Made by a program: the position numbers and the translations under genes
DNA from: Bacteroidota bacterium
GTDB lineage: Bacteria > Bacteroidota > Ignavibacteria > Kapaibacteriales > UBA961
Assembly: GCA_018266765.1 (NCBI GenBank)
Contig: JAFDZU010000041.1
Span: 46,934 to 103,166, forward strand
Reading direction: 5' to 3'
Length of the DNA stretch: 56,233 bases
Shown here: positions 1 through 56,233 of the stretch, one piece after another
Numbering within the stretch: the stretch's first letter is position 1
Layout of the letters: each line of letters begins with the position of its first letter
Notes under the pieces: model-generated
Told to the model about the DNA's origin: nothing
Database searches by the model: none
What the model saw: the letters and a program-made list of their open reading frames with translations, nothing else

Positions 1-543
1 AATATCGGAAATATGGCTGTACGTTTTTCTGAATTCTATCGCCCAATTCTCAAGAAAAAGTATGATGATTTTGCAAAACGATGGAAAGACTTGGAAATGT
101 TTCTTTCAATTGCAGAGCGTTATACTTCACTCGCTACGTTCTTATCTGATATGGCTTTGGATTCTCCAATTGAATCTGCAGATGTTGAGCCCGACGATTT
201 AGGCGAAGAATTTATTACGCTCTCAACCATACATTCAGCAAAAGGACTTGAATGGAATACAGTTTTTATTATATGGGCTTTGGATGGGAAATTTCCTTCA
301 TCTAAGTCATTAAATTCACTGGAAGATACAGAGGAGGAACGACGGTTGTTGTATGTAGCAGTTACAAGAGCTAAAGTTAGTTTGTATATTACTCATCCAA
401 CCAATATTTATGATCGTGAAACAGGTTTTGTATTAGGAAATCCATCAAGATTTTTAGATTCAATTAATGAGGAGATTTCAGAACGATTTGTTTTGGTGGA
501 AGAATCCGAAGAAAATTCAAATAGTTTAAGTATTGTAGATTAA
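1..543 (+). CDS. UvrD/PcrA-type superfamily 1 DNA helicase, C-terminal fragment
   Basis: The reading frame is open from base 1, so this is the 3' end (180 codons) of a gene that begins upstream of the window; the first ATG at 13 is internal. Two helicase motifs of the UvrD/Rep/PcrA family are visible: motif V with the core TIHSAKGLEW near residue 72 counted from base 13, and motif VI with EEERRLLYVAVTRA near residue 107. In this family motif V contacts DNA and the arginine of motif VI contacts ATP. The full protein would be a 3'-5' helicase in repair or replication. The short tail after motif VI is acidic and poorly conserved, as is usual. Which member of the family it is (UvrD, PcrA or a Rep-like paralogue) cannot be told from this fragment. 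Confidence 0.85.
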   Translation, partial: NIGNMAVRFSEFYRPILKKKYDDFAKRWKDLEMFLSIAERYTSLATFLSDMALDSPIESADVEPDDLGEEFITLSTIHSAKGLEWNTVFIIWALDGKFPSSKSLNSLEDTEEERRLLYVAVTRAKVSLYITHPTNIYDRETGFVLGNPSRFLDSINEEISERFVLVEESEENSNSLSIVD

Positions 544-570
544 TTTATCCGAACATATTGAATTTTAAAA

Positions 571-1752
571 TTAGTTAGTTTCTACACTTCTGCCAGCGGC
601 GGCTCCAGAAGCCCACGCCCATTGAAAATTATATCCACCTAACCAACCTGTCACATCCACAACTTCACCAATAAAATATAGACCTTTTACAGCATTTGAT
701 TCCATTGTTTTTGATGATAGAGCAGTTGTGTCCACACCACCTAAAGTTACTTCAGCTTTTTCAAATCCTTCATTTCCTGAGGGAAACCATAGCCAAGAAT
801 GAATTTCCTTTTCTATACTTTCTCTTTCTGATTTAGTTAATTGTGATACTTTTTTAGTAAGTCCGAGCCTCTGGCACCAAACTTCAGAAAGTCGTTTTGG
901 TATATAATTTCCTAAAAAATTTTTAATTTCTAATGCAGATGTATTGTGTTTTACCAACTCATCAGATATATTTTTTCCAGGAAGTAAGTTAATATCAATA
1001 GCTTGTCCAAGTGTATGATATGATGATGCTTGTAGTATTGCAGGCCCGCTAAGTCCTCTGTGAGTAAAGAGGATGTTTTCTCGAAAACTATGAGTATTAG
1101 ATGTAGTAATTGTATCAATAGAAACACCGGCAAGAGTTGCAAAATCAATCATATCTTTATGTTGAAATGTAAGCGGGACAAGTGCTGGAGTTGGCGATAT
1201 AATTGGAATAGAAAATTGTTTTGCTATTCGTAATCCAAAATCTGAAGCTCCCATTTTAGGAATTGATAAACCACCAGTAGAAACTACTAATGAAGTTGAA
1301 TGAAATGTACCGTTAGTAGTTTCTATGATAAATACGTTATCTTTTACAACATTATGAACTAAACAATTGACCAGAATTTCAACGTTTACTTTAGCACATT
1401 CATCAAGAAGCATTTGTACAATCTGACGAGAAGAATTATCACAAAACAATTGCCCTAATTTTTTCTCATGATACGTAATTCTATGGTTATTGACCATTTG
1501 CAGAAAATCTTGTGGAGTGAATCTGGCTAAAGCTGATTTGCAAAAATGAGGATTACGAGATATGAAATTTTCTGGTTTAGTGTTGATATTGGTGAAGTTA
1601 CAGCGTCCACCACCTGATATTAGTATTTTTTTTCCACATCGTTCTTCATGTTCAATTATGAGTACTGAGCCACGTTTTCCAGCTTTAATCGCACAAAACA
1701 AACCAGCAGCTCCTCCCCCAATAATTATAGTCGAATAATGTTTTACTGACAT
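571..1752 (-). CDS. HI0933/YhiN-family FAD-dependent oxidoreductase
   Basis: A 393-residue flavoprotein of the HI0933 (YhiN/BaiN-like) family. The N-terminal dinucleotide-binding motif IIIGGGAAGLFCAI is at about residues 9-22, followed by the family hallmark GKKILISGGGRCNFTN near residues 40-55. The C-terminal FAD-contact segment carries GLYFIGEVVDVTGWLGGYN near residues 355-375. Length matches the family (about 390-420). The physiological substrate of most members is unknown; related proteins reduce unsaturated or steroid-like substrates, so no pathway is assigned. It lies downstream of ettA on the same strand, but a hairpin with a U-tract separates them, so it is probably transcribed alone. 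The start lacks a visible Shine-Dalgarno sequence. Confidence 0.88.
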   Translation of the reverse strand: MSVKHYSTIIIGGGAAGLFCAIKAGKRGSVLIIEHEERCGKKILISGGGRCNFTNINTKPENFISRNPHFCKSALARFTPQDFLQMVNNHRITYHEKKLGQLFCDNSSRQIVQMLLDECAKVNVEILVNCLVHNVVKDNVFIIETTNGTFHSTSLVVSTGGLSIPKMGASDFGLRIAKQFSIPIISPTPALVPLTFQHKDMIDFATLAGVSIDTITTSNTHSFRENILFTHRGLSGPAILQASSYHTLGQAIDINLLPGKNISDELVKHNTSALEIKNFLGNYIPKRLSEVWCQRLGLTKKVSQLTKSERESIEKEIHSWLWFPSGNEGFEKAEVTLGGVDTTALSSKTMESNAVKGLYFIGEVVDVTGWLGGYNFQWAWASGAAAGRSVETN

Positions 1753-1797
1753 GAAATTGAATGTTTAAACGAATAATTTGTCAAATACATAATTTAA

Positions 1798-1837
1798 AAA
1801 TAAAAAATCTCTGCTAACAAAAAAGATAACAGAGATT
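1798..1837 (-). terminator. intrinsic terminator of ettA
   Basis: The arms AATCTCTG (1806-1813) and CAGAGATT (1830-1837) form an 8-bp stem. On the minus strand the hairpin is followed by a run of U residues (complement of the A-run at 1802-1807). It lies about 60 bases beyond the ettA stop codon and before the next minus-strand gene. Confidence 0.7.
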
Positions 1838-1897
1838 CTATTTTAGGAACTAAAAGGTTTATTAAATTGAAAATGCAATTTTAGATTTGTAATATCT

Positions 1898-3568
1898 TTA
1901 TATTCTTGTCAATTTTCTATAACTCAAACGATGGGGTTGATCGGCAATAGTACCTAGACGTTTGTGTCTATCCTCTTCGTATTCCGTATAGTTACCGTCA
2001 AACCAACGAACGTTACTATCACCTTCAAAAGCTAAAATATGAGTTGCAATTCTATCTAAGAACCATCTGTCGTGGGAAATTACAACTGCACAACCCACAA
2101 AATTCTCCAATGCTTCTTCGAGAGCACGCAAAGTATTTACATCCAAATCATTCGTCGGCTCGTCCAGTAAAAGAACATTTGCACCTTCTTTAAGCATTTT
2201 AGCCAAGTGAACACGATTTCGTTCGCCACCGGAGAGCATTGTTACTTTCTTTTGCTGGTCTGTGCCATTAAAATTAAATTTACCAACATAAGCTCGAGAA
2301 TTTAACTCTTTAGTTCCTAAATATAATATGTCATCTCCACCTGATATCTCCTGCCAAATCGAATTTTCAGGATTCAATGGTCGATTTTGGTCTATATATC
2401 CTAATTTTACTGTCTCACCGATGGTAAAAGTACCCGAATCTGGTTTTTCTAAACCGGTTATCATTCTGAATAATGTCGTTTTACCGGCACCATTTGCGCC
2501 AATAACTCCGATAATTCCACCCGGAGGAAGTGAAAACGATAAATTTTCATACAGCAAATTATCACCAAATGACTTAGAGATATTATTGGATTCGATAACT
2601 AAATTCCCCAACCGTGGCCCGGGAGGAATATAGATTTCAATATCTTCTACACGCTTGTCTTGCTGTTCGTCAACCATTCTTTCATAAGCAGAAATACGCG
2701 CTTTACTTTTTGCATGTCGTCCTTTTGCACTCATTCTTACCCATTCAAGTTCACGTTTTAATTCTTTTTGTTTTGTAGTTGCATGTTTTTCTTCAGTTGC
2801 TAATCGTTTATGTTTTTGTTCGAGCCAGCTTGAATAATTTCCTTCAAAAGGTATTCCTTGACCTCTGTCAAGTTCCAAAATCCACTGAGCTACATTATCC
2901 AGAAAATATCTATCGTGCGTTACTGCGATGATAGTTCCGGGATATTTGGCAAGGTGCATTTCAAGCCATGCAACTGTTTCTGCATCCAAGTGATTGGTTG
3001 GCTCGTCCAATAGTAGAACATCCGGCTGTTGAAGAAGTAACCTGCAAAGTGCTACTCGACGGCGTTCACCACCTGAAAGCACAGCGACTGACGTTTCACC
3101 GGGAGGGCAACGAAGTGCGTCCATAGCCATTTCAAGACGGCTGTCTATATCCCAAGCACCGAGTCGGTCAATTTCTTCTTGAAGTTTTGCTTGGCGGTCA
3201 ATAAGTGCGTCAAAGTCTGCATCAGGTTCGGCAAATTTCATCCCAATTTCTTCATATTCTTTAAGTAAATTGACGGTTGCTTGTGCACCCTCTTCGACAA
3301 TTTGTCGCACTGTTTTACTCGAGTCCAAGTCCGGTTCTTGAGATAAATATCCAAACGTAATCCCTTTGTTTGCAGTAATTTGTCCTAAATAATCTTGGTC
3401 GAGACCAGCAATTATTTTTAATAAAGTGGATTTACCCGAACCATTTAAGCCCAAAACTCCAATTTTTGCACCGTAATAAAATGATAAATAAATATCTTTT
3501 AATACTTGTTTACTGGGCTTATGAACTTTACCCACACCCACCATCGAAAAAATTATCTTATTATCCAT
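1898..3568 (-). CDS. ettA: Energy-dependent translational throttle protein EttA (ABC-F)
   Basis: A 556-residue tandem ABC ATPase without membrane segments, matching EttA in length (about 555). Walker A motifs are at 40-47 (GLNGSGKS) and 357-364 (GANGAGKT); signature motifs LSGGE are at 164 and 445; Walker B segments with DEPTNHLD and DEPTNDLD follow each. The lysine/arginine-rich linker between the cassettes (about 240-305) is the region that contacts P-site tRNA in this family. In E. coli EttA binds the ribosomal E site and gates entry into elongation according to the ATP/ADP ratio. The protein starts at ATG with only a weak GAGAG purine run upstream. It has its own Bacteroidota-type promoter and its own terminator, so it appears to be a single-gene unit. 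Confidence 0.93.
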   Translation of the reverse strand: MDNKIIFSMVGVGKVHKPSKQVLKDIYLSFYYGAKIGVLGLNGSGKSTLLKIIAGLDQDYLGQITANKGITFGYLSQEPDLDSSKTVRQIVEEGAQATVNLLKEYEEIGMKFAEPDADFDALIDRQAKLQEEIDRLGAWDIDSRLEMAMDALRCPPGETSVAVLSGGERRRVALCRLLLQQPDVLLLDEPTNHLDAETVAWLEMHLAKYPGTIIAVTHDRYFLDNVAQWILELDRGQGIPFEGNYSSWLEQKHKRLATEEKHATTKQKELKRELEWVRMSAKGRHAKSKARISAYERMVDEQQDKRVEDIEIYIPPGPRLGNLVIESNNISKSFGDNLLYENLSFSLPPGGIIGVIGANGAGKTTLFRMITGLEKPDSGTFTIGETVKLGYIDQNRPLNPENSIWQEISGGDDILYLGTKELNSRAYVGKFNFNGTDQQKKVTMLSGGERNRVHLAKMLKEGANVLLLDEPTNDLDVNTLRALEEALENFVGCAVVISHDRWFLDRIATHILAFEGDSNVRWFDGNYTEYEEDRHKRLGTIADQPHRLSYRKLTRI

Positions 3569-3617
3569 GTTTCTCTCATAATCGAAAAAATATTGTTTGC
3601 TGTGTAATTAGTAACTA

Positions 3618-3648
3618 CAAAAATAAGGATATTCGTTCACGAGCGAAA
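3618..3648 (-). promoter_or_regulatory. Bacteroidota-type promoter for ettA
   Basis: On the minus strand the -7 element TATTTTTG (complement of 3618-3625) matches TAnnTTTG exactly. A TTTC (complement of 3645-3648) stands in place of TTTG with a 19-base spacer. The -7 box lies about 50 bases before the ettA start codon. Confidence 0.55.
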
Positions 3649-3706
3649 GAAAAGGGAAGTGAACGATAATTTATAATTGAGTTCTAAGAATATTTGAAAT
3701 TGTTTA

Positions 3707-5320
3707 TCACCGAAGAATTGGCATTCTATCGCTTTTTTGTGGAGTATAAGGAAGACGCTCATCTAAAGAAGCAGTTTTCCATGCCGTACGAGCACATAAC
3801 TTTGTAATTCTAACCAAGTCTGGGAAATTAATTTTAGAAATTTCGTCAGAGACTTTGTGATAATCGCTATGTTCACCGGTAAAATAGAATAATACGGGAA
3901 TTTGTTTTTTAGCAAAATTTGCTTGATCGCTCCTAAAAAAGAAATTCTCAATAGTATAATTAAGAGAAAATGGAGTCGCTAATTGTTTGTTTTCTTCTTC
4001 ATTTAGCTCGGATAATTCTTTACATCGAGTATTTCCTCCAATACATAATGAATCATTCACAGCTCGTCCAATCATATCCATATTGAGCATAGCTACACAA
4101 TTTTCTAAAGGTAATGGAGGAGTTTCTGTAAATGCTTGTGAACCGAGCAGTCCTTTCTCCTCTCCACTAAAAGCCACAAATACCAAAGAGCGTTTTGGTT
4201 TTTGTTGAGATTTTGCAAAACTTTCTGCCATTAATAATACACCTGTTGTACCCGAAGCATTATCATCAGCTCCATTAAAAACTGAATCTTTTGTGGGGTC
4301 ATTCGGTTGAGTAAATCCAACATGATCGTAATGCCCGCCAACAACAACATATTCATTTGGTTTCTCTGCTCCTTTAACTATACCCATTACATTACGGACT
4401 GTAAATTCTTGCTCATCTGTTGTTACAGTTAGTTCTTTGATAGAAACATTCGGAAGGGCAAATGAAGAAGGTTTAATTTGTGAATCTATATCAATCTGAG
4501 CGGATTTTAATTTATCAACAGTTCCGAAAAGAGCAACTGCAACCTTTTCATTACAATGAATAATAGGGAAGTTAGCCATTGGTAAATCTTTAATGGATTT
4601 TACTTTAAGTGGGAGAGCGTCAGCAGACATTTTTGGAAAAAGTGATGGCCAAGGAAAACCGGTTGCTCGAAGAACATGTGATGTTTTTGGATTACTAAAT
4701 ACTATCATTCCAACTGCTCCATTATTTATTGCAGTTGTTGCTTTGGCTTCATGAGTCATAAATCGAATTCCTCCTTTTCTCATCGAAAATACTGAATTTG
4801 TATCTTCTAATTTAGGAGCACCTCGAATAACGACTACTATCTTTCCTTTAACATCAATTCCCGCATAATCATCATACCCATATTCAGGTGCAGTAATGCC
4901 ATATCCTACAAACACAATTTCTTTACCAAGAAGCGATGCCGCACCTGTAGCATCAAATGGAATAAAATCATCCTTTAAATTCATAGTTATAATTGAATCA
5001 GGAGTCTTAATTTTTAGTACATTACTTTTTCCTAAATTTACTTTAAACAACTTGTAATTATGGAAATACGTACCGTTAATTGGTTCGACACCTACTTTTT
5101 TAAAATAGGAGGCAATGTAATCTGCTGATTTTTCAAGTTCAGGACTTGGAGTATTACGACCGAACATTTCATCCGAAGCTAGAAAATTGATATGCTCTCG
5201 TGCCTTCGTTTCTGTTATTTGTTCTAAAAGAGAAGCCGGAATTGGAGCAATATGTAACGTATTTGAATAACAGGATGTTGCAATGAAAAAACAAAAAATT
5301 ATTTTGTAAAAATTACTCAT
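3707..5320 (-). CDS. Secreted M28-family zinc metallopeptidase with PA domain
   Basis: A 537-residue exported aminopeptidase-like protein. It begins with a signal peptide (hydrophobic to about residue 17; a Cys at 17 is preceded by IATS, a poor lipobox). A protease-associated (PA) domain spans roughly 110-270 and interrupts the catalytic fold, as in many M28 members. Zinc ligands expected for M28 are visible: H330 in GGHYDH, D352 in GADDNASG, the pair E387/E388 in SGEEKG, D415 in NMDMIGR and H488 in SDYHKVSDE. All are present, so it should be active, releasing N-terminal residues from peptides in the periplasm or outside the cell. It sits downstream of the M16 peptidase pair on the same strand but behind a terminator hairpin. 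Confidence 0.9.
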   Translation of the reverse strand: MSNFYKIIFCFFIATSCYSNTLHIAPIPASLLEQITETKAREHINFLASDEMFGRNTPSPELEKSADYIASYFKKVGVEPINGTYFHNYKLFKVNLGKSNVLKIKTPDSIITMNLKDDFIPFDATGAASLLGKEIVFVGYGITAPEYGYDDYAGIDVKGKIVVVIRGAPKLEDTNSVFSMRKGGIRFMTHEAKATTAINNGAVGMIVFSNPKTSHVLRATGFPWPSLFPKMSADALPLKVKSIKDLPMANFPIIHCNEKVAVALFGTVDKLKSAQIDIDSQIKPSSFALPNVSIKELTVTTDEQEFTVRNVMGIVKGAEKPNEYVVVGGHYDHVGFTQPNDPTKDSVFNGADDNASGTTGVLLMAESFAKSQQKPKRSLVFVAFSGEEKGLLGSQAFTETPPLPLENCVAMLNMDMIGRAVNDSLCIGGNTRCKELSELNEEENKQLATPFSLNYTIENFFFRSDQANFAKKQIPVLFYFTGEHSDYHKVSDEISKINFPDLVRITKLCARTAWKTASLDERLPYTPQKSDRMPILR

Positions 5321-5340
5321 ACTAAAGTTGTCAAATTGTA

Positions 5341-5378
5341 AATAAAAACGGAGCGCACATTAGAAAAGTACACTCCGT
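5341..5378 (-). terminator. intrinsic terminator after the M16 peptidase pair
   Basis: The arms at 5348-5358 and 5368-5378 form an 11-bp stem on the minus strand, with two G-U wobbles that would be C-A mismatches on the plus strand. A U-rich stretch (complement of 5341-5347) follows. This polarity fits termination of the minus-strand M16 operon. Confidence 0.65.
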
Positions 5379-5405
5379 CTATAAGTTGTAAATTAATCCA
5401 TCACA

Positions 5406-7493
5406 TTATTTCGTGGTTGGAGTAAATTCTTTATCTTCGATTGTTGGGTTGATTTCGTAAGAATATTCGTTTGTCATACTAAAATTAGGATTTTCCATCA
5501 CAGATTTTTTAGGAAGCATAACTCCGCTAATATTATCATATCCTTCATATTTAATAGTTATTAGCATTGCACCGGCAGGAGAGGTTTGTGTTCTATCAAT
5601 TTGAGAAACCAAAAACGTTTTTGCATCGAAGTAGTACACATCTTTATCACCAGCTGGGGAAGTAACATTCACAAGATATTGTCCATTTTTTTTAGTAGTG
5701 ATTTCTGCTTTATATCCTAAATCTAATAATTTACCGCTTAAAAGGATTGTTGCTTGAAGTTTCAGCTTCTCAATATCTGTTGAGGGAACTTCTTGAGCAG
5801 GTGAACCATTTTGAGATGTCCAAGATTTAGAATTGTTTGTCCAAGTTTCACGTTTGAAAACTTGTAAATCTGTTATAGTATTCTCAAAATTAGGTGACTT
5901 TTGTTTTTTAATCATTGTTCCTTCAGCCAAGTTTGGTCCAGCTTCAAGGGATGCTTTTGATTTTGTTATTAGAGATTTTATGGAGCTAATTTTCTCTTTA
6001 CCACCGAGGGCTTGAATATGTTTTTGAAGAAGGTCTTGAACACTAATATCCACTTTTTCGTCAGAATTTGAGCTGACAGGTTCTAAATCTAAATTGTATT
6101 CATAAACAGTCCCCAATTTTTTGAGGTTTGGCAGAATATCAGGGCTTCCAACTATAATAATTGAAGTTTGATCATCTTTCAAATATTTTTGCGCTGCAGT
6201 TTGAACTTGAGCAGAAGTTAATGCTGAAAAACGCGATGGATAAGACTTAATTCTATCCATGGATTCACCAACATAATCAGCGTTTTGAAGAATATTTGCT
6301 ATAAAATTCGATTTTTCAAATTCAAGTAAATAACTGCCAACTATATATCTTTTCATTCTCGTTAATTCTTCTTCGGGAACTTGTTCGTTACGAAGTCTTG
6401 CAATTTCATGTTTGATTACCAAAATAGCAGAATCAGTAACTGCATTCCGAACATCAGCTACGCAAACAAATCTATTCATACTTTTTGCTCTCGAAAGAAA
6501 AGCACCGGGAGTATATGTATAAGAATAGGTTTCTCGTAATGTTTTAAAAAGTCTTCCTCCAAAACTTCCACCAAGCATATTACCACATAAAGCAAGTGGT
6601 TCATAATCCGGATTTAATAATGGAACACCAAGCGATGAAGTTGCAATGGATGATTGAACTGAACCCGGACGTGCAATAAAATAAATACCAACCGGCATTG
6701 GAGAAGCCGGAGGTAATTCCGAAGCAGAAACATTTGATTTTTTCCAATCAGCAAATGCTTTTTCAAGCATAGGAACGAGTTCTTTTTGAGTGACATCCCC
6801 AACTACAGCCAGAGTTGCGTTATTTGGTTTATAATGAATAGCATGAAATTCTTTGATGTCGGCTAAAGTAATTGATTTAACGGATGCTTCGGTTCTTCTT
6901 CGAGCATTTGGATGATTCTCACCGTAAATTACTTTTCGTGACATTGCCTGAGCTATACTTCCCGGACGTGATTTCTCTTGTTTAATTCCTGCAAGAACCT
7001 GAGGAATCATTTTATCGAACTCTACTTGTGGAAATGTAGGTTTGGTTACGATATCAGAAAACAAAGAAAGAAATAATGGGAAGTGTTTTTTAAGACCTGA
7101 CCCCGAAATTGAAGTTGCATCACCTGCTGAGGTTGCACTTACACCAATTGCAATGCTATCAAGCTTTTGAGCAAGTTCTAACGCTGTTCTATTACCTGCT
7201 CCGTTATTGAGCAATTCAGCTGTAATTGAGGCAGTCCCTGCTTTTTTATCCGATACTTCACCAGCTCGAATTTGCATTGAAAGAGAAATAGTTGGTTGTT
7301 CGTGGTCTTCTACCAAAAATACTTTAAGCCCGTTTTTTAGTATAAATTCTTTATACTCAGGAAAACTGATGCTTTTAGCAGGAAGAGGATCAGGGCGTTT
7401 TGTAATATCAATTTTTTGTCCATAAGTAATTTGTAAATTTAATATGAATACCATTGAACAAATAGTTAAGATTAAATATTTATGTATTTTCAT
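5406..7493 (-). CDS. M16-family peptidase homologue without zinc motif, C-terminal LolA-like extension
   Basis: A 695-residue exported protein with a signal peptide ending near TYGQ (about residue 26). Residues about 45-460 carry the paired M16 (insulinase/processing peptidase) fold. The HxxEH zinc motif is absent: the equivalent helix reads ITAELLNNGAGNRT, the pattern seen in non-catalytic M16 subunits. It lies 63 bases behind an active M16 gene (7557-8894), the usual arrangement for a two-subunit peptidase in which the inactive partner supplies the substrate-binding arginine/tyrosine region. Residues about 480-690 form an extra domain starting with LQKHIQALGGKEKI, which resembles LolA/LolB-like lipoprotein-binding or sensor domains. 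This fusion makes it longer than ordinary M16 proteins (about 430). No Shine-Dalgarno sequence is seen. Confidence 0.87.
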   Translation of the reverse strand: MKIHKYLILTICSMVFILNLQITYGQKIDITKRPDPLPAKSISFPEYKEFILKNGLKVFLVEDHEQPTISLSMQIRAGEVSDKKAGTASITAELLNNGAGNRTALELAQKLDSIAIGVSATSAGDATSISGSGLKKHFPLFLSLFSDIVTKPTFPQVEFDKMIPQVLAGIKQEKSRPGSIAQAMSRKVIYGENHPNARRRTEASVKSITLADIKEFHAIHYKPNNATLAVVGDVTQKELVPMLEKAFADWKKSNVSASELPPASPMPVGIYFIARPGSVQSSIATSSLGVPLLNPDYEPLALCGNMLGGSFGGRLFKTLRETYSYTYTPGAFLSRAKSMNRFVCVADVRNAVTDSAILVIKHEIARLRNEQVPEEELTRMKRYIVGSYLLEFEKSNFIANILQNADYVGESMDRIKSYPSRFSALTSAQVQTAAQKYLKDDQTSIIIVGSPDILPNLKKLGTVYEYNLDLEPVSSNSDEKVDISVQDLLQKHIQALGGKEKISSIKSLITKSKASLEAGPNLAEGTMIKKQKSPNFENTITDLQVFKRETWTNNSKSWTSQNGSPAQEVPSTDIEKLKLQATILLSGKLLDLGYKAEITTKKNGQYLVNVTSPAGDKDVYYFDAKTFLVSQIDRTQTSPAGAMLITIKYEGYDNISGVMLPKKSVMENPNFSMTNEYSYEINPTIEDKEFTPTTK

Positions 7494-7556
7494 TTTATAA
7501 TTGTTGAGTATTGTTGAGAAATCTAATGTTTATTAAATATTTTGAGGTTTATTCAC

Positions 7557-8894
7557 TTACTTTGCTTTTGGAATATACGTCAGGACTACTCTTTTGTCGG
7601 GTGAGAAATATTGTTTTGCTACTCGTTGTATATCTGCTTTGGTAACTTTATAGTAGCGCTGTAGTTCGGTATTTATTTCATTTGTATTACCAAAATAAAC
7701 ATAATATTTAGCTAATGCCTGTGCTTTTTCTAAGGCGTTCTTTTTACCAAAAATAAATTTATCTTCTTCGGAGTTTCTTGCTTTTTGAAATTCTTCATCA
7801 GTTACACCATCTTTTTGAATTTTTTCAATTTCACTATAGATCGCTCTCTCAACTTCACCCGTTGATTTACCTGGAGCTACTATTCCGACTGCAGCCAACA
7901 TACCACTATATTGTAAATCTTGGTTGAAAGAATATGATTGTACTGCAATTTGGTCTTTATCTACAAGACGTTGATAAAGTCTGCCGCTTTGCCCACCTGC
8001 AAGTATTGTATTGAGCATATCAATAGCATACGAATCCGGATCTCCTTTTTTGGGGCCTCTATAGCCGATATAAACAGCAGGCAATTGAGCTTTATTATCT
8101 TCAACTGTCTCTCTGTATTCAGCTGGTAATTCAGGTAATTTGAATTCTTCACGTTTAATTTCTGCACCTTTTGGGTAAATGCCAAAGTATGCATCTACAT
8201 ATTCACGCGCCATTTTAGGGTCAAAATCACCTGCAATGACTAGAGTTCCATTGTTTGGTTGATAAAATTTATTGTAAAATTCCTTGAACTCTGCAATCGT
8301 TGCTACATCAATATGTTGAGCAGAGCCAATTGGCGTCCAACTATATGAACTGCTTGTAAATAGATTCTTGAACATTTTTTCAAACCAAGTACCGTAAGGT
8401 GTATTGTCGTTACGATTTTTACGTTCTTCTTTTACCACTCCGCGTTGGGTTTCTACTCCGGCAGTTTCTACATGAAGTTTTCTCATTCTTTCAGATTCTA
8501 TCCACAAAGCTAATTTTATTTCATTGGACGGAACTTCAAAATGATAAACGGTTTCATCAAAAGAAGTATAAGCGTTCAATGAACCTCCTGCACCTTCAAT
8601 ATATTTATCGATGGTTGCACGAGGAATATCATCTGTAGCTTCAAACATTAAATGTTCGAAAAAGTGTGCAAATCCTGTACGTTGAGGGTTTTCATCTCGT
8701 GAACCAACTCGATAATGTAGAACAGTTGCAACTACAGGAGCTGATTTATCTTGATGAAGAATCACATGAAGACCATTGGGGAGGTTATACTCCTCGAATT
8801 TTATTGGATTCATTTGACCAAAAATTGGCAATGCTGAAAAGCAGACAAAAACCAATGTAAGTACAAAATAATATTGACTGAGTTTTCTAAACAT
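7557..8894 (-). CDS. Secreted M16-family zinc peptidase (catalytic subunit)
   Basis: I start this at the ATG at 8894 (445 residues) because the open frame further upstream is not signal-like, whereas MFRKLSQYYFVLTL begins a clean signal peptide ending near IFGQ. The catalytic motif HFFEH (residues 77-81) is the inverted zinc motif HxxEH of family M16; the distal glutamate is probably within GVVKEERKNR. It would cleave peptides or unfolded proteins in the periplasm or at the cell surface. The following gene (5406-7493) is its non-catalytic partner, 63 bases downstream on the same strand, and both probably share the terminator at 5341-5378. No Bacteroidota -7 box was found upstream. Confidence 0.9.
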   Translation of the reverse strand: MFRKLSQYYFVLTLVFVCFSALPIFGQMNPIKFEEYNLPNGLHVILHQDKSAPVVATVLHYRVGSRDENPQRTGFAHFFEHLMFEATDDIPRATIDKYIEGAGGSLNAYTSFDETVYHFEVPSNEIKLALWIESERMRKLHVETAGVETQRGVVKEERKNRNDNTPYGTWFEKMFKNLFTSSSYSWTPIGSAQHIDVATIAEFKEFYNKFYQPNNGTLVIAGDFDPKMAREYVDAYFGIYPKGAEIKREEFKLPELPAEYRETVEDNKAQLPAVYIGYRGPKKGDPDSYAIDMLNTILAGGQSGRLYQRLVDKDQIAVQSYSFNQDLQYSGMLAAVGIVAPGKSTGEVERAIYSEIEKIQKDGVTDEEFQKARNSEEDKFIFGKKNALEKAQALAKYYVYFGNTNEINTELQRYYKVTKADIQRVAKQYFSPDKRVVLTYIPKAK

Positions 8895-8997
8895 AAAAAA
8901 GTAATAAATATATGAAACAAGATTGTTTATGTTGATTTTATAAAATAACGCCATCTTACGAAATTGATTGAAAGAAGTTGCAAAGTTTTGAAATAAT

Positions 8998-9702
8998 TTA
9001 CACCCCTCGTTGATTAGGTTCCCAAATAAATTTATGAATTTGAAGTTGCATTCTTACATCTAAACCATCGGTGAGTATCCATTGAGCGAGTGTACGAAAT
9101 TCTAACATTCCAAAAACACAAGAAAATAAAACAGCAGAGCACCGTTCGGTAAGTTTATATTTGGAGCATAATTCTACTGCCCAATCATAATCTTTACGAG
9201 AAGAGAGAACGAATTTTACTTCATCATGTGGTTGTAGTAATTCTAAATTATAATAGTTATTCAAAGTCACCATTTTTGAATCTGGTGCTTTCATATCTAT
9301 AATTTTAATTACTCTATTATCAACAAATTCTGTTGAAATATGCCCACCCGTTTCTACAGCAACAGTAAATCCATTATCACAAAACCATTGCATGAGTGGG
9401 AATACATCATGCTGTTCAAGTGGTTCTCCACCCGTAAATTCAATAAAATTGCAATTGTATTTTTTAACTTCTCGAATTACATCCTCTCCAGACATAGTAA
9501 AATCTGGTTTTCTATGGTCGAGGGCATAAGGGGTATCGCACCAAGAACACCGAAGTTTACATCCCTGCAAACGAATAAATATACATCTAAGTCCTGCTCT
9601 AAGTCCTTCACCTTGAATAGAATAAAATATTTCACTCACTGAAAATTGAAGTTCAGAAGGTGTGCGATATTTTAAAACTTCAGTACTAGGTTGAATTATC
9701 AT
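8998..9702 (-). CDS. queE: 7-carboxy-7-deazaguanine synthase QueE
   Basis: A 234-residue radical SAM enzyme of the QueE family, which converts 6-carboxytetrahydropterin to 7-carboxy-7-deazaguanine in the queuosine pathway. The iron-sulfur motif C-x3-C-x2-C is at C48, C52 and C55 (GCKLRCSWC). The family signatures FYSIQGEG (26-33) before it and FTGGEPL (about 89-95) for SAM binding are both present. Length matches the family (about 210-245). No other queuosine genes (queC, queD, queF) are near. It lies 42 bases downstream of the VOC gene and 0.5 kb from the peptide-binding lipoprotein on the same strand, so it may be the last gene of that transcript; this grouping has no evident metabolic logic. 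Confidence 0.92.
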   Translation of the reverse strand: MIIQPSTEVLKYRTPSELQFSVSEIFYSIQGEGLRAGLRCIFIRLQGCKLRCSWCDTPYALDHRKPDFTMSGEDVIREVKKYNCNFIEFTGGEPLEQHDVFPLMQWFCDNGFTVAVETGGHISTEFVDNRVIKIIDMKAPDSKMVTLNNYYNLELLQPHDEVKFVLSSRKDYDWAVELCSKYKLTERCSAVLFSCVFGMLEFRTLAQWILTDGLDVRMQLQIHKFIWEPNQRGV

Positions 9703-9744
9703 AATAGGAATAGACTTCCAATGTTTAATAGATAGTAAACACTA

Positions 9745-10161
9745 TTATTTTGTTCTTCCTTCAACAATTTTCTCATATTCAATATCATTCGGTTCCCAAA
9801 GTTCAATTTTATTTCCTTCACAATCAAGAATGTGAACAAATTTTCCATACTCAAAACTCTCAATTTCATCACAAATTGTAACACCCTCATCTTTTAGTTG
9901 TGCAACTAACCAATCTAAATTTTCAACTCGATAGTTAATCATGAATTCACGACTAGATGGCTCAAAATAAGTAGTTGATTCCGAAAATGGACTCCATTGT
10001 GTAAATCCTTTTTTGGCAGGTTCATCTGATTGTCGCCATTCAAAATTTGTTCCATAGCTATCTGTATCTAGGCCTAAATATTTAGAATACCATTGTTTAA
10101 TAGTATTAGGATCTTTGCACTTAAAAAATATACCTCCAATTGAAGTTACTCGTTTATTCAT
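9745..10161 (-). CDS. VOC (glyoxalase/bleomycin-resistance) superfamily protein
   Basis: A 138-residue single-module protein of the vicinal oxygen chelate fold. It opens with SIGGIFFKCKDPNTIKQWY, typical of the first beta-alpha-beta unit, and ends with HILDCEGNKIELWEPN, the conserved strand carrying the last metal-ligand glutamate. It is closest in style to the small stand-alone glyoxalase-like proteins that are widespread and mostly uncharacterised; the substrate cannot be inferred. It starts 9 bases after the stop of the ABC binding protein upstream and is followed by queE, so the three are probably cotranscribed. Confidence 0.82.
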   Translation of the reverse strand: MNKRVTSIGGIFFKCKDPNTIKQWYSKYLGLDTDSYGTNFEWRQSDEPAKKGFTQWSPFSESTTYFEPSSREFMINYRVENLDWLVAQLKDEGVTICDEIESFEYGKFVHILDCEGNKIELWEPNDIEYEKIVEGRTK

Positions 10162-10170
10162 GATGTAAGG

Positions 10171-11970
10171 TTAATTAGCTGAATTATACTTTTGCATAGT
10201 TTTTGGAACCCACCATTCATTTGGATTATAACCGGGTCGTGGCATGTAAAACTTAACTCCTTGAATTCTCTTGTGATAAACAGCAGGATTAACAACATTC
10301 CACAAGAAAGTGTATGGCTGTTCATCACTGATTACACGTTGAAGTTCCATAAGCATATCTGTTCGTTTCTTAGCATCAAACTCTAAGCGAATACCTTCTA
10401 TCAAATCGTCTGCTTTTTTGCTGTTAAACCCAACATAGTTTGAACCTCTATTTGCAATTTGAGACGAATGAAATAATTGGAATAAATCAGGTGGTTGAGG
10501 GTCTTGAACCCATGCTCCAATATAAGCATCAAATTGATGTGCCTTGCTGTTTTCTAAAAATACTGACCAATCAATCGGTTGTACTTCTACATTAATACCT
10601 ACTTTTTTAAATTCATCTCGTAATATTATAGCTATATTTTGACGCATTTCATTCCCTTGGTTTACCATAAAAATAAAGCTGAAATCTACTTTTTTTCCAT
10701 TTATCATTTTATCCAAAATTCCATTATTATCACTATCACCCCATCCTGCCTCAGTTAATAATTTTTTTGCTTTATCAGTATTATAATCATATACAGGAAG
10801 ATCTTTATTATACTCAGGTAAATGGTAATCAACAGGGCTGCTTGTAGGTACAGCAAATCCAAGCATGACAGATTTTATCAAACGATCTCTATCGACAAGA
10901 TGCGAAAGTGCTTGGCGAGTTCGTTTATCTGCAAAAATTGGACGTGAAGCATTCCAACCTATATATGAATAAACAGGATATGTATAACTTGTCTTTTTTA
11001 GAAAGGGAATGGAACTCGTATCTAACGATTCAACGTACAATTTTGGAGGCATGTATTCTATAAAGTCAAGTGCTTGATTCTTCATAGTTGTAAGTGCCGT
11101 ATTACGGTCGTTGACAGTCTTGAATACCAATTTATCAGGGTAGGAAAGTGCGTTTGGATTATTCGAACCATTCCAATAATTGTCATCTCTTTTCAATCGA
11201 ATTGATTCTCCGGTTCGCCATTCTTCGAGGATATATGGACCACTTCCGACCATAGTTTTCACATCTCTTTTTCGTTCGGATGAGCCAAACCATTCTGCAA
11301 ATTCTTTCATGGCTGAATTTGTCTGTGCTTTTTCGAGAGAATTTGTTTCTGCAAATGTATATTTATCTGTTAAATTATTTGGATCAAAAATGTGCTTTGG
11401 AAAAATAGGAACATTATTCCCAAGTACATAATTTGCAATAAAATACGGTTTGTTAAGTGTCATGATAACCGTGTAATCATCAGGTGAAGTAACATCTACA
11501 AGTGATTCGTAGTAATTTCTAAGTGCCGCACCATCAATGAGCAATGGATTTTTGACTGCTTTCATAGTAAAAACCACATCTTTTGCAGTTAGTGGCTTTC
11601 CATCAGAAAACTTCACATTATTTTTAAGTTTAAATGTATATGTTAAATGGTCATCGGAAATTGTTGGTAATGAACTTGCAATATTAGGAATAAGTTGGCT
11701 TGTTGCATAATCTATATCCAAAAGATTCTCGAAAATTTTGGAAAAAACATTTCGAGCACCGGCATCAGAAGTTGTAATTGGATTTAGTCCTTCGGGATCG
11801 CTTAATTGGTGGATAATAATCCAATCACCTTTTTCGGGTTTGGTTCCAATATTTGTTTGATTCTGTGCATTATTACCTTCAGGTTTTGAACAGGAGTTCA
11901 ACAGTAAGGCAATAAATACTATGCTGAAGTAATGTAATTTTAAAAGCATTCTCATGTAATTATTTTCCAT
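10171..11970 (-). CDS. Peptide/nickel-type ABC transporter substrate-binding lipoprotein (SBP_bac_5)
   Basis: A 599-residue solute-binding protein of the DppA/OppA family (SBP_bac_5). The N-terminus is hydrophobic and ends at LLLNSC, giving a lipidated Cys at about residue 27. The mature domain has the family features LTYTFKLKNNVKFSDGKPLTAKDV and GSGPYILEEW, and ends with the usual IQGVKFYMPRPGYNPNEWW (each partial). Such proteins deliver oligopeptides or similar ligands to an ABC permease, but no permease or ATPase gene is in the window, so it is an orphan here. Three nearby ATGs (residues 1, 6 and 8) could each start it; I keep the longest. A perfect 9-bp inverted repeat lies about 24 bases upstream (11994-12016). 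Confidence 0.87.
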   Translation of the reverse strand: MENNYMRMLLKLHYFSIVFIALLLNSCSKPEGNNAQNQTNIGTKPEKGDWIIIHQLSDPEGLNPITTSDAGARNVFSKIFENLLDIDYATSQLIPNIASSLPTISDDHLTYTFKLKNNVKFSDGKPLTAKDVVFTMKAVKNPLLIDGAALRNYYESLVDVTSPDDYTVIMTLNKPYFIANYVLGNNVPIFPKHIFDPNNLTDKYTFAETNSLEKAQTNSAMKEFAEWFGSSERKRDVKTMVGSGPYILEEWRTGESIRLKRDDNYWNGSNNPNALSYPDKLVFKTVNDRNTALTTMKNQALDFIEYMPPKLYVESLDTSSIPFLKKTSYTYPVYSYIGWNASRPIFADKRTRQALSHLVDRDRLIKSVMLGFAVPTSSPVDYHLPEYNKDLPVYDYNTDKAKKLLTEAGWGDSDNNGILDKMINGKKVDFSFIFMVNQGNEMRQNIAIILRDEFKKVGINVEVQPIDWSVFLENSKAHQFDAYIGAWVQDPQPPDLFQLFHSSQIANRGSNYVGFNSKKADDLIEGIRLEFDAKKRTDMLMELQRVISDEQPYTFLWNVVNPAVYHKRIQGVKFYMPRPGYNPNEWWVPKTMQKYNSAN

Positions 11971-11993
11971 AAAATTTGTGAAATAAATTGCTT

Positions 11994-12016
11994 AAGTGTT
12001 ATGCAAAATAACACTT
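11994..12016. repeat. 9-bp inverted repeat between ndh and the binding-protein gene
   Basis: AAGTGTTAT (11994-12002) and ATAACACTT (12008-12016) are perfect complements around a 5-base loop, and imperfect pairing extends outward. It lies about 80 bases past the ndh stop and 24 bases before the ATG of the binding protein. No clear U-tract follows on either strand, so it could be an operator or a weak terminator. Confidence 0.5.
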
Positions 12017-12092
12017 CAAGTTGAGATATAGAGTAGTTTTCTCAGTTTTCATTCAAACAATTAAATTTTAAGGGTAGAATTTAGTTGTAAAA

Positions 12093-13379
12093 TTATTTAG
12101 GATTGTCTTTTTTTAGTTTAGAACGAATAATCAATCTTGCACCAGGGTTAAAGGTAAAATAATACCAAATCCATTCGGTCATAACTCTAAATTGATTACG
12201 AAAACCAATAAGTGAAATGACATGAATGACGGCCCATAAAAGCCAAGCAATTATACCGTGAAATTTTAACTTTCCAATTTGTGCAATCGCTTTAGCTCTT
12301 CCTATTGTTGCCATAATCCCTTTGTCATTATAAACAAAAGGTTTACGATTTTCAGGTTGAATTTTTCGAGAGATATTCGAAGCGACATAGTGTCCTTGCT
12401 GAATAGCAGTTTGAGCAACTCCGGGTAAAATATCTCCATTATTGTTAGTAAAACAAGCTGCATCACCAACTACAAAAATATTGGGATAATTTGGTAATGA
12501 GCAGTCCGAGTTTACTATTGCTCTTCCTGATTTATCAAGTTGAGAATTGAGCGTTTTTAAAAGTGGTGAAGCCGCGTTTCCCGCCCCCCAAATTACGTTA
12601 GTGGTTTCGATTATTTCTGAATGATGTTCCCAAGAAATCTCAACATCATTTTCGGTTATATTGGCTACACGTGCATTCAGTAAAACTCTGACCCCAAGAG
12701 TCTCCAAGTTTTGACGTGCTTTCTCAGATAAACTTTCGGGAAATGATGAGAGAATTCGGTTTGTTGCTTCTACAAGATAGATTTTTATATCCTTTTTGTT
12801 GAGCATCGGGAAATCGGGAAGCATTGTTCGAGAACCAATTTCAGCGAGTGAACCTGCTATTTCGACTCCTGTAGGTCCACCTCCAACTATTACAAAAGTT
12901 AAATGCCTGTTTGCTTCATTTGAACCAACTAAATGTTCTGCTTTTTCAAAGGATAGCAGTACTTTTTCTCTAATTTTAAGAGCATCGTCTAAGGATTTTA
13001 GCCCGGGTGCGAACTGCTCCCACTCAGGATTTGAAAAATAGGAATGTCGTGTACCGGGAGCTACTATCAGATAATCAAATTCAATATTCTCTTGTTCTGA
13101 AAGTATAACAATTTTATTTACTTTATCAATAGAAACAACTTCATCCATTTCTACATAAACATTTGGAATCCCACGTAATATGGTACGAATAGGAGAAGCA
13201 ATGTCGCCCGGAGAAAGAGCGGCAGAAGCAACTTGATATAACAACGGTTGAAACAAATGATGATTTGTTTTATCAATAATAATAACCTCAAATGGTTGAT
13301 TAGCAAGTTTCTTTGCGGCATTTAACCCTGCAAAACCTGCTCCTATGATGACAACTCGCGGATATTTTTTGTGACTCAT
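12093..13379 (-). CDS. ndh: Type II NADH:quinone oxidoreductase (NDH-2)
   Basis: A 428-residue two-dinucleotide-binding flavoprotein. The FAD motif IIGAGFAGLNAAKKL is at about 10-24 and the NADH motif VIVGGGPTGVEIAGSLAE at about 163-180. The quinone-site segment GVAQTAIQQGHYVA is present, and the C-terminal stretch WLLWAVIHVISLIGFRNQ followed by an aromatic tail fits the membrane-anchoring region of NDH-2. It would pass electrons from NADH to the quinone pool without pumping protons. It begins 13 bases after the stop of the YfhO-like gene, so the two are probably cotranscribed. Other disulfide reductase-like proteins share the fold, but the C-terminal membrane segment favours NDH-2. Confidence 0.88.
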   Translation of the reverse strand: MSHKKYPRVVIIGAGFAGLNAAKKLANQPFEVIIIDKTNHHLFQPLLYQVASAALSPGDIASPIRTILRGIPNVYVEMDEVVSIDKVNKIVILSEQENIEFDYLIVAPGTRHSYFSNPEWEQFAPGLKSLDDALKIREKVLLSFEKAEHLVGSNEANRHLTFVIVGGGPTGVEIAGSLAEIGSRTMLPDFPMLNKKDIKIYLVEATNRILSSFPESLSEKARQNLETLGVRVLLNARVANITENDVEISWEHHSEIIETTNVIWGAGNAASPLLKTLNSQLDKSGRAIVNSDCSLPNYPNIFVVGDAACFTNNNGDILPGVAQTAIQQGHYVASNISRKIQPENRKPFVYNDKGIMATIGRAKAIAQIGKLKFHGIIAWLLWAVIHVISLIGFRNQFRVMTEWIWYYFTFNPGARLIIRSKLKKDNPK

Positions 13380-13392
13380 TTAATAATTGTGC

Positions 13393-15732
13393 TTATTTTT
13401 CTTTAAATCGGAAAAACACTATTGCTCCAAAACAAACAACCAATGATACTATAGAAATCCAAGCACCGGTTTTAAAAGTATCTGAATCATATTTCATAAC
13501 AATATTATGTTCTCCTTGCGGTACTTCTATTCCACGTAAGCTGTAATTAGTTCTTAGTATTTCTGTTGGAATGCCATCTACTGTAGCTTTCCAAGCAGGA
13601 TACCAAATTTCACTAAAACAGAGGATTCCTGCCTTATCTGTAGACACTTTATATGAAAATTCATTGTTGGAATAATTTATACATTGAACAGAGTGACGGA
13701 TTGAATCTGCTGGAAGATTTCCCATTGTTAGTTTTGGTGAATGTTCGATTACAACTTGGTTTCTATAATCAATTCCTCCGGCTTGCATTGTTTTTTCAAC
13801 ATTTTCATCGGGTTGTACAATCGGCTGATAGACCATTCTCGCTCGTTTGAAATACGTTGGACGTTCGATAAAAGCTAATTGTTGTCGTGCTGTATCTATG
13901 TCTAACTTATAACGAATACCTAATAAGTCTTCTACAAGATTCGAGTTTTCTGCCGGAGGTGAACGACGTTGTAAAAGTATAGGATTATATCCCTCAAACA
14001 GCATGATATTATCTAAAACACCTTGGTTGCGTTGCATTGCTGAGCCACGTTTATGTCGCATTTCTACTCGGAAAATATCGTTTGGAGGTTTGATTGAAAA
14101 TTCTGCTTTCATTTCCGGTGAAAGAGTAAATTTATCGGCAGGGTTTTCCTTACTCCCACTAAATGCAGAATAGGAAATATTGAGGTCAATTACACATAAA
14201 ATAATAAGAATTCCTCCAGCAATAGTAGGGGAAAGAATTCTTCGATATGTCATAAAAACAACTCCACTAACACCAAGTATTATAAACAATGCGGTAACAG
14301 CATCTTTCTTTGTAGCATCAATTGCTTGTTCAGGAGTATCAATAAATCCTTGTAATATCCCCGAAACCGCCATAAGTGCAACAACTAAAGGAATTGCACA
14401 TGATAGTAGTAATCGCATTTGCGTTTTAGAATTTTTTGTGGAATTCCATAATGAATCAAATCCAACCCCGGCAAATAAACACATTCCAAATCCAACATAA
14501 AACATAATTCTACCGGGATTACGGAATGAACCAAGTATTGGTATCGGAAACAGTAAATGGTGTAAAAAACCATTAGCTCCTAAACCGTACAGAAATGCAA
14601 AAACTATCATTACAAGAATAAAACCACCAAACTTTGAACGCCAGTTTAAGCTAAGTCCAAATATACCAAGACATAATGCTGATAAACCGAAATAAAAAGC
14701 TGTATCCCAATAATAATGTTGGTCTGTTCCACTTTCATCTACATTTGGAAGATAAAAATTATTAGACTTAGCGTCTGTTTGGGATACTTTCCCATAAATA
14801 TTGGCAATAACAGATGAATAAATTTGACCAAGCCGCATTGATCCGTCTGATGCAAATAATTTGGGATTCTCGGGAGTTTTTTCATACGTAATTTTTGTTC
14901 GTTCAGAAAGCGATGCAAGTTCTTGAGCAGGTAAAAATTGAATTGCTGTAATTCCGCCTGCAATTATTACCGGTAGAAATGCGCGAAGTGCAAATCCTCC
15001 TATTGCTTTCCCGACAAGCTCTTTAGAAAGGATCATAGCAATACCATTCCATAAAGCATAACCAGCAAGAAATAAAACTACATACGATGTAGTTTGAGGG
15101 TGTCCGGATATCATTGCAAGTGCAAGTAATAGCCCTGAAAATATAGAGTATTTATTATTTTTATCAACAATTCCCTTATGAAAACATAGAAGGATAAGTG
15201 GAAACAATGCTAGGTGATATACAACCATCGGGTGAATAATTCTAACAGCAAGTGAACCACAAAAGCCGTAAGAAATTGCTGCTAATATAGAACCATAACT
15301 CGAAATTGAACGAGAACGAGCATAAGCATACATTGCATATTGAGCCAGAATAAAATGCAATATGATAATTGTTTCAATCAGTTTAGAAGGTAACATTCCA
15401 TTACTTTTAAGGAATAAAGCCATCATCGTATGCGGAGGATAAAATGTTTGAGCTTGAAAATCAGCTAAAAATGGCATCCCTGAAAAAGTATAAGGATTCC
15501 AAAAAGGAAGTTGGAAATTTGCTAATTGTCGAGCGGCAAACACAGTAAACGGATAATAATACTCGGCAATATCATCCCAAAAAAATTTATTACCGAACAA
15601 AATATCCCGAAAAAATATTGCAGTTGTTGCAGCAAAAAACAGTAAAACTATCCATGTAGATAATTCTTGGATAGTAATGGGTTGAACAGGTTTCAATCTG
15701 GAAGAATGAGAAGATTTTTTTTCAGAAGCCAT
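13393..15732 (-). CDS. YfhO-family polytopic membrane protein
   Basis: A 779-residue membrane protein with many hydrophobic segments from about residue 28 to 530 and a soluble C-terminal part (about 540-750) followed by a final transmembrane helix. The early loop with DIAEYYYPFTVFAARQL and LPFWNPYTFSGMPFLAD is the hallmark of the YfhO family, which belongs to the GT-C glycosyltransferase-like proteins; the acidic loop residues resemble the catalytic loop of lipid-phosphate-sugar transferases. In Firmicutes YfhO is needed for glycosylation of lipoteichoic acid; in this phylum the acceptor is unknown. It heads a likely transcript with ndh 13 bases downstream. Confidence 0.8.
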   Translation of the reverse strand: MASEKKSSHSSRLKPVQPITIQELSTWIVLLFFAATTAIFFRDILFGNKFFWDDIAEYYYPFTVFAARQLANFQLPFWNPYTFSGMPFLADFQAQTFYPPHTMMALFLKSNGMLPSKLIETIIILHFILAQYAMYAYARSRSISSYGSILAAISYGFCGSLAVRIIHPMVVYHLALFPLILLCFHKGIVDKNNKYSIFSGLLLALAMISGHPQTTSYVVLFLAGYALWNGIAMILSKELVGKAIGGFALRAFLPVIIAGGITAIQFLPAQELASLSERTKITYEKTPENPKLFASDGSMRLGQIYSSVIANIYGKVSQTDAKSNNFYLPNVDESGTDQHYYWDTAFYFGLSALCLGIFGLSLNWRSKFGGFILVMIVFAFLYGLGANGFLHHLLFPIPILGSFRNPGRIMFYVGFGMCLFAGVGFDSLWNSTKNSKTQMRLLLSCAIPLVVALMAVSGILQGFIDTPEQAIDATKKDAVTALFIILGVSGVVFMTYRRILSPTIAGGILIILCVIDLNISYSAFSGSKENPADKFTLSPEMKAEFSIKPPNDIFRVEMRHKRGSAMQRNQGVLDNIMLFEGYNPILLQRRSPPAENSNLVEDLLGIRYKLDIDTARQQLAFIERPTYFKRARMVYQPIVQPDENVEKTMQAGGIDYRNQVVIEHSPKLTMGNLPADSIRHSVQCINYSNNEFSYKVSTDKAGILCFSEIWYPAWKATVDGIPTEILRTNYSLRGIEVPQGEHNIVMKYDSDTFKTGAWISIVSLVVCFGAIVFFRFKEK

Positions 15733-15911
15733 TATACTTTTACCTTCGAGTTTATTAATTATTAGAATGATGTATGCAATTTACGATGCTGAGCTGCAAA
15801 ATTCAAATGAATGTGTTTAATTTATTATCAATAATTGTAAAAAATAGTCCTAATTGAAATTATTAATGACACTTATGACTTTATTTCGGTGTTATTCTAG
15901 ATTATCAAAAT

Positions 15912-16490
15912 TCAGTTTTCAAAGTTAGTAGAAATTTCTTTTGAACTAAAGTAGTTTTCTGTTTTTTGTGCAATTTTAATGAGGATAAATCCCAAAACCA
16001 TTCCTTCAATTGAACCTCCAATAATATCTGAAGGATAATGAACACCGACATACACTCTTGAAATCGCAACAGTGGAAGCAATACTGTAGACAAGGAGGCG
16101 CACTTTGGGATAATATGAAGATATTACAAAAGCCGCTATAAAATTATTGACCGCATGACTCGATGGAAATGATTTTCCACCCCCACACGGTACAAGCAAC
16201 CTAATATTTTCAACAAATGTATGACATGGTCTAATTCGTCCTACAAGTTCTTTAATGATTTGTGAATTAAGAGGATCTGCTATTAAAAGTGAAGCTGCTA
16301 AAACTCCTGCACAAATTCTTCCTTTTTTGCCCCCACACCATAATAACCAAATAAACAAACATACATAAATAATGTAAAAATTCTTTACTTCTGTAATAAA
16401 TGGCATGATGCTGTCAAACAAAGGATTTGCAATCCATGAATTACAAATATGGAAAATATATACATCAAGTGAATATAAAAGGTCAAGCAT
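15912..16490 (-). CDS. PAP2-family membrane phosphatase
   Basis: A 192-residue membrane protein with the three motifs of the PAP2/haloperoxidase phosphatase family: K80-x6-R87-P88 (KELVGRIRP), PSSH at 109-112, and SR144/145 with H151 and D155 in SRVYVGVHYPSD. These histidines and arginines form the phosphate-binding active site facing the periplasm. Hydrophobic helices surround them. Likely substrates are undecaprenyl diphosphate, phosphatidylglycerol phosphate or another lipid phosphate; the sequence does not decide. It is transcribed away from gmhA across a 143-base divergent intergenic region. Confidence 0.88.
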   Translation of the reverse strand: MLDLLYSLDVYIFHICNSWIANPLFDSIMPFITEVKNFYIIYVCLFIWLLWCGGKKGRICAGVLAASLLIADPLNSQIIKELVGRIRPCHTFVENIRLLVPCGGGKSFPSSHAVNNFIAAFVISSYYPKVRLLVYSIASTVAISRVYVGVHYPSDIIGGSIEGMVLGFILIKIAQKTENYFSSKEISTNFEN

Positions 16491-16568
16491 ATTTGATAAT
16501 TAAAATCATAGTTCTTTGTAGAGTATATGTAAAACTAACTAATAGAAGTTATAGTTATCGTACACTTA

Positions 16569-16584
16569 AAAAAATGTAGTTTTG
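16569..16584 (+). promoter_or_regulatory. candidate -7 box of gmhA, in a 16-base element repeated at 17546
   Basis: TAGTTTTG at 16577-16584 matches TAnnTTTG and lies 50 bases before the gmhA ATG. The surrounding 16 bases recur exactly at 17546-17561 ahead of the HD-GYP gene. No clear TTTG is found 19-21 bases upstream, so the -33 half is missing or degenerate. Confidence 0.45.
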
Positions 16585-16633
16585 TAAATGAATTCTACAA
16601 AAATAACGTAAAATATACAGTAAGGAATACGAA

Positions 16634-17230
16634 ATGAAATTCGATAGTCAAAAAATAGGTTCGATTATAAAGGAATCAATAGCTACAAAAGAAGAATTGT
16701 TATATAATTGCCTATCTGAAATAGAAAGATGTGGGAATTTACTTGCAGATGTTTGTAAAAAAGATGGAAAAATGTTGTTTTGTGGTAATGGTGGTAGTGC
16801 AGCAGATAGCCAACACCTTGCAGCTGAAATGGTAGTTAGGCTTCGCGGAAATATAAATCGTTCTGCAATTGGTGCAATCGCTTTAACTGTTGACCCATCA
16901 ATAATGACAGCCGGTGGAAATGACATTGGGTTTGAAAATGTATTTGCTCGATGTGTAGAAGCTTATGGACGTTCGGGAGATGTACTTATAGGAATATCTA
17001 CTTCTGGCAATTCTGAAAATGTATTACGTGCTATACGTGAGGCAAAAAAGAGAGGAATATTGACAATAGGGCTATTAGGAGGTGGCGGTGGTAAAATATT
17101 AGAAGAATGTGATGCTTCTGTTGTCGTCCCAAGCAACATTACTGCAAGAATCCAAGAGTCACATATTCTCATTGGTCATATTTGGTGCGAAATGATTGAA
17201 GAAAATCTTTTTCCTGAGTTGTTTAGGTAA
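16634..17230 (+). CDS. gmhA: Sedoheptulose 7-phosphate isomerase (GmhA/DiaA-type SIS protein)
   Basis: A 198-residue SIS-domain protein. It has the phosphosugar loop CGNGGSAADSQHLAAE (about 49-64), which in GmhA carries the catalytic region, and the second loop GISTSGNSENVL (about 119-130). Near the C-terminus ARIQESHILIGHIWCEMIE contains the glutamate and histidine used by GmhA. GmhA makes D-glycero-D-manno-heptose 7-phosphate, the first step of ADP-heptose synthesis for lipopolysaccharide core. DiaA, a DnaA-binding homologue, is very similar, but the retained active-site residues favour GmhA. An AAGGA purine run lies 8 bases before the ATG, one of the few Shine-Dalgarno sequences in the window. 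Confidence 0.86.
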   Translation: MKFDSQKIGSIIKESIATKEELLYNCLSEIERCGNLLADVCKKDGKMLFCGNGGSAADSQHLAAEMVVRLRGNINRSAIGAIALTVDPSIMTAGGNDIGFENVFARCVEAYGRSGDVLIGISTSGNSENVLRAIREAKKRGILTIGLLGGGGGKILEECDASVVVPSNITARIQESHILIGHIWCEMIEENLFPELFR

Positions 17231-17296
17231 CATTTTAATATAAAAGGTGAATGCGACTCACATGTAAATTTAAAAATAAATAAAATTCAAATTTAT

Positions 17297-17328
17297 TTTG
17301 GTCAATTTCCAAAAACATCTTATTTTTG
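17297..17328 (+). promoter_or_regulatory. Bacteroidota-type promoter for tRNA-Thr
   Basis: TTTG at 17297-17300 and TATTTTTG at 17321-17328 are separated by 20 bases, matching TTTG-N19/20-TAnnTTTG. The -7 box is 23 bases before the mature tRNA 5' end. The same two elements with the same spacing recur at 37210-37241. Confidence 0.7.
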
Positions 17329-17351
17329 TGTCTCGAAAGTTAACACGAGAT

Positions 17352-17423
17352 GCCAACTTAGCTCAGTGGTAGAGCAGCTGATTTGTAATCAGCCGGTCTG
17401 CGGTTCAAGTCCGCAAGTTGGCT
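17352..17423 (+). tRNA. tRNA-Thr (anticodon UGU)
   Basis: A 72-base cloverleaf. The 7-bp acceptor stem pairs GCCAACT (17352-17358) with AGTTGGC (17416-17422). The D-arm is GCTC/GAGC and the anticodon stem is GCTGA/TCAGC around the loop TTTGTAA, giving anticodon TGT at 17384-17386. The T-arm is TGCGG/CCGCA around TTCAAGT. CCA is not encoded (the acceptor end is followed by TCA), so it must be added after transcription. The gene reads ACA and, by wobble, other threonine codons. It has its own promoter and terminator between gmhA and the HD-GYP gene. Confidence 0.97.
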
Positions 17424-17431
17424 CACAACAT

Positions 17432-17475
17432 AAGCCCTTTGTAAATTAAACACTTACAAGGGGCTTGTTGTTTTC
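17432..17475 (+). terminator. intrinsic terminator of tRNA-Thr
   Basis: Thirteen-base arms at 17432-17444 and 17454-17466 pair with a single G-U wobble around a 9-base loop, starting 9 bases after the tRNA. A short T-rich run (17467-17474) follows. Confidence 0.8.
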
Positions 17476-17545
17476 AATTATAATAAAACTAAATATTTAT
17501 TCTATTTTACCATTTTGTTTTAAAAAAATATAGAATAATATTTCT

Positions 17546-17561
17546 AAAAAATGTAGTTTTG
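17546..17561 (+). promoter_or_regulatory. candidate -7 box of the HD-GYP gene, copy of the 16569 element
   Basis: TAGTTTTG at 17554-17561 fits TAnnTTTG and lies 61 bases before the chosen ATG at 17622. The 16 bases ending here are identical to 16569-16584 upstream of gmhA. No good TTTG is present at the -33 position. Confidence 0.45.
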
Positions 17562-17621
17562 AGGCATTATAATCTTATAATTACAAAACCTCTAAACACT
17601 ATATATAGAATTATAAATATT

Positions 17622-18497
17622 ATGAGTAACAATAGTTCTTCTTTTGAAAGTTTTGCTGAACAAATTGCAACTCAACTTGCATCAAGTATTTTTCAAACAA
17701 CTGAATTGCTTGCTGAGCTTGTTCGAATGTCCGAAAAATATTACAGTAATAGTCATTCTGTATTTGTGGGTGAAAAATCAGAAGCAGTTGCAAGAAGTTT
17801 AGGGTGTAATGAAGGGGATTGTTTTGAGATAAAAACAGCCGGACTGCTTCATGATATAGGAAAAATAGGTTCCCCTGATAATATCTTATCAAGACAACCC
17901 AATGAACTTTCTACAGATGATTTTCGGTATTATTCGAGCCATATAGAAGAGGGGTACAGACTTCTTTCTATACACGAAGAATTAAAATCAATAGCAAACA
18001 TAGTATTTCAACATCATGAAAGGATAGATGGAAGCGGATTTCCAAATCGGCTTAAAAAAAATGATATCAACTTGGGTGCTAAAATTATAAGTGTTGTAGA
18101 TTATTACCATAATGCTATGTTTCGATTACCTCGTGATAAGAGGGCTTCAAACTCCCAAATAACAAACACTACAACTTATTTAGAATCCACTCACCCTCGA
18201 TTTGTTCAGACAATGAATTATCTGCATCAAAAATCAGGAATCTATTATTCTGTTGATGTTGTAGATGCTTTTACAGCGGTAATCGAAGCCGAGCGGCGAC
18301 AACTTGGTGAAAAAACTATATTACGAGTCGCTGTTAATCAGATTAAGCCCGGAATGTTATTTGCAAATGATTATTCAACTTCTTATGGCTTATTAATAGC
18401 TGCGAGTGGTGAACCGATATCTGAAGAAGCAATTAAACGATTAGTTTCACTCGCTGAAATTGGTGAGATTCCTTCTAAAATTTTAGTAATGAGATAG
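17622..18497 (+). CDS. HD-GYP domain protein, probable cyclic-di-GMP phosphodiesterase
   Basis: I start at ATG 17622 (291 residues), because the frame further upstream crosses the putative promoter. The HD-GYP domain spans about residues 35-225. Metal and signature residues are present: the H77-D78 pair in LLHDIGKIG, H107 in SSHIEEGYRLL, the H131-H132 pair in HHERIDGSGFP (GYP appears as GFP). Proteins of this kind hydrolyse cyclic di-GMP to GMP or pGpG. The N-terminal 35 residues are serine-rich without a recognisable sensor domain, and the C-terminal 60 residues form a small separate unit seen in related HD-GYP proteins. No REC domain is attached and no two-component gene is adjacent, so its input is unknown. 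Confidence 0.85.
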   Translation: MSNNSSSFESFAEQIATQLASSIFQTTELLAELVRMSEKYYSNSHSVFVGEKSEAVARSLGCNEGDCFEIKTAGLLHDIGKIGSPDNILSRQPNELSTDDFRYYSSHIEEGYRLLSIHEELKSIANIVFQHHERIDGSGFPNRLKKNDINLGAKIISVVDYYHNAMFRLPRDKRASNSQITNTTTYLESTHPRFVQTMNYLHQKSGIYYSVDVVDAFTAVIEAERRQLGEKTILRVAVNQIKPGMLFANDYSTSYGLLIAASGEPISEEAIKRLVSLAEIGEIPSKILVMR

Positions 18498-18513
18498 TTA
18501 TTTCTGAGAATTA

Positions 18514-20709
18514 TTATTCAATTCGAAGACGAGCACCAATATAAACTAATCTACTATCAAGTGGTCCCCAAACAAGAGAAGCATCAAAATATTCATTGTG
18601 AGGTTCTTCTGGAGAAATAATCGCCTGTTTCTGTATGAAATTAGTAATATTTTCTATTCCTATATAAACGTCAAAAATTTCGAATCTTTTTGTCAGTTGA
18701 GCGTTCATTCTGAAAAATGAATCAAAAGTATCGTTAAATTGATATTTTATCGGATTATTAGCCGTCGACGGAATTCGCCCCCCACTATTCCAAATAAAAG
18801 TGCCATCAATTTGCCATTCTTGTTCTGTAGTTGCCCATGAAGCGGTCGCTAGGATACGGTGAGGGGAAATTAGTGCTCTTTCCTGAAGTTTACCACCAGT
18901 GGTCATCTTTGAATCAATGAATCGGTACGATACATTGAGATCGATTGAAGGAATTGGTGAAACACCTATTTGTACAAGAATACTGTTTGAAAAAGAAGTT
19001 CCACTGAGATTATCTATTTCTACAAGATGTTCATCTTTATCAAAATCTACAACAACTTGATTGGAAAAATCTGTACGATAAAATTCTGCATCAAATGAAA
19101 ATATTTTTTCCAATAATTCAAATGAACTAGTAAATGAAATTCCATAATTCCATGCTTTTTCGGGTCGAATAGAAGTTCCAAATCGAATAGTTCTCGAATT
19201 AGCAAAAGCTGAAAGATTGTCACTCACAATATTTGCAATTCTGACACCACTACCTGCTGAAAATCGAAGAGAAGTTAAATCAGATAATTCATATTTTCCA
19301 TGAAACCTCGGGGTAACAAATGTTCCAAAAGTATCATGAAAGTCAGCTCTAATTCCTGAAACTAATGTTAAATGAGAAATACCACTATACGTTACTTCAG
19401 TAAACATCCCAGGTACAGATTCACGTCGCGAAAAATCCTTTTGTAAGAATTGTTCATTGTAATCATCTAATAAATAACTTAATCCATAAATTAATTTAAA
19501 ATCTTCTGAAAACTCTGAACTGAATATTGCTTTTGCTTGAAACGTTTTTTGTAAACCGAAATAAAATCTTTCACCTAATTGAGTATGAGTGTCATGCCAA
19601 GCACCGGATAATTGAATCCCAAAGTTTGTTTCAGGAGACTCAAATAATGGATTCAAGCCTATTTTTGAGAAAAATTCATATCGTTTTGTTTGAGTTGAAA
19701 TGAGATAGTCATGAGAAAGTATATTCTCATCGTGTGTAGTGCTTCCGCTTGTATATTCATCATTCAAAATTTTTGTAAATAGTTGAAATTCAAGTCCTTG
19801 ATCACTTCTATGAAACACCCGAGCAATTGCATTATATTGTTGAAATTTTGGCATATCAATAAAACCATCTTCATTAGAATCCTGTTCGTGAGTGAACCGT
19901 CTTCCATGAATCATTGCCATCGTTTGCCAGTTTTCTCCAAGATGTTGAGCTGAAGTAAGATTTAATTCCATTCTACCCATTGAATTACCATATAGATTGA
20001 CAAACAGAGGTATATCTTTTTGCGGTTGCTTGTAGCAAATATTAATTTGTCCTGTTATTCCTTCATAACCATTAGTAATGGAAGCCGCACCCTTAGAAAT
20101 ACTGATATTATCTATGAAAGCACCCGGTATATATTCTAATCCAAAATTAGTAGCAAGTCCACGTATCGTTGGAATGGCTTCAGTAAGAAGTTGTGTATAT
20201 ATTCCACGCAAACCAAGTATTTGTATTTGTTTTGCTCCTGTGGCTGCATCAGAGAAACTTACTTCCACTGATGCACTTTTCTCGAAAGATTCAGCAAGTG
20301 AACAACACGCGGATTGCTCTAATTTTTTAGAAAAAATTTCCTCTGTTTTCATTAATGAATTGCTTATAATTGAACCTGTTTCAGCGGTAATACTAACTTC
20401 TTTTGATTCAAGATATTCTTCCAGATTAAATTCTACATATTGTTGATTTGTCGCCAGTAGAAGAGTATCAGGTTTATACCCCACATAGCTTGCAACTAAT
20501 GAATCTGTTGTAGAACGTTCAATAACAAATGTGCCATCAGATTTTGTAATTGCACCGAGTGTTGTGCCAAGCCAACGTATAGTAGCTCCGGGCAATGGTT
20601 TTAAAGCTTCTTGTTTCTGTTTGCCATTCACAATTCCTTTGATTTGTTCAGAGAAAAGTGGCTGATAGAACACAAATAATAGTAATAAAATTTTTGATGT
20701 GTATTTCAT
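18514..20709 (-). CDS. TonB-dependent receptor, probably for metal (copper?) uptake
   Basis: A 731-residue outer-membrane receptor. After a signal peptide (to about residue 20), a carboxypeptidase-regulatory-like domain (about 22-100) precedes the plug (about 110-235), and the rest is a beta-barrel ending in LVYIGARLRIE. The plug has GLRGIYTQLLTEAIPTIRGL near 168-187. A Cys-Cys pair (C135-C136, in EQSACCSLAESFE) sits at the start of the plug, unusual for a receptor but consistent with binding a thiophilic metal. Ten bases upstream is a heavy-metal-associated protein gene, with a second one and a HYC_CC_PP gene before it, which suggests copper or another soft metal as substrate. The metal itself is inferred. 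Confidence 0.85.
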   Translation of the reverse strand: MKYTSKILLLLFVFYQPLFSEQIKGIVNGKQKQEALKPLPGATIRWLGTTLGAITKSDGTFVIERSTTDSLVASYVGYKPDTLLLATNQQYVEFNLEEYLESKEVSITAETGSIISNSLMKTEEIFSKKLEQSACCSLAESFEKSASVEVSFSDAATGAKQIQILGLRGIYTQLLTEAIPTIRGLATNFGLEYIPGAFIDNISISKGAASITNGYEGITGQINICYKQPQKDIPLFVNLYGNSMGRMELNLTSAQHLGENWQTMAMIHGRRFTHEQDSNEDGFIDMPKFQQYNAIARVFHRSDQGLEFQLFTKILNDEYTSGSTTHDENILSHDYLISTQTKRYEFFSKIGLNPLFESPETNFGIQLSGAWHDTHTQLGERFYFGLQKTFQAKAIFSSEFSEDFKLIYGLSYLLDDYNEQFLQKDFSRRESVPGMFTEVTYSGISHLTLVSGIRADFHDTFGTFVTPRFHGKYELSDLTSLRFSAGSGVRIANIVSDNLSAFANSRTIRFGTSIRPEKAWNYGISFTSSFELLEKIFSFDAEFYRTDFSNQVVVDFDKDEHLVEIDNLSGTSFSNSILVQIGVSPIPSIDLNVSYRFIDSKMTTGGKLQERALISPHRILATASWATTEQEWQIDGTFIWNSGGRIPSTANNPIKYQFNDTFDSFFRMNAQLTKRFEIFDVYIGIENITNFIQKQAIISPEEPHNEYFDASLVWGPLDSRLVYIGARLRIE

Positions 20710-20719
20710 TAAGTATAGT

Positions 20720-20941
20720 TTAAGTTGTTGATTGTTGTAGAGTAATCTGAAATCCTAAATTTTGTATTGAGGATATTATTTGCTCAGGTATTATATCTAT
20801 ATTTTGAATCGTAAGTATTTTATCCGAAGTTGAAGTATCTACATTCCAATTTGATTCACCTACCAAATTATTTAATGTTGAAGTAACTTTACTTATACAA
20901 CCACCACAATTTATTGTAGTTTTAAAGGTTTGAGTTGTCAT
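20720..20941 (-). CDS. Heavy-metal-associated (HMA) domain protein, cytoplasmic metallochaperone-like
   Basis: A 73-residue protein consisting of one ferredoxin-like HMA domain. The metal-binding C-x-x-C is C12-G-G-C15 (TTINCGGCISKV). There is no signal peptide, so it is probably cytoplasmic, like CopZ/Atx1. CGGC instead of the canonical MxCxxC (here INCGGC) is common in this phylum. It sits 10 bases upstream of the TonB-dependent receptor and 49 bases downstream of a secreted HMA protein, so it belongs to the same operon. It would carry Cu(I) or a similar ion; no P-type ATPase partner is in the window. Confidence 0.85.
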   Translation of the reverse strand: MTTQTFKTTINCGGCISKVTSTLNNLVGESNWNVDTSTSDKILTIQNIDIIPEQIISSIQNLGFQITLQQSTT

Positions 20942-20990
20942 TTTTATTTTTATTAAATATTTGAATTAATTACAGTTTCTCTATATTTAT

Positions 20991-21341
20991 CTATTCATTT
21001 TTTTTTCGTTCATATCGACAGCATTTATGAAGATTAGAATATGCTTCCTCATCTGCTGTTGTTTCAGATGTGTCATATCCAGCATCAGCAATCTTTTTGT
21101 GAATAATTGCTGTTGTTGTGATGGTAGAATCAAAAGTAACTGTAATTATTTTTGTGGATTTATTCCAAACAGCTTCAATAGATCCTGATTCTTTAACAGC
21201 TTTTTCGATATTTTTTTTACACATTCCACAATTTCCCCAAACTTTAAAAGTTTCGATTTTTGAATTAGAAATTGTTTGAGAATAAAGAGTTGTACAGAAT
21301 AAAAAGCAAAAACTGACTAAAGATAATAATAAGTATTTCAT
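20991..21341 (-). CDS. Secreted heavy-metal-associated domain protein with C-terminal CC motif
   Basis: A 116-residue exported HMA-domain protein. It has a signal peptide ending near LYSQ (residue 22), then a single HMA domain with C38-G-M-C41, and a C-terminal tail NLHKCCRYERKK with a second Cys pair (C107-C108). The tail after the HMA fold is a pattern seen in Bacteroidota periplasmic metal-binding proteins. An AAAGGA Shine-Dalgarno sequence lies 5 bases before the ATG. It is the upstream neighbour of the cytoplasmic HMA gene (49-base gap) and follows the HYC_CC_PP gene by 189 bases. It probably relays metal in the periplasm. Confidence 0.84.
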   Translation of the reverse strand: MKYLLLSLVSFCFLFCTTLYSQTISNSKIETFKVWGNCGMCKKNIEKAVKESGSIEAVWNKSTKIITVTFDSTITTTAIIHKKIADAGYDTSETTADEEAYSNLHKCCRYERKKNE

Positions 21342-21530
21342 AAGTTCCTTTATAGATTAAAATTAATTTGGAAAGTAAAGTATAGAGTAGAACATCAATT
21401 GGTAATTTTAGAGAAATGAATTCAATAAAACTACAAATGGAATAATAGAATTCTTGCAATAGAAATTCAAATAATATTCACGATAACATAAAGAAGATTT
21501 GATATTAACAACTCTTCAATGTAATGTGAA

Positions 21531-21923
21531 TCAAACTAATAGAGAGCGAACTCGAATAAAGAGAGGTAAATGGGGATATAACGGTGGGGGAGCATGGTAA
21601 TCAGATAATCTAGTAACTAAGTACAAATTTCTATTGCTAGTTTGTAAAGTAGAAAATAATGATGATGATTGAATCTGGGGTGGATTTTGTTGTAAATTAT
21701 ATAAAGAAATTAATTGGTGGAAATCTATTGATTGAACAACTATTAGTTGGTCAGAACAGCAATCGAATTGTTCTGTTTCAGTATCACAACAACATTCAAG
21801 TTTTGAATTACTATTTATTTCTAATTCTTCAAAATTGTCTCCACAATAATGAAGTTTTGCTGACATACCAAGTGTAGAAAGCAAATACAACAATAAAAAT
21901 AAAATAGAAGTTAACCTTTTCAT
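21531..21923 (-). CDS. HYC_CC_PP family protein (cysteine-rich, secreted)
   Basis: A 130-residue protein with an N-terminal signal or anchor helix (residues 3-20). The family-naming motifs are all visible: HYC at 25-27 (KLHYCGD), Cys clusters at 44-46 (ECCCD) and 55-56 (FDCCSD), and a proline-rich APPPLYPHLP near the C-terminus. HYC_CC_PP proteins are found in Bacteroidota, usually beside TonB-dependent receptors and HMA proteins, and have no established biochemical role; the cysteine content suggests metal binding. It begins just downstream of a strong hairpin (21947-21980) that separates it from tlpA. No promoter matching TAnnTTTG was seen. Confidence 0.82.
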   Translation of the reverse strand: MKRLTSILFLLLYLLSTLGMSAKLHYCGDNFEELEINSNSKLECCCDTETEQFDCCSDQLIVVQSIDFHQLISLYNLQQNPPQIQSSSLFSTLQTSNRNLYLVTRLSDYHAPPPLYPHLPLFIRVRSLLV

Positions 21924-21940
21924 TATTAATATAATTACTA

Positions 21941-21980
21941 TAAATGTACAGGCGGAAGAAATGTAAATCTTCCGCCTGTA
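21941..21980 (-). terminator. terminator or attenuator hairpin between tlpA and the HYC_CC_PP gene
   Basis: Perfect 13-base arms at 21947-21959 and 21968-21980 enclose an 8-base loop. It lies 11 bases after the tlpA stop. On the minus strand the following bases are T-rich but not a pure T-run, and only about 23 bases remain before the next ATG. Confidence 0.7.
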
Positions 21981-21990
21981 TAAAAATAAC

Positions 21991-22569
21991 TTATTTGTTT
22001 TGACTTTGGTTCAATTTCATCGCTTTTTGAATTGCTGTTATAAACTCAGCTTTAGATTTCATTCCAGAAATCTTCTCCGAAACTGTACCGTCGCTGGTAA
22101 GGATAAAAGTCGAAGGAATTGCTGTGATTCCACCGTATGCCTCGGCAAGAGCTTCGTTACCCACTACAACAGTATATGGTAAATTTTTCACACGTACAAA
22201 TTTGCTGACAGTATTGATAGCATCTTGGTCTCTGTCCATAGAAACCCCAATAACAACGAACTCTGTATTCGGAAATTCTTTGCTTAATTCAATAATATCT
22301 GGAATCTCTTTTCGGCAAGGTGCACACCATGTAGCCCAAAAATTAAGAAATACCACTTTGTTTTTTCCTATTTCTGATAAAGAAACTTGTTTATCTCCTT
22401 CCATCCAAGTAAAGTCTGCAACTTTGTTGCCTACAGGAGAAGTAACTGTTTTAACAGGATATACCTTAGGTGTTGTTTGAGCCATTACCGGGACGACTAA
22501 TAAAGCAAATGTGGCTGCGCTTGTAAGCAACATCCTACGAAAATTGCCTTTGAAATGACTGAAAATCAT
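21991..22569 (-). CDS. TlpA/ResA-family thioredoxin-like protein
   Basis: A 192-residue exported thiol-disulfide oxidoreductase. A signal peptide ends near VMAQ (residue 31), and the thioredoxin fold has the active site WCAPC with C82 and C85, followed by the cis-proline region AIPSTFIL near 154-161. AGGAGA lies 5 bases before the ATG, a strong Shine-Dalgarno. TlpA-type proteins keep periplasmic cysteines reduced, for example in cytochrome c maturation and in copper delivery to cytochrome oxidase. Its position ahead of the HYC_CC_PP/HMA/TonB genes suggests a role in reducing their cysteines, but a hairpin lies between and this link is inference. Confidence 0.9.
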   Translation of the reverse strand: MIFSHFKGNFRRMLLTSAATFALLVVPVMAQTTPKVYPVKTVTSPVGNKVADFTWMEGDKQVSLSEIGKNKVVFLNFWATWCAPCRKEIPDIIELSKEFPNTEFVVIGVSMDRDQDAINTVSKFVRVKNLPYTVVVGNEALAEAYGGITAIPSTFILTSDGTVSEKISGMKSKAEFITAIQKAMKLNQSQNK

Positions 22570-22707
22570 AATTTTCTCCTAAATAATAGATAATACCAAA
22601 TTTTCTACGAATTGCAATAAGATGTCAATAATTTATTCAAATTAATAGATTATGAGTGAATTTGACGATTGAAAGTCGAAATTCATTGTTTATAATTAAA
22701 AATAATT

Positions 22708-23904
22708 CTATTCTTCACCAAAAAGACAGCCGTTTGAACCACTCCACCCCACACTATTATATCGAACTCCCATCATCGGGCCTCTACCGGTTCGAGCAAG
22801 TGACATTACGGGAAGTGGTTTGCTCCATTCTTCTAACCATATCATCATAATACGTAATTCAACTTTATTCATGCCCATTGGTGTATATAAAGATTCAGAA
22901 TAATTAATTCGTTCTTGTAGAACATAATTTTTCCTGTTTTCAAAAGGAATCGCCAGAATATCACTTTCTTTTGGATTTATAATAACACCCTTGCCCGCAA
23001 ACGAAAATAAGGGTTTTAAAACATAACGGTCTAAATTTTTTGGAATTCCATCCATTTTATTTAAAAATATTGATTTAGGGACACTTGAGTGATTCAAAAA
23101 TGGTAAGGAATATTTACTAATTCTGAAATACCAATTTGGATGTCCTGCCCATTCGACATCTAAATTATCAGACCAATCGAATGGTAAGGTAACATTATTA
23201 TCTTCTAATTCATCTACAATCGTTCTGTTATATATTCGCTTAATACGCTCTAAATTTCCATTGCGATTGTGAAAAAGTTGATTATCTTTTTTTACAACAC
23301 TACAAATATCCGTTTCTTCAATCCCTATGAGTTTTTTCATACATATAAAATCGGGACGTGTTTTTTGTAAGTGTGGTTCGTATTCCAATAAACAGCATTC
23401 GTCAGGAGAATGATTACCCAAAATTGCTTTTTTCAGTAATCCTAAGTAATTTTCATCAGATAAATTACTGAAAGTATGTTCAAACTTTTGATCAAATTCA
23501 TAAAAGTCTTTAATATGCTTTGCAAGAACAAATTGATAGCCAAACAAGGAAGGAAAACCTTGCAATTCAACAACTTTGGGTGTGTATTTGCCATTTTCGT
23601 CCAATGCAACGGCAAAATCAACAATCACAAATAATGGTTTCGAATCTTGATTAGCAACAGTATGTTTTGGTGATAATGACCCATCTGATGCCTTGAGGTG
23701 TTCGGGAGTCATACATTGTAGTGCTACTTCGATTGCTGCAGTTTCCAATTCATGTTTAAAGTAATTTGAAACAAATACCGGCATTTCTGAAACTCGGTAC
23801 TCAATCTTCATTCCAACAGCAACATCCAATTCTTGTAAAAATCGTCTGTATTTTTTGTCCGAATAATATTTTTCTGCAAACTCACGTTGGAACTCTGGAA
23901 GCAT
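22708..23904 (-). CDS. Conserved ATP-grasp-like protein of unknown function
   Basis: A 398-residue soluble protein from ATG 23904 (the longer frame starts at a TTG and lacks conserved sequence). No signal peptide. ATP-grasp-like features are seen: VVELQGFPSLFGYQ near residue 130, YVLKPLFSFAGKGVIINP near 304, NYVLQERINY near 334 and VELRIMMIW near 351, followed by RTGRGPMMGVRYNSVGWSG near 370, the last resembling the nucleotide- and metal-binding end of ATP-grasp enzymes. This would be a ligase joining an acid and an amine, but the substrates are unknown. From memory, similar proteins occur in other Bacteroidota, annotated as hypothetical. It lies 47 bases downstream of the NamZ-type gene, so the two are probably cotranscribed. 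Confidence 0.6.
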   Translation of the reverse strand: MLPEFQREFAEKYYSDKKYRRFLQELDVAVGMKIEYRVSEMPVFVSNYFKHELETAAIEVALQCMTPEHLKASDGSLSPKHTVANQDSKPLFVIVDFAVALDENGKYTPKVVELQGFPSLFGYQFVLAKHIKDFYEFDQKFEHTFSNLSDENYLGLLKKAILGNHSPDECCLLEYEPHLQKTRPDFICMKKLIGIEETDICSVVKKDNQLFHNRNGNLERIKRIYNRTIVDELEDNNVTLPFDWSDNLDVEWAGHPNWYFRISKYSLPFLNHSSVPKSIFLNKMDGIPKNLDRYVLKPLFSFAGKGVIINPKESDILAIPFENRKNYVLQERINYSESLYTPMGMNKVELRIMMIWLEEWSKPLPVMSLARTGRGPMMGVRYNSVGWSGSNGCLFGEE

Positions 23905-23951
23905 ATTAATTAAGAGTAATTGTGAATAACATTTGAACAAAAATAAGTAGG

Positions 23952-25217
23952 TCAGTCCTTATACAACAAGAATTTTTCACGAAGCTGTAAAAAACCTTCC
24001 AAACCAAATGTAGCGGCTTCTCTAACTTGGTCATCTGTTCCAAAATTCAAAAGTGCGTTTAGTAAAAGTTTACTTGCAGTTACTTTGCGAAACATTGATT
24101 GTTGTGATTCAGAAATTTTTGTTGGAATAAAAAGTTCGGGATGTAATCTACGTATCATTAAAAGTAAGTTAATTCCGGAGCTGTACGGTTTGTAATTTTG
24201 ATGTTGATTATACGTAATAAAAATTCCATTACAATCTTTTTGAGAATATTTACCGAAGGTCGGACGAAATTTTGTAATTACGCCATCAATTCCACCTGAT
24301 TCTTTAAGAGTTGTTAGTAATGAAATCACTTCATAGTTGGTAAGCTCTGGAATACCAAAATACTGAAAGGGAAGTGCTGTTCCTATGCCAATACTAACAA
24401 TAGATAATTCACCTGTGAAACCAGTTGTTGCTGCACCACGAATAGACTCGACTGTTGGGATATTTGGCGAAGTAGGTAACCAATGCAAACCTGTTTGCTC
24501 CCAAATCATTGACCGACTCCAGCCTTTCATTGGCATAACTTGAAGATTGACTTTTCTTGGAATTCCATTTTTATCTTTTGGAAGCCAGCCCTGTTCGTTT
24601 GCCATTTGGGCTAATTCACCGATAGTAAGTCCATGAACATAGGGAATTGGAATTATGCTTACAAATGATAGCATGGAAGTATCGGCAACATTACCATCAA
24701 CTAATAATCCACCTAAGGGATTTGGTCTGTCTAAAATAAGCATTGGTTTGCCAATTTCAGCACAAACATCCATCACATTTATTAATGTACTGATATAGGT
24801 ATAAGAACGAATGCCAATATCTTGAATGTCAACGACTACAATATCTGCATTTTTAAGCATTGACCAAGAAGGTCGTCGATTTTTTCCATATAATGAATAA
24901 GCAGGAACACCTGCAATAGTATCATTATCAACATATTGTCCTGCCGGAACTGTAGAATAAAATCCATGTTCGGGCATCAAGATAGATACTAATGAACATA
25001 CTTTCTGGCGAGAAAACACTTCAGCAGTTGATTCTAAATTTCGAGTTCTTCCAGCTGAATTGGTGAGCAATGAAACACGTTTCCCTTGTAATATTTCAAA
25101 TTGTGACTCAATGAGATTGTCTATTCCTAATGTGACAGGAGTTGCATAAATCGTTGCGAAAAGTAGAACAAAAAATAATGCAGAAATTAATTGTAATCTA
25201 ATGTAGAATATGGACAT
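23952..25217 (-). CDS. namZ: Exo-beta-N-acetylmuramidase NamZ (DUF1343)
   Basis: A 421-residue exported DUF1343 protein. A signal peptide ends near IYATP (residue 27). Features of the family include GKRVSLLTNSAGRTR near 45-59, LMPEHGFYSTVPAGQ near 80-94 (glutamate in EHG), DIQDIGIRSYTYIST near 132-146 and LDRPNPLGG near 163-171. In Bacillus subtilis the DUF1343 protein NamZ cleaves terminal non-reducing MurNAc from peptidoglycan fragments, making it part of cell-wall recycling. In this phylum DUF1343 proteins often function in the same way. It precedes the ATP-grasp-like gene and probably has its own promoter (25250-25257). Confidence 0.88.
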   Translation of the reverse strand: MSIFYIRLQLISALFFVLLFATIYATPVTLGIDNLIESQFEILQGKRVSLLTNSAGRTRNLESTAEVFSRQKVCSLVSILMPEHGFYSTVPAGQYVDNDTIAGVPAYSLYGKNRRPSWSMLKNADIVVVDIQDIGIRSYTYISTLINVMDVCAEIGKPMLILDRPNPLGGLLVDGNVADTSMLSFVSIIPIPYVHGLTIGELAQMANEQGWLPKDKNGIPRKVNLQVMPMKGWSRSMIWEQTGLHWLPTSPNIPTVESIRGAATTGFTGELSIVSIGIGTALPFQYFGIPELTNYEVISLLTTLKESGGIDGVITKFRPTFGKYSQKDCNGIFITYNQHQNYKPYSSGINLLLMIRRLHPELFIPTKISESQQSMFRKVTASKLLLNALLNFGTDDQVREAATFGLEGFLQLREKFLLYKD

Positions 25218-25249
25218 CTATAGAAATACCAAAAGTTAAACGAGATTCT

Positions 25250-25257
25250 CAAAGCTA
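25250..25257 (-). promoter_or_regulatory. candidate -7 box of the NamZ gene
   Basis: On the minus strand TAGCTTTG matches TAnnTTTG, 33 bases before the ATG. The expected TTTG is not seen at the -33 spacing, so only half the promoter is supported. Confidence 0.35.
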
Positions 25258-25380
25258 TTATCAATTTTTATCAATTATAGAAAAAACATAGCTTATTATT
25301 GAATAATTGCCTCAACATTCACGCCACAAATGACTTACTATTTACTGATTGATTGTTTTCCTTTGATTGAGATTAGAAAG

Positions 25381-26562
25381 TTACTTTTTAGTTTCTTTAT
25401 TGTTTTCAGGTTTATTCTGAGAATCCCACCATTCCATTGGTACAGAACGTCGAATTACTTTCATGATACCGTTCTCTTCTTTATAAACACTTGGAGTATT
25501 AAAGAATATTCCTCGAAAAGAAAAACTTACGACAAATATTGCAATTGCAATATAACCAATAATCATTCTTGGTCGTCCGATAGGTTTTCTGACTCGCATA
25601 GGAGGATGGTCAATTTTCATAAAAAAACGAGTGATAAAAACCCAAAACAACCAACCATTCCATCCTTCAAAATACCATGCTCCATGCGTTTTTAGCCAAG
25701 CAAATATATTTAGAATTTGTGAAGTAGGAAAAAATAAGTAAACTTGTTGCTCAATATATTCCAAGGCAATTCCGGCAAAATTACCAATTCCAATTATCAG
25801 AAGAATCCACCAAAACACTCTTGAAATTATACCTTGTTTTTTGCCAAACATTGAGTAAATAACATGTCCACCATCAAGTTGCCCTATAGGAATCATGTTC
25901 AATGCAGTAACAAACATTCCAAACCAACCGACACAAAGAAAAGGATAATGATAAATTTCATTCATTGGTGGAAGGTATTCGCCCGAACTTACAAAAATTT
26001 TAGCGAATAGCTCATAAAGTAATGTTGTCCCAAAATATAATCCATAGGGAGATGTTTCACCTCCATGTCCCATATATTCAGGATGAATTGAATATAGGAA
26101 TTCTTTAGGTGGCAGATTTGTCATTCCAATAATCAAAATTATAAGGCACACAACAAATCCTGCTAAGGGGCCGGCTACTCCAATATCAAAGAGTGCTTTT
26201 CTGCTTGGGATGGGTTCATTGGTTTTAATAAACGCACCAAACGTACCGAATGGAGAAAGAAACATAATTGGCATTGGTAAAAAATAGGGGAGTGTAGCGT
26301 CAACTTTGTGGTACCGAGATGCAAAATAATGACCGAATTCATGGGCAGAAAGAAAAGCCATCAATAATAATGAATAAGGAAGTCCATAGTTCCAATTTGA
26401 AATTTCAAAATAATCTTTCCCTGCCCAAGTTGTTCCTGCAATTGTGGTTGTCAGTATTGTGAGGATGAATAATAATAAAGGAATGCCATACACTTTAAAC
26501 AAATGGCGTTCTTTCGGTGCTTGAGTAAGTTCTTGTGGAGTTTCGTAAAATGTTGAATCCAT
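25381..26562 (-). CDS. Site-2 protease family (M50) intramembrane metalloprotease
   Basis: A 393-residue polytopic membrane protein. The zinc motif HEFGH is at residues 74-78 and the third ligand lies in LNMIPIGQLDGGH (D230), both embedded in hydrophobic helices. The loop FDIGVAGPLAGF near 125-136 is also typical of the M50 family. These enzymes cleave transmembrane anchors of anti-sigma factors or other membrane proteins. It lacks the PDZ domain of RseP and resembles the PDZ-less group III proteases. It has no adjacent anti-sigma gene. A Bacteroidota-type -7 box lies 38 bases upstream of the ATG. Confidence 0.88.
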   Translation of the reverse strand: MDSTFYETPQELTQAPKERHLFKVYGIPLLLFILTILTTTIAGTTWAGKDYFEISNWNYGLPYSLLLMAFLSAHEFGHYFASRYHKVDATLPYFLPMPIMFLSPFGTFGAFIKTNEPIPSRKALFDIGVAGPLAGFVVCLIILIIGMTNLPPKEFLYSIHPEYMGHGGETSPYGLYFGTTLLYELFAKIFVSSGEYLPPMNEIYHYPFLCVGWFGMFVTALNMIPIGQLDGGHVIYSMFGKKQGIISRVFWWILLIIGIGNFAGIALEYIEQQVYLFFPTSQILNIFAWLKTHGAWYFEGWNGWLFWVFITRFFMKIDHPPMRVRKPIGRPRMIIGYIAIAIFVVSFSFRGIFFNTPSVYKEENGIMKVIRRSVPMEWWDSQNKPENNKETKK

Positions 26563-26600
26563 ACAATGAAATTTATTGACATAAAGCTGTTTTTGCTCAA

Positions 26601-26608
26601 CAAAAATA
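26601..26608 (-). promoter_or_regulatory. candidate -7 box of the M50 protease gene
   Basis: The minus strand has TATTTTTG, the same -7 octamer as for ettA, tRNA-Thr and the E1 gene, 38 bases before the ATG. The -33 position (about 26629-26632) reads TTCA rather than TTTG. Confidence 0.5.
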
Positions 26609-26687
26609 CGAAATATGAATTAACTTTTTGAAGTCGTATTGTTGAAGGTGATATGTTGTGAAGTTTTTATGATTGAATAATATAAAT

Positions 26688-27437
26688 TCAAATTGATTTC
26701 AATCCCGGAAATTTCATATCAAACTTTTCGAGAGTTTCAACAACTTTTGAGAGAATGAGAAATTCTTTATACCAATTTTGGTCAGACGGAATTATGTGCC
26801 ACGGTTCAACTTTGGAACATTGTTCAAATGCAGTTTGATATGCATTCATATAATCGTCCCAAAAGCCACGCTCAATGATGTCATTTTCGTTGTATTTCCA
26901 CATTTTAGTTGGATTGCTTAATCGTTCTTTGAGGCGTTCTAACTGTTCATCTTTTGAAATATGTAGATAAAATTTTAGGATAGTAGTAGAATTATCATTG
27001 AGAATTTTTTCAAAATTATTAATATCATCATAGCGTTGAATTATAGTTTCTTCGTCAACCCATTTGTGTATTTTTTGAATTATGACATCTTCGTAATGAG
27101 AACGATTAAAAATAGTTATCATTCCTTTTTCAGGTACGTGTTGGTGTATTCTCCATAGAAAATCATGTTTTAATTCTAATTCGGAAGGCTTTTTAAAAGG
27201 AATAACTCTACATCCTAATGGATTTACAGAACCGAATACATTTTTGACTGCTCCATCTTTTCCTGAAGCATCCATGCCCTGAAAAATAATTAAGAGTGCA
27301 TGTTTACTTTCTGCATACAAAAGGTTTTGAAGTGCTTCGAGTTTATTCCTCAGTTTAGCATTTTCAATTTTAGTTTTGTCTTTTATGAATTGTTCGGGAG
27401 CGCTGGTTCCTATGCTTTCTAAATGTATCTTTGTCAT
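26688..27437 (-). CDS. Polyphosphate kinase 2 family protein (PPK2)
   Basis: A 249-residue PPK2-family polyphosphate:nucleotide phosphotransferase. The Walker A motif is FQGMDASGKDGAVKNVF near residues 51-67, followed by NPLGCRVIPFKKPSELEL and FLWRIHQHVPEKG, then IFNRSHYEDVI (near 117-127) carrying the Walker B/lid arginine region. The order and spacing are those of class III PPK2 enzymes, which phosphorylate both AMP and ADP with polyphosphate; assignment to a class is from motif resemblance only. No ppk1 or ppx gene is in the window. It starts with no Shine-Dalgarno sequence and appears monocistronic. Confidence 0.9.
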   Translation of the reverse strand: MTKIHLESIGTSAPEQFIKDKTKIENAKLRNKLEALQNLLYAESKHALLIIFQGMDASGKDGAVKNVFGSVNPLGCRVIPFKKPSELELKHDFLWRIHQHVPEKGMITIFNRSHYEDVIIQKIHKWVDEETIIQRYDDINNFEKILNDNSTTILKFYLHISKDEQLERLKERLSNPTKMWKYNENDIIERGFWDDYMNAYQTAFEQCSKVEPWHIIPSDQNWYKEFLILSKVVETLEKFDMKFPGLKSI

Positions 27438-27494
27438 AAGGTTTATTGTAAAGTAGTTGGTTGAAATTGGGTTAGAATATAAGTTGAAAATGAG

Positions 27495-28118
27495 TTAAAA
27501 AATTATTTCTTCGTCAACAAAATTATATGCTTTTAAATCTATCTTTTTAAGATTACTCAGCATATAATCATCTTTAAACAATGTCCAAATCATCGAATCC
27601 CTTAGATTCCCGTCGGCATCTTTTGTTCTTTGTTTTAATATTGCTTCTAAAGTAAAACCAAGTTTTCGAGGAATGTTTTGGCTCTGAATATTTTCAGGTG
27701 CACAGTGTATTTCGATTCGAGAATGATTTTCAATTTCAAAACCTGCTTTGATGAGTGCGCTTACTGCTTCGGTTGCAAATCCATTATTTATATAACGAAC
27801 ATTAATCCAGTATCCGATTTCACGTGCATCGTTACCGATTCTTTTATGAAGACCTGTTCCTCCAATAAGGTTTTGCTGACTTTTATCAAAAATCCCATAA
27901 ATATAATCTATATCTAGATCAAATTTCCCTCTAAATTGACGTATAAGGTTAATTTTATCGTTAAGAGTATTTTGTTCTTCATTAGCCCATGGCATCCAAG
28001 GTAATAAATGGTTGATACTTAGACTGGTAGCTTCTAATAACATTGATGCATCCATTGGCTTGTAGCATCGTATAGTTAACCGTTCGGTTTCAATTTTGTA
28101 AATCTTAGAATTTAGCAT
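27495..28118 (-). CDS. GNAT-family N-acetyltransferase (RimJ/RimL type)
   Basis: A 207-residue GNAT protein. It opens with IETERLTIRCYKPMDA near residue 8, the usual start of RimJ/RimL-like acetyltransferases. The acetyl-CoA-binding region is REIGYWINVRYINNGFATEAV near residues 110-130 (in shortened form here), and NIQSQNIPRKLGFTLEAILKQ near 155-175 is the distal conserved segment. Substrate could be a ribosomal protein N-terminus, another protein or a small molecule. The 58-base gap from the PPK2 gene downstream is compatible with cotranscription, without functional support. Confidence 0.87.
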   Translation of the reverse strand: MLNSKIYKIETERLTIRCYKPMDASMLLEATSLSINHLLPWMPWANEEQNTLNDKINLIRQFRGKFDLDIDYIYGIFDKSQQNLIGGTGLHKRIGNDAREIGYWINVRYINNGFATEAVSALIKAGFEIENHSRIEIHCAPENIQSQNIPRKLGFTLEAILKQRTKDADGNLRDSMIWTLFKDDYMLSNLKKIDLKAYNFVDEEIIF

Positions 28119-28311
28119 TTATGTTGTTAAAGCAAATATCTATAAACAGTAAGTTAGTACACCAATTTGAATAATCAAACATACTGTTTTTCTATTTCTT
28201 ACCAAAAATTAAGTTCAAATGAAAGGAAATGAAATCTGAAAATTCATGTTAAAATTTTGATTTCTTTCGCTATTCTGTGAAGTATTGTTTTACGGACTTC
28301 TCATGAATTGG

Positions 28312-28319
28312 TATATTTG
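28312..28319 (+). promoter_or_regulatory. candidate -7 box of the cohesin-like/MoxR unit
   Basis: TATATTTG matches TAnnTTTG, 34 bases before the ATG of the first gene. A TTG at 28285-28287 lies 24 bases upstream, outside the usual spacing. Confidence 0.4.
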
Positions 28320-28353
28320 TTACGATTGAAACAATAATACCACCCTTTGTCAG

Positions 28354-29151
28354 ATGATAATACGAATGAAAAAACATATATTATGGCTCTGTAAACTAAG
28401 CAATATCTTTAAAATAACTACTATTCTTTTCTTCTTATTTACGATTGTTTCTAACGTAACAGCAGGAGAAATACGAATTGAAGTAGAAAGCGCAACTGCC
28501 CGTCAAGGTGACCACTTAGCACTTTCAGTAACCGGAACGATTGATGTTGAGAACTTTCAAAGTATTCAATTATTTTTTAAATACAATGCCAATCGCATCA
28601 AGATTGACAGCGTTAAAGGTTCTGAAATTTTTGCAGTTAAATGCGCAAATCCTACTATATTCGATAGTACTTTTGCCGAACTGGGAACTCTTAAAGTTTC
28701 TTGTTCTGATGTACAGAAAATATTAGATGGAAAGATTTGTACTTTATTTCTTACTTGTTTAGCCGGATATGGAAATGAGGCATCAATTATACCTTTTTCT
28801 ATTCAAGTAAATGATTCAAATCAAATTGGAAACTTTATTTCAGGTAAAATTACATTTGATGATATACCGGTAATTCAAAAATTTATAGAAGGTTTAGGGT
28901 ATCCTTCGCCGAATCCTTTCGGTGGAAATATTCTCGTTCCATATACAATAGATGAGCCAACGAACGTTCAGTTCTTCATTTATGACCTTGCAGGAAGATT
29001 AGTGCAAGATTTTCCAGTTATACAACGTTCCCGCGGCGGTTATTTTTTCTATTTTGCACCTAATGAAGGTGAGTTTTCTAATGGAGCATATTATTTACTC
29101 ATGAAAACCAATTCAAAAGTCTATACTTCTCACTTTCTTCGTGTACGCTAA
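28354..29151 (+). CDS. Secreted cohesin-like protein with type IX sorting domain
   Basis: A 265-residue exported protein. After a signal peptide (ending near VTAGE, about residue 39) comes a cohesin-like beta domain (IEVESATARQGDHLALSVTG then FQSIQLFFKYNANRIKIDSV). The C-terminal 80 residues are a type IX secretion signal domain: YPSPNPFGGNILVPYTI, then FFIYDLAGRLV, and a final LMKTNSKVYTSHFLRVR, so it should be exported across the outer membrane and attached or released. The gene for the IgGFc-like protein begins at its stop codon (TAATG overlap), indicating translational coupling. An alternative start at the ATG at 28366 is possible. Confidence 0.75.
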   Translation: MIIRMKKHILWLCKLSNIFKITTILFFLFTIVSNVTAGEIRIEVESATARQGDHLALSVTGTIDVENFQSIQLFFKYNANRIKIDSVKGSEIFAVKCANPTIFDSTFAELGTLKVSCSDVQKILDGKICTLFLTCLAGYGNEASIIPFSIQVNDSNQIGNFISGKITFDDIPVIQKFIEGLGYPSPNPFGGNILVPYTIDEPTNVQFFIYDLAGRLVQDFPVIQRSRGGYFFYFAPNEGEFSNGAYYLLMKTNSKVYTSHFLRVR

Positions 29152-31574
29152 TGTATTTATTTGTTAAAAGTATAATTAATAAGCTAAGTGTGAATAAGGT
29201 AAAAAAAACTTCAACAATGGTAGGAGTAGTTCTTCTTATATTTGTTTGTAGTTGTATCCCCACACAAAGTCAAAAAATGGGTGCTGTAAATGTTCGTGAA
29301 AAAACTACGGAAGGAACTGAATTTTGGCTTTGTTTCCAACGAAACTATAAAGATGCTTCAGCTCAAACTCCCAAATCTAAAAATGATTTACGCTTAGAGT
29401 TATTTCTTACAAGTAGTGTTGATTCTAAAGTATCAGTCGAGATAGATGGTTTGGGTTTTAGGCGTGAAGTCAAAATTTCAGCAGGTACGGTTACTAATTT
29501 AATAATAGACCCAAATGCTCAAGTCAAAGGTGAAGAAATTTCCCAAAGATTAGCCATACATGTGGTTTCTGATAATCCTATTTCAGTCTATGGATTAAAT
29601 AGTCGCTGGCAAACAACGGATACTTATTTGGGATTACCTGTTTCAGTTCTTGGAACTGAATATAGGGCAATTGGTTATAAATATTCTGAAGGTTTACTTT
29701 CTCAGTTTGCAATAATTGCCACAGAAGATGAAACAAACGTAACTATCACTCCAACTGTTACTACTTCTAAACGACATCCTGCCGGTGAACCTTTTACTGT
29801 AAAACTTCGACGAGGTGATGTCTACCAAGTTACTTCACTTGCTGACCAATCAAGCAGAACAGATTTAACTGGAAGTCGAATTGTAGCAGACAAAAAAATT
29901 GCAGTATTTAGCGGACACCAGTGCGCATATGTACCTGAAGGAATAGTCGGTTGTAATCACTTAGTAGAGCAATTACCCCCTGTAACTGCGTGGGGAAGTC
30001 ATTATTATGTAGGTATGTTGGAAGGTCGTTCTCGTTATACAATTAGAGTACTTGCTGACCAAAATAAAACAAAAGTATTTGAAAATTCTATTTTAGTCGC
30101 AACGCTCGATGCCGGTGAATTCTATGAAAATTCTGCAGTTCGTCAACATTTACAGATTACTGCTGATCATCCTGTACTTGTTGCGCAATATTCTCAAGGA
30201 TTTTTAAATGGAGATTCTATCGGTGACCCGATGATGTTGCTAGCAAGTCCTACTCAACAATTTTTAAAAGGTTATAGATTTGCAACACCTAAAAGCGGAC
30301 AATGGCGACATTTCGTCAATGTTGTTGTACCGACTGCCGCAATTGGTACTTTACGATTAGATTCACGTCCTATTGATTCTACAATATTTGAAACACTTGG
30401 CTTAAGTCGCTATTCAATAGCTCAAATTCAAATTCTCTATGGAACTCACACTATAGTAGCTGACCAACCATTTGGTATGGATTCCTATGGTTTTGGCTAT
30501 GGTGATGATGCCTACGATGCGTACGGAAATATGGGTGGTCAATCATTTTTTGATATTGAGCCGGTTCCTGATACGATTGCACCAGCGGGAGAATCTCGTT
30601 TATTACAAGGTCGTATTAACGTTATTATTCGAGATGATAGAACTACCGACAGAGGATTAAAATCAATAAAAGTGCTTTTTGCACAAGGACTTCAAGCATC
30701 AATACCATTAATAGAAGAAGGACTTCCTCAAGTATCATTTATGGTTAAGCCAATTGAAAATAATAAGCCGGGTAGAATGGTACTTCAAGCCATGGATGTT
30801 GCAGGCAATCGTTCTATTTTTACAGTGTGTTACACATTTGATAACCAAACAGAAAAATATGATTATAACTTCTGTCAGGGTGAAAATAAAGAATGTCTGC
30901 CCGAACTAACATGGCAAGTAGGTGCGTATGGAATAATTGGAGAGAATTTTCATTCTGCCGCATTTTCTAATTCTGGAGATGTTCATGCTTCAAGCAAGTT
31001 CGGTACAGCAACTGGTACAAGTGGATTTTTTGGAGGAATACTATCCAAAAGATTAAATCAAGAATTTGCAATTGCGGCAAAAGTCGAATTGGGAAATATA
31101 GGTGGAACTCTATTTGCTCCAGATAGCACAATACGACAAGTTAGAGATATAAATACCGGACAAATATTATCGTTCCAAGAATCACGCTCGCTTAAACTTA
31201 ATGGAATTTCATTATCATTAGGACTATCTGGTGAATGGTATGTAGATCGTTCAGTGTACTTTCTTGTAGGGATCCAAGGAGAGTATTTACTCTCAAAATC
31301 AATAGAATATTCTCGAGAAATTACCTATCCATCAGGTTTAGTTTATCAATCTAACGGTGAGCGAAGTTTACCTGAGCCGGTTTCTAGTTTAACTACTCTC
31401 AATAGTATTCGACTTGCCACACTTGGTGGAATTGGGTTTACTTATCCTGTAAGTTCTAAATTTTCAGCTTTTATGGAAGGTATTTATACGTATTATATTA
31501 GTAGTCTTATAACAGATGGTGATTGGAATCTTTCACGAATATCTTTTCATGCGGGTGCAAAATTTAGGTGGTAA
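29151..31574 (+). CDS. IgGFc-binding-like surface protein with C-terminal beta-barrel-like domain
   Basis: An 807-residue protein. A hydrophobic segment (about 23-37) ends in FVCSC, so it may be a lipoprotein; an ATG at residue 23 could also be the start. Residues about 50-450 resemble the IgGFc-binding N-terminal domain: GTEFWLCFQRNYKD at the start and FSGHQCAYVPEGIVGCNHLVEQLPP (partly quoted) in the middle. This domain occurs in many secreted bacterial and animal proteins of adhesive or unknown function. Residues about 495-575 look Ig-like, and 590-807 have alternating patterns ending in HAGAKFRW, like an outer membrane beta-barrel. Its ATG overlaps the preceding stop, and it is followed after 48 bases by a MoxR-type ATPase gene. 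Confidence 0.65.
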   Translation: MYLFVKSIINKLSVNKVKKTSTMVGVVLLIFVCSCIPTQSQKMGAVNVREKTTEGTEFWLCFQRNYKDASAQTPKSKNDLRLELFLTSSVDSKVSVEIDGLGFRREVKISAGTVTNLIIDPNAQVKGEEISQRLAIHVVSDNPISVYGLNSRWQTTDTYLGLPVSVLGTEYRAIGYKYSEGLLSQFAIIATEDETNVTITPTVTTSKRHPAGEPFTVKLRRGDVYQVTSLADQSSRTDLTGSRIVADKKIAVFSGHQCAYVPEGIVGCNHLVEQLPPVTAWGSHYYVGMLEGRSRYTIRVLADQNKTKVFENSILVATLDAGEFYENSAVRQHLQITADHPVLVAQYSQGFLNGDSIGDPMMLLASPTQQFLKGYRFATPKSGQWRHFVNVVVPTAAIGTLRLDSRPIDSTIFETLGLSRYSIAQIQILYGTHTIVADQPFGMDSYGFGYGDDAYDAYGNMGGQSFFDIEPVPDTIAPAGESRLLQGRINVIIRDDRTTDRGLKSIKVLFAQGLQASIPLIEEGLPQVSFMVKPIENNKPGRMVLQAMDVAGNRSIFTVCYTFDNQTEKYDYNFCQGENKECLPELTWQVGAYGIIGENFHSAAFSNSGDVHASSKFGTATGTSGFFGGILSKRLNQEFAIAAKVELGNIGGTLFAPDSTIRQVRDINTGQILSFQESRSLKLNGISLSLGLSGEWYVDRSVYFLVGIQGEYLLSKSIEYSREITYPSGLVYQSNGERSLPEPVSSLTTLNSIRLATLGGIGFTYPVSSKFSAFMEGIYTYYISSLITDGDWNLSRISFHAGAKFRW

Positions 31575-31622
31575 TAAATAATTAGATAGTAATGTCTTAA
31601 CAACAATTGAACTATATACATC

Positions 31623-32915
31623 ATGGATTTTTCTTTAGAAAAACTTGCTCTTGATCTTAAAAATGCAGCTGAATTTGTTTCTCACCGTGTCATCAATCGT
31701 GAAGAAATTATTCAGCAAGCATTTTGTGCCTTTCTGACTGGTGAGCATTTATTGCTTCAAAGTAGAACAGGTGTTGGTAAGTCGTTGCTTGCGGAACAGT
31801 TATTTGCTATGTTCGAAGGAGCAAGTATATTCCGAGTTCAGGCATCGAAAGAACAACAGCCCGATACATATTTTGGTGGATTAGATATAGAGAAGCTGAA
31901 AACAGGGAAAATCTTTCATAATACAGAAGGTTCACTTGTTGAATGTGATTTTGGATTTATTGATGAAATATTTGATGCAAATGACTTCACGCTTAGAGCA
32001 TTATTATCACTTCTCAACGAACGTAGAATGATTCGCGGCGTACAGAATGTTCCTGCAAACATCCATAGTGTTATAGCAGCAACAAACTATCTTAGAATCA
32101 GTGAAGTTACGGAAGCAATTTTAGATAGATTTCTGTATAAATCGATTATTTTACCGGATAAAGATCCACTTGTCCAATTTAAAATATCTACACAATATTC
32201 GCAACATTCCGGTAGAGTACTTGAACCGAAAGAGCGAATAAAATTTAGTCATCTCAAGAAATTACAGCAAATGATATCCGGTGTTGACACGAGCTTTAAA
32301 TTCGCAATTAGTGCTGAGATGCTCTATTTTACAAATCTTGTAATACGGCATTATGAATTTTCGAGAAATCGTGCACAGCGTGAACGGTTTAAAGGGCATT
32401 CCGCAACTGCGTTCAGTGATTTTTATATTTCACCTCGTACTCAGGCAAAGTCGTTAGATTTATTGCGCGCACTTGCATTTATGGAAGGTCGTACACTTGC
32501 TACAACAGCAGATGTTGAAAAACTCTATTATATTTTTGCAACAGTTGGAATTCCGGAGGAAGTTCAGATTTTCAAAAAATCTTTTAATACGATTAATAAT
32601 GCTATGAATTCAGGTAATGGATTTGAGCAAATACGTATTCTTCTTGCTTATGAAACTCTGTTAGAACAAATTGAAGTTGATCATTCGATTCTACAACGCC
32701 CTTTGCATACAACGCTATCTAATACACCTCTTCGTCTCACTTTGCTCGAATGGCTAAAAGAAAAAGTGGTAGGAATTGATCAATCTATTCACCACAACAA
32801 ACGTGTTTTGGAAAAATTTATTCATGAACTTGTTCCGGTTTGCGATGAAGTACGTGAATTAAAACATGCACTTGAAAAAGAATCCACGAGAATATTTCAA
32901 CAGATTGAAAATTAA
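31623..32915 (+). CDS. MoxR/RavA-type AAA+ ATPase
   Basis: A 430-residue AAA+ protein of the MoxR superfamily, RavA-like branch. Walker A reads QSRTGVGKSLLAEQL (about residues 50-64), with GTGVGKS in place of the usual GxPGxAKS. Walker B with FGFIDEIFDAN is near 114-124, then LRALLSLLNERRM and ATNYLRISEVTEAILDRF (sensor 1 and arginine region) near 160. RavA-like proteins normally act with a VWA-domain partner (ViaA); none is in the window. C-terminal region is shorter than in E. coli RavA. It follows the two cell-surface genes on the same strand after 48 bases, with no terminator seen between. Confidence 0.85.
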   Translation: MDFSLEKLALDLKNAAEFVSHRVINREEIIQQAFCAFLTGEHLLLQSRTGVGKSLLAEQLFAMFEGASIFRVQASKEQQPDTYFGGLDIEKLKTGKIFHNTEGSLVECDFGFIDEIFDANDFTLRALLSLLNERRMIRGVQNVPANIHSVIAATNYLRISEVTEAILDRFLYKSIILPDKDPLVQFKISTQYSQHSGRVLEPKERIKFSHLKKLQQMISGVDTSFKFAISAEMLYFTNLVIRHYEFSRNRAQRERFKGHSATAFSDFYISPRTQAKSLDLLRALAFMEGRTLATTADVEKLYYIFATVGIPEEVQIFKKSFNTINNAMNSGNGFEQIRILLAYETLLEQIEVDHSILQRPLHTTLSNTPLRLTLLEWLKEKVVGIDQSIHHNKRVLEKFIHELVPVCDEVRELKHALEKESTRIFQQIEN

Positions 32916-32954
32916 AGTATTTAATATGGTTATTTAATCTCTTGAAATTAAAGT

Positions 32955-33557
32955 TTAGAACGAGTAATAAATTCCACCACCTATTCCAAATCCAAGGTAA
33001 TATGAATGCCTTGAAAACGGCTGAAGATTTTCTTTCCCTCCAAACGGATCGTAAATCAATTCATTACCTTTGGAATTCATATCTCTATATAAATATCCAC
33101 CTTCAATGTTAAATATTATTTTTTTTCCAAAGGTAAACTCCCACCCTAATCCTAATCCACCAACATAATCATTTTTATCAGTTTTTGTATTGTTGTAGTT
33201 ATAATTTGTATTATCTAACCAATAACTAATCCCTAAGAATGTATAAAACCTAGAATCTTGGCTGGTAAACCAATTCTTTTGTAGTTCACTTCCTAAAGTC
33301 ATCATAATGTAGGAATTGTCATTATAATTATTACTGTTACCACCACTTCCATAAATTGAACCTGTAAATTCTACTGTAAAGTCTTGGCTAACACTATACT
33401 CATAACTCAAACCGTAGCCGGAAAACATAGAGCCCGCAAATCCTAATTTATTATTAAGTTGTGCTTGTTTTGTCTCTTTTATTGTTACAGATTCTTGAGC
33501 ATTTCCTATATTAAAAATCAACAATAAAAAGATAATTATTTTAACATAATGTTTCAT
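32955..33557 (-). CDS. Small outer-membrane-type beta-barrel protein, unknown function
   Basis: A 200-residue exported protein that I do not recognise. A signal peptide ends near IGNAQ (residue 20). The rest alternates hydrophobic and polar residues and is rich in Gly, Tyr, Asn and Phe, ending in FGIGGGIYYSF, which is the C-terminal aromatic signature of outer-membrane beta-barrels; a barrel of about 8 strands would fit its length, as in the OMP_b-brl families. AAGGTG lies 9 bases before the ATG. It is convergent with the MoxR gene, 39 bases from its stop. No neighbour suggests a function. Confidence 0.65.
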   Translation of the reverse strand: MKHYVKIIIFLLLIFNIGNAQESVTIKETKQAQLNNKLGFAGSMFSGYGLSYEYSVSQDFTVEFTGSIYGSGGNSNNYNDNSYIMMTLGSELQKNWFTSQDSRFYTFLGISYWLDNTNYNYNNTKTDKNDYVGGLGLGWEFTFGKKIIFNIEGGYLYRDMNSKGNELIYDPFGGKENLQPFSRHSYYLGFGIGGGIYYSF

Positions 33558-33646
33558 GGTTTTTCACCTTTATAAAAATTGGAAATGAAGAATTTCTGGA
33601 AAATATTTTTTTTTATTCTCAGTTTAATAACTTTTTTAAACATTTA

Positions 33647-36124
33647 CTATCTGACAATAATAAATGGTGCTGACTTAACTTTTCTTGATTCAATATAATT
33701 AGCAGTGTACATACCTGGAAACCAATTCGATATGTCAAGTTCAAAATTACCGTTCGTTCCTTTTGTAGAGAATTCTTTCATCTTCACACCCAAAATTGAA
33801 CTAATAGTTATTGTGCAATTATATGTCTCTGGATAAAGTATTGTTACATAATCACGGTTTAGAACCGGAGATGGCACGATCAGAATCTCTTTTAATTTTT
33901 GATTGGATGTAAAATCTTCAACACCGTCACTCACTTTTGTTTGGAAGTTCCAAACATCCGACCATTGACCCCAAACTCCCTCAATGTTTCCTTGTACTCT
34001 CCAATAATACCGTGAGTTGTATTCTAATCCGTCTACTTTTTTTAGGATAACATTTAGTGCAGAATCATCACTAATTAATACGCTGAAATCTGAAGATTTA
34101 GATAATTGAAAATGATAAAAAGCTGAGTTTGGTAGTATCTTCCATGTAAACAATTGGTCAACAGATTGTTCTTTTGATTGATTTTGTGGCGTACTTAGTA
34201 ATACTTGTCCTGGTAGTGCATCAGCGGTTACAAAACTTCTAATTTCCGACCAATCACTCCAAGAAATTCCATCAGAAGCACGTACTTGCCAATAATATTG
34301 TGTTGCTACCTTAAGATTTGAAGTTGAAACTGATAGTGAAGAAAGTGTACTGTCATCTAAAATAAAATCCGGAAATAAAGGTAAGGTACTAATTTGAACA
34401 TGATAAATTTTTGCACCGATAGTTGCTTTCCATTTTAATGAAATTGTTGTTGAAACTTTCGTTTGGTTATCATTTGGATATTCAAGAACAGGTGGCAGTA
34501 AAACGAACCTTGCTGCGAAATTAACTCCCGGAGGAGTAATACCTTTTACTTTTACTTCAGTAGAAACAGGAAGAAATTGATAGCTTTCTTTAGTGGGAGT
34601 TACCACGTATGTACCATTTGGAACATTTTTAAGTTCATATAGTCCATTTGTTCCGGTCTGAGAAGTACGAGTTCCATCAGTAACTGAAACATCTTCAAAT
34701 GGTTGACCATTTAAAGTTATTAAACCAATAATCGTGAATTTAGGAATATTATATCGCAGAACGAAGATATCACTTCCTCCTGTACTTGTACTATTTGAAA
34801 GTGATCCACCCGGAAATTCAGCGGTAGCCCTATAATTTCCTGTGACAAATAAGTCACCCTTATCATTAACTGTAATAGAATTTCCATTGTCATTTTCAGC
34901 TCCTCCTGCTCTCAAAGCCCATTGTATTGACCCGATGGTATTAAAGCAAGCAATTATTACATCTGATTTACCTGCACTGGTAATATCCGGTACATTTGAT
35001 AATTTGAAATTTGTTGTTTCGTAAAAATTGCCAATAAGATATACGTTGCCGTTTCCATCTAACGCTATTGCATTTCCAATGTCTGATTGATTATTACCTA
35101 CACGGCGTACCCAATCAGGAAATCCGTCAGGTGAATACCTTGCTAAGAACATTCCTCCGTCTCGTAAAGTGTATGTACTACCTGAAAATCCTGCCTGACC
35201 TGTATAAGTACCAGTAAGATAGACAGTTCCAGAATCATCAACTGCAAGTCCACGAGGGGAATCTTCATTGCCGCCACCAACTCTTTGAGACCAACGAGGA
35301 ACACCATCTACTGAGTATTGAGAAATAAAAATATCATAATTTCCAACACTTGTTAAATCAGTAGCTGTTCCACCCGGAAATTCAATTTTACCCCAAAATG
35401 AACCGGCTAGTGTTATAAAACCATGGGAATCATAAACGATACTTAAACCTTCATCATACGAAATTCCTCCTGCGCGTTTTGCCCATTGAACAACACCATT
35501 AGTAGAAAGTTTTAATACATAAATATCAGTTCCACCCGGTGAAACTAACGTTGGAACTTTCCCCCCGTTAAAACCAAGTGTATCCGAAAAAGAACCGGTT
35601 ACATAGCAATTTCCTTTTTCATCGATAGAAATAGCATTTGCCACATCATCAGATGGGCCTCCAATTCGGGTTGCCCATACAAACGAACCTGTCGAAGTTA
35701 ATCGCAGTACAAACCCATCTACTGCTCCTGAGGATTTTAGTAATCCACCACCTAAGTCAACATTCCCAATAAAAGTACCACAAATTGAAAGAGTTCCTCC
35801 AGCATCACAAACCATTGATTTAGGAACTTCATCTCCTAAGCCACCAAAATTTTTAGCCCAAACTAATATGCCATCAGGAGAATAACTTGCGACCAATATA
35901 TCTTTTGCACCTTTACTTGTGAGTACTGTACTTCCTAATTTTATTGAACCAGTAAAAGAACCTATTATATAAGAATTACCAAGACTATCAACCGCAATAG
36001 CTTTACCGTCATCTTCACTTGAAGCGCTTCCTGCGGAATTAAACCAAACCGGAGTTCCCTGAGCGTTCAGTTCAATTTTGATTGCAAAAAGAAGTAAAAA
36101 TAAAATCGTAATTAAGTATTTCAT
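33647..36124 (-). CDS. Secreted SBBP-repeat propeller protein with type IX sorting domain
   Basis: An 825-residue exported protein. After the signal peptide (to about residue 21) come about seven similar repeats of roughly 60-65 residues (about 25-460), each with a core like GKAIAVDSLGNSYIIGSF and a following WAKxxGG, the SBBP (beta-propeller) type. Next is a carboxypeptidase-regulatory-like domain (about 470-545), two fibronectin-III-like domains (about 550-740, each ending in WSDW or WGQWS), and a C-terminal type IX domain with ILIVPSPVLNRDYVTI and WFPGMYTANYIES. It is probably a surface or extracellular protein, perhaps carbohydrate- or protein-binding. The count of repeats was made by eye. 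Nothing nearby assigns a function. Confidence 0.8.
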   Translation of the reverse strand: MKYLITILFLLLFAIKIELNAQGTPVWFNSAGSASSEDDGKAIAVDSLGNSYIIGSFTGSIKLGSTVLTSKGAKDILVASYSPDGILVWAKNFGGLGDEVPKSMVCDAGGTLSICGTFIGNVDLGGGLLKSSGAVDGFVLRLTSTGSFVWATRIGGPSDDVANAISIDEKGNCYVTGSFSDTLGFNGGKVPTLVSPGGTDIYVLKLSTNGVVQWAKRAGGISYDEGLSIVYDSHGFITLAGSFWGKIEFPGGTATDLTSVGNYDIFISQYSVDGVPRWSQRVGGGNEDSPRGLAVDDSGTVYLTGTYTGQAGFSGSTYTLRDGGMFLARYSPDGFPDWVRRVGNNQSDIGNAIALDGNGNVYLIGNFYETTNFKLSNVPDITSAGKSDVIIACFNTIGSIQWALRAGGAENDNGNSITVNDKGDLFVTGNYRATAEFPGGSLSNSTSTGGSDIFVLRYNIPKFTIIGLITLNGQPFEDVSVTDGTRTSQTGTNGLYELKNVPNGTYVVTPTKESYQFLPVSTEVKVKGITPPGVNFAARFVLLPPVLEYPNDNQTKVSTTISLKWKATIGAKIYHVQISTLPLFPDFILDDSTLSSLSVSTSNLKVATQYYWQVRASDGISWSDWSEIRSFVTADALPGQVLLSTPQNQSKEQSVDQLFTWKILPNSAFYHFQLSKSSDFSVLISDDSALNVILKKVDGLEYNSRYYWRVQGNIEGVWGQWSDVWNFQTKVSDGVEDFTSNQKLKEILIVPSPVLNRDYVTILYPETYNCTITISSILGVKMKEFSTKGTNGNFELDISNWFPGMYTANYIESRKVKSAPFIIVR

Positions 36125-36216
36125 AAAGTGTTATTAAAGTTAAAGATAAAGTAATTTAAAATATTACTTAACAAATAAACCATTCAAAATTAAAGACATG
36201 AATCCCCTTGAAAACC

Positions 36217-37002
36217 TTACTTGCCTGAAAAATTAGGTTTTCTTTTCTCTATAAACGCAGAAACTCCTACTGTATAGTCCGAAGAATTTCCGGCTCTTTG
36301 TTGATAATCTACTTCCATAGCAAGCATTTCATCTAATGATGAAGTAAGACCATTTTGGAGCATTTTTTTTACAAACCCAAAACTTTGAGTTGGCCCTAGT
36401 GCATATTGAAGCGCAAGTGCATCTAATGAATCCTTGAAAGCATTTGGATGATAAACATGATTTACTAATCCTAATTGGAGTGCATCATCGGAATTTATTG
36501 GTTTATTTAAGGTTGCAAATTCAAATGCTTTTGCATATCCGAGCATTCGAGGGTAAAAAAATGTTGCTCCTGAATCAGGAACAAGTGCTATACCGATAAA
36601 TGCTTCTACAAGACGGGCAGAACTACTCATAATACGTATATCACATGCCAATGCAAGAGAAAGCCCGGCACCTGCGGCAACTCCATTGATTCCAGCAATA
36701 ACCGGCTTAGGTAAATCTCGAATTGCCCGAATAATAGGATTATACCGTCGTTCCAATGAGTCTTGCAAACTCCTTTTTCCACCACCCGTTGGTGCATCCT
36801 TAAGGTCTTGACCTGAGCAAAATGCTTTTCCGGCTCCGGTTAGAACAACACAGCGTACCGATTCATCAGTTACAGCATTGCCAAATGCCGATTGAAGTTC
36901 AAGAGTAAGTTCTTCGTTACATGCATTAAAGACATCAGGGCGATTCATCGTTATTGTTAATACCCCATCAGTTAATGAGGTTAAAAGAGTGTTGTAGTTC
37001 AT
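36217..37002 (-). CDS. Enoyl-CoA hydratase/isomerase (PaaG-like)
   Basis: A 261-residue crotonase-family protein. I use the ATG at 37002 because GAGG lies 6 bases upstream; the open frame continues nine codons further. The oxyanion-hole segments GAGKAFCSGQDLKD (near 58-71) and GVAAGAGLSLALACDIR (near 107-123) are intact, and VPDSGATFFYPRMLG near 140 resembles PaaG (oxepin-CoA-forming isomerase) more than a fatty-acid hydratase. The active-site glutamates of classical hydratases are not obvious, in line with isomerase activity. No other phenylacetate genes are in the window. Confidence 0.85.
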   Translation of the reverse strand: MNYNTLLTSLTDGVLTITMNRPDVFNACNEELTLELQSAFGNAVTDESVRCVVLTGAGKAFCSGQDLKDAPTGGGKRSLQDSLERRYNPIIRAIRDLPKPVIAGINGVAAGAGLSLALACDIRIMSSSARLVEAFIGIALVPDSGATFFYPRMLGYAKAFEFATLNKPINSDDALQLGLVNHVYHPNAFKDSLDALALQYALGPTQSFGFVKKMLQNGLTSSLDEMLAMEVDYQQRAGNSSDYTVGVSAFIEKRKPNFSGK

Positions 37003-37209
37003 ATTGTCCTCTATTAGTTTAAGTTGCAATTCAATTTAACAAATTTACCAATCGTAAAATATATATATTTATAGATTAATTGAATTCTAAAATAATAATT
37101 TTCTCATTTTTGTAATTTTGTTAATTCAGTAAAAATACGAGAAAACACATAATTACACAACGAGTAATTAGTAGTTAACCTACTTTAATTCTGTAAAAAT
37201 CGTCTCCTC

Positions 37210-37241
37210 TTTGGATATACGGACTATTGGCTGTATTTTTG
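37210..37241 (+). promoter_or_regulatory. Bacteroidota-type promoter for the E1 dehydrogenase gene
   Basis: TTTG at 37210-37213 and TATTTTTG at 37234-37241 are separated by exactly 20 bases, the same two elements and spacing as for tRNA-Thr. The -7 box ends 22 bases before the first ATG and 58 bases before the second (37300). Confidence 0.7.
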
Positions 37242-37263
37242 TACAACATAGCACCTATAAAAT

Positions 37264-39792
37264 ATGTTTTCTCATTCTTTTGTAGATAAAAAAGTAACAA
37301 TGGCAAAAACAGCAAAAACTATAAAAAAAATAAATGACTTAGATGTTATTAAACAGAATTCTAATGGGAAATCCAATGGTAAATCTTCGAATTCACCTGT
37401 TAAAACTAAAAAATGGAATTCTGACGAAGTCATACAGGATTATCGAATTGCATTCCAAAGCCGACAAGCAAGTTTGTTGGGAAGGCGAGAAGTTTTAAGC
37501 GGAAAAGCAAAGTTCGGTATTTTTGGTGATGGAAAGGAAGTACCCCAACTTGCTATGGCAAAAGCATTTCGAAAGGGTGATTTTCGTTCAGGATACTATC
37601 GTGACCAAACGTTTATGTTTGCTCTGGGAATGTCTAATATAAAAGAATTTTTTGCACAAATGTATGCTCATGCTGATGTTGAAGCAGAACCGTCATCAGC
37701 CGGGCGCTCTATGAATGGTCATTTTGGAACCAGAAGTTTAAATTCCGATGGAAGCTGGAAAAACCTGATGGAGCAGTATAATTCATCTGCCGATGTATCG
37801 CCAACTGCTTCTCAAATGCCACGTTTAGTAGGACTTGCATACGCATCAAGACTTTACAGAGAATTAGATGAACTTAAAAATTTAACTGAATTCTCAAATA
37901 ATGGAAATGAAGTTGCTTTTGGAACAATAGGTAATGCCAGTGCCGCAGAAGGAATGTTTTGGGAAGCGGTGAACGCTATAGGAGTCTTAAAATCACCTGC
38001 AGTAATTTCTGTGTGGGATGATGGTTATGGAATATCTGTTTCCAATGAATTTCAAATGACCAAAAATAGTGTAAGTGAAGTTTTAAAAGGGTTTCAACGA
38101 GAACCCGGCACGAAAGACGGATATGACATTCATGTTGTAAAGGGATGGGATTATCCGGCACTTGTCGAAGTATATCAAAGAGCAACTGAAACCGCAAGAC
38201 TAGAACATGTACCACAACTCATTCATGTTATCGAAGTTACTCAACCTCAAGGACATTCTACATCCGGTAGTCACGAACGATATAAATCTCAAGAAAGACT
38301 TCAATGGGAAGCAGATTTTGATGCAATAAACAGAATGCGTGAATGGATGATTTCAGAGAAGATTGCAACCACCGAACAATTAGAACATTTAGAACAAGAT
38401 GATATTTCTCTTGTTCGTTCATGGAAAGATGAAGCATGGAAAAATTATCTTCAACCGATACTTGATGAAATTCAAACAGTTTCACTATATCTAAATCAAA
38501 TTGCTCAAGGTTCAGTATATGGTTCTGAAATTCAGGCAATTAATCAAGAACTATGTTCAATTCGTGAACCATTCCGTAAAGACTATTTGAGTTTGATTCA
38601 CAAAGTTCTTTTATTAACAAGAAATGAAGATATTCCTGCGAAACTTCAGCTAATAGAATGGCGAAATGCTCAAGAAATGATAGGCAAAGAACGGTATAGT
38701 TCCTATCTTTATAGTGAATCTAAACAATCAGCAATTAATTTTACTGAAATTCCTGCTCAATATTCCGATGATTCACCACTTATAAACGGTTCAGAAATAA
38801 TGAATGCGTGTTTCGATGTTGCATTACAACGCGATTCACGAATAATTGCATTTGGAGAAGATGTTGGGCAAATAGGTGATGTCAACCAAGGATTTGCAGG
38901 TTTACAAGCGAAATATGGAGCATCACGAGTGTCAGATACCGGTATCCGCGAGGTTACAATAATGGGACAAGCAATTGGAATGGCAATGCGAGGTTTAAGA
39001 CCCATCGTTGAAATTCAATATCTCGATTATTTACTCTATCCATTACAAATAATGTCCGACGACTTGGCTACTCTGCAATGGAGAACTAAAGGCGGACAAA
39101 AAGCACCGGTTATTATTCGTACTCGCGGACACCGTTTGGAAGGTGTCTGGCATAGTGGAAGTCCTATGGCAGGAATAATCAATCTCATTCGTGGAATACA
39201 CGTGTGTGTGCCACGAAATATGACTCAAGCTGCCGGATTTTATAATCTATTATTAAAAGCAGACGAACCGGCACTGATAGTTGAAGTGTTAAATGGCTAT
39301 CGCTTAAAAGAGAAATTACCAATTAATATCGGTGAATTTACAGTTCCACTTGGTGTGCCTGAGATTATTCGTGAAGGTTCTGATGTTACACTTGTTACTT
39401 ATGGTGCCAGTTGTAAAATTGCACTCGATGCTTCTGAAACACTCGCAAGTACCGGAATTTCAGTAGAAGTGCTTGATGTCCAAACTTTATTACCGTTTGA
39501 TATAAATGGGAAAATTGTTGAATCACTGCGTAAAACAAATCGAATAATTTTCTTAGATGAAGATGTTCCCGGAGGAACAACTGCATTCATGATGAGAGAA
39601 GTTCTTGAAGTTCAAAATGGATATAAATTTCTTGATTCAGAACCAAGAACTCTTACAGCAAAAGCCCACCGCCCTGCGTATGGAACTGACGGAAATTATT
39701 TCTCAAAGCCCGAAATGGAGCATGTATTTGAATGTGTTTATGATATGATGAACGAAGTAAACCCTAAGAAATACCCAGTGTTTTATCGTTAA
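37264..39792 (+). CDS. 2-oxoacid dehydrogenase E1 component, fused alpha and beta subunits
   Basis: An 842-residue thiamine-diphosphate enzyme in which E1 alpha and E1 beta, separate genes in most bacteria, are one chain. The alpha part (about 55-400) carries the TPP segment GTIGNASAAEG (about 220-230) and DDGYGISV (about 252-259); the aspartate usual in the first motif is Asn. The beta part (about 505-840) has IAFGEDVGQIGDVNQGFAG, REVTIMGQAIGMAM and ends with the transketolase-C signature FLDEDVPGGTTAFMMREV. It would decarboxylate pyruvate or branched-chain 2-oxoacids and pass the acyl group to an E2 protein. Fusions of this kind are common in Bacteroidota. The first 12 codons look unconserved, and ATG 37300 is an equally good start. 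No E2 or E3 gene is adjacent. Confidence 0.88.
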   Translation: MFSHSFVDKKVTMAKTAKTIKKINDLDVIKQNSNGKSNGKSSNSPVKTKKWNSDEVIQDYRIAFQSRQASLLGRREVLSGKAKFGIFGDGKEVPQLAMAKAFRKGDFRSGYYRDQTFMFALGMSNIKEFFAQMYAHADVEAEPSSAGRSMNGHFGTRSLNSDGSWKNLMEQYNSSADVSPTASQMPRLVGLAYASRLYRELDELKNLTEFSNNGNEVAFGTIGNASAAEGMFWEAVNAIGVLKSPAVISVWDDGYGISVSNEFQMTKNSVSEVLKGFQREPGTKDGYDIHVVKGWDYPALVEVYQRATETARLEHVPQLIHVIEVTQPQGHSTSGSHERYKSQERLQWEADFDAINRMREWMISEKIATTEQLEHLEQDDISLVRSWKDEAWKNYLQPILDEIQTVSLYLNQIAQGSVYGSEIQAINQELCSIREPFRKDYLSLIHKVLLLTRNEDIPAKLQLIEWRNAQEMIGKERYSSYLYSESKQSAINFTEIPAQYSDDSPLINGSEIMNACFDVALQRDSRIIAFGEDVGQIGDVNQGFAGLQAKYGASRVSDTGIREVTIMGQAIGMAMRGLRPIVEIQYLDYLLYPLQIMSDDLATLQWRTKGGQKAPVIIRTRGHRLEGVWHSGSPMAGIINLIRGIHVCVPRNMTQAAGFYNLLLKADEPALIVEVLNGYRLKEKLPINIGEFTVPLGVPEIIREGSDVTLVTYGASCKIALDASETLASTGISVEVLDVQTLLPFDINGKIVESLRKTNRIIFLDEDVPGGTTAFMMREVLEVQNGYKFLDSEPRTLTAKAHRPAYGTDGNYFSKPEMEHVFECVYDMMNEVNPKKYPVFYR

Positions 39793-39808
39793 TAGTTCAA
39801 AAAATAAA

Positions 39809-40651
39809 ATGTCTATACTTACAGTCGAATCACTCTTTGTTTATCCGATAAAATCATGCGGAGGCACTGCATTACAAAGAGTAAATATTGATAATTTTGG
39901 TTTTGAAAATGATAGAAAATGGATGGTAATTGATGAAAATGGGAAATTTCTTACTCAACGAGAAGCACCGGAACTTGCATTAATCCAAACCGAAATAACT
40001 AATGATTCAATTCGAATAAGTTATTTGAATAATTCAATTAAGCTTTCATTATCAGAGAATAATATTCATCATTTTTATACAACGGTTTGGGAATCTGAAC
40101 CACTTTCTGTTGCTGATGAGGGAAATTTGGTTGCATCTTTTTTTTCAGATATTCTTCACCGAAAATGTAGATTAGTTAAACGCTCAGAAACTTATAAAAG
40201 AGAAGTAAGTTCCGGAAGAATAATTGGTAAACACCATGTAGGATTTGTAGATTCTCATCCAATTTTAATTATAACCAAAAGTTCACTAAAAGAACTTAAC
40301 CAACGGCTTGCTGAGCATTTACCATTTGACCGATTCCGTCCGAATATTATAGTTAGTGGAGAATGTAAAGGTTTTGATGAAGATGATTGGATGGAAATCG
40401 AAATTAATAATCAAGTATTTGATTTCGGAAAACGTTGTTCACGTTGTACTATAACGACTATTGACCAAGTAACCTTAGAAAAAGGTAAAGAACCGTTGAG
40501 CGAACTGGCTCAATTTCGCAGAGATAATCGTGGGAAAGTATGTTTTGGTTCATATTTTACAAATAGATATTCCATAGGAATTATAGAAGTTGGAAATAAC
40601 GTAACTATTCTTCAATCAGAAAACAAACCTCTTAATGAAAGCATTAATTAA
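39809..40651 (+). CDS. MOSC domain-containing protein (YcbX-like)
   Basis: A 280-residue protein with an N-terminal MOSC beta-barrel domain (SLFVYPIKSCGGTALQRV near 9-26, then DRKWMVIDENGKFLTQRE) and a C-terminal MOSC domain (FDRFRPNIIVSGE near 172-184, then FGKRCSRCTITTIDQ near 206-220). The conserved Cys in CSRC is the site that binds the molybdenum cofactor in related proteins, such as YcbX and mARC, which reduce N-hydroxylated compounds. No 2Fe-2S domain follows, so it needs a separate electron donor. It starts 16 bases after the E1 gene stop and overlaps the next gene by 17 bases, so the three are probably one transcript. Confidence 0.87.
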   Translation: MSILTVESLFVYPIKSCGGTALQRVNIDNFGFENDRKWMVIDENGKFLTQREAPELALIQTEITNDSIRISYLNNSIKLSLSENNIHHFYTTVWESEPLSVADEGNLVASFFSDILHRKCRLVKRSETYKREVSSGRIIGKHHVGFVDSHPILIITKSSLKELNQRLAEHLPFDRFRPNIIVSGECKGFDEDDWMEIEINNQVFDFGKRCSRCTITTIDQVTLEKGKEPLSELAQFRRDNRGKVCFGSYFTNRYSIGIIEVGNNVTILQSENKPLNESIN

Positions 40652-41378
40652 CCATAAAAATCAATCATTAACGGTAGATTTATCAGTTCCGATTGATATT
40701 TCAATTCCGATGAAAAGTGGTGAAGATAATCCCAAAGCTTTTTTCTTACCAAACCCAAAGTTTACACCGTTTAGAATTTATAATTTCGTCGGCTCAACGC
40801 GCGAAGGCGGTGCTTGTAATTGCGAAACACTCACAATAAGTCCTCATGGAAATGGCACCCATTCAGAATGCATTGGGCACATATCCAAGGAAATTTTCAC
40901 TATTAATCAATGCCTTACTCAATTTATTTTTTTGGCAACTGTGGTAAGTGTTCCTTTTGAAAAAATTGAAGATGATTTTGTAATCACTCTCAACAACCTG
41001 CAATCTGTTACACAATCAATTTCAGAAGCTCTTATAATCCGAACTTTACCCAATTCCAAAGAAAAACTAACATATATGCACTCGGGGGATAATCCTCCGT
41101 ATCTTGCATCTGATGCCGCTATATGGCTTAGAGAAAATGGTGTTTTGCATTTGTTAATTGATTTACCTTCGATTGACAAAGAAGAAGACTGCGGAGAATT
41201 AACTGCTCATCATGCTTTTTGGAATTATCCATTAGCTCCGAGAACCAATGCAACTATTACCGAACTTATATTTGTACCAGATGAAGTAAAAGATGGTTTA
41301 TACTTACTCAACCTTCAAATATGTTCCCTCGAAACGGATGCTTCACCGAGCAAACCGGTATTGTATAGTTTAGGATGA
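40635..41378 (+). CDS. Cyclase-family (kynurenine formamidase-like) metal hydrolase
   Basis: A 247-residue protein of the cyclase superfamily. VDLSVPIDISIPM near residue 14 is the standard start of the fold. The metal motif usually HxGTHxDxPxH appears here as HGNGTHSECIGH (about 76-87): the histidines and the Thr are kept, while Asp becomes Glu and Pro becomes Ile. DLPSIDKEEDCGELTAHH near 174-191 gives the remaining conserved aspartate and histidines. Members include kynurenine formamidase and isatin hydrolase; the substrate here is unknown. It overlaps the MOSC gene by 17 bases, suggesting coupled translation. Confidence 0.8.
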   Translation: MKALINHKNQSLTVDLSVPIDISIPMKSGEDNPKAFFLPNPKFTPFRIYNFVGSTREGGACNCETLTISPHGNGTHSECIGHISKEIFTINQCLTQFIFLATVVSVPFEKIEDDFVITLNNLQSVTQSISEALIIRTLPNSKEKLTYMHSGDNPPYLASDAAIWLRENGVLHLLIDLPSIDKEEDCGELTAHHAFWNYPLAPRTNATITELIFVPDEVKDGLYLLNLQICSLETDASPSKPVLYSLG

Positions 41379-41523
41379 TCATAGAAAAAACTGAGAAACT
41401 TATTCAATTAATCTTAATGATTTAGTAAAATATTTTTGTTTAATTACAAGAATTATAACAAAATATATTCTACCAATAGTACGATAATAACCATTATAAA
41501 TCCATTCTAGTTAATAAAGATTG

Positions 41524-42858
41524 ATGTATAAAATATTAGGATTATATCTATTAAGTTTTGTAGGATATTCCCTCATTCCACCAATTCGTACTGAAGATTC
41601 TGTACGGATATTTCTTTTATTATTTATACTGCATTCACTTCTTGGGTTTTTGATTTTAAAAAAATACTCAGACCGAATTGACGGTAGCAATTCGTCCCTT
41701 TGGATATTATTTATTATATCTCGATTAGCAGTGTATCCAATGCTTCCTTGGCTTTCTGATGATGTATTTGGATATTTATGGCATGGTGTACTTAATATAA
41801 ACGGATGGAATTGCTATGTTTATCCTGCAAATTCACCTGAAGTTTCCTACCTTCGAAATGAACTCTATGAGTTATTAGCATATAAAACGCACTCTGCAAT
41901 ATACCCACCTTTAGCAGAAATATTTATTACTTTTGGAGTTTGGATAGGGCAACTATTTTCAAATTCTTGGCAGTCATCTTTATTTGGCTGGAAGTTTATT
42001 TTGTTTTTTGCTGAAGCAATAGGATTTGCATTTCTATTGAAATCAAGAAAGTACGTTACATTTTTTTCACCGGCATTGTATGTATTGCTCCCAATTTCTT
42101 CAATAGAAATATTGGGACAAGCTCATAATGATGGTTTAGTGATCGCTCCACTTGGAATGTTAATATACTTATTAGCCAAAAATTATGGACAAAAGAAATC
42201 ACTGCTATTAACTTGGAAAACCGGATTTACGGTTGGATTAATGACACTATTAAAGTTAATCCCGATTGTTTTATTTTTACCATTGTTCCGTAGTCAAAAT
42301 AGTATTAAAAAGAAAATCATACTCCTATTTTCGATTGGAATAACTATTGTAAGTATAAGTATATTCTTCTTTTATGATAAGAGAGCACTTAGTAATTTTT
42401 TTGGGATTATACAGTTTTATAACCAAACTCAATTCAATAGTCCTTTACTTCAATTGGTTAGAACAGTTTTAGATGGTTTACAAATACAAAATTGGTGGAT
42501 AGTTGCTCCAACTGTACTCAGTGTTATTCGTTTAAGTTGTATTGTAGCATTGGGATGGTTCTATCGTCCTTCGGGTGTGCGAGGAGTTATGATGCAACTC
42601 CTTGCTGTTTACACTGTAGCCACAATTGTTTCCCCCAAAGTTCATACATGGTATTTCGTTCCACTTTTATTTCTCAATAGTATTGTTGGATGGAGGTGGC
42701 TAACTCTTGGGGCAACAGGTATGATGCTTACATATACTATGTACGCAGTTACACCTGCAACTGAACCTTTGGTATTAGAAGCAATACTTTGGGTTGTAAT
42801 GTTCATTTATATGCTAAAAGAAATAAAAGAAAATCAATCTTTCCTTTCAAACACATAA
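41524..42858 (+). CDS. GT-C fold membrane glycosyltransferase (GT87/MptB-like)
   Basis: A 444-residue polytopic protein started at the ATG at 41524 (a TTG three bases earlier extends the frame). The first loop has SDDVFGYLWHGVLN followed by WNCYVYPANSPE, a pattern seen in GT-C mannosyltransferases in which the Asp pair lies in the active site, and later AIYPPLAEIFITF. There are about ten hydrophobic segments. It probably transfers a sugar from a polyprenyl phosphate to a lipid or glycan on the periplasmic side. Its 3' end overlaps the convergent next gene by 25 bases. Confidence 0.6.
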   Translation: MYKILGLYLLSFVGYSLIPPIRTEDSVRIFLLLFILHSLLGFLILKKYSDRIDGSNSSLWILFIISRLAVYPMLPWLSDDVFGYLWHGVLNINGWNCYVYPANSPEVSYLRNELYELLAYKTHSAIYPPLAEIFITFGVWIGQLFSNSWQSSLFGWKFILFFAEAIGFAFLLKSRKYVTFFSPALYVLLPISSIEILGQAHNDGLVIAPLGMLIYLLAKNYGQKKSLLLTWKTGFTVGLMTLLKLIPIVLFLPLFRSQNSIKKKIILLFSIGITIVSISIFFFYDKRALSNFFGIIQFYNQTQFNSPLLQLVRTVLDGLQIQNWWIVAPTVLSVIRLSCIVALGWFYRPSGVRGVMMQLLAVYTVATIVSPKVHTWYFVPLLFLNSIVGWRWLTLGATGMMLTYTMYAVTPATEPLVLEAILWVVMFIYMLKEIKENQSFLSNT

Positions 42859-44405
42859 AAAGCACCAATTTCGGCAGTCTGATTGAAGTTAGTATTCAGA
42901 TAGCTATACATCACAGAATCTGTACGAACACAATCCCAACTTGATTTGTTATGTCCATATATTGTTGGATGAACATCATTCTTTTGTACAACAAGCCAAT
43001 GTGAGAGTTTTACTTCTTCAAACATTTCTTGATAAGCACCTTTTGGAACTACGGTTGCATAATAATACATTGGCATTGAGAATTTGGAAATAGGGTGCTC
43101 ATCTAATAATCGGTAAATATAGCTTGCGGCAGTAGTTATAGCGAAAGTTCTTCCTTTTTTCTTCGATGAGCGGATAAATTCTGAAATATCTCGAGTATCG
43201 TCTATAATTCGAGCAGGGTTATCTAAGCTTTGAAACGTTACCCAAGTATTTTGATTTGACGAATAATAACGATATCCGGCTTGAATGTTTTTAAAAAATC
43301 GTGGTAACGGACTCATTAATAAACCAGATAAACAAAGCAATGTAGCCGTAAATTTCCATGATTTTACAGTCGAATTCCAATTTGTTTGTATAAAAGTGAA
43401 TGCTGAACTTAATCCTATTGCAGAAAGTGCTGAAAACGGAATGAACAATCGTAGAAAATGATAAGGCGGAAACTTACGTTCAATGATAATCGAGAGTAAG
43501 AGAAATAAAAAAATAATAAAACAAATACGAACCAATCGACCGGTTGTATTATCATCATCATTGTAATATTTTTTTAAAGATACTCCCAGTCCAAATGCAG
43601 AAGCAAAACTCAGAGTAAGGGAAATATTATCACCAAAAAAATTACCGGTATTCATTAATGCTTTACGAAAAAACTCAATATTGATTGGCGGTATTGACGC
43701 ATAAGCTCGCGTATATTCAAGTACACGCAAATAACCATGTAATACTTCTGAATCAAAAAACGCCCAAAATGAACACGTAGATACCAATAAAAACCCTACC
43801 GTTATATATATTAATCGTTTAGCTTTATTGTTATTAGCTTCTAAAAGTTCCCAAAGCAGAATCGCGGCGAAGATTAAGCCAAACGTGAATTTCATACCAA
43901 AACAAAAACCAGCTAAACCTCCTCTAATAAATAAAAATTTAGTGTCAGTAGATTGTTTTGAAGTGAGATATATTAACCAAATAACAGCAGGAGCAATGAA
44001 ACTTTCACATTCCATAATTTCAGAATTTCCCATTGAACTATAGAGAATTCCATAGACTATTGCTCCGATTATGCCTGTTACTTTATTATGAGTTAAGCGT
44101 TGAATACAAAATAATAATGAAAATACTGTAAATACCTGCCAGAGAAAATCAAAAAAACGATAACTTATGTCTTGATTTCCAAAAAGTACCCTTGCCATTC
44201 CATAGAAAACGAATAGAAGCGGTGGCTTTTGTTCAAAATAATCTGCATATAGTTTTCCTCCACTAAAGAGGACTTCACTTCCTCGAATAAAAATACATTG
44301 GTCTATCCCAAACGGTAAAAATAAAATGGGAACAAGAGTAAGTACTATAAAAAACAAAATAAAAGGATGAGCTAATTGTTTTTGTAATGCAGGAAAATTA
44401 AACAT
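42834..44405 (-). CDS. GT39-like membrane glycosyltransferase
   Basis: A 523-residue polytopic membrane protein. The first extracytoplasmic loop after helix 1 has DQCIFIRGSEVLFSGGKLYADYFEQKPPLLF, quoted here only in part: DQCIFIRG, then LYADYFEQKPPLLF, the pattern of GT39/ArnT-like enzymes in which the acidic residues and the KPP contribute to catalysis. Multiple transmembrane helices follow (about 80-400), then a soluble C-terminal domain. It would use a polyprenyl-phosphate sugar donor; the acceptor is unknown. Its stop codon lies within the end of the convergent GT87-like gene (25-base overlap). Confidence 0.6.
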   Translation of the reverse strand: MFNFPALQKQLAHPFILFFIVLTLVPILFLPFGIDQCIFIRGSEVLFSGGKLYADYFEQKPPLLFVFYGMARVLFGNQDISYRFFDFLWQVFTVFSLLFCIQRLTHNKVTGIIGAIVYGILYSSMGNSEIMECESFIAPAVIWLIYLTSKQSTDTKFLFIRGGLAGFCFGMKFTFGLIFAAILLWELLEANNNKAKRLIYITVGFLLVSTCSFWAFFDSEVLHGYLRVLEYTRAYASIPPINIEFFRKALMNTGNFFGDNISLTLSFASAFGLGVSLKKYYNDDDNTTGRLVRICFIIFLFLLLSIIIERKFPPYHFLRLFIPFSALSAIGLSSAFTFIQTNWNSTVKSWKFTATLLCLSGLLMSPLPRFFKNIQAGYRYYSSNQNTWVTFQSLDNPARIIDDTRDISEFIRSSKKKGRTFAITTAASYIYRLLDEHPISKFSMPMYYYATVVPKGAYQEMFEEVKLSHWLVVQKNDVHPTIYGHNKSSWDCVRTDSVMYSYLNTNFNQTAEIGAFYVFERKD

Positions 44406-44876
44406 ATCGGATAACTGATATTTGAAGTTTATTCAAAAAATATTCATAAGATGATAAGGTGCAATTTACGAATTTAATGGTAAAATAAGGATAGAGATAG
44501 CACTATTGGGATTGATATTCCCGTTTTTGGGGAGAAGAGCTATTTCTGGTATAGTGGAAAATTCACCAATTCGGTTGTTTGTTTTATCAGACTAGTTTCA
44601 TAACTTTGTAGTAGGCAAGTAATAAAAACGGTTGCAACAATCGCCTAAACTTTCAATCTAAAAATTGAATGTTTATATTGTTCTGTTAAATCAATGAATT
44701 AATGGATGAACAAGTTGTGCGATTTATTGATTTAAAATTGTTCAAAACAATCATTTTAAGAACAATTCGTGTTACTTCATTCAAAATTTTTTAGAAGTCT
44801 TTTTTACCTGTATAATCAATTCAACTCTATTATTTACAAGTAAAATACTTTGCATCCATTAGAATAATTTAACTTT
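44406..44876. other. 471-base gene-free stretch upstream of oligopeptidase B
   Basis: No coding ORF is convincing. An inverted repeat TTCAAT/ATTGAA is at about 44656-44673, and two alternative hairpins share the arm at 44737-44742/43 (partners 44746-44751 or 44760-44766). Just before the S9 gene, TACTTTG (44846-44852) is a near match to the -7 consensus but one base short. Otherwise I see nothing recognisable. Confidence 0.5.
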
Positions 44877-46931
44877 ATGACTCAAACAACTTTAGCCAGT
44901 AAACCACCGATAGCAAACAAAATTCCAATTTCAACCTCAATCCATAACACTACACTTATTGATGATTATGCTTGGCTGAGAGGCAAAGAAAAATCTGAAG
45001 TGATTGAATATCTTAATGCAGAAAATACATATACTCAATCAGTGATGTCGGATACCGAACAAGTTCAACTCGAATTGTATAAAGAACTTCGGGGTCGAAT
45101 AAAGGAAACAGATCAAACAACTTTAGATAAAATGGGAGAATATTTCTATTATTCGAGAACTGAAGAAGGGAAGCAATATTCGATTTATTGTAGAAAATTC
45201 GGAACTGAAGATGCAAACGAAGAAATTATATTAGATGTAAACTTGCTGGCTGAAGGACATCCTTTTTTCACACTCGGTACTCTAAAGGTAAGTCCTGACC
45301 ATTCACTACTTGGTTTTACTTATGATATTGATGGGTCTGAACGATTCACAGTTGCTATTAAAGATTTAGCTAATAACACTATTCTAACAGATAAGTTGGC
45401 AAATACTTCTGGAAGTATAGTATGGCTTAATGATAATAAAACCTTTCTTTACAATCTTTTAGACGAAACTTTTCGTTCTTTCAAAGCTTACAAACATATA
45501 TTAGGAACTGAACAAGTAAACGATGAATTACTACTACATGAGAAGGATGAGTCTTTCTCAATTGCAATAGATAAGTCTAAAGATGATCAAACGATTTTAG
45601 TTGGAGTACACAGCTCGACTACAAGTGAATATTATTTTGCTGATGCAAATAGTACCTGTAAGTCACTTACAATGTTTGCAACTCGTGTTCATGAAATTGA
45701 ATATCACCTTGATGCGGCTGATGAAATATTCTATATCCAAACTAATGAAGAGGCAAAGAATTTCAGATTAATGACTACACCATTTTCTAATTACTCCAGA
45801 ACTAATTGGAATGAAATTATTCCTCACAGACCTGAAACTAAACTTCAGAGTTTCGAAATATTTGAAAAATTTATTGTTGCTAAAGAATCAACAGCAGGAC
45901 TGGAGCAATTTAGAATTCAAAACATTAAAACGAACGATGTTCGATATATCCATTTTAGTGAAACAGCATACTCAATTGCTCACGGAAGAAATTTTATTGC
46001 TGAATCTTCTACGTTTCGATTTAGTTTTAGTTCACCGGTAACTCCAATTACAGTTATAGATTATAATTTTGTAACAGGTGAGCAAACTATGGTAAAACAA
46101 TCAGAAATACCTAATTATAATCCGGAAAACTATGTAGTAGAGAGAGTCTATGCGCTTGCAAATGATGGTACGCAAATACCAATCACCGTAATCTTCAAAA
46201 AAGGAATTGAACTTGACAGTACAAACCTATTGTATTTATATGGTTATGGTTCTTATGGTATTTCGATGCCCGATAGTTTTTCATCGAAAATAATTACTCT
46301 ATTAAATAAAGGTTTTATTTACGCTGTGGCGCATGTTCGAGGTGGCTCGGAAATGGGGGAACAGTGGCATGATTCAGGCAAAATGTTATTGAAAAAGAAT
46401 ACTTTTACCGATTTTATATGTTCGGCTGAATATTTAATAGAAAAAAAATATACATCTGCGAAGAAAATAGCAATTGAAGGACGAAGTGCAGGCGGACTTT
46501 TAGTCGGTGCAGTGACAAATATGCGACCGGATTTGTTCAATGTGGTTATTGCCGGTGTTCCATTCGTAGATATGATGAATACTATGCTTGATTCTACACT
46601 TCCTTTAACTATTGGTGAATACGAAGAGTGGGGAAATCCAAACGAGAAACAGTATTTTGATTATATGTTGTCATATTCACCGTATGATAACGTAACAGCA
46701 AAATCTTATCCGCATATATTAGCTCTTGCAGGAATCAGTGACCCGCGTGTTTCGTATTGGGAACCTGCTAAATGGGTAGCAAAATTACGTAAACTCAAGA
46801 CGGATGATAATATCATTCTTTTAAAAACAAATATGGATTCCGGACATTTTGGTGCATCCGGAAGATTCGATTATTTGAAAGAAATTGCCTTTCAATATGC
46901 GTTTGTTTTGAAAATATTTGGATTACTTTAA
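44877..46931 (+). CDS. ptrB: Oligopeptidase B (prolyl oligopeptidase family S9A)
   Basis: A 684-residue serine peptidase. An N-terminal beta-propeller (about 70-400) is followed by the alpha/beta hydrolase domain. The catalytic triad is visible: S537 in GRSAGG, D622 in GISDPRVSYWEP and H657 in DSGHFGASGR. The segments GYGSYGISM and VRGGSEMGEQWH (about 463-492) match oligopeptidase B, which cleaves short peptides after Lys/Arg. There is no signal peptide, so it is cytoplasmic or periplasmic by an unknown route. It is followed after 40 bases by the TPR/transglutaminase gene on the same strand. Confidence 0.9.
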   Translation: MTQTTLASKPPIANKIPISTSIHNTTLIDDYAWLRGKEKSEVIEYLNAENTYTQSVMSDTEQVQLELYKELRGRIKETDQTTLDKMGEYFYYSRTEEGKQYSIYCRKFGTEDANEEIILDVNLLAEGHPFFTLGTLKVSPDHSLLGFTYDIDGSERFTVAIKDLANNTILTDKLANTSGSIVWLNDNKTFLYNLLDETFRSFKAYKHILGTEQVNDELLLHEKDESFSIAIDKSKDDQTILVGVHSSTTSEYYFADANSTCKSLTMFATRVHEIEYHLDAADEIFYIQTNEEAKNFRLMTTPFSNYSRTNWNEIIPHRPETKLQSFEIFEKFIVAKESTAGLEQFRIQNIKTNDVRYIHFSETAYSIAHGRNFIAESSTFRFSFSSPVTPITVIDYNFVTGEQTMVKQSEIPNYNPENYVVERVYALANDGTQIPITVIFKKGIELDSTNLLYLYGYGSYGISMPDSFSSKIITLLNKGFIYAVAHVRGGSEMGEQWHDSGKMLLKKNTFTDFICSAEYLIEKKYTSAKKIAIEGRSAGGLLVGAVTNMRPDLFNVVIAGVPFVDMMNTMLDSTLPLTIGEYEEWGNPNEKQYFDYMLSYSPYDNVTAKSYPHILALAGISDPRVSYWEPAKWVAKLRKLKTDDNIILLKTNMDSGHFGASGRFDYLKEIAFQYAFVLKIFGLL

Positions 46932-46971
46932 TTTTAACAGCACTAAAATATAGTATAGATAATAGAACAAT

Positions 46972-49900
46972 ATGAAAAAATTACAAACAGTATTGATAGT
47001 ATTATTAACAATAGCAAGTAATTCATTTGCAATTGCTTCTGAAAGTTCAAAATTAGTAGATGAAGCATGGAATGCTTGGGAACAAAATGATAATTCCACC
47101 GTTGAATTAAAATTTCTACAAGCTATTAAAACTGATTCATCAAATACTCGTGCCTACGTGGGTTTAGCATTACTCTATGAAATTCAAAGAAAAGAAACTA
47201 AAGCATGGGAAGTATTTAAAAATGTATTAAAATCAGAAAAAGATGCAACTCCATATCTTTATGCTGAATGGGTTACTGCGAAAATTAATTCAATTCAACA
47301 AACGAATGCAAGTGTTGTTGAAATGATGGAGCAAATTTCCAAAAAAGGTGATAAAGACGGAATACTAAAAGCTATGGCTCATGAAGTATTAGGAAATATT
47401 TATCAAAGAAAAGGGCAACTTGCTAAAGCTAAAGAACATTATAAATCAATTGGTGCATTGGAGCAGTGGACTATAATTGGCCCCTATGAAAATATTTCTG
47501 CAAGTGGTTTCAATGCTGTCTATCCTCCCGAGATGGAATATGATATTACCAAAGAATATCCAGGAAAAAATGATGTACCAACCAAATGGTTTTTACCTCC
47601 AACTATAAAATTAGATAAGTGGCTCGATTTTCAGTCATATTTTGGAGACAGACAATCAATTCTATACGCAAATACTTTTGTTTATTCACCTAAAAAGCAA
47701 AATGTAAATGTTAGAGTAGGAACTTCCGGTTCTCTCAAAACATTTTTGAATGACGTTGAAATCATTCGAGATTCACTCGAAACAAACAATGATTTTGATA
47801 CCTATATCGTAGAAACTGAGCTTCAAGAAGGTTGGAATCGTTTACTTGTAAAAGTGGGAAGTTCTGAGTTAGACAGATGTAATTTTTTAGCCCGAATTAC
47901 GGATTCATTCGGAGAACCAATTCCGGGATTAAAATCAAGCTCAGAAGCTCAAAAATATACTAAAGCATCACCGAGTACTATCAAGAATATTCCACTCTTC
48001 GCTACTGAATATTTTAAAAATAAAATACTTGAAAGTCCAAATAATATAGAAAATTATATACTGTTGGCTGATTGTTATTTACGAAATGATCAGGCAATAG
48101 AAGCGGAATTAATTTTAAGAAAAGCACAGAAACTTTCTCCCAATTGTGGATTGATATACAAATATTTCATTGATGCTTATGCACGCGGTCGAAAACGCGA
48201 TGAATTAGTGACAACATATGAGAAAATGGTTGCACTTCCGAATAAAGATTTAATTGATCCCCTACTTTATAAGTATTCTCAATATTTAGATAATGAAGAT
48301 TATGACAGAGCCGAAGAAATGCTTAATAAATTGGAAGTTTTACAACCTGAATCCGAGTCAGTTCTCAGTTTACGAATTGAGTTATATGGTAAGAAAAAAT
48401 TGACAGAAAAAGTGATTCAATTAGCTAAAGATGGATATAAAAAATTTCCTACAAATTGGAAATATGTTAATCTTGCGTGTACTATAGATTATCAACTTAC
48501 CAGAAAACAAGATGGAACCATAGATATTTTGACGAAATTTCTGGAAAAGGATTATACTGATGGTGCACTTTCATATCTTGCAAAAGCATATTTAGAAGCA
48601 TCTAAAATAAAAGAATGGGAAGAAACATACCAGAAAATGTTGGAATATTCTCCTGCTTCACCGGGATATTATTATCAAATGGCGAATGTATTTACAACAC
48701 TTCAAAAATATGACAGAGCCGCTCAAATGATGAATAAAGCTCTATCATTCTGTCCGTCTTGCGGTGTATATTGGTCTAAATTAGGAGATGTTCAGCGGAG
48801 TGATAAAAATATTCCTTCAGCGAAAGAATCATATCAAAAAGCACTGCAATTTACACCGACAGATTATGACAGCCGAGATATACTACGAGAACTCAACGGT
48901 AAAAAGTCAATCTTTACTGCTTTAGGCGAAGGGAATATTGATAGCTTGGTAAAAGCTGCACCGACAGCAGAACAGCAACCCGAATCTCCTGCATGTGTTG
49001 TCTTAGATAAATCAACCCGAGTTGTCTATCCTCAGGGAGCTTCAGAAACTTCACAAGAACTATTACTTCGATTATATAATGATAAAGGAATTGACAGGTT
49101 TAAAGAATATTATTTAGGGTATAATTCATATTCTCAGTCGTTAATAATCGAAAAAGCTGTAACTATCAAATCGGACGGAACTGAAATACGAGGAGATATA
49201 AGCAAAAATCATATTGTATTTAAGTCTCTTGAAAAAAATGACTATATTTATATCAAGTGGCATATCAGGAATTTTAATACAGGAAAACTTGCAAAACATT
49301 TTTGGGATGAATTTTATTTTAACGGTTTCTTCCCTTTAAAAAATGCAGAATTTTCACTCTTGATTCCTAAAGGAATGGATTTTCATTATCAAGCACAAAA
49401 CCTATCAATTGAACCTACTGTCAGTTCAACTCCTGACGGACAACTATTTGTATGGAAATTACAAAATCAAGAAGGCATAGTGTATGAAGCAGAAATGCCT
49501 GATATTGATGAAGTTGGAAAAATGGTAAGGGTTTCATCAATTCCTGATTGGAATTATTTGGTTAATTGGTATGATGAAATTGCCAAAACTAAAGCTCAAT
49601 CTACGTATGAAATTCAGGAAAAAGTTCAAGAATTAATGCCGAATCAAAATGCACTGACTAAAGAGCAAAAAATCAAAACAATCTATGATTATATTACAGA
49701 AAATATTCGGTATTCGAGTGTTTCTTTTCGACAGTCGGGCTTGATTCCTCAAAAAGCTCGAGATGTATTAGTCAATAAAATAGGGGATTGTAAAGATGTT
49801 GCAACTCTTGGAATCGCAATGTTGCGCGAAGTTGGGATACCTGCAAATTATGTTTTAGTAAATAGCGGAGACGAAGAACAAAAAAATAATATTCCGCCTT

Positions 49901-50724
49901 CAATTGAATTTAACCATTGTATAGTTGCAGTAGATAATGGAACTAATCCACCTACTTTTTTGGATTTAACGGCGAATAATCATCCGGTTGGGTCTATTCC
50001 CACAATGGACAGGGATGCGTTTTCATTGGTAATTAAACCGGGAAATACTCAACCAATCTTATTACCCAGAGTTCAATCAGCCGCACCAAATATGATAGCA
50101 AATACAACATTGACCCTCGATGAAACGAACAATGCAGTTCTATCGAATTCTACAGAATATTCGGGTGTACTAACAGCAAATTTAAGAGCAAGATTTCGGA
50201 ACAAAACTTCTACTGAGCGAGAAAAATCTATGCAGAGCGAACTAAGTTCAGAATTTCCCAGTGTAAAACTTAAAAAGTTTGATGTATCAAATCTTGAAGA
50301 CTTAAGTTCATCTATAGTATATGGATATACATGTGAAATTCCTAATTATGTTACTGATGCCGGAGATTTTAAATTAGTGAAAATACCTTGGAAAGATGAT
50401 CTTCGTGCCGACGATGCACTTTCATATGACCATAGAACCTATCCTATGAAATACAGAAGCGGTGTGGATACGTCAAGTGAGGAAATTAGCATTAAATTAC
50501 CGAATGAATATGAACCTGTTGATGTACCAAAATCTAAACAACTTACATCGCCGATTGCAGATTATTCTGTAGAATATTCTTATTCATCAGGTATTTTGAA
50601 AGCAAAGCGAGTATTTATTTACAAAAAATCTCTCGTTGAAACCGATCAATATAATGATTTTAAAAAATTCTATAATGCTGTTGTGAAAGAAGATGCTAAA
50701 CAGATACTTTTGAAAAAAAGTTAA
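46972..50724 (+). CDS. Large TPR protein with DUF3857 and transglutaminase-like domain
   Basis: A 1250-residue exported protein with a signal peptide ending near AIAS (about residue 24). The N-terminal part (about 30-130) and the middle (about 340-660) are tetratricopeptide-like repeats rich in alanine, tyrosine and leucine. A DUF3857-like beta region (about 690-880) precedes a transglutaminase-like domain whose triad is complete: C940 in GDCKD, H982 in FNHC and D998 in FLDLTA. The C-terminal 200 residues are beta-rich. Such proteins are common in Bacteroidota and their substrates are unknown; cross-linking or protein hydrolysis in the periplasm is possible. It ends at a strong bidirectional terminator. 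Confidence 0.8.
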   Translation: MKKLQTVLIVLLTIASNSFAIASESSKLVDEAWNAWEQNDNSTVELKFLQAIKTDSSNTRAYVGLALLYEIQRKETKAWEVFKNVLKSEKDATPYLYAEWVTAKINSIQQTNASVVEMMEQISKKGDKDGILKAMAHEVLGNIYQRKGQLAKAKEHYKSIGALEQWTIIGPYENISASGFNAVYPPEMEYDITKEYPGKNDVPTKWFLPPTIKLDKWLDFQSYFGDRQSILYANTFVYSPKKQNVNVRVGTSGSLKTFLNDVEIIRDSLETNNDFDTYIVETELQEGWNRLLVKVGSSELDRCNFLARITDSFGEPIPGLKSSSEAQKYTKASPSTIKNIPLFATEYFKNKILESPNNIENYILLADCYLRNDQAIEAELILRKAQKLSPNCGLIYKYFIDAYARGRKRDELVTTYEKMVALPNKDLIDPLLYKYSQYLDNEDYDRAEEMLNKLEVLQPESESVLSLRIELYGKKKLTEKVIQLAKDGYKKFPTNWKYVNLACTIDYQLTRKQDGTIDILTKFLEKDYTDGALSYLAKAYLEASKIKEWEETYQKMLEYSPASPGYYYQMANVFTTLQKYDRAAQMMNKALSFCPSCGVYWSKLGDVQRSDKNIPSAKESYQKALQFTPTDYDSRDILRELNGKKSIFTALGEGNIDSLVKAAPTAEQQPESPACVVLDKSTRVVYPQGASETSQELLLRLYNDKGIDRFKEYYLGYNSYSQSLIIEKAVTIKSDGTEIRGDISKNHIVFKSLEKNDYIYIKWHIRNFNTGKLAKHFWDEFYFNGFFPLKNAEFSLLIPKGMDFHYQAQNLSIEPTVSSTPDGQLFVWKLQNQEGIVYEAEMPDIDEVGKMVRVSSIPDWNYLVNWYDEIAKTKAQSTYEIQEKVQELMPNQNALTKEQKIKTIYDYITENIRYSSVSFRQSGLIPQKARDVLVNKIGDCKDVATLGIAMLREVGIPANYVLVNSGDEEQKNNIPPSIEFNHCIVAVDNGTNPPTFLDLTANNHPVGSIPTMDRDAFSLVIKPGNTQPILLPRVQSAAPNMIANTTLTLDETNNAVLSNSTEYSGVLTANLRARFRNKTSTEREKSMQSELSSEFPSVKLKKFDVSNLEDLSSSIVYGYTCEIPNYVTDAGDFKLVKIPWKDDLRADDALSYDHRTYPMKYRSGVDTSSEEISIKLPNEYEPVDVPKSKQLTSPIADYSVEYSYSSGILKAKRVFIYKKSLVETDQYNDFKKFYNAVVKEDAKQILLKKS

Positions 50725-50746
50725 AAACACAGCTAAATATAATGAT

Positions 50747-50790
50747 AAAAAAGCGGCAAACTATTCTAAATAGTTTGCCGCTTTTTTTTA
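50747..50790. terminator. bidirectional intrinsic terminator
   Basis: Perfect 15-base arms at 50751-50765 and 50769-50783 enclose a 3-base loop. An A-run (50747-50750) and a T-run (from 50782) flank it, so it can terminate transcription from both sides. It lies between the convergent transglutaminase and Ser/Gly/Arg-rich genes. Confidence 0.93.
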
Positions 50791-50804
50791 CGAAACCAAA
50801 TGTT

Positions 50805-51479
50805 TTAATCGAACGAAGAATTAGAACCAATCCCCATTCGTCTTCGACGTAAAACCTTTATAACAATATAAATTATAAAGCCACCAACTAACAATGTAAA
50901 AATTAGAGTAGAATATGAAAACGTAGGTGGATAAACCTCTACAGATCCATCCGGCATCGTTACATAGCTTGGCTGAGTATAATAATAAGCAGGATGAAAT
51001 GGAGTTCGCCACATGAATGGAACACTTCCCATCATGTAGCCCATCATAAATCCGTCGCCACGCCCACCGTAATTATGAACTACATAATTTTGATTAGCAC
51101 CAGAGCTGTTTGGTAATGTCATTGGAGTACTTTTTCGCGGTATACCATACGAACGAGTATAGTCAGATCCGGAATTCAAGCGAGTTCCTCCAAAACTAGA
51201 ACGAGGAGCTGGAGTGGATGACCTTCCAAATGAGCTTGATGGGGAATTGGGGCGAGAATACGAAGGTCTTGGACTCGGACGAGAATACGAAGGAGCACTT
51301 GGGCGTGAGCTGCCTCTACTACCACCAAAACTTCTGCTACCACCAGAACTTCGACCACCTCCACCACGACTGCCCCCAAAACTTCCTCGAGCATCGGCTA
51401 ATGTTGGTATTAAAATCAGAGAACAAATTGCTATTAGTCCGAAAAACCATCCCAAACGGGAAGAAACTTTCATGTTCAT
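50805..51479 (-). CDS. Exported Ser/Gly/Arg/Pro-rich protein with C-terminal transmembrane helix, unknown
   Basis: A 224-residue protein I do not recognise. A signal peptide (hydrophobic core GLIAICSLILIPTLADA) ends near residue 30. Residues about 31-110 are low complexity, built of G, S, R and P (for example GGSRGGGGRSSGG and PSYSRPSPRPS), and are probably disordered and positively charged. A central region has GRGDGFMMGYMMGS, and a single transmembrane helix (LIFTLLVGGFIIYIVI) near 190-205 is followed by an RRRR cluster, which places the C-terminus inside. Its ATG overlaps the upstream stop as ATGA, so it is translationally coupled to the preceding gene. It resembles a stalked, surface-exposed or periplasm-spanning protein. 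Confidence 0.6.
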   Translation of the reverse strand: MNMKVSSRLGWFFGLIAICSLILIPTLADARGSFGGSRGGGGRSSGGSRSFGGSRGSSRPSAPSYSRPSPRPSYSRPNSPSSSFGRSSTPAPRSSFGGTRLNSGSDYTRSYGIPRKSTPMTLPNSSGANQNYVVHNYGGRGDGFMMGYMMGSVPFMWRTPFHPAYYYTQPSYVTMPDGSVEVYPPTFSYSTLIFTLLVGGFIIYIVIKVLRRRRMGIGSNSSFD

Positions 51480-51958
51480 GAGAATACTCCTTCTACTTCA
51501 GTTGAATCATCACTATTTCTAAATGTAATTTCTGCTCTAAATACTGTTGGTTCGTTAGATTCAGGGGCACGACTGAATAAAGATTTTATACCGCCATCTT
51601 TGGTTACATTATTTTTTAAATGTACAAACAGACTTATTATGCCGTCAAGTTGTTCATCATTTCGCAAAACAGTGGTATTACGAATATCTCCATCACTTTC
51701 AACTGTCAACAATTGAAGATTCTGTGCTTCATCTTCAGAATATGAAGGTGGACGAACTTTAACATTCTCAAAATACTCTGTAAATATTTGTTTTGTATAG
51801 ATTACTTTATCAGTACCTTCATACCGTAAAATTGCATCAAAAGTTCCATCTTCGTCTAAATTCAAGAAGATTTCTTTTACACCGCTAAGTTGTTCGCCGT
51901 TAAAATATATGGCTGTATTTTCAAGCCGTCCGTTGCTTTCTATCGAAAAAGACCGCAT
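51476..51958 (-). CDS. Small protein with two internal repeats, unknown function
   Basis: A 160-residue soluble protein without signal peptide that I do not recognise. It contains two copies of an approximately 30-residue unit, one at 4-34 and one at 84-114, with matching cores (SIESNGRLENTAIYFN and TVESDGDIRNTTVLRN, then GEQLSGVKEIF and DEQLDGIISLF). This spacing of 80 residues suggests an internal duplication of a small beta-rich domain. It is acidic. Its stop overlaps the next start (ATGA), so it is coupled to the Ser/Gly/Arg-rich membrane protein. A candidate promoter lies about 55 bases upstream. Confidence 0.6.
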   Translation of the reverse strand: MRSFSIESNGRLENTAIYFNGEQLSGVKEIFLNLDEDGTFDAILRYEGTDKVIYTKQIFTEYFENVKVRPPSYSEDEAQNLQLLTVESDGDIRNTTVLRNDEQLDGIISLFVHLKNNVTKDGGIKSLFSRAPESNEPTVFRAEITFRNSDDSTEVEGVFS

Positions 51959-52011
51959 AATTATTCTTAAATTAATGGTACAAACTCATTATTACTATTA
52001 CTTTCTACGAA

Positions 52012-52019
52012 CAAACATA
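52012..52019 (-). promoter_or_regulatory. candidate -7 box of the 51476-51958 gene
   Basis: The minus strand reads TATGTTTG, matching TAnnTTTG, 53 bases before the ATG. No TTTG is found at the right spacing upstream. Confidence 0.35.
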
Positions 52020-52320
52020 CCTTTTAGTTTCCATAAATGAATATTTTTTTTGATTCTCAGAATTTTAGATTCAAATGTTCGCTGTATTTAAGTAATAATT
52101 GTAAATTTTAGATTCTATAAATTTTACAAGAAAGAAGTTCTGTATAAACTCGCTGTCTTGTCGGTTGTTGAGTGCCTACGGTTTACATATTTATTTGGAG
52201 TATTTCCCGTCCTGTCCGCTTATTACAACTGACCTTCTTCATAACTTTATATTTGGTAAACAATTGAAGTCATAATCAAACTTTAAAAAACACATACCAT
52301 TGGTAGTGCTCGACAATACG

Positions 52321-52337
52321 ATTGTTTTGAAAACAAT
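52321..52337. repeat. perfect 17-base palindrome next to the tandem repeat
   Basis: ATTGTTTT and AAAACAAT are perfect complements around a single G. Its right arm overlaps the first unit of the 21-bp tandem repeat by three bases. Such a palindrome could be a protein-binding site. Confidence 0.5.
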
Positions 52338-52418
52338 GGAGAGTTTCATCTCCTCAATGGAGAGTTTCATTTCTTCAATGGAGCATTTGTTCTCCTCAAT
52401 GGATGTTTTTACTTCATC
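52335..52418. repeat. 21-bp tandem repeat, four degenerate copies
   Basis: Units start at 52335, 52356, 52377 and 52398 and each begins AATGGA. Units 1 and 2 differ at only two positions; units 3 and 4 are progressively more degenerate. Because 21 is a multiple of 3, the minus strand keeps one frame through all copies and gives 7-residue coiled-coil-like units. Confidence 0.85.
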
Positions 52419-52515
52419 GGGTGGGTAGTATTTCTCTTCGGCTTTTGTGTGGTCTTTGGATTTGGTGGAATAGATGAAAGCCGATTATAAAACCAGCTTG
52501 ACGGGGGATTCTTTT

Positions 52516-52760
52516 TTCCCATAGGGAATACATATCGGTAGGAAATTGTTTCTCGGTCAGAATTCAAGCCCTGTAAGGGCGGAACAATTCATAGAGATAT
52601 ATCTTTCCTGACGGAACTCTTGGCAGCGAAGCGGTAGTGTTGTTTTCTAACGATATTGCACCCCTGACGGGGCTGTTTTACCTTCTGGTCGGGTGTTTCC
52701 CAACCGACCTTTGTACTATTATTATTTGAAGTATTGTTTGAAAGACGGTTATAATAACCG
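52516..52760. repeat. cluster of five short hairpin-forming palindromes
   Basis: Small perfect inverted repeats are at 52516-52528 (TTCCC/GGGAA), 52568-52580 (GCCCT/AGGGC), 52661-52672 (CCCC/GGGG), 52687-52709 (GGTCGG/CCGACC) and 52746-52760 (CGGTTAT/ATAACCG). The region is more GC-rich than its surroundings and does not encode a protein. It resembles the interspersed palindromic elements found in intergenic DNA of other Bacteroidota. Confidence 0.5.
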
Positions 52761-52921
52761 CCTGAAGTGACTTAATGTAATCTCTACAGCGAAACTACGG
52801 CAATTCTCTTAGAAGGAAAACAAGAAAAATGGCACGTCCATACTATATGAATGCGTCTTTTATATATTTTCAGTAGTGTCTAATAGATACAAACCACCAC
52901 TTTACTGCTTATATTTTAGGT

Positions 52922-54439
52922 TTAATCTCTTCCAAAAAGTCTTTTGAGCGTTTCGATGGATGCAACAACCGATTTATCATTCCCGAGATAATTTTCAATC
53001 ATCTGACATGAATGAAGAACTGTTGTATGGTCACGTCCACCAAAGTAAGAACCAATGTTTTTCAACGAAAGCGATGTAAATTTCTTAGCCAAATACATAG
53101 CCACTTGCCGAGCTAAAACCACTTCATGTTTCCGAGTTTTTCCGGCTAATATATCAGGAGAAAAATCGTAATGTTTAGAAACTTCTTTAATAATATCTTG
53201 AATTGTAATGTTCTTATTTGATGGAGTAGATACACCGCGAACTACTTCTTTAGCCAAGTCAATAGTAAGTTCACGTCTATCGAGCGAAACCTTTGCAATT
53301 AAACTAATTAGACTACCTTCGAGTTCACGAACACTCGAAAAAACATGACGAGCAATATATTCTATAATATCAGTAGGAATTTCAAATCCTTCATCCATAC
53401 TTTTACGTTGAAGTATAGCCATTCTTGTTTCGTAGTCGGGTAATTGAACATCAACAGTTAATCCCCATTGGAAACGTGAAATCAAGCGATCATCCACATC
53501 TACGAGTTCTTTGGGTGGCTTATCGCTTGTCAGAATTAGCTGTTTACCTGCTTGATATAAGGCATTGAACGTATGAAAGAAGTTATCTTGCGTTTTCTCT
53601 TTTCCGCTGAAAAATTGAATGTCATCAACGATTAATACATCAATAGTTCGATAGAAATTAGTGAATTCGTTTACTCGATTATTCTGAATAGCATTGACAT
53701 ATTCAATTGTGAATCGTTCACTATTTGTATAAAGTACTCGAGAGGAAGGATTGTTTTGAGTAATATAATTTCCTATTGCCTGCACTAGATGAGTTTTACC
53801 AAGTCCTGTTCCACCGTAAATGAATAGGGGATTGAAGCGTGTTTTTCCAGGAGCTTCTGCTACTGCTAAAGCGGCGGAAGATGCAAGTTGATTACTTTCA
53901 CCTCTGATAAAATTCTCGAACGTATATCTTGAATTCAAATAATTAGGATACTGCTGTTGAATAGGAGTTGCTGTGGCAAACGGTAGTGTACTTTGTTGAT
54001 TCGATTGAGATGTAGTTGGAGCATTTCTGAATGCCGGTAATTTTATCGCACGTTGTTCGAGAGTTTCACCATTATTATTAACCAATACTTGGTATTGTAA
54101 TTTTGATTTTGCACCAAGAATTTGATAAATAGTTTTTTGAAGCAATGCATAATAATGCTCTTCTATCCACTCATAAAAAAACTGACTCGGTACTTGAATA
54201 GTGAGTTGACTATCTTGCCAGCGAAGAGCTGTTATCGGCTCAAACCAAGTTTTGTAAACTTGTGATGCAACGTTATCTTTTATAATGGACAGACATTTAT
54301 CCCAAAGCATAGTAGCTTGTAAATCAGGTGCTGATTGTTCAGCGTTTGCTTCAGTTTTAGTAGAAGGTTTACGAGATGTAGTCGGTTTAGCTCGTAACGC
54401 ATGAGCGAATAAGTCGAGTGTTGGTAACTTTTTAGCCAA
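52922..54439 (-). CDS. dnaA: Chromosomal replication initiator protein DnaA
   Basis: A 505-residue initiator. Domain I starts near LWDKCLSIIKDNVASQV (about 45-61), the AAA+ Walker A motif GGTGLGKT is at 209-216, Walker B VDDIQF at 271-276, and the DNA-binding signature GGRDHTTVLHSC at about 467-478. The start is a TTG with GGAGG five bases upstream, a strong ribosome binding site in a genome that mostly lacks them. This gives a 43-residue extension before domain I; the ATG at codon 44 (54310) would give a conventional DnaA of 462 residues but has no Shine-Dalgarno. DnaA opens the chromosomal origin. The gene lies between two gene-free stretches of about 0.9 kb. Confidence 0.95.
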   Translation of the reverse strand: MAKKLPTLDLFAHALRAKPTTSRKPSTKTEANAEQSAPDLQATMLWDKCLSIIKDNVASQVYKTWFEPITALRWQDSQLTIQVPSQFFYEWIEEHYYALLQKTIYQILGAKSKLQYQVLVNNNGETLEQRAIKLPAFRNAPTTSQSNQQSTLPFATATPIQQQYPNYLNSRYTFENFIRGESNQLASSAALAVAEAPGKTRFNPLFIYGGTGLGKTHLVQAIGNYITQNNPSSRVLYTNSERFTIEYVNAIQNNRVNEFTNFYRTIDVLIVDDIQFFSGKEKTQDNFFHTFNALYQAGKQLILTSDKPPKELVDVDDRLISRFQWGLTVDVQLPDYETRMAILQRKSMDEGFEIPTDIIEYIARHVFSSVRELEGSLISLIAKVSLDRRELTIDLAKEVVRGVSTPSNKNITIQDIIKEVSKHYDFSPDILAGKTRKHEVVLARQVAMYLAKKFTSLSLKNIGSYFGGRDHTTVLHSCQMIENYLGNDKSVVASIETLKRLFGRD

Positions 54440-54449
54440 TTCTGCCTCC
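54437..54449 (-). promoter_or_regulatory. strong ribosome binding site and TTG start of dnaA
   Basis: On the minus strand GGAGG (complement of 54445-54449) is followed five bases later by TTG (54439-54437). Most genes in the window have no Shine-Dalgarno sequence, so this pairing of the best site with a weak start codon is notable and decides the start. Confidence 0.75.
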
Positions 54450-55354
54450 GTTAGAAAGAGTTATGATTTTATCCCCGACATTGATAGTATTGAACCAAAG
54501 CAATGACTGATTGTAAACCGATGACTACCATTCACATCTTGTAATTAAGAATTCGAAATCAACTGTAAAAATTTCAGAAGAACGAAACGAAGAGTCAAAA
54601 TTTGCTAATAACTTATTCTATTATAAATAACAGATCTAAGTAACAAAAAGAGACGCTTCGCCTCGCACCTCGAACGTGTTAGTTCGATTGCAAATTACTG
54701 AGGATGAAGCCGCCAAAACGGATTACCAATATGTACTACTGCTTGTGCTTGCTTTTGATTAGAGAAACAATCGGGGGAAATTATTTCAAATGCCGCAAGC
54801 GATGCGGAAGACGAAAAGACACACAATAAATACTTTTAGAATAAAAAAGCAATGTTTTGTATATTTTTCCGAGTATTGCTTGTTAGATTTTTGTTCTAAA
54901 AGCATTTTGCCTGAATCGAATCTTGTGTTTACTGACTCTTTAAGGTTGTAAACTTGTTTTTATCAAGGGCGTTTTTTTTCGCAGTACAAAAATCAGCAAG
55001 ATTATAACAAAACACAAGAAGAAAATTTTAAAATTTGAAAATAAATTACTTGGATATGTGCAATTTATCCTTTTATACTGTATTATAATATAGTTACAGA
55101 ATAATACAAATTATGGTTAGTATGTTTTGTTGAATTTTAGAATTATTAGAAGTATGAGATAAATAAGTTAAGTCTTTTATTGTATTGCAATTAAAGGTTT
55201 CTATAAAATGAGTTTAGATCGACAAATACAAGAATTTATACTAATAATTACTTATTTTTATTTTGAGTTTCTTCGTCAATCAATCGTAGTGAGTTATTTT
55301 CGTACTTGATTTAATGAAATAAAAAGTGAAAATCACGTTAAAACTAGAATAAAA
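54440..55354. other. 915-base gene-free stretch between dnaA and tatC
   Basis: No convincing ORF. There are small inverted repeats at 54671-54686 (CGAAC/GTTCG), 54793-54807 (CCGCA/TGCGG) and 54847-54881 (AAGCAAT/ATTGCTT). From about 55020 the sequence is very AT-rich. No canonical DnaA box (TTATCCACA) was found on either strand; TTATCCCCG (54469) and TTATCCTTT (55066) are weak matches. It may include the dnaA promoter and possibly the replication origin, but this is not shown. Confidence 0.6.
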
Positions 55355-56110
55355 ATGGTTCAACAAATTAAAGAATCGAAAGATACCGAAGAAAAAGAGA
55401 TGAGTTTTTTCGACCATTTAGAAGATCTTCGTAATCGCATTGTCTTCTCAATCATTGGAATTGCTGTTGGTTGTGTAATATCAGGATTGTTAATCAATCA
55501 AATAATGGAACTTGTCTTGTTGCGTCCGGCAACTGATGCTGGACTTGAGCTTCAAAATTTACGTCCATTTGGGCAACCGTTTTTATATTTCAAAGTGGTA
55601 TTGGTAGTTGGAATAATCTTCTCAATTCCATGGACATTATATCAAATATGGAAATTTGTTGCTCCGGGACTTTACGGTCATGAAAGAAACTGGGCAGGAA
55701 AGATAACCTTTTTTACAACCTTTTGTTTCCTTGCCGGCGTTGCTTTTGCTTATTTTGGAATGATTCCCGGTATGATGAAATTTACTGTAAGTTTTGGTAC
55801 CACAAAAATTAAAAATATGATTGATGTTACTGAGTATTTTGGTTTTGTAACCACAACAATACTTGGTGCAGGACTTGTTTTTGAGTTACCTATGGTTGCA
55901 TATGTACTTTCTAGAGTTGGAATTCTTACTCCTGCGTTTATGAGGAAGTATCGTCGTCATGCTTATATACTAATTTTGGTTGTCGCCGCTGTTCTTACTC
56001 CAAGCCCTGACCCAATTAATCAACTGATTTTTGCAACTCCGATGGTAGTTTTGTATGAAATTAGTATAATTGTTTCTAAATTAGCGGGCAAAAAAGAAAC
56101 AACTCCATAA
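55355..56110 (+). CDS. tatC: Twin-arginine translocase subunit TatC
   Basis: A 251-residue membrane protein of the TatC family. MSFFDHLEDLRNRI near residue 16 is the conserved amphipathic start with the glutamate that binds twin-arginine signal peptides; the first periplasmic loop has LRPFGQPFLYFKV and later FVAPGLYGHERNW, and ITFFTTFCFLAGVAFAYF is one of the six expected helices. TatC exports folded proteins together with TatA/TatB; neither is adjacent here. It is followed by a polyprenyl synthetase gene after 66 bases. Confidence 0.95.
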   Translation: MVQQIKESKDTEEKEMSFFDHLEDLRNRIVFSIIGIAVGCVISGLLINQIMELVLLRPATDAGLELQNLRPFGQPFLYFKVVLVVGIIFSIPWTLYQIWKFVAPGLYGHERNWAGKITFFTTFCFLAGVAFAYFGMIPGMMKFTVSFGTTKIKNMIDVTEYFGFVTTTILGAGLVFELPMVAYVLSRVGILTPAFMRKYRRHAYILILVVAAVLTPSPDPINQLIFATPMVVLYEISIIVSKLAGKKETTP

Positions 56111-56176
56111 ATTGCATCTGCTTTTAATATAAAAAGTTAATAATCCGAAACATACATATATATTTATACATTATTC

Positions 56177-56233
56177 ATGTCATTTTCAATTTCAGAAATT
56201 AGTAAACCGGTTGTTTCTCATTTAGAAGAATTT
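56177..56233 (+). CDS. Polyprenyl diphosphate synthase, N-terminal fragment
   Basis: The frame is open from the ATG at 56177 to the end of the window (19 codons). The start, FSISEISKPVVSHLEEF, resembles the N-terminus of Bacteroidota long-chain polyprenyl synthetases (IspB-like), which make the side chain of quinones or the undecaprenyl carrier. The resemblance is limited to this short segment, so the call is tentative; the DDxxD motifs lie beyond the window. Confidence 0.5.
   Translation, partial: MSFSISEISKPVVSHLEEF

Follow-up and report, generated by a model that had tools for sequence, protein, structure and literature searches.

The window that we analyzed is a 56,233-nucleotide stretch of DNA from a member of the Bacteroidota, and at positions 18514–22569 it contains five consecutive genes on the minus strand (Table 1). 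All five open reading frames are present, and the cysteine motifs ascribed to them in a preliminary description of the locus were confirmed by domain matches and by direct reading of the sequence. The gene farthest upstream encodes a TlpA-like protein bearing the motif WCAPC (AhpC-TSA, 84.6 bits). Downstream of it lies a gene for a member of the HYC_CC_PP family, as judged by its NF047658 score (50 bits, cut-off 28), whose conserved cysteines are C27, C45, C55, and C56; we know of no role for the family. The next two genes encode HMA proteins: a secreted one, which scores slightly above the cut-off of 24.8 bits for PF00403 (25.4 bits) and terminates in HKCCRYER, and a small one with the motif CGGC and without a signal peptide, which scores slightly below it (23.0 bits, E 1e-4). 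Finally, the product of the last gene matches both the plug (PF07715, 24.5 bits, cut-off 23.9) and the barrel (PF00593, 64.7 bits) of TonB-dependent receptors. The Pfam plug match spans residues 124–220, just within which is the cysteine pair C135–C136.

Table 1. Features of the receptor locus, in window coordinates
Feature	Position	Strand	Basis
TonB-dependent receptor, clade A, 731 aa	18514..20709	-	CarbopepD_reg_2, Plug, barrel (Pfam)
C135 and C136 codons (TGT TGT) of the receptor plug	20302..20307	-	Direct reading
Small cytoplasmic HMA protein, CGGC, CopZ-like	20720..20941	-	PF00403; homologues adjoining CopA
Secreted HMA protein, CGMC, C-terminal CCRYER	20991..21341	-	PF00403; receptor fusions
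HYC_CC_PP family protein	21531..21923	-	NF047658; recurrent receptor neighbor
13-bp hairpin behind TlpA, likely terminator, module start	21947..21980	-	Fold z -7.5
TlpA/ResA-like periplasmic thioredoxin; neighbor, judged outside the module	21991..22569	-	Pfam and NCBIfam

Whole-protein searches for relatives and across 198 genomes of the phylum gave two groups of receptors: clade A (E below about 1e-74), which includes the receptor of the window, and clade B, whose members are mostly 22–28% identical. As judged by these comparisons, the receptor is a representative of a distinct TonB-dependent receptor clade of the Bacteroidota and allied phyla. Both residues of the cysteine pair were found in every one of 136 aligned clade-A receptors (100% Cys at each column), 55 of which had come from the whole-protein search, in which the motif was not used, and the pair was absent from all 26 neighboring receptors outside the clade. 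The sequence ACC occupied this site in 41 of 41 clade-A and 0 of 20 clade-B receptors of the first set fetched and in 14 of 14 further clade-A members of a second set; the latter also included six sequences that lacked ACC and likewise had no HMA and HYC neighbors. A scan of named genomes, biased because the motif was one of its two search patterns, added 80 further loci, and two members found in this way had PCC in place of ACC. Because both columns are cysteine in all 136 sequences whereas a subset of 46 has just 55 invariant positions out of 731, conservation of the pair is far beyond chance. A single change on the tree accounts for its distribution (FastTree, with long branches flagged). 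That the pair might be a trait of such receptors in general was ruled out by its absence from clade B.

The receptor genes of clade A are accompanied by a characteristic set of neighbors, which we identified with profiles for which the HMA and HYC proteins of the window served as seeds. Among 65 well-flanked clade-A loci (those flanked by 1.5 kb or more on each side), a HYC gene was found on the same strand and no more than 3 kb from the receptor in 55, and an HMA gene was within 3 kb or fused to the receptor in 47. Both were present at 43 of these loci and neither at six, and no HYC or HMA gene was detected within about 5 kb of the clade-B receptors at any of 20 loci. The association extended to whole genomes: NF047658 was present in 32 of the 49 genomes with a clade-A receptor versus 26 of the 149 without one, an odds ratio of 8.9 with a p value (9e-10) that shared ancestry makes a guide only. 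Thus, receptor, HYC_CC_PP protein, and HMA protein form a unit that is real and recurrent, as had been proposed. It had further been proposed, as a test, to compare conservation of the cysteine pair between receptors with and without this genomic context. The pair does track the clade that has the context, but the clade-A receptors at the six well-flanked loci with neither neighbor, as well as several borderline members, retain the pair nevertheless. It is therefore a property of the clade and not strictly of the context.

TlpA, in contrast, does not belong to the unit, although it had been counted as one of five members. The hairpin that separates its gene from that for the HYC protein, with a stem of 13 bp and a fold that no shuffled sequence equaled, is likely to be a transcription terminator; the run of T residues 3' of it is weak. 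A hairpin of other sequence occupies the same position between TlpA and HYC in a sister genome. TlpA-like genes were found at 10 of 80 clade-A loci, in scattered places, as compared with 8 of 20 clade-B control loci. Within the genus TlpA does stay next to the module, but since two more upstream genes stay alongside as well, the link is one of general synteny. On these three grounds (the hairpin, the synteny, and the control counts) we rejected a five-gene module.

A more intimate connection was revealed by relatives of the receptor that carry an HMA domain at their own N-terminus. There were 17 of these, 14 at named loci and three in other genomes. In the fused open reading frames the HMA domain is followed by CarbopepD_reg_2, plug, and barrel (as seen in the two on which Pfam was run), and in most of them it is preceded by a signal-peptide-like start. 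At the 14 named loci the HMA domain is succeeded by a tail containing CC, typically LPxCCxYR, and the separate secreted HMA protein of the window has a similar ending, CCRYER. The tree requires no fewer than five changes of fusion state, a count in which gains and losses are not told apart. The fusions are the strongest evidence for the view that the secreted HMA protein would act at the receptor's periplasmic face. An AlphaFold2 (AF2) model of one fused receptor (L146) had a plug with pLDDT under 50, which is too weak for judging contact between HMA domain and plug.

The metal genes found at these loci are of the copper type. In the sister genome (L170), whose receptor is 73% identical to that of the window, the order is TlpA, hairpin, HYC, HMA1, CopA, HMA2, and receptor, and the ATPase inside this operon scores 595.7 bits on the copper model TIGR01511 (cut-off 397). 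ATPases of the CPC (Cu) type are present near the receptor and on the same strand at 7 of 80 named loci, including those of Dyadobacter and Bacteroides, and at 0 of 20 clade-B loci. In addition, HMBD genes adjoin the receptor at eight loci, and YHS genes do so at three Ignavibacteria-type loci, where HMA is missing. At the module of the window genome CopA is missing; the one ATPase of that genome above the cut-off sits on another contig. Judged from gene content, the setting is one of copper or silver and fits tolerance as well as supply. The ATPases, HMBD, and YHS genes thus bear out the soft-metal setting that had been suggested, and narrow it to copper-type genes. The role suggested for the small CGGC protein, that of receiving the metal in the cytoplasm, can be refined: the preferred reading makes it a CopZ-like protein that partners CopA, because homologues of it adjoin CopA both in L146 (as identified by eye) and in the sister genome. 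The resemblance to the CopA/CopZ export pair lies in this small CGGC protein and in the TIGR01511 ATPase of the sister-genome gene string, whereas the module differs from that pair in its additional components (outer-membrane receptor, secreted HMA protein, and HYC protein), and in the window it does without CopA.

Where in the receptor does the cysteine pair lie? For the window receptor AF2 gave a good model (pLDDT 87.6), which has the fold of a TonB-dependent transporter, with Cir and BtuB as its closest matches; Cir, BtuB, and OprC align to it with VIA Z scores of 30–35 (30–31 for OprC). Foldseek and VIA matches resolve the general fold only, and placement of the pair rests on sequence and range alignments. 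By profile alignment C135–C136 are opposite positions 40–41 of the Cir chain, just before the first plug helix. A Ton-box-like stretch, EVSITA, is found at residues 104–109, and the pair follows about 31 residues further on. When TonB pulls on BtuB, the 50 residues that follow its Ton box region (23–73) become unfolded (PMC5413942). Given this spacing, the pair is most likely located, by analogy with BtuB, in the N-terminal half of the plug, the part that would be drawn out by TonB.

A metal-coordinating plug had been expected to be unusual, but OprC of Pseudomonas aeruginosa, a transporter of ionic copper, provides a precedent, albeit with a different site: copper is bound by C143 and M147 of the plug together with H323 and M325 of the barrel (CxxxM-HxM; PMC8610252). 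Both OprC and clade A have the fold of a TonB-dependent transporter and a plug cysteine shown or proposed to bind copper. Clade A differs in that its cysteines are vicinal and close to the Ton-box-like stretch, whereas C143 and M147 are at least 75 residues past the start of the OprC Ton box (residues 68–75; PMC8610252), and in that it has HMA and HYC partners. Nor did the 136 clade-A sequences contain a conserved Met column, the start Met aside; H268 was conserved in 97% of them, and no other strongly conserved His that might complete a copper site was found. We therefore rejected assignment of the receptor to the OprC type, with the CxxxM-HxM ligands absent and the pair elsewhere in the plug. 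By its sequence features, clade A would be a copper-receptor type separate from OprC. CrtA of Bordetella pertussis is likewise a TonB-dependent copper transporter tied to copper supply, but its substrate is Cu(II) in chelated form, and it relies on an invariant His. Among the 15 NCBIfam families listed for the receptor (E up to 0.1), there was no copper-receptor model.

How might these components work together? The clade-wide cysteine pair, the linkage to HYC and HMA genes, the fusions, and CopA in the sister operon lead us to propose that the module would be a system for uptake and handling of copper (or silver) in Bacteroidota and their relatives. We infer the transport, the metal, and the direction alike, and put the probability of this reading at about 0.58. 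The receptor would bind Cu(I), or strip a copper chelate, and within the plug's N-terminal half the thiolates of C135–C136 would coordinate Cu(I). The pull of TonB, as on the BtuB plug, would then bring the metal into the periplasm. There the HMA domain, secreted or fused, would accept it through its CxxC, with the HYC_CC_PP protein perhaps serving as a further cysteine-rich carrier. The HMA carrier would supply periplasmic copper proteins, and copper reaching the cytoplasm would be returned by the CopZ-like HMA protein, together with CopA where present. TlpA would not be required. A bolder form of the proposal, which we put forward tentatively and with distinctly less assurance, is that these receptors might represent a new class among the TonB-dependent transporters of copper. 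Two vicinal cysteines in that half of the plug which yields to force would carry Cu(I) into the periplasm and hand it to an HMA metallochaperone, in many species the N-terminal domain of the receptor itself, as a direct relay from plug to chaperone.

The same gene content would be expected of a copper-tolerance module, induced by excess copper, in which HYC, HMA, and CopA proteins buffer and expel the metal and the receptor either imports a ligand that binds copper or serves as a sensor at the surface. CopA and HMBD genes do adjoin the receptor at some loci, and RND efflux genes are next to it on a Haliscomenobacter plasmid. Moreover, the second HYC gene of the window genome is in a copper-efflux island with genes for a multicopper oxidase, HMBD, CopA-HMBD, and RND-type proteins (the RND and adaptor genes being read by eye). 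TonB-dependent receptors are importers, however, and most loci have no efflux gene adjoining the receptor, with CopA nearby at only the few named loci given above. Tolerance as the function of the module is, in our view, unlikely.

We consider it more doubtful still that the cysteine pair serves as a thiol switch or vicinal disulfide controlling the opening of the plug, that is, in a redox or structural capacity and not as a metal site. Complete invariance would be equally expected of such a pair, and proteins of the thioredoxin fold are frequent among those of the periplasm. But the thioredoxin at hand, TlpA, is unlinked to the receptor clade and, in the window, stands apart from the module, and it is HMA and copper genes that the pair accompanies. 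As for the metal, HMA domains bind several soft metals and the secreted HMA protein has weak MerP-like scores, but a substrate such as Hg, Cd, or Zn in place of copper or silver is very improbable, in that the ATPases of the loci pass TIGR01511 and score lower on Zn/Cd/Hg/Pb models and no mer genes were recognized among the neighbor clusters and locus maps examined.

How bacteria acquire copper across the outer membrane is, to our knowledge, poorly understood, and the known copper transporters are chiefly from proteobacteria. Were the uptake reading correct, the module would be a candidate copper route for the Bacteroidota, including Bacteroides and Parabacteroides of the gut, with a candidate signature consisting of [AP]CC in the plug together with HMA and HYC_CC_PP genes. 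The HYC_CC_PP family, here associated, through its member in the window, with a receptor clade and copper genes, would gain a context, and the receptor–HMA fusions would make hand-over from plug to periplasmic carrier testable in a single protein.

The module is apparently a widespread, undescribed bacterial system. Clade A is not described in the literature that we found on HYC_CC_PP, on TonB with HMA, and on copper uptake in Flavobacteria and Bacteroides, a body of work in which most subscription papers lay outside our scope, and no link was seen in a term search of an iron-stimulon paper (PMC10434189). That literature does contain OprC, CrtA, and MbnT as other types of copper TonB-dependent transporter, as well as an OprC-like candidate in Bizionia. 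Last, a related receptor is present on four plasmid records, and in the three that we examined it is annotated merely as a TonB-dependent receptor.

The receptor's own genome carries a second HYC_CC_PP gene, whose neighbors encode a multicopper oxidase, an RND-type transporter, an adaptor with an HMBD and a CopA with an HMBD. The surroundings of this gene look like a copper-efflux island, and a link to copper may be a general trait of the HYC_CC_PP family.

Coordinates of the features discussed here
Feature	Stretch	Positions	Remark
Second HYC_CC_PP gene and neighbors	L183	9472-18420	own genome, contig C67
Second HYC_CC_PP gene and neighbors	L184	1-8386	own genome, contig C67
TonB-dependent receptor	window	18514-20709	minus strand
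HD-domain protein	window	17559-18497	convergent with the receptor
Receptor with fused HMA domain	L126	7620-10175	relative

In loci L075, L084 and L088 the HMA gene is missing and a YHS-domain gene lies immediately behind the receptor, as if one copper carrier stood in place of the other. The HMA domain fused to the receptor of L126 contains CDALC (CxxxC) instead of CxxC. A short AraC-type regulator adjoins the receptor in L082, L094, L105, L107, L109, L118 and L140, and that of L094 has an HMA-like N-terminal stretch (MVCDRCK); this regulator is a candidate copper sensor.

Receptors of the sister clade (clade B, L047-L066) lack the Cys pair in the plug and have a conserved CxxC-like motif (CNVC/CAVC) elsewhere in that domain. 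A DtxR-type regulator is found near 12 of these 20 receptors, and the one that was checked had a FeoA domain and the identity of an iron-dependent repressor. Clade B may represent an iron-type receptor with a Cys motif of its own.

Within the barrel of the window's receptor, residues 277-285 form an EF-hand-like stretch (DxNxDGFxD), a possible calcium site, of which D277, N279, D281 and D285 are nearly invariant across the clade. Finally, the neighboring HD-domain protein, whose gene likewise adjoins the receptor in the sister genome, resembles NosR-family c-di-GMP phosphodiesterases with a score (154.5 bits) below the cut-off of 400.
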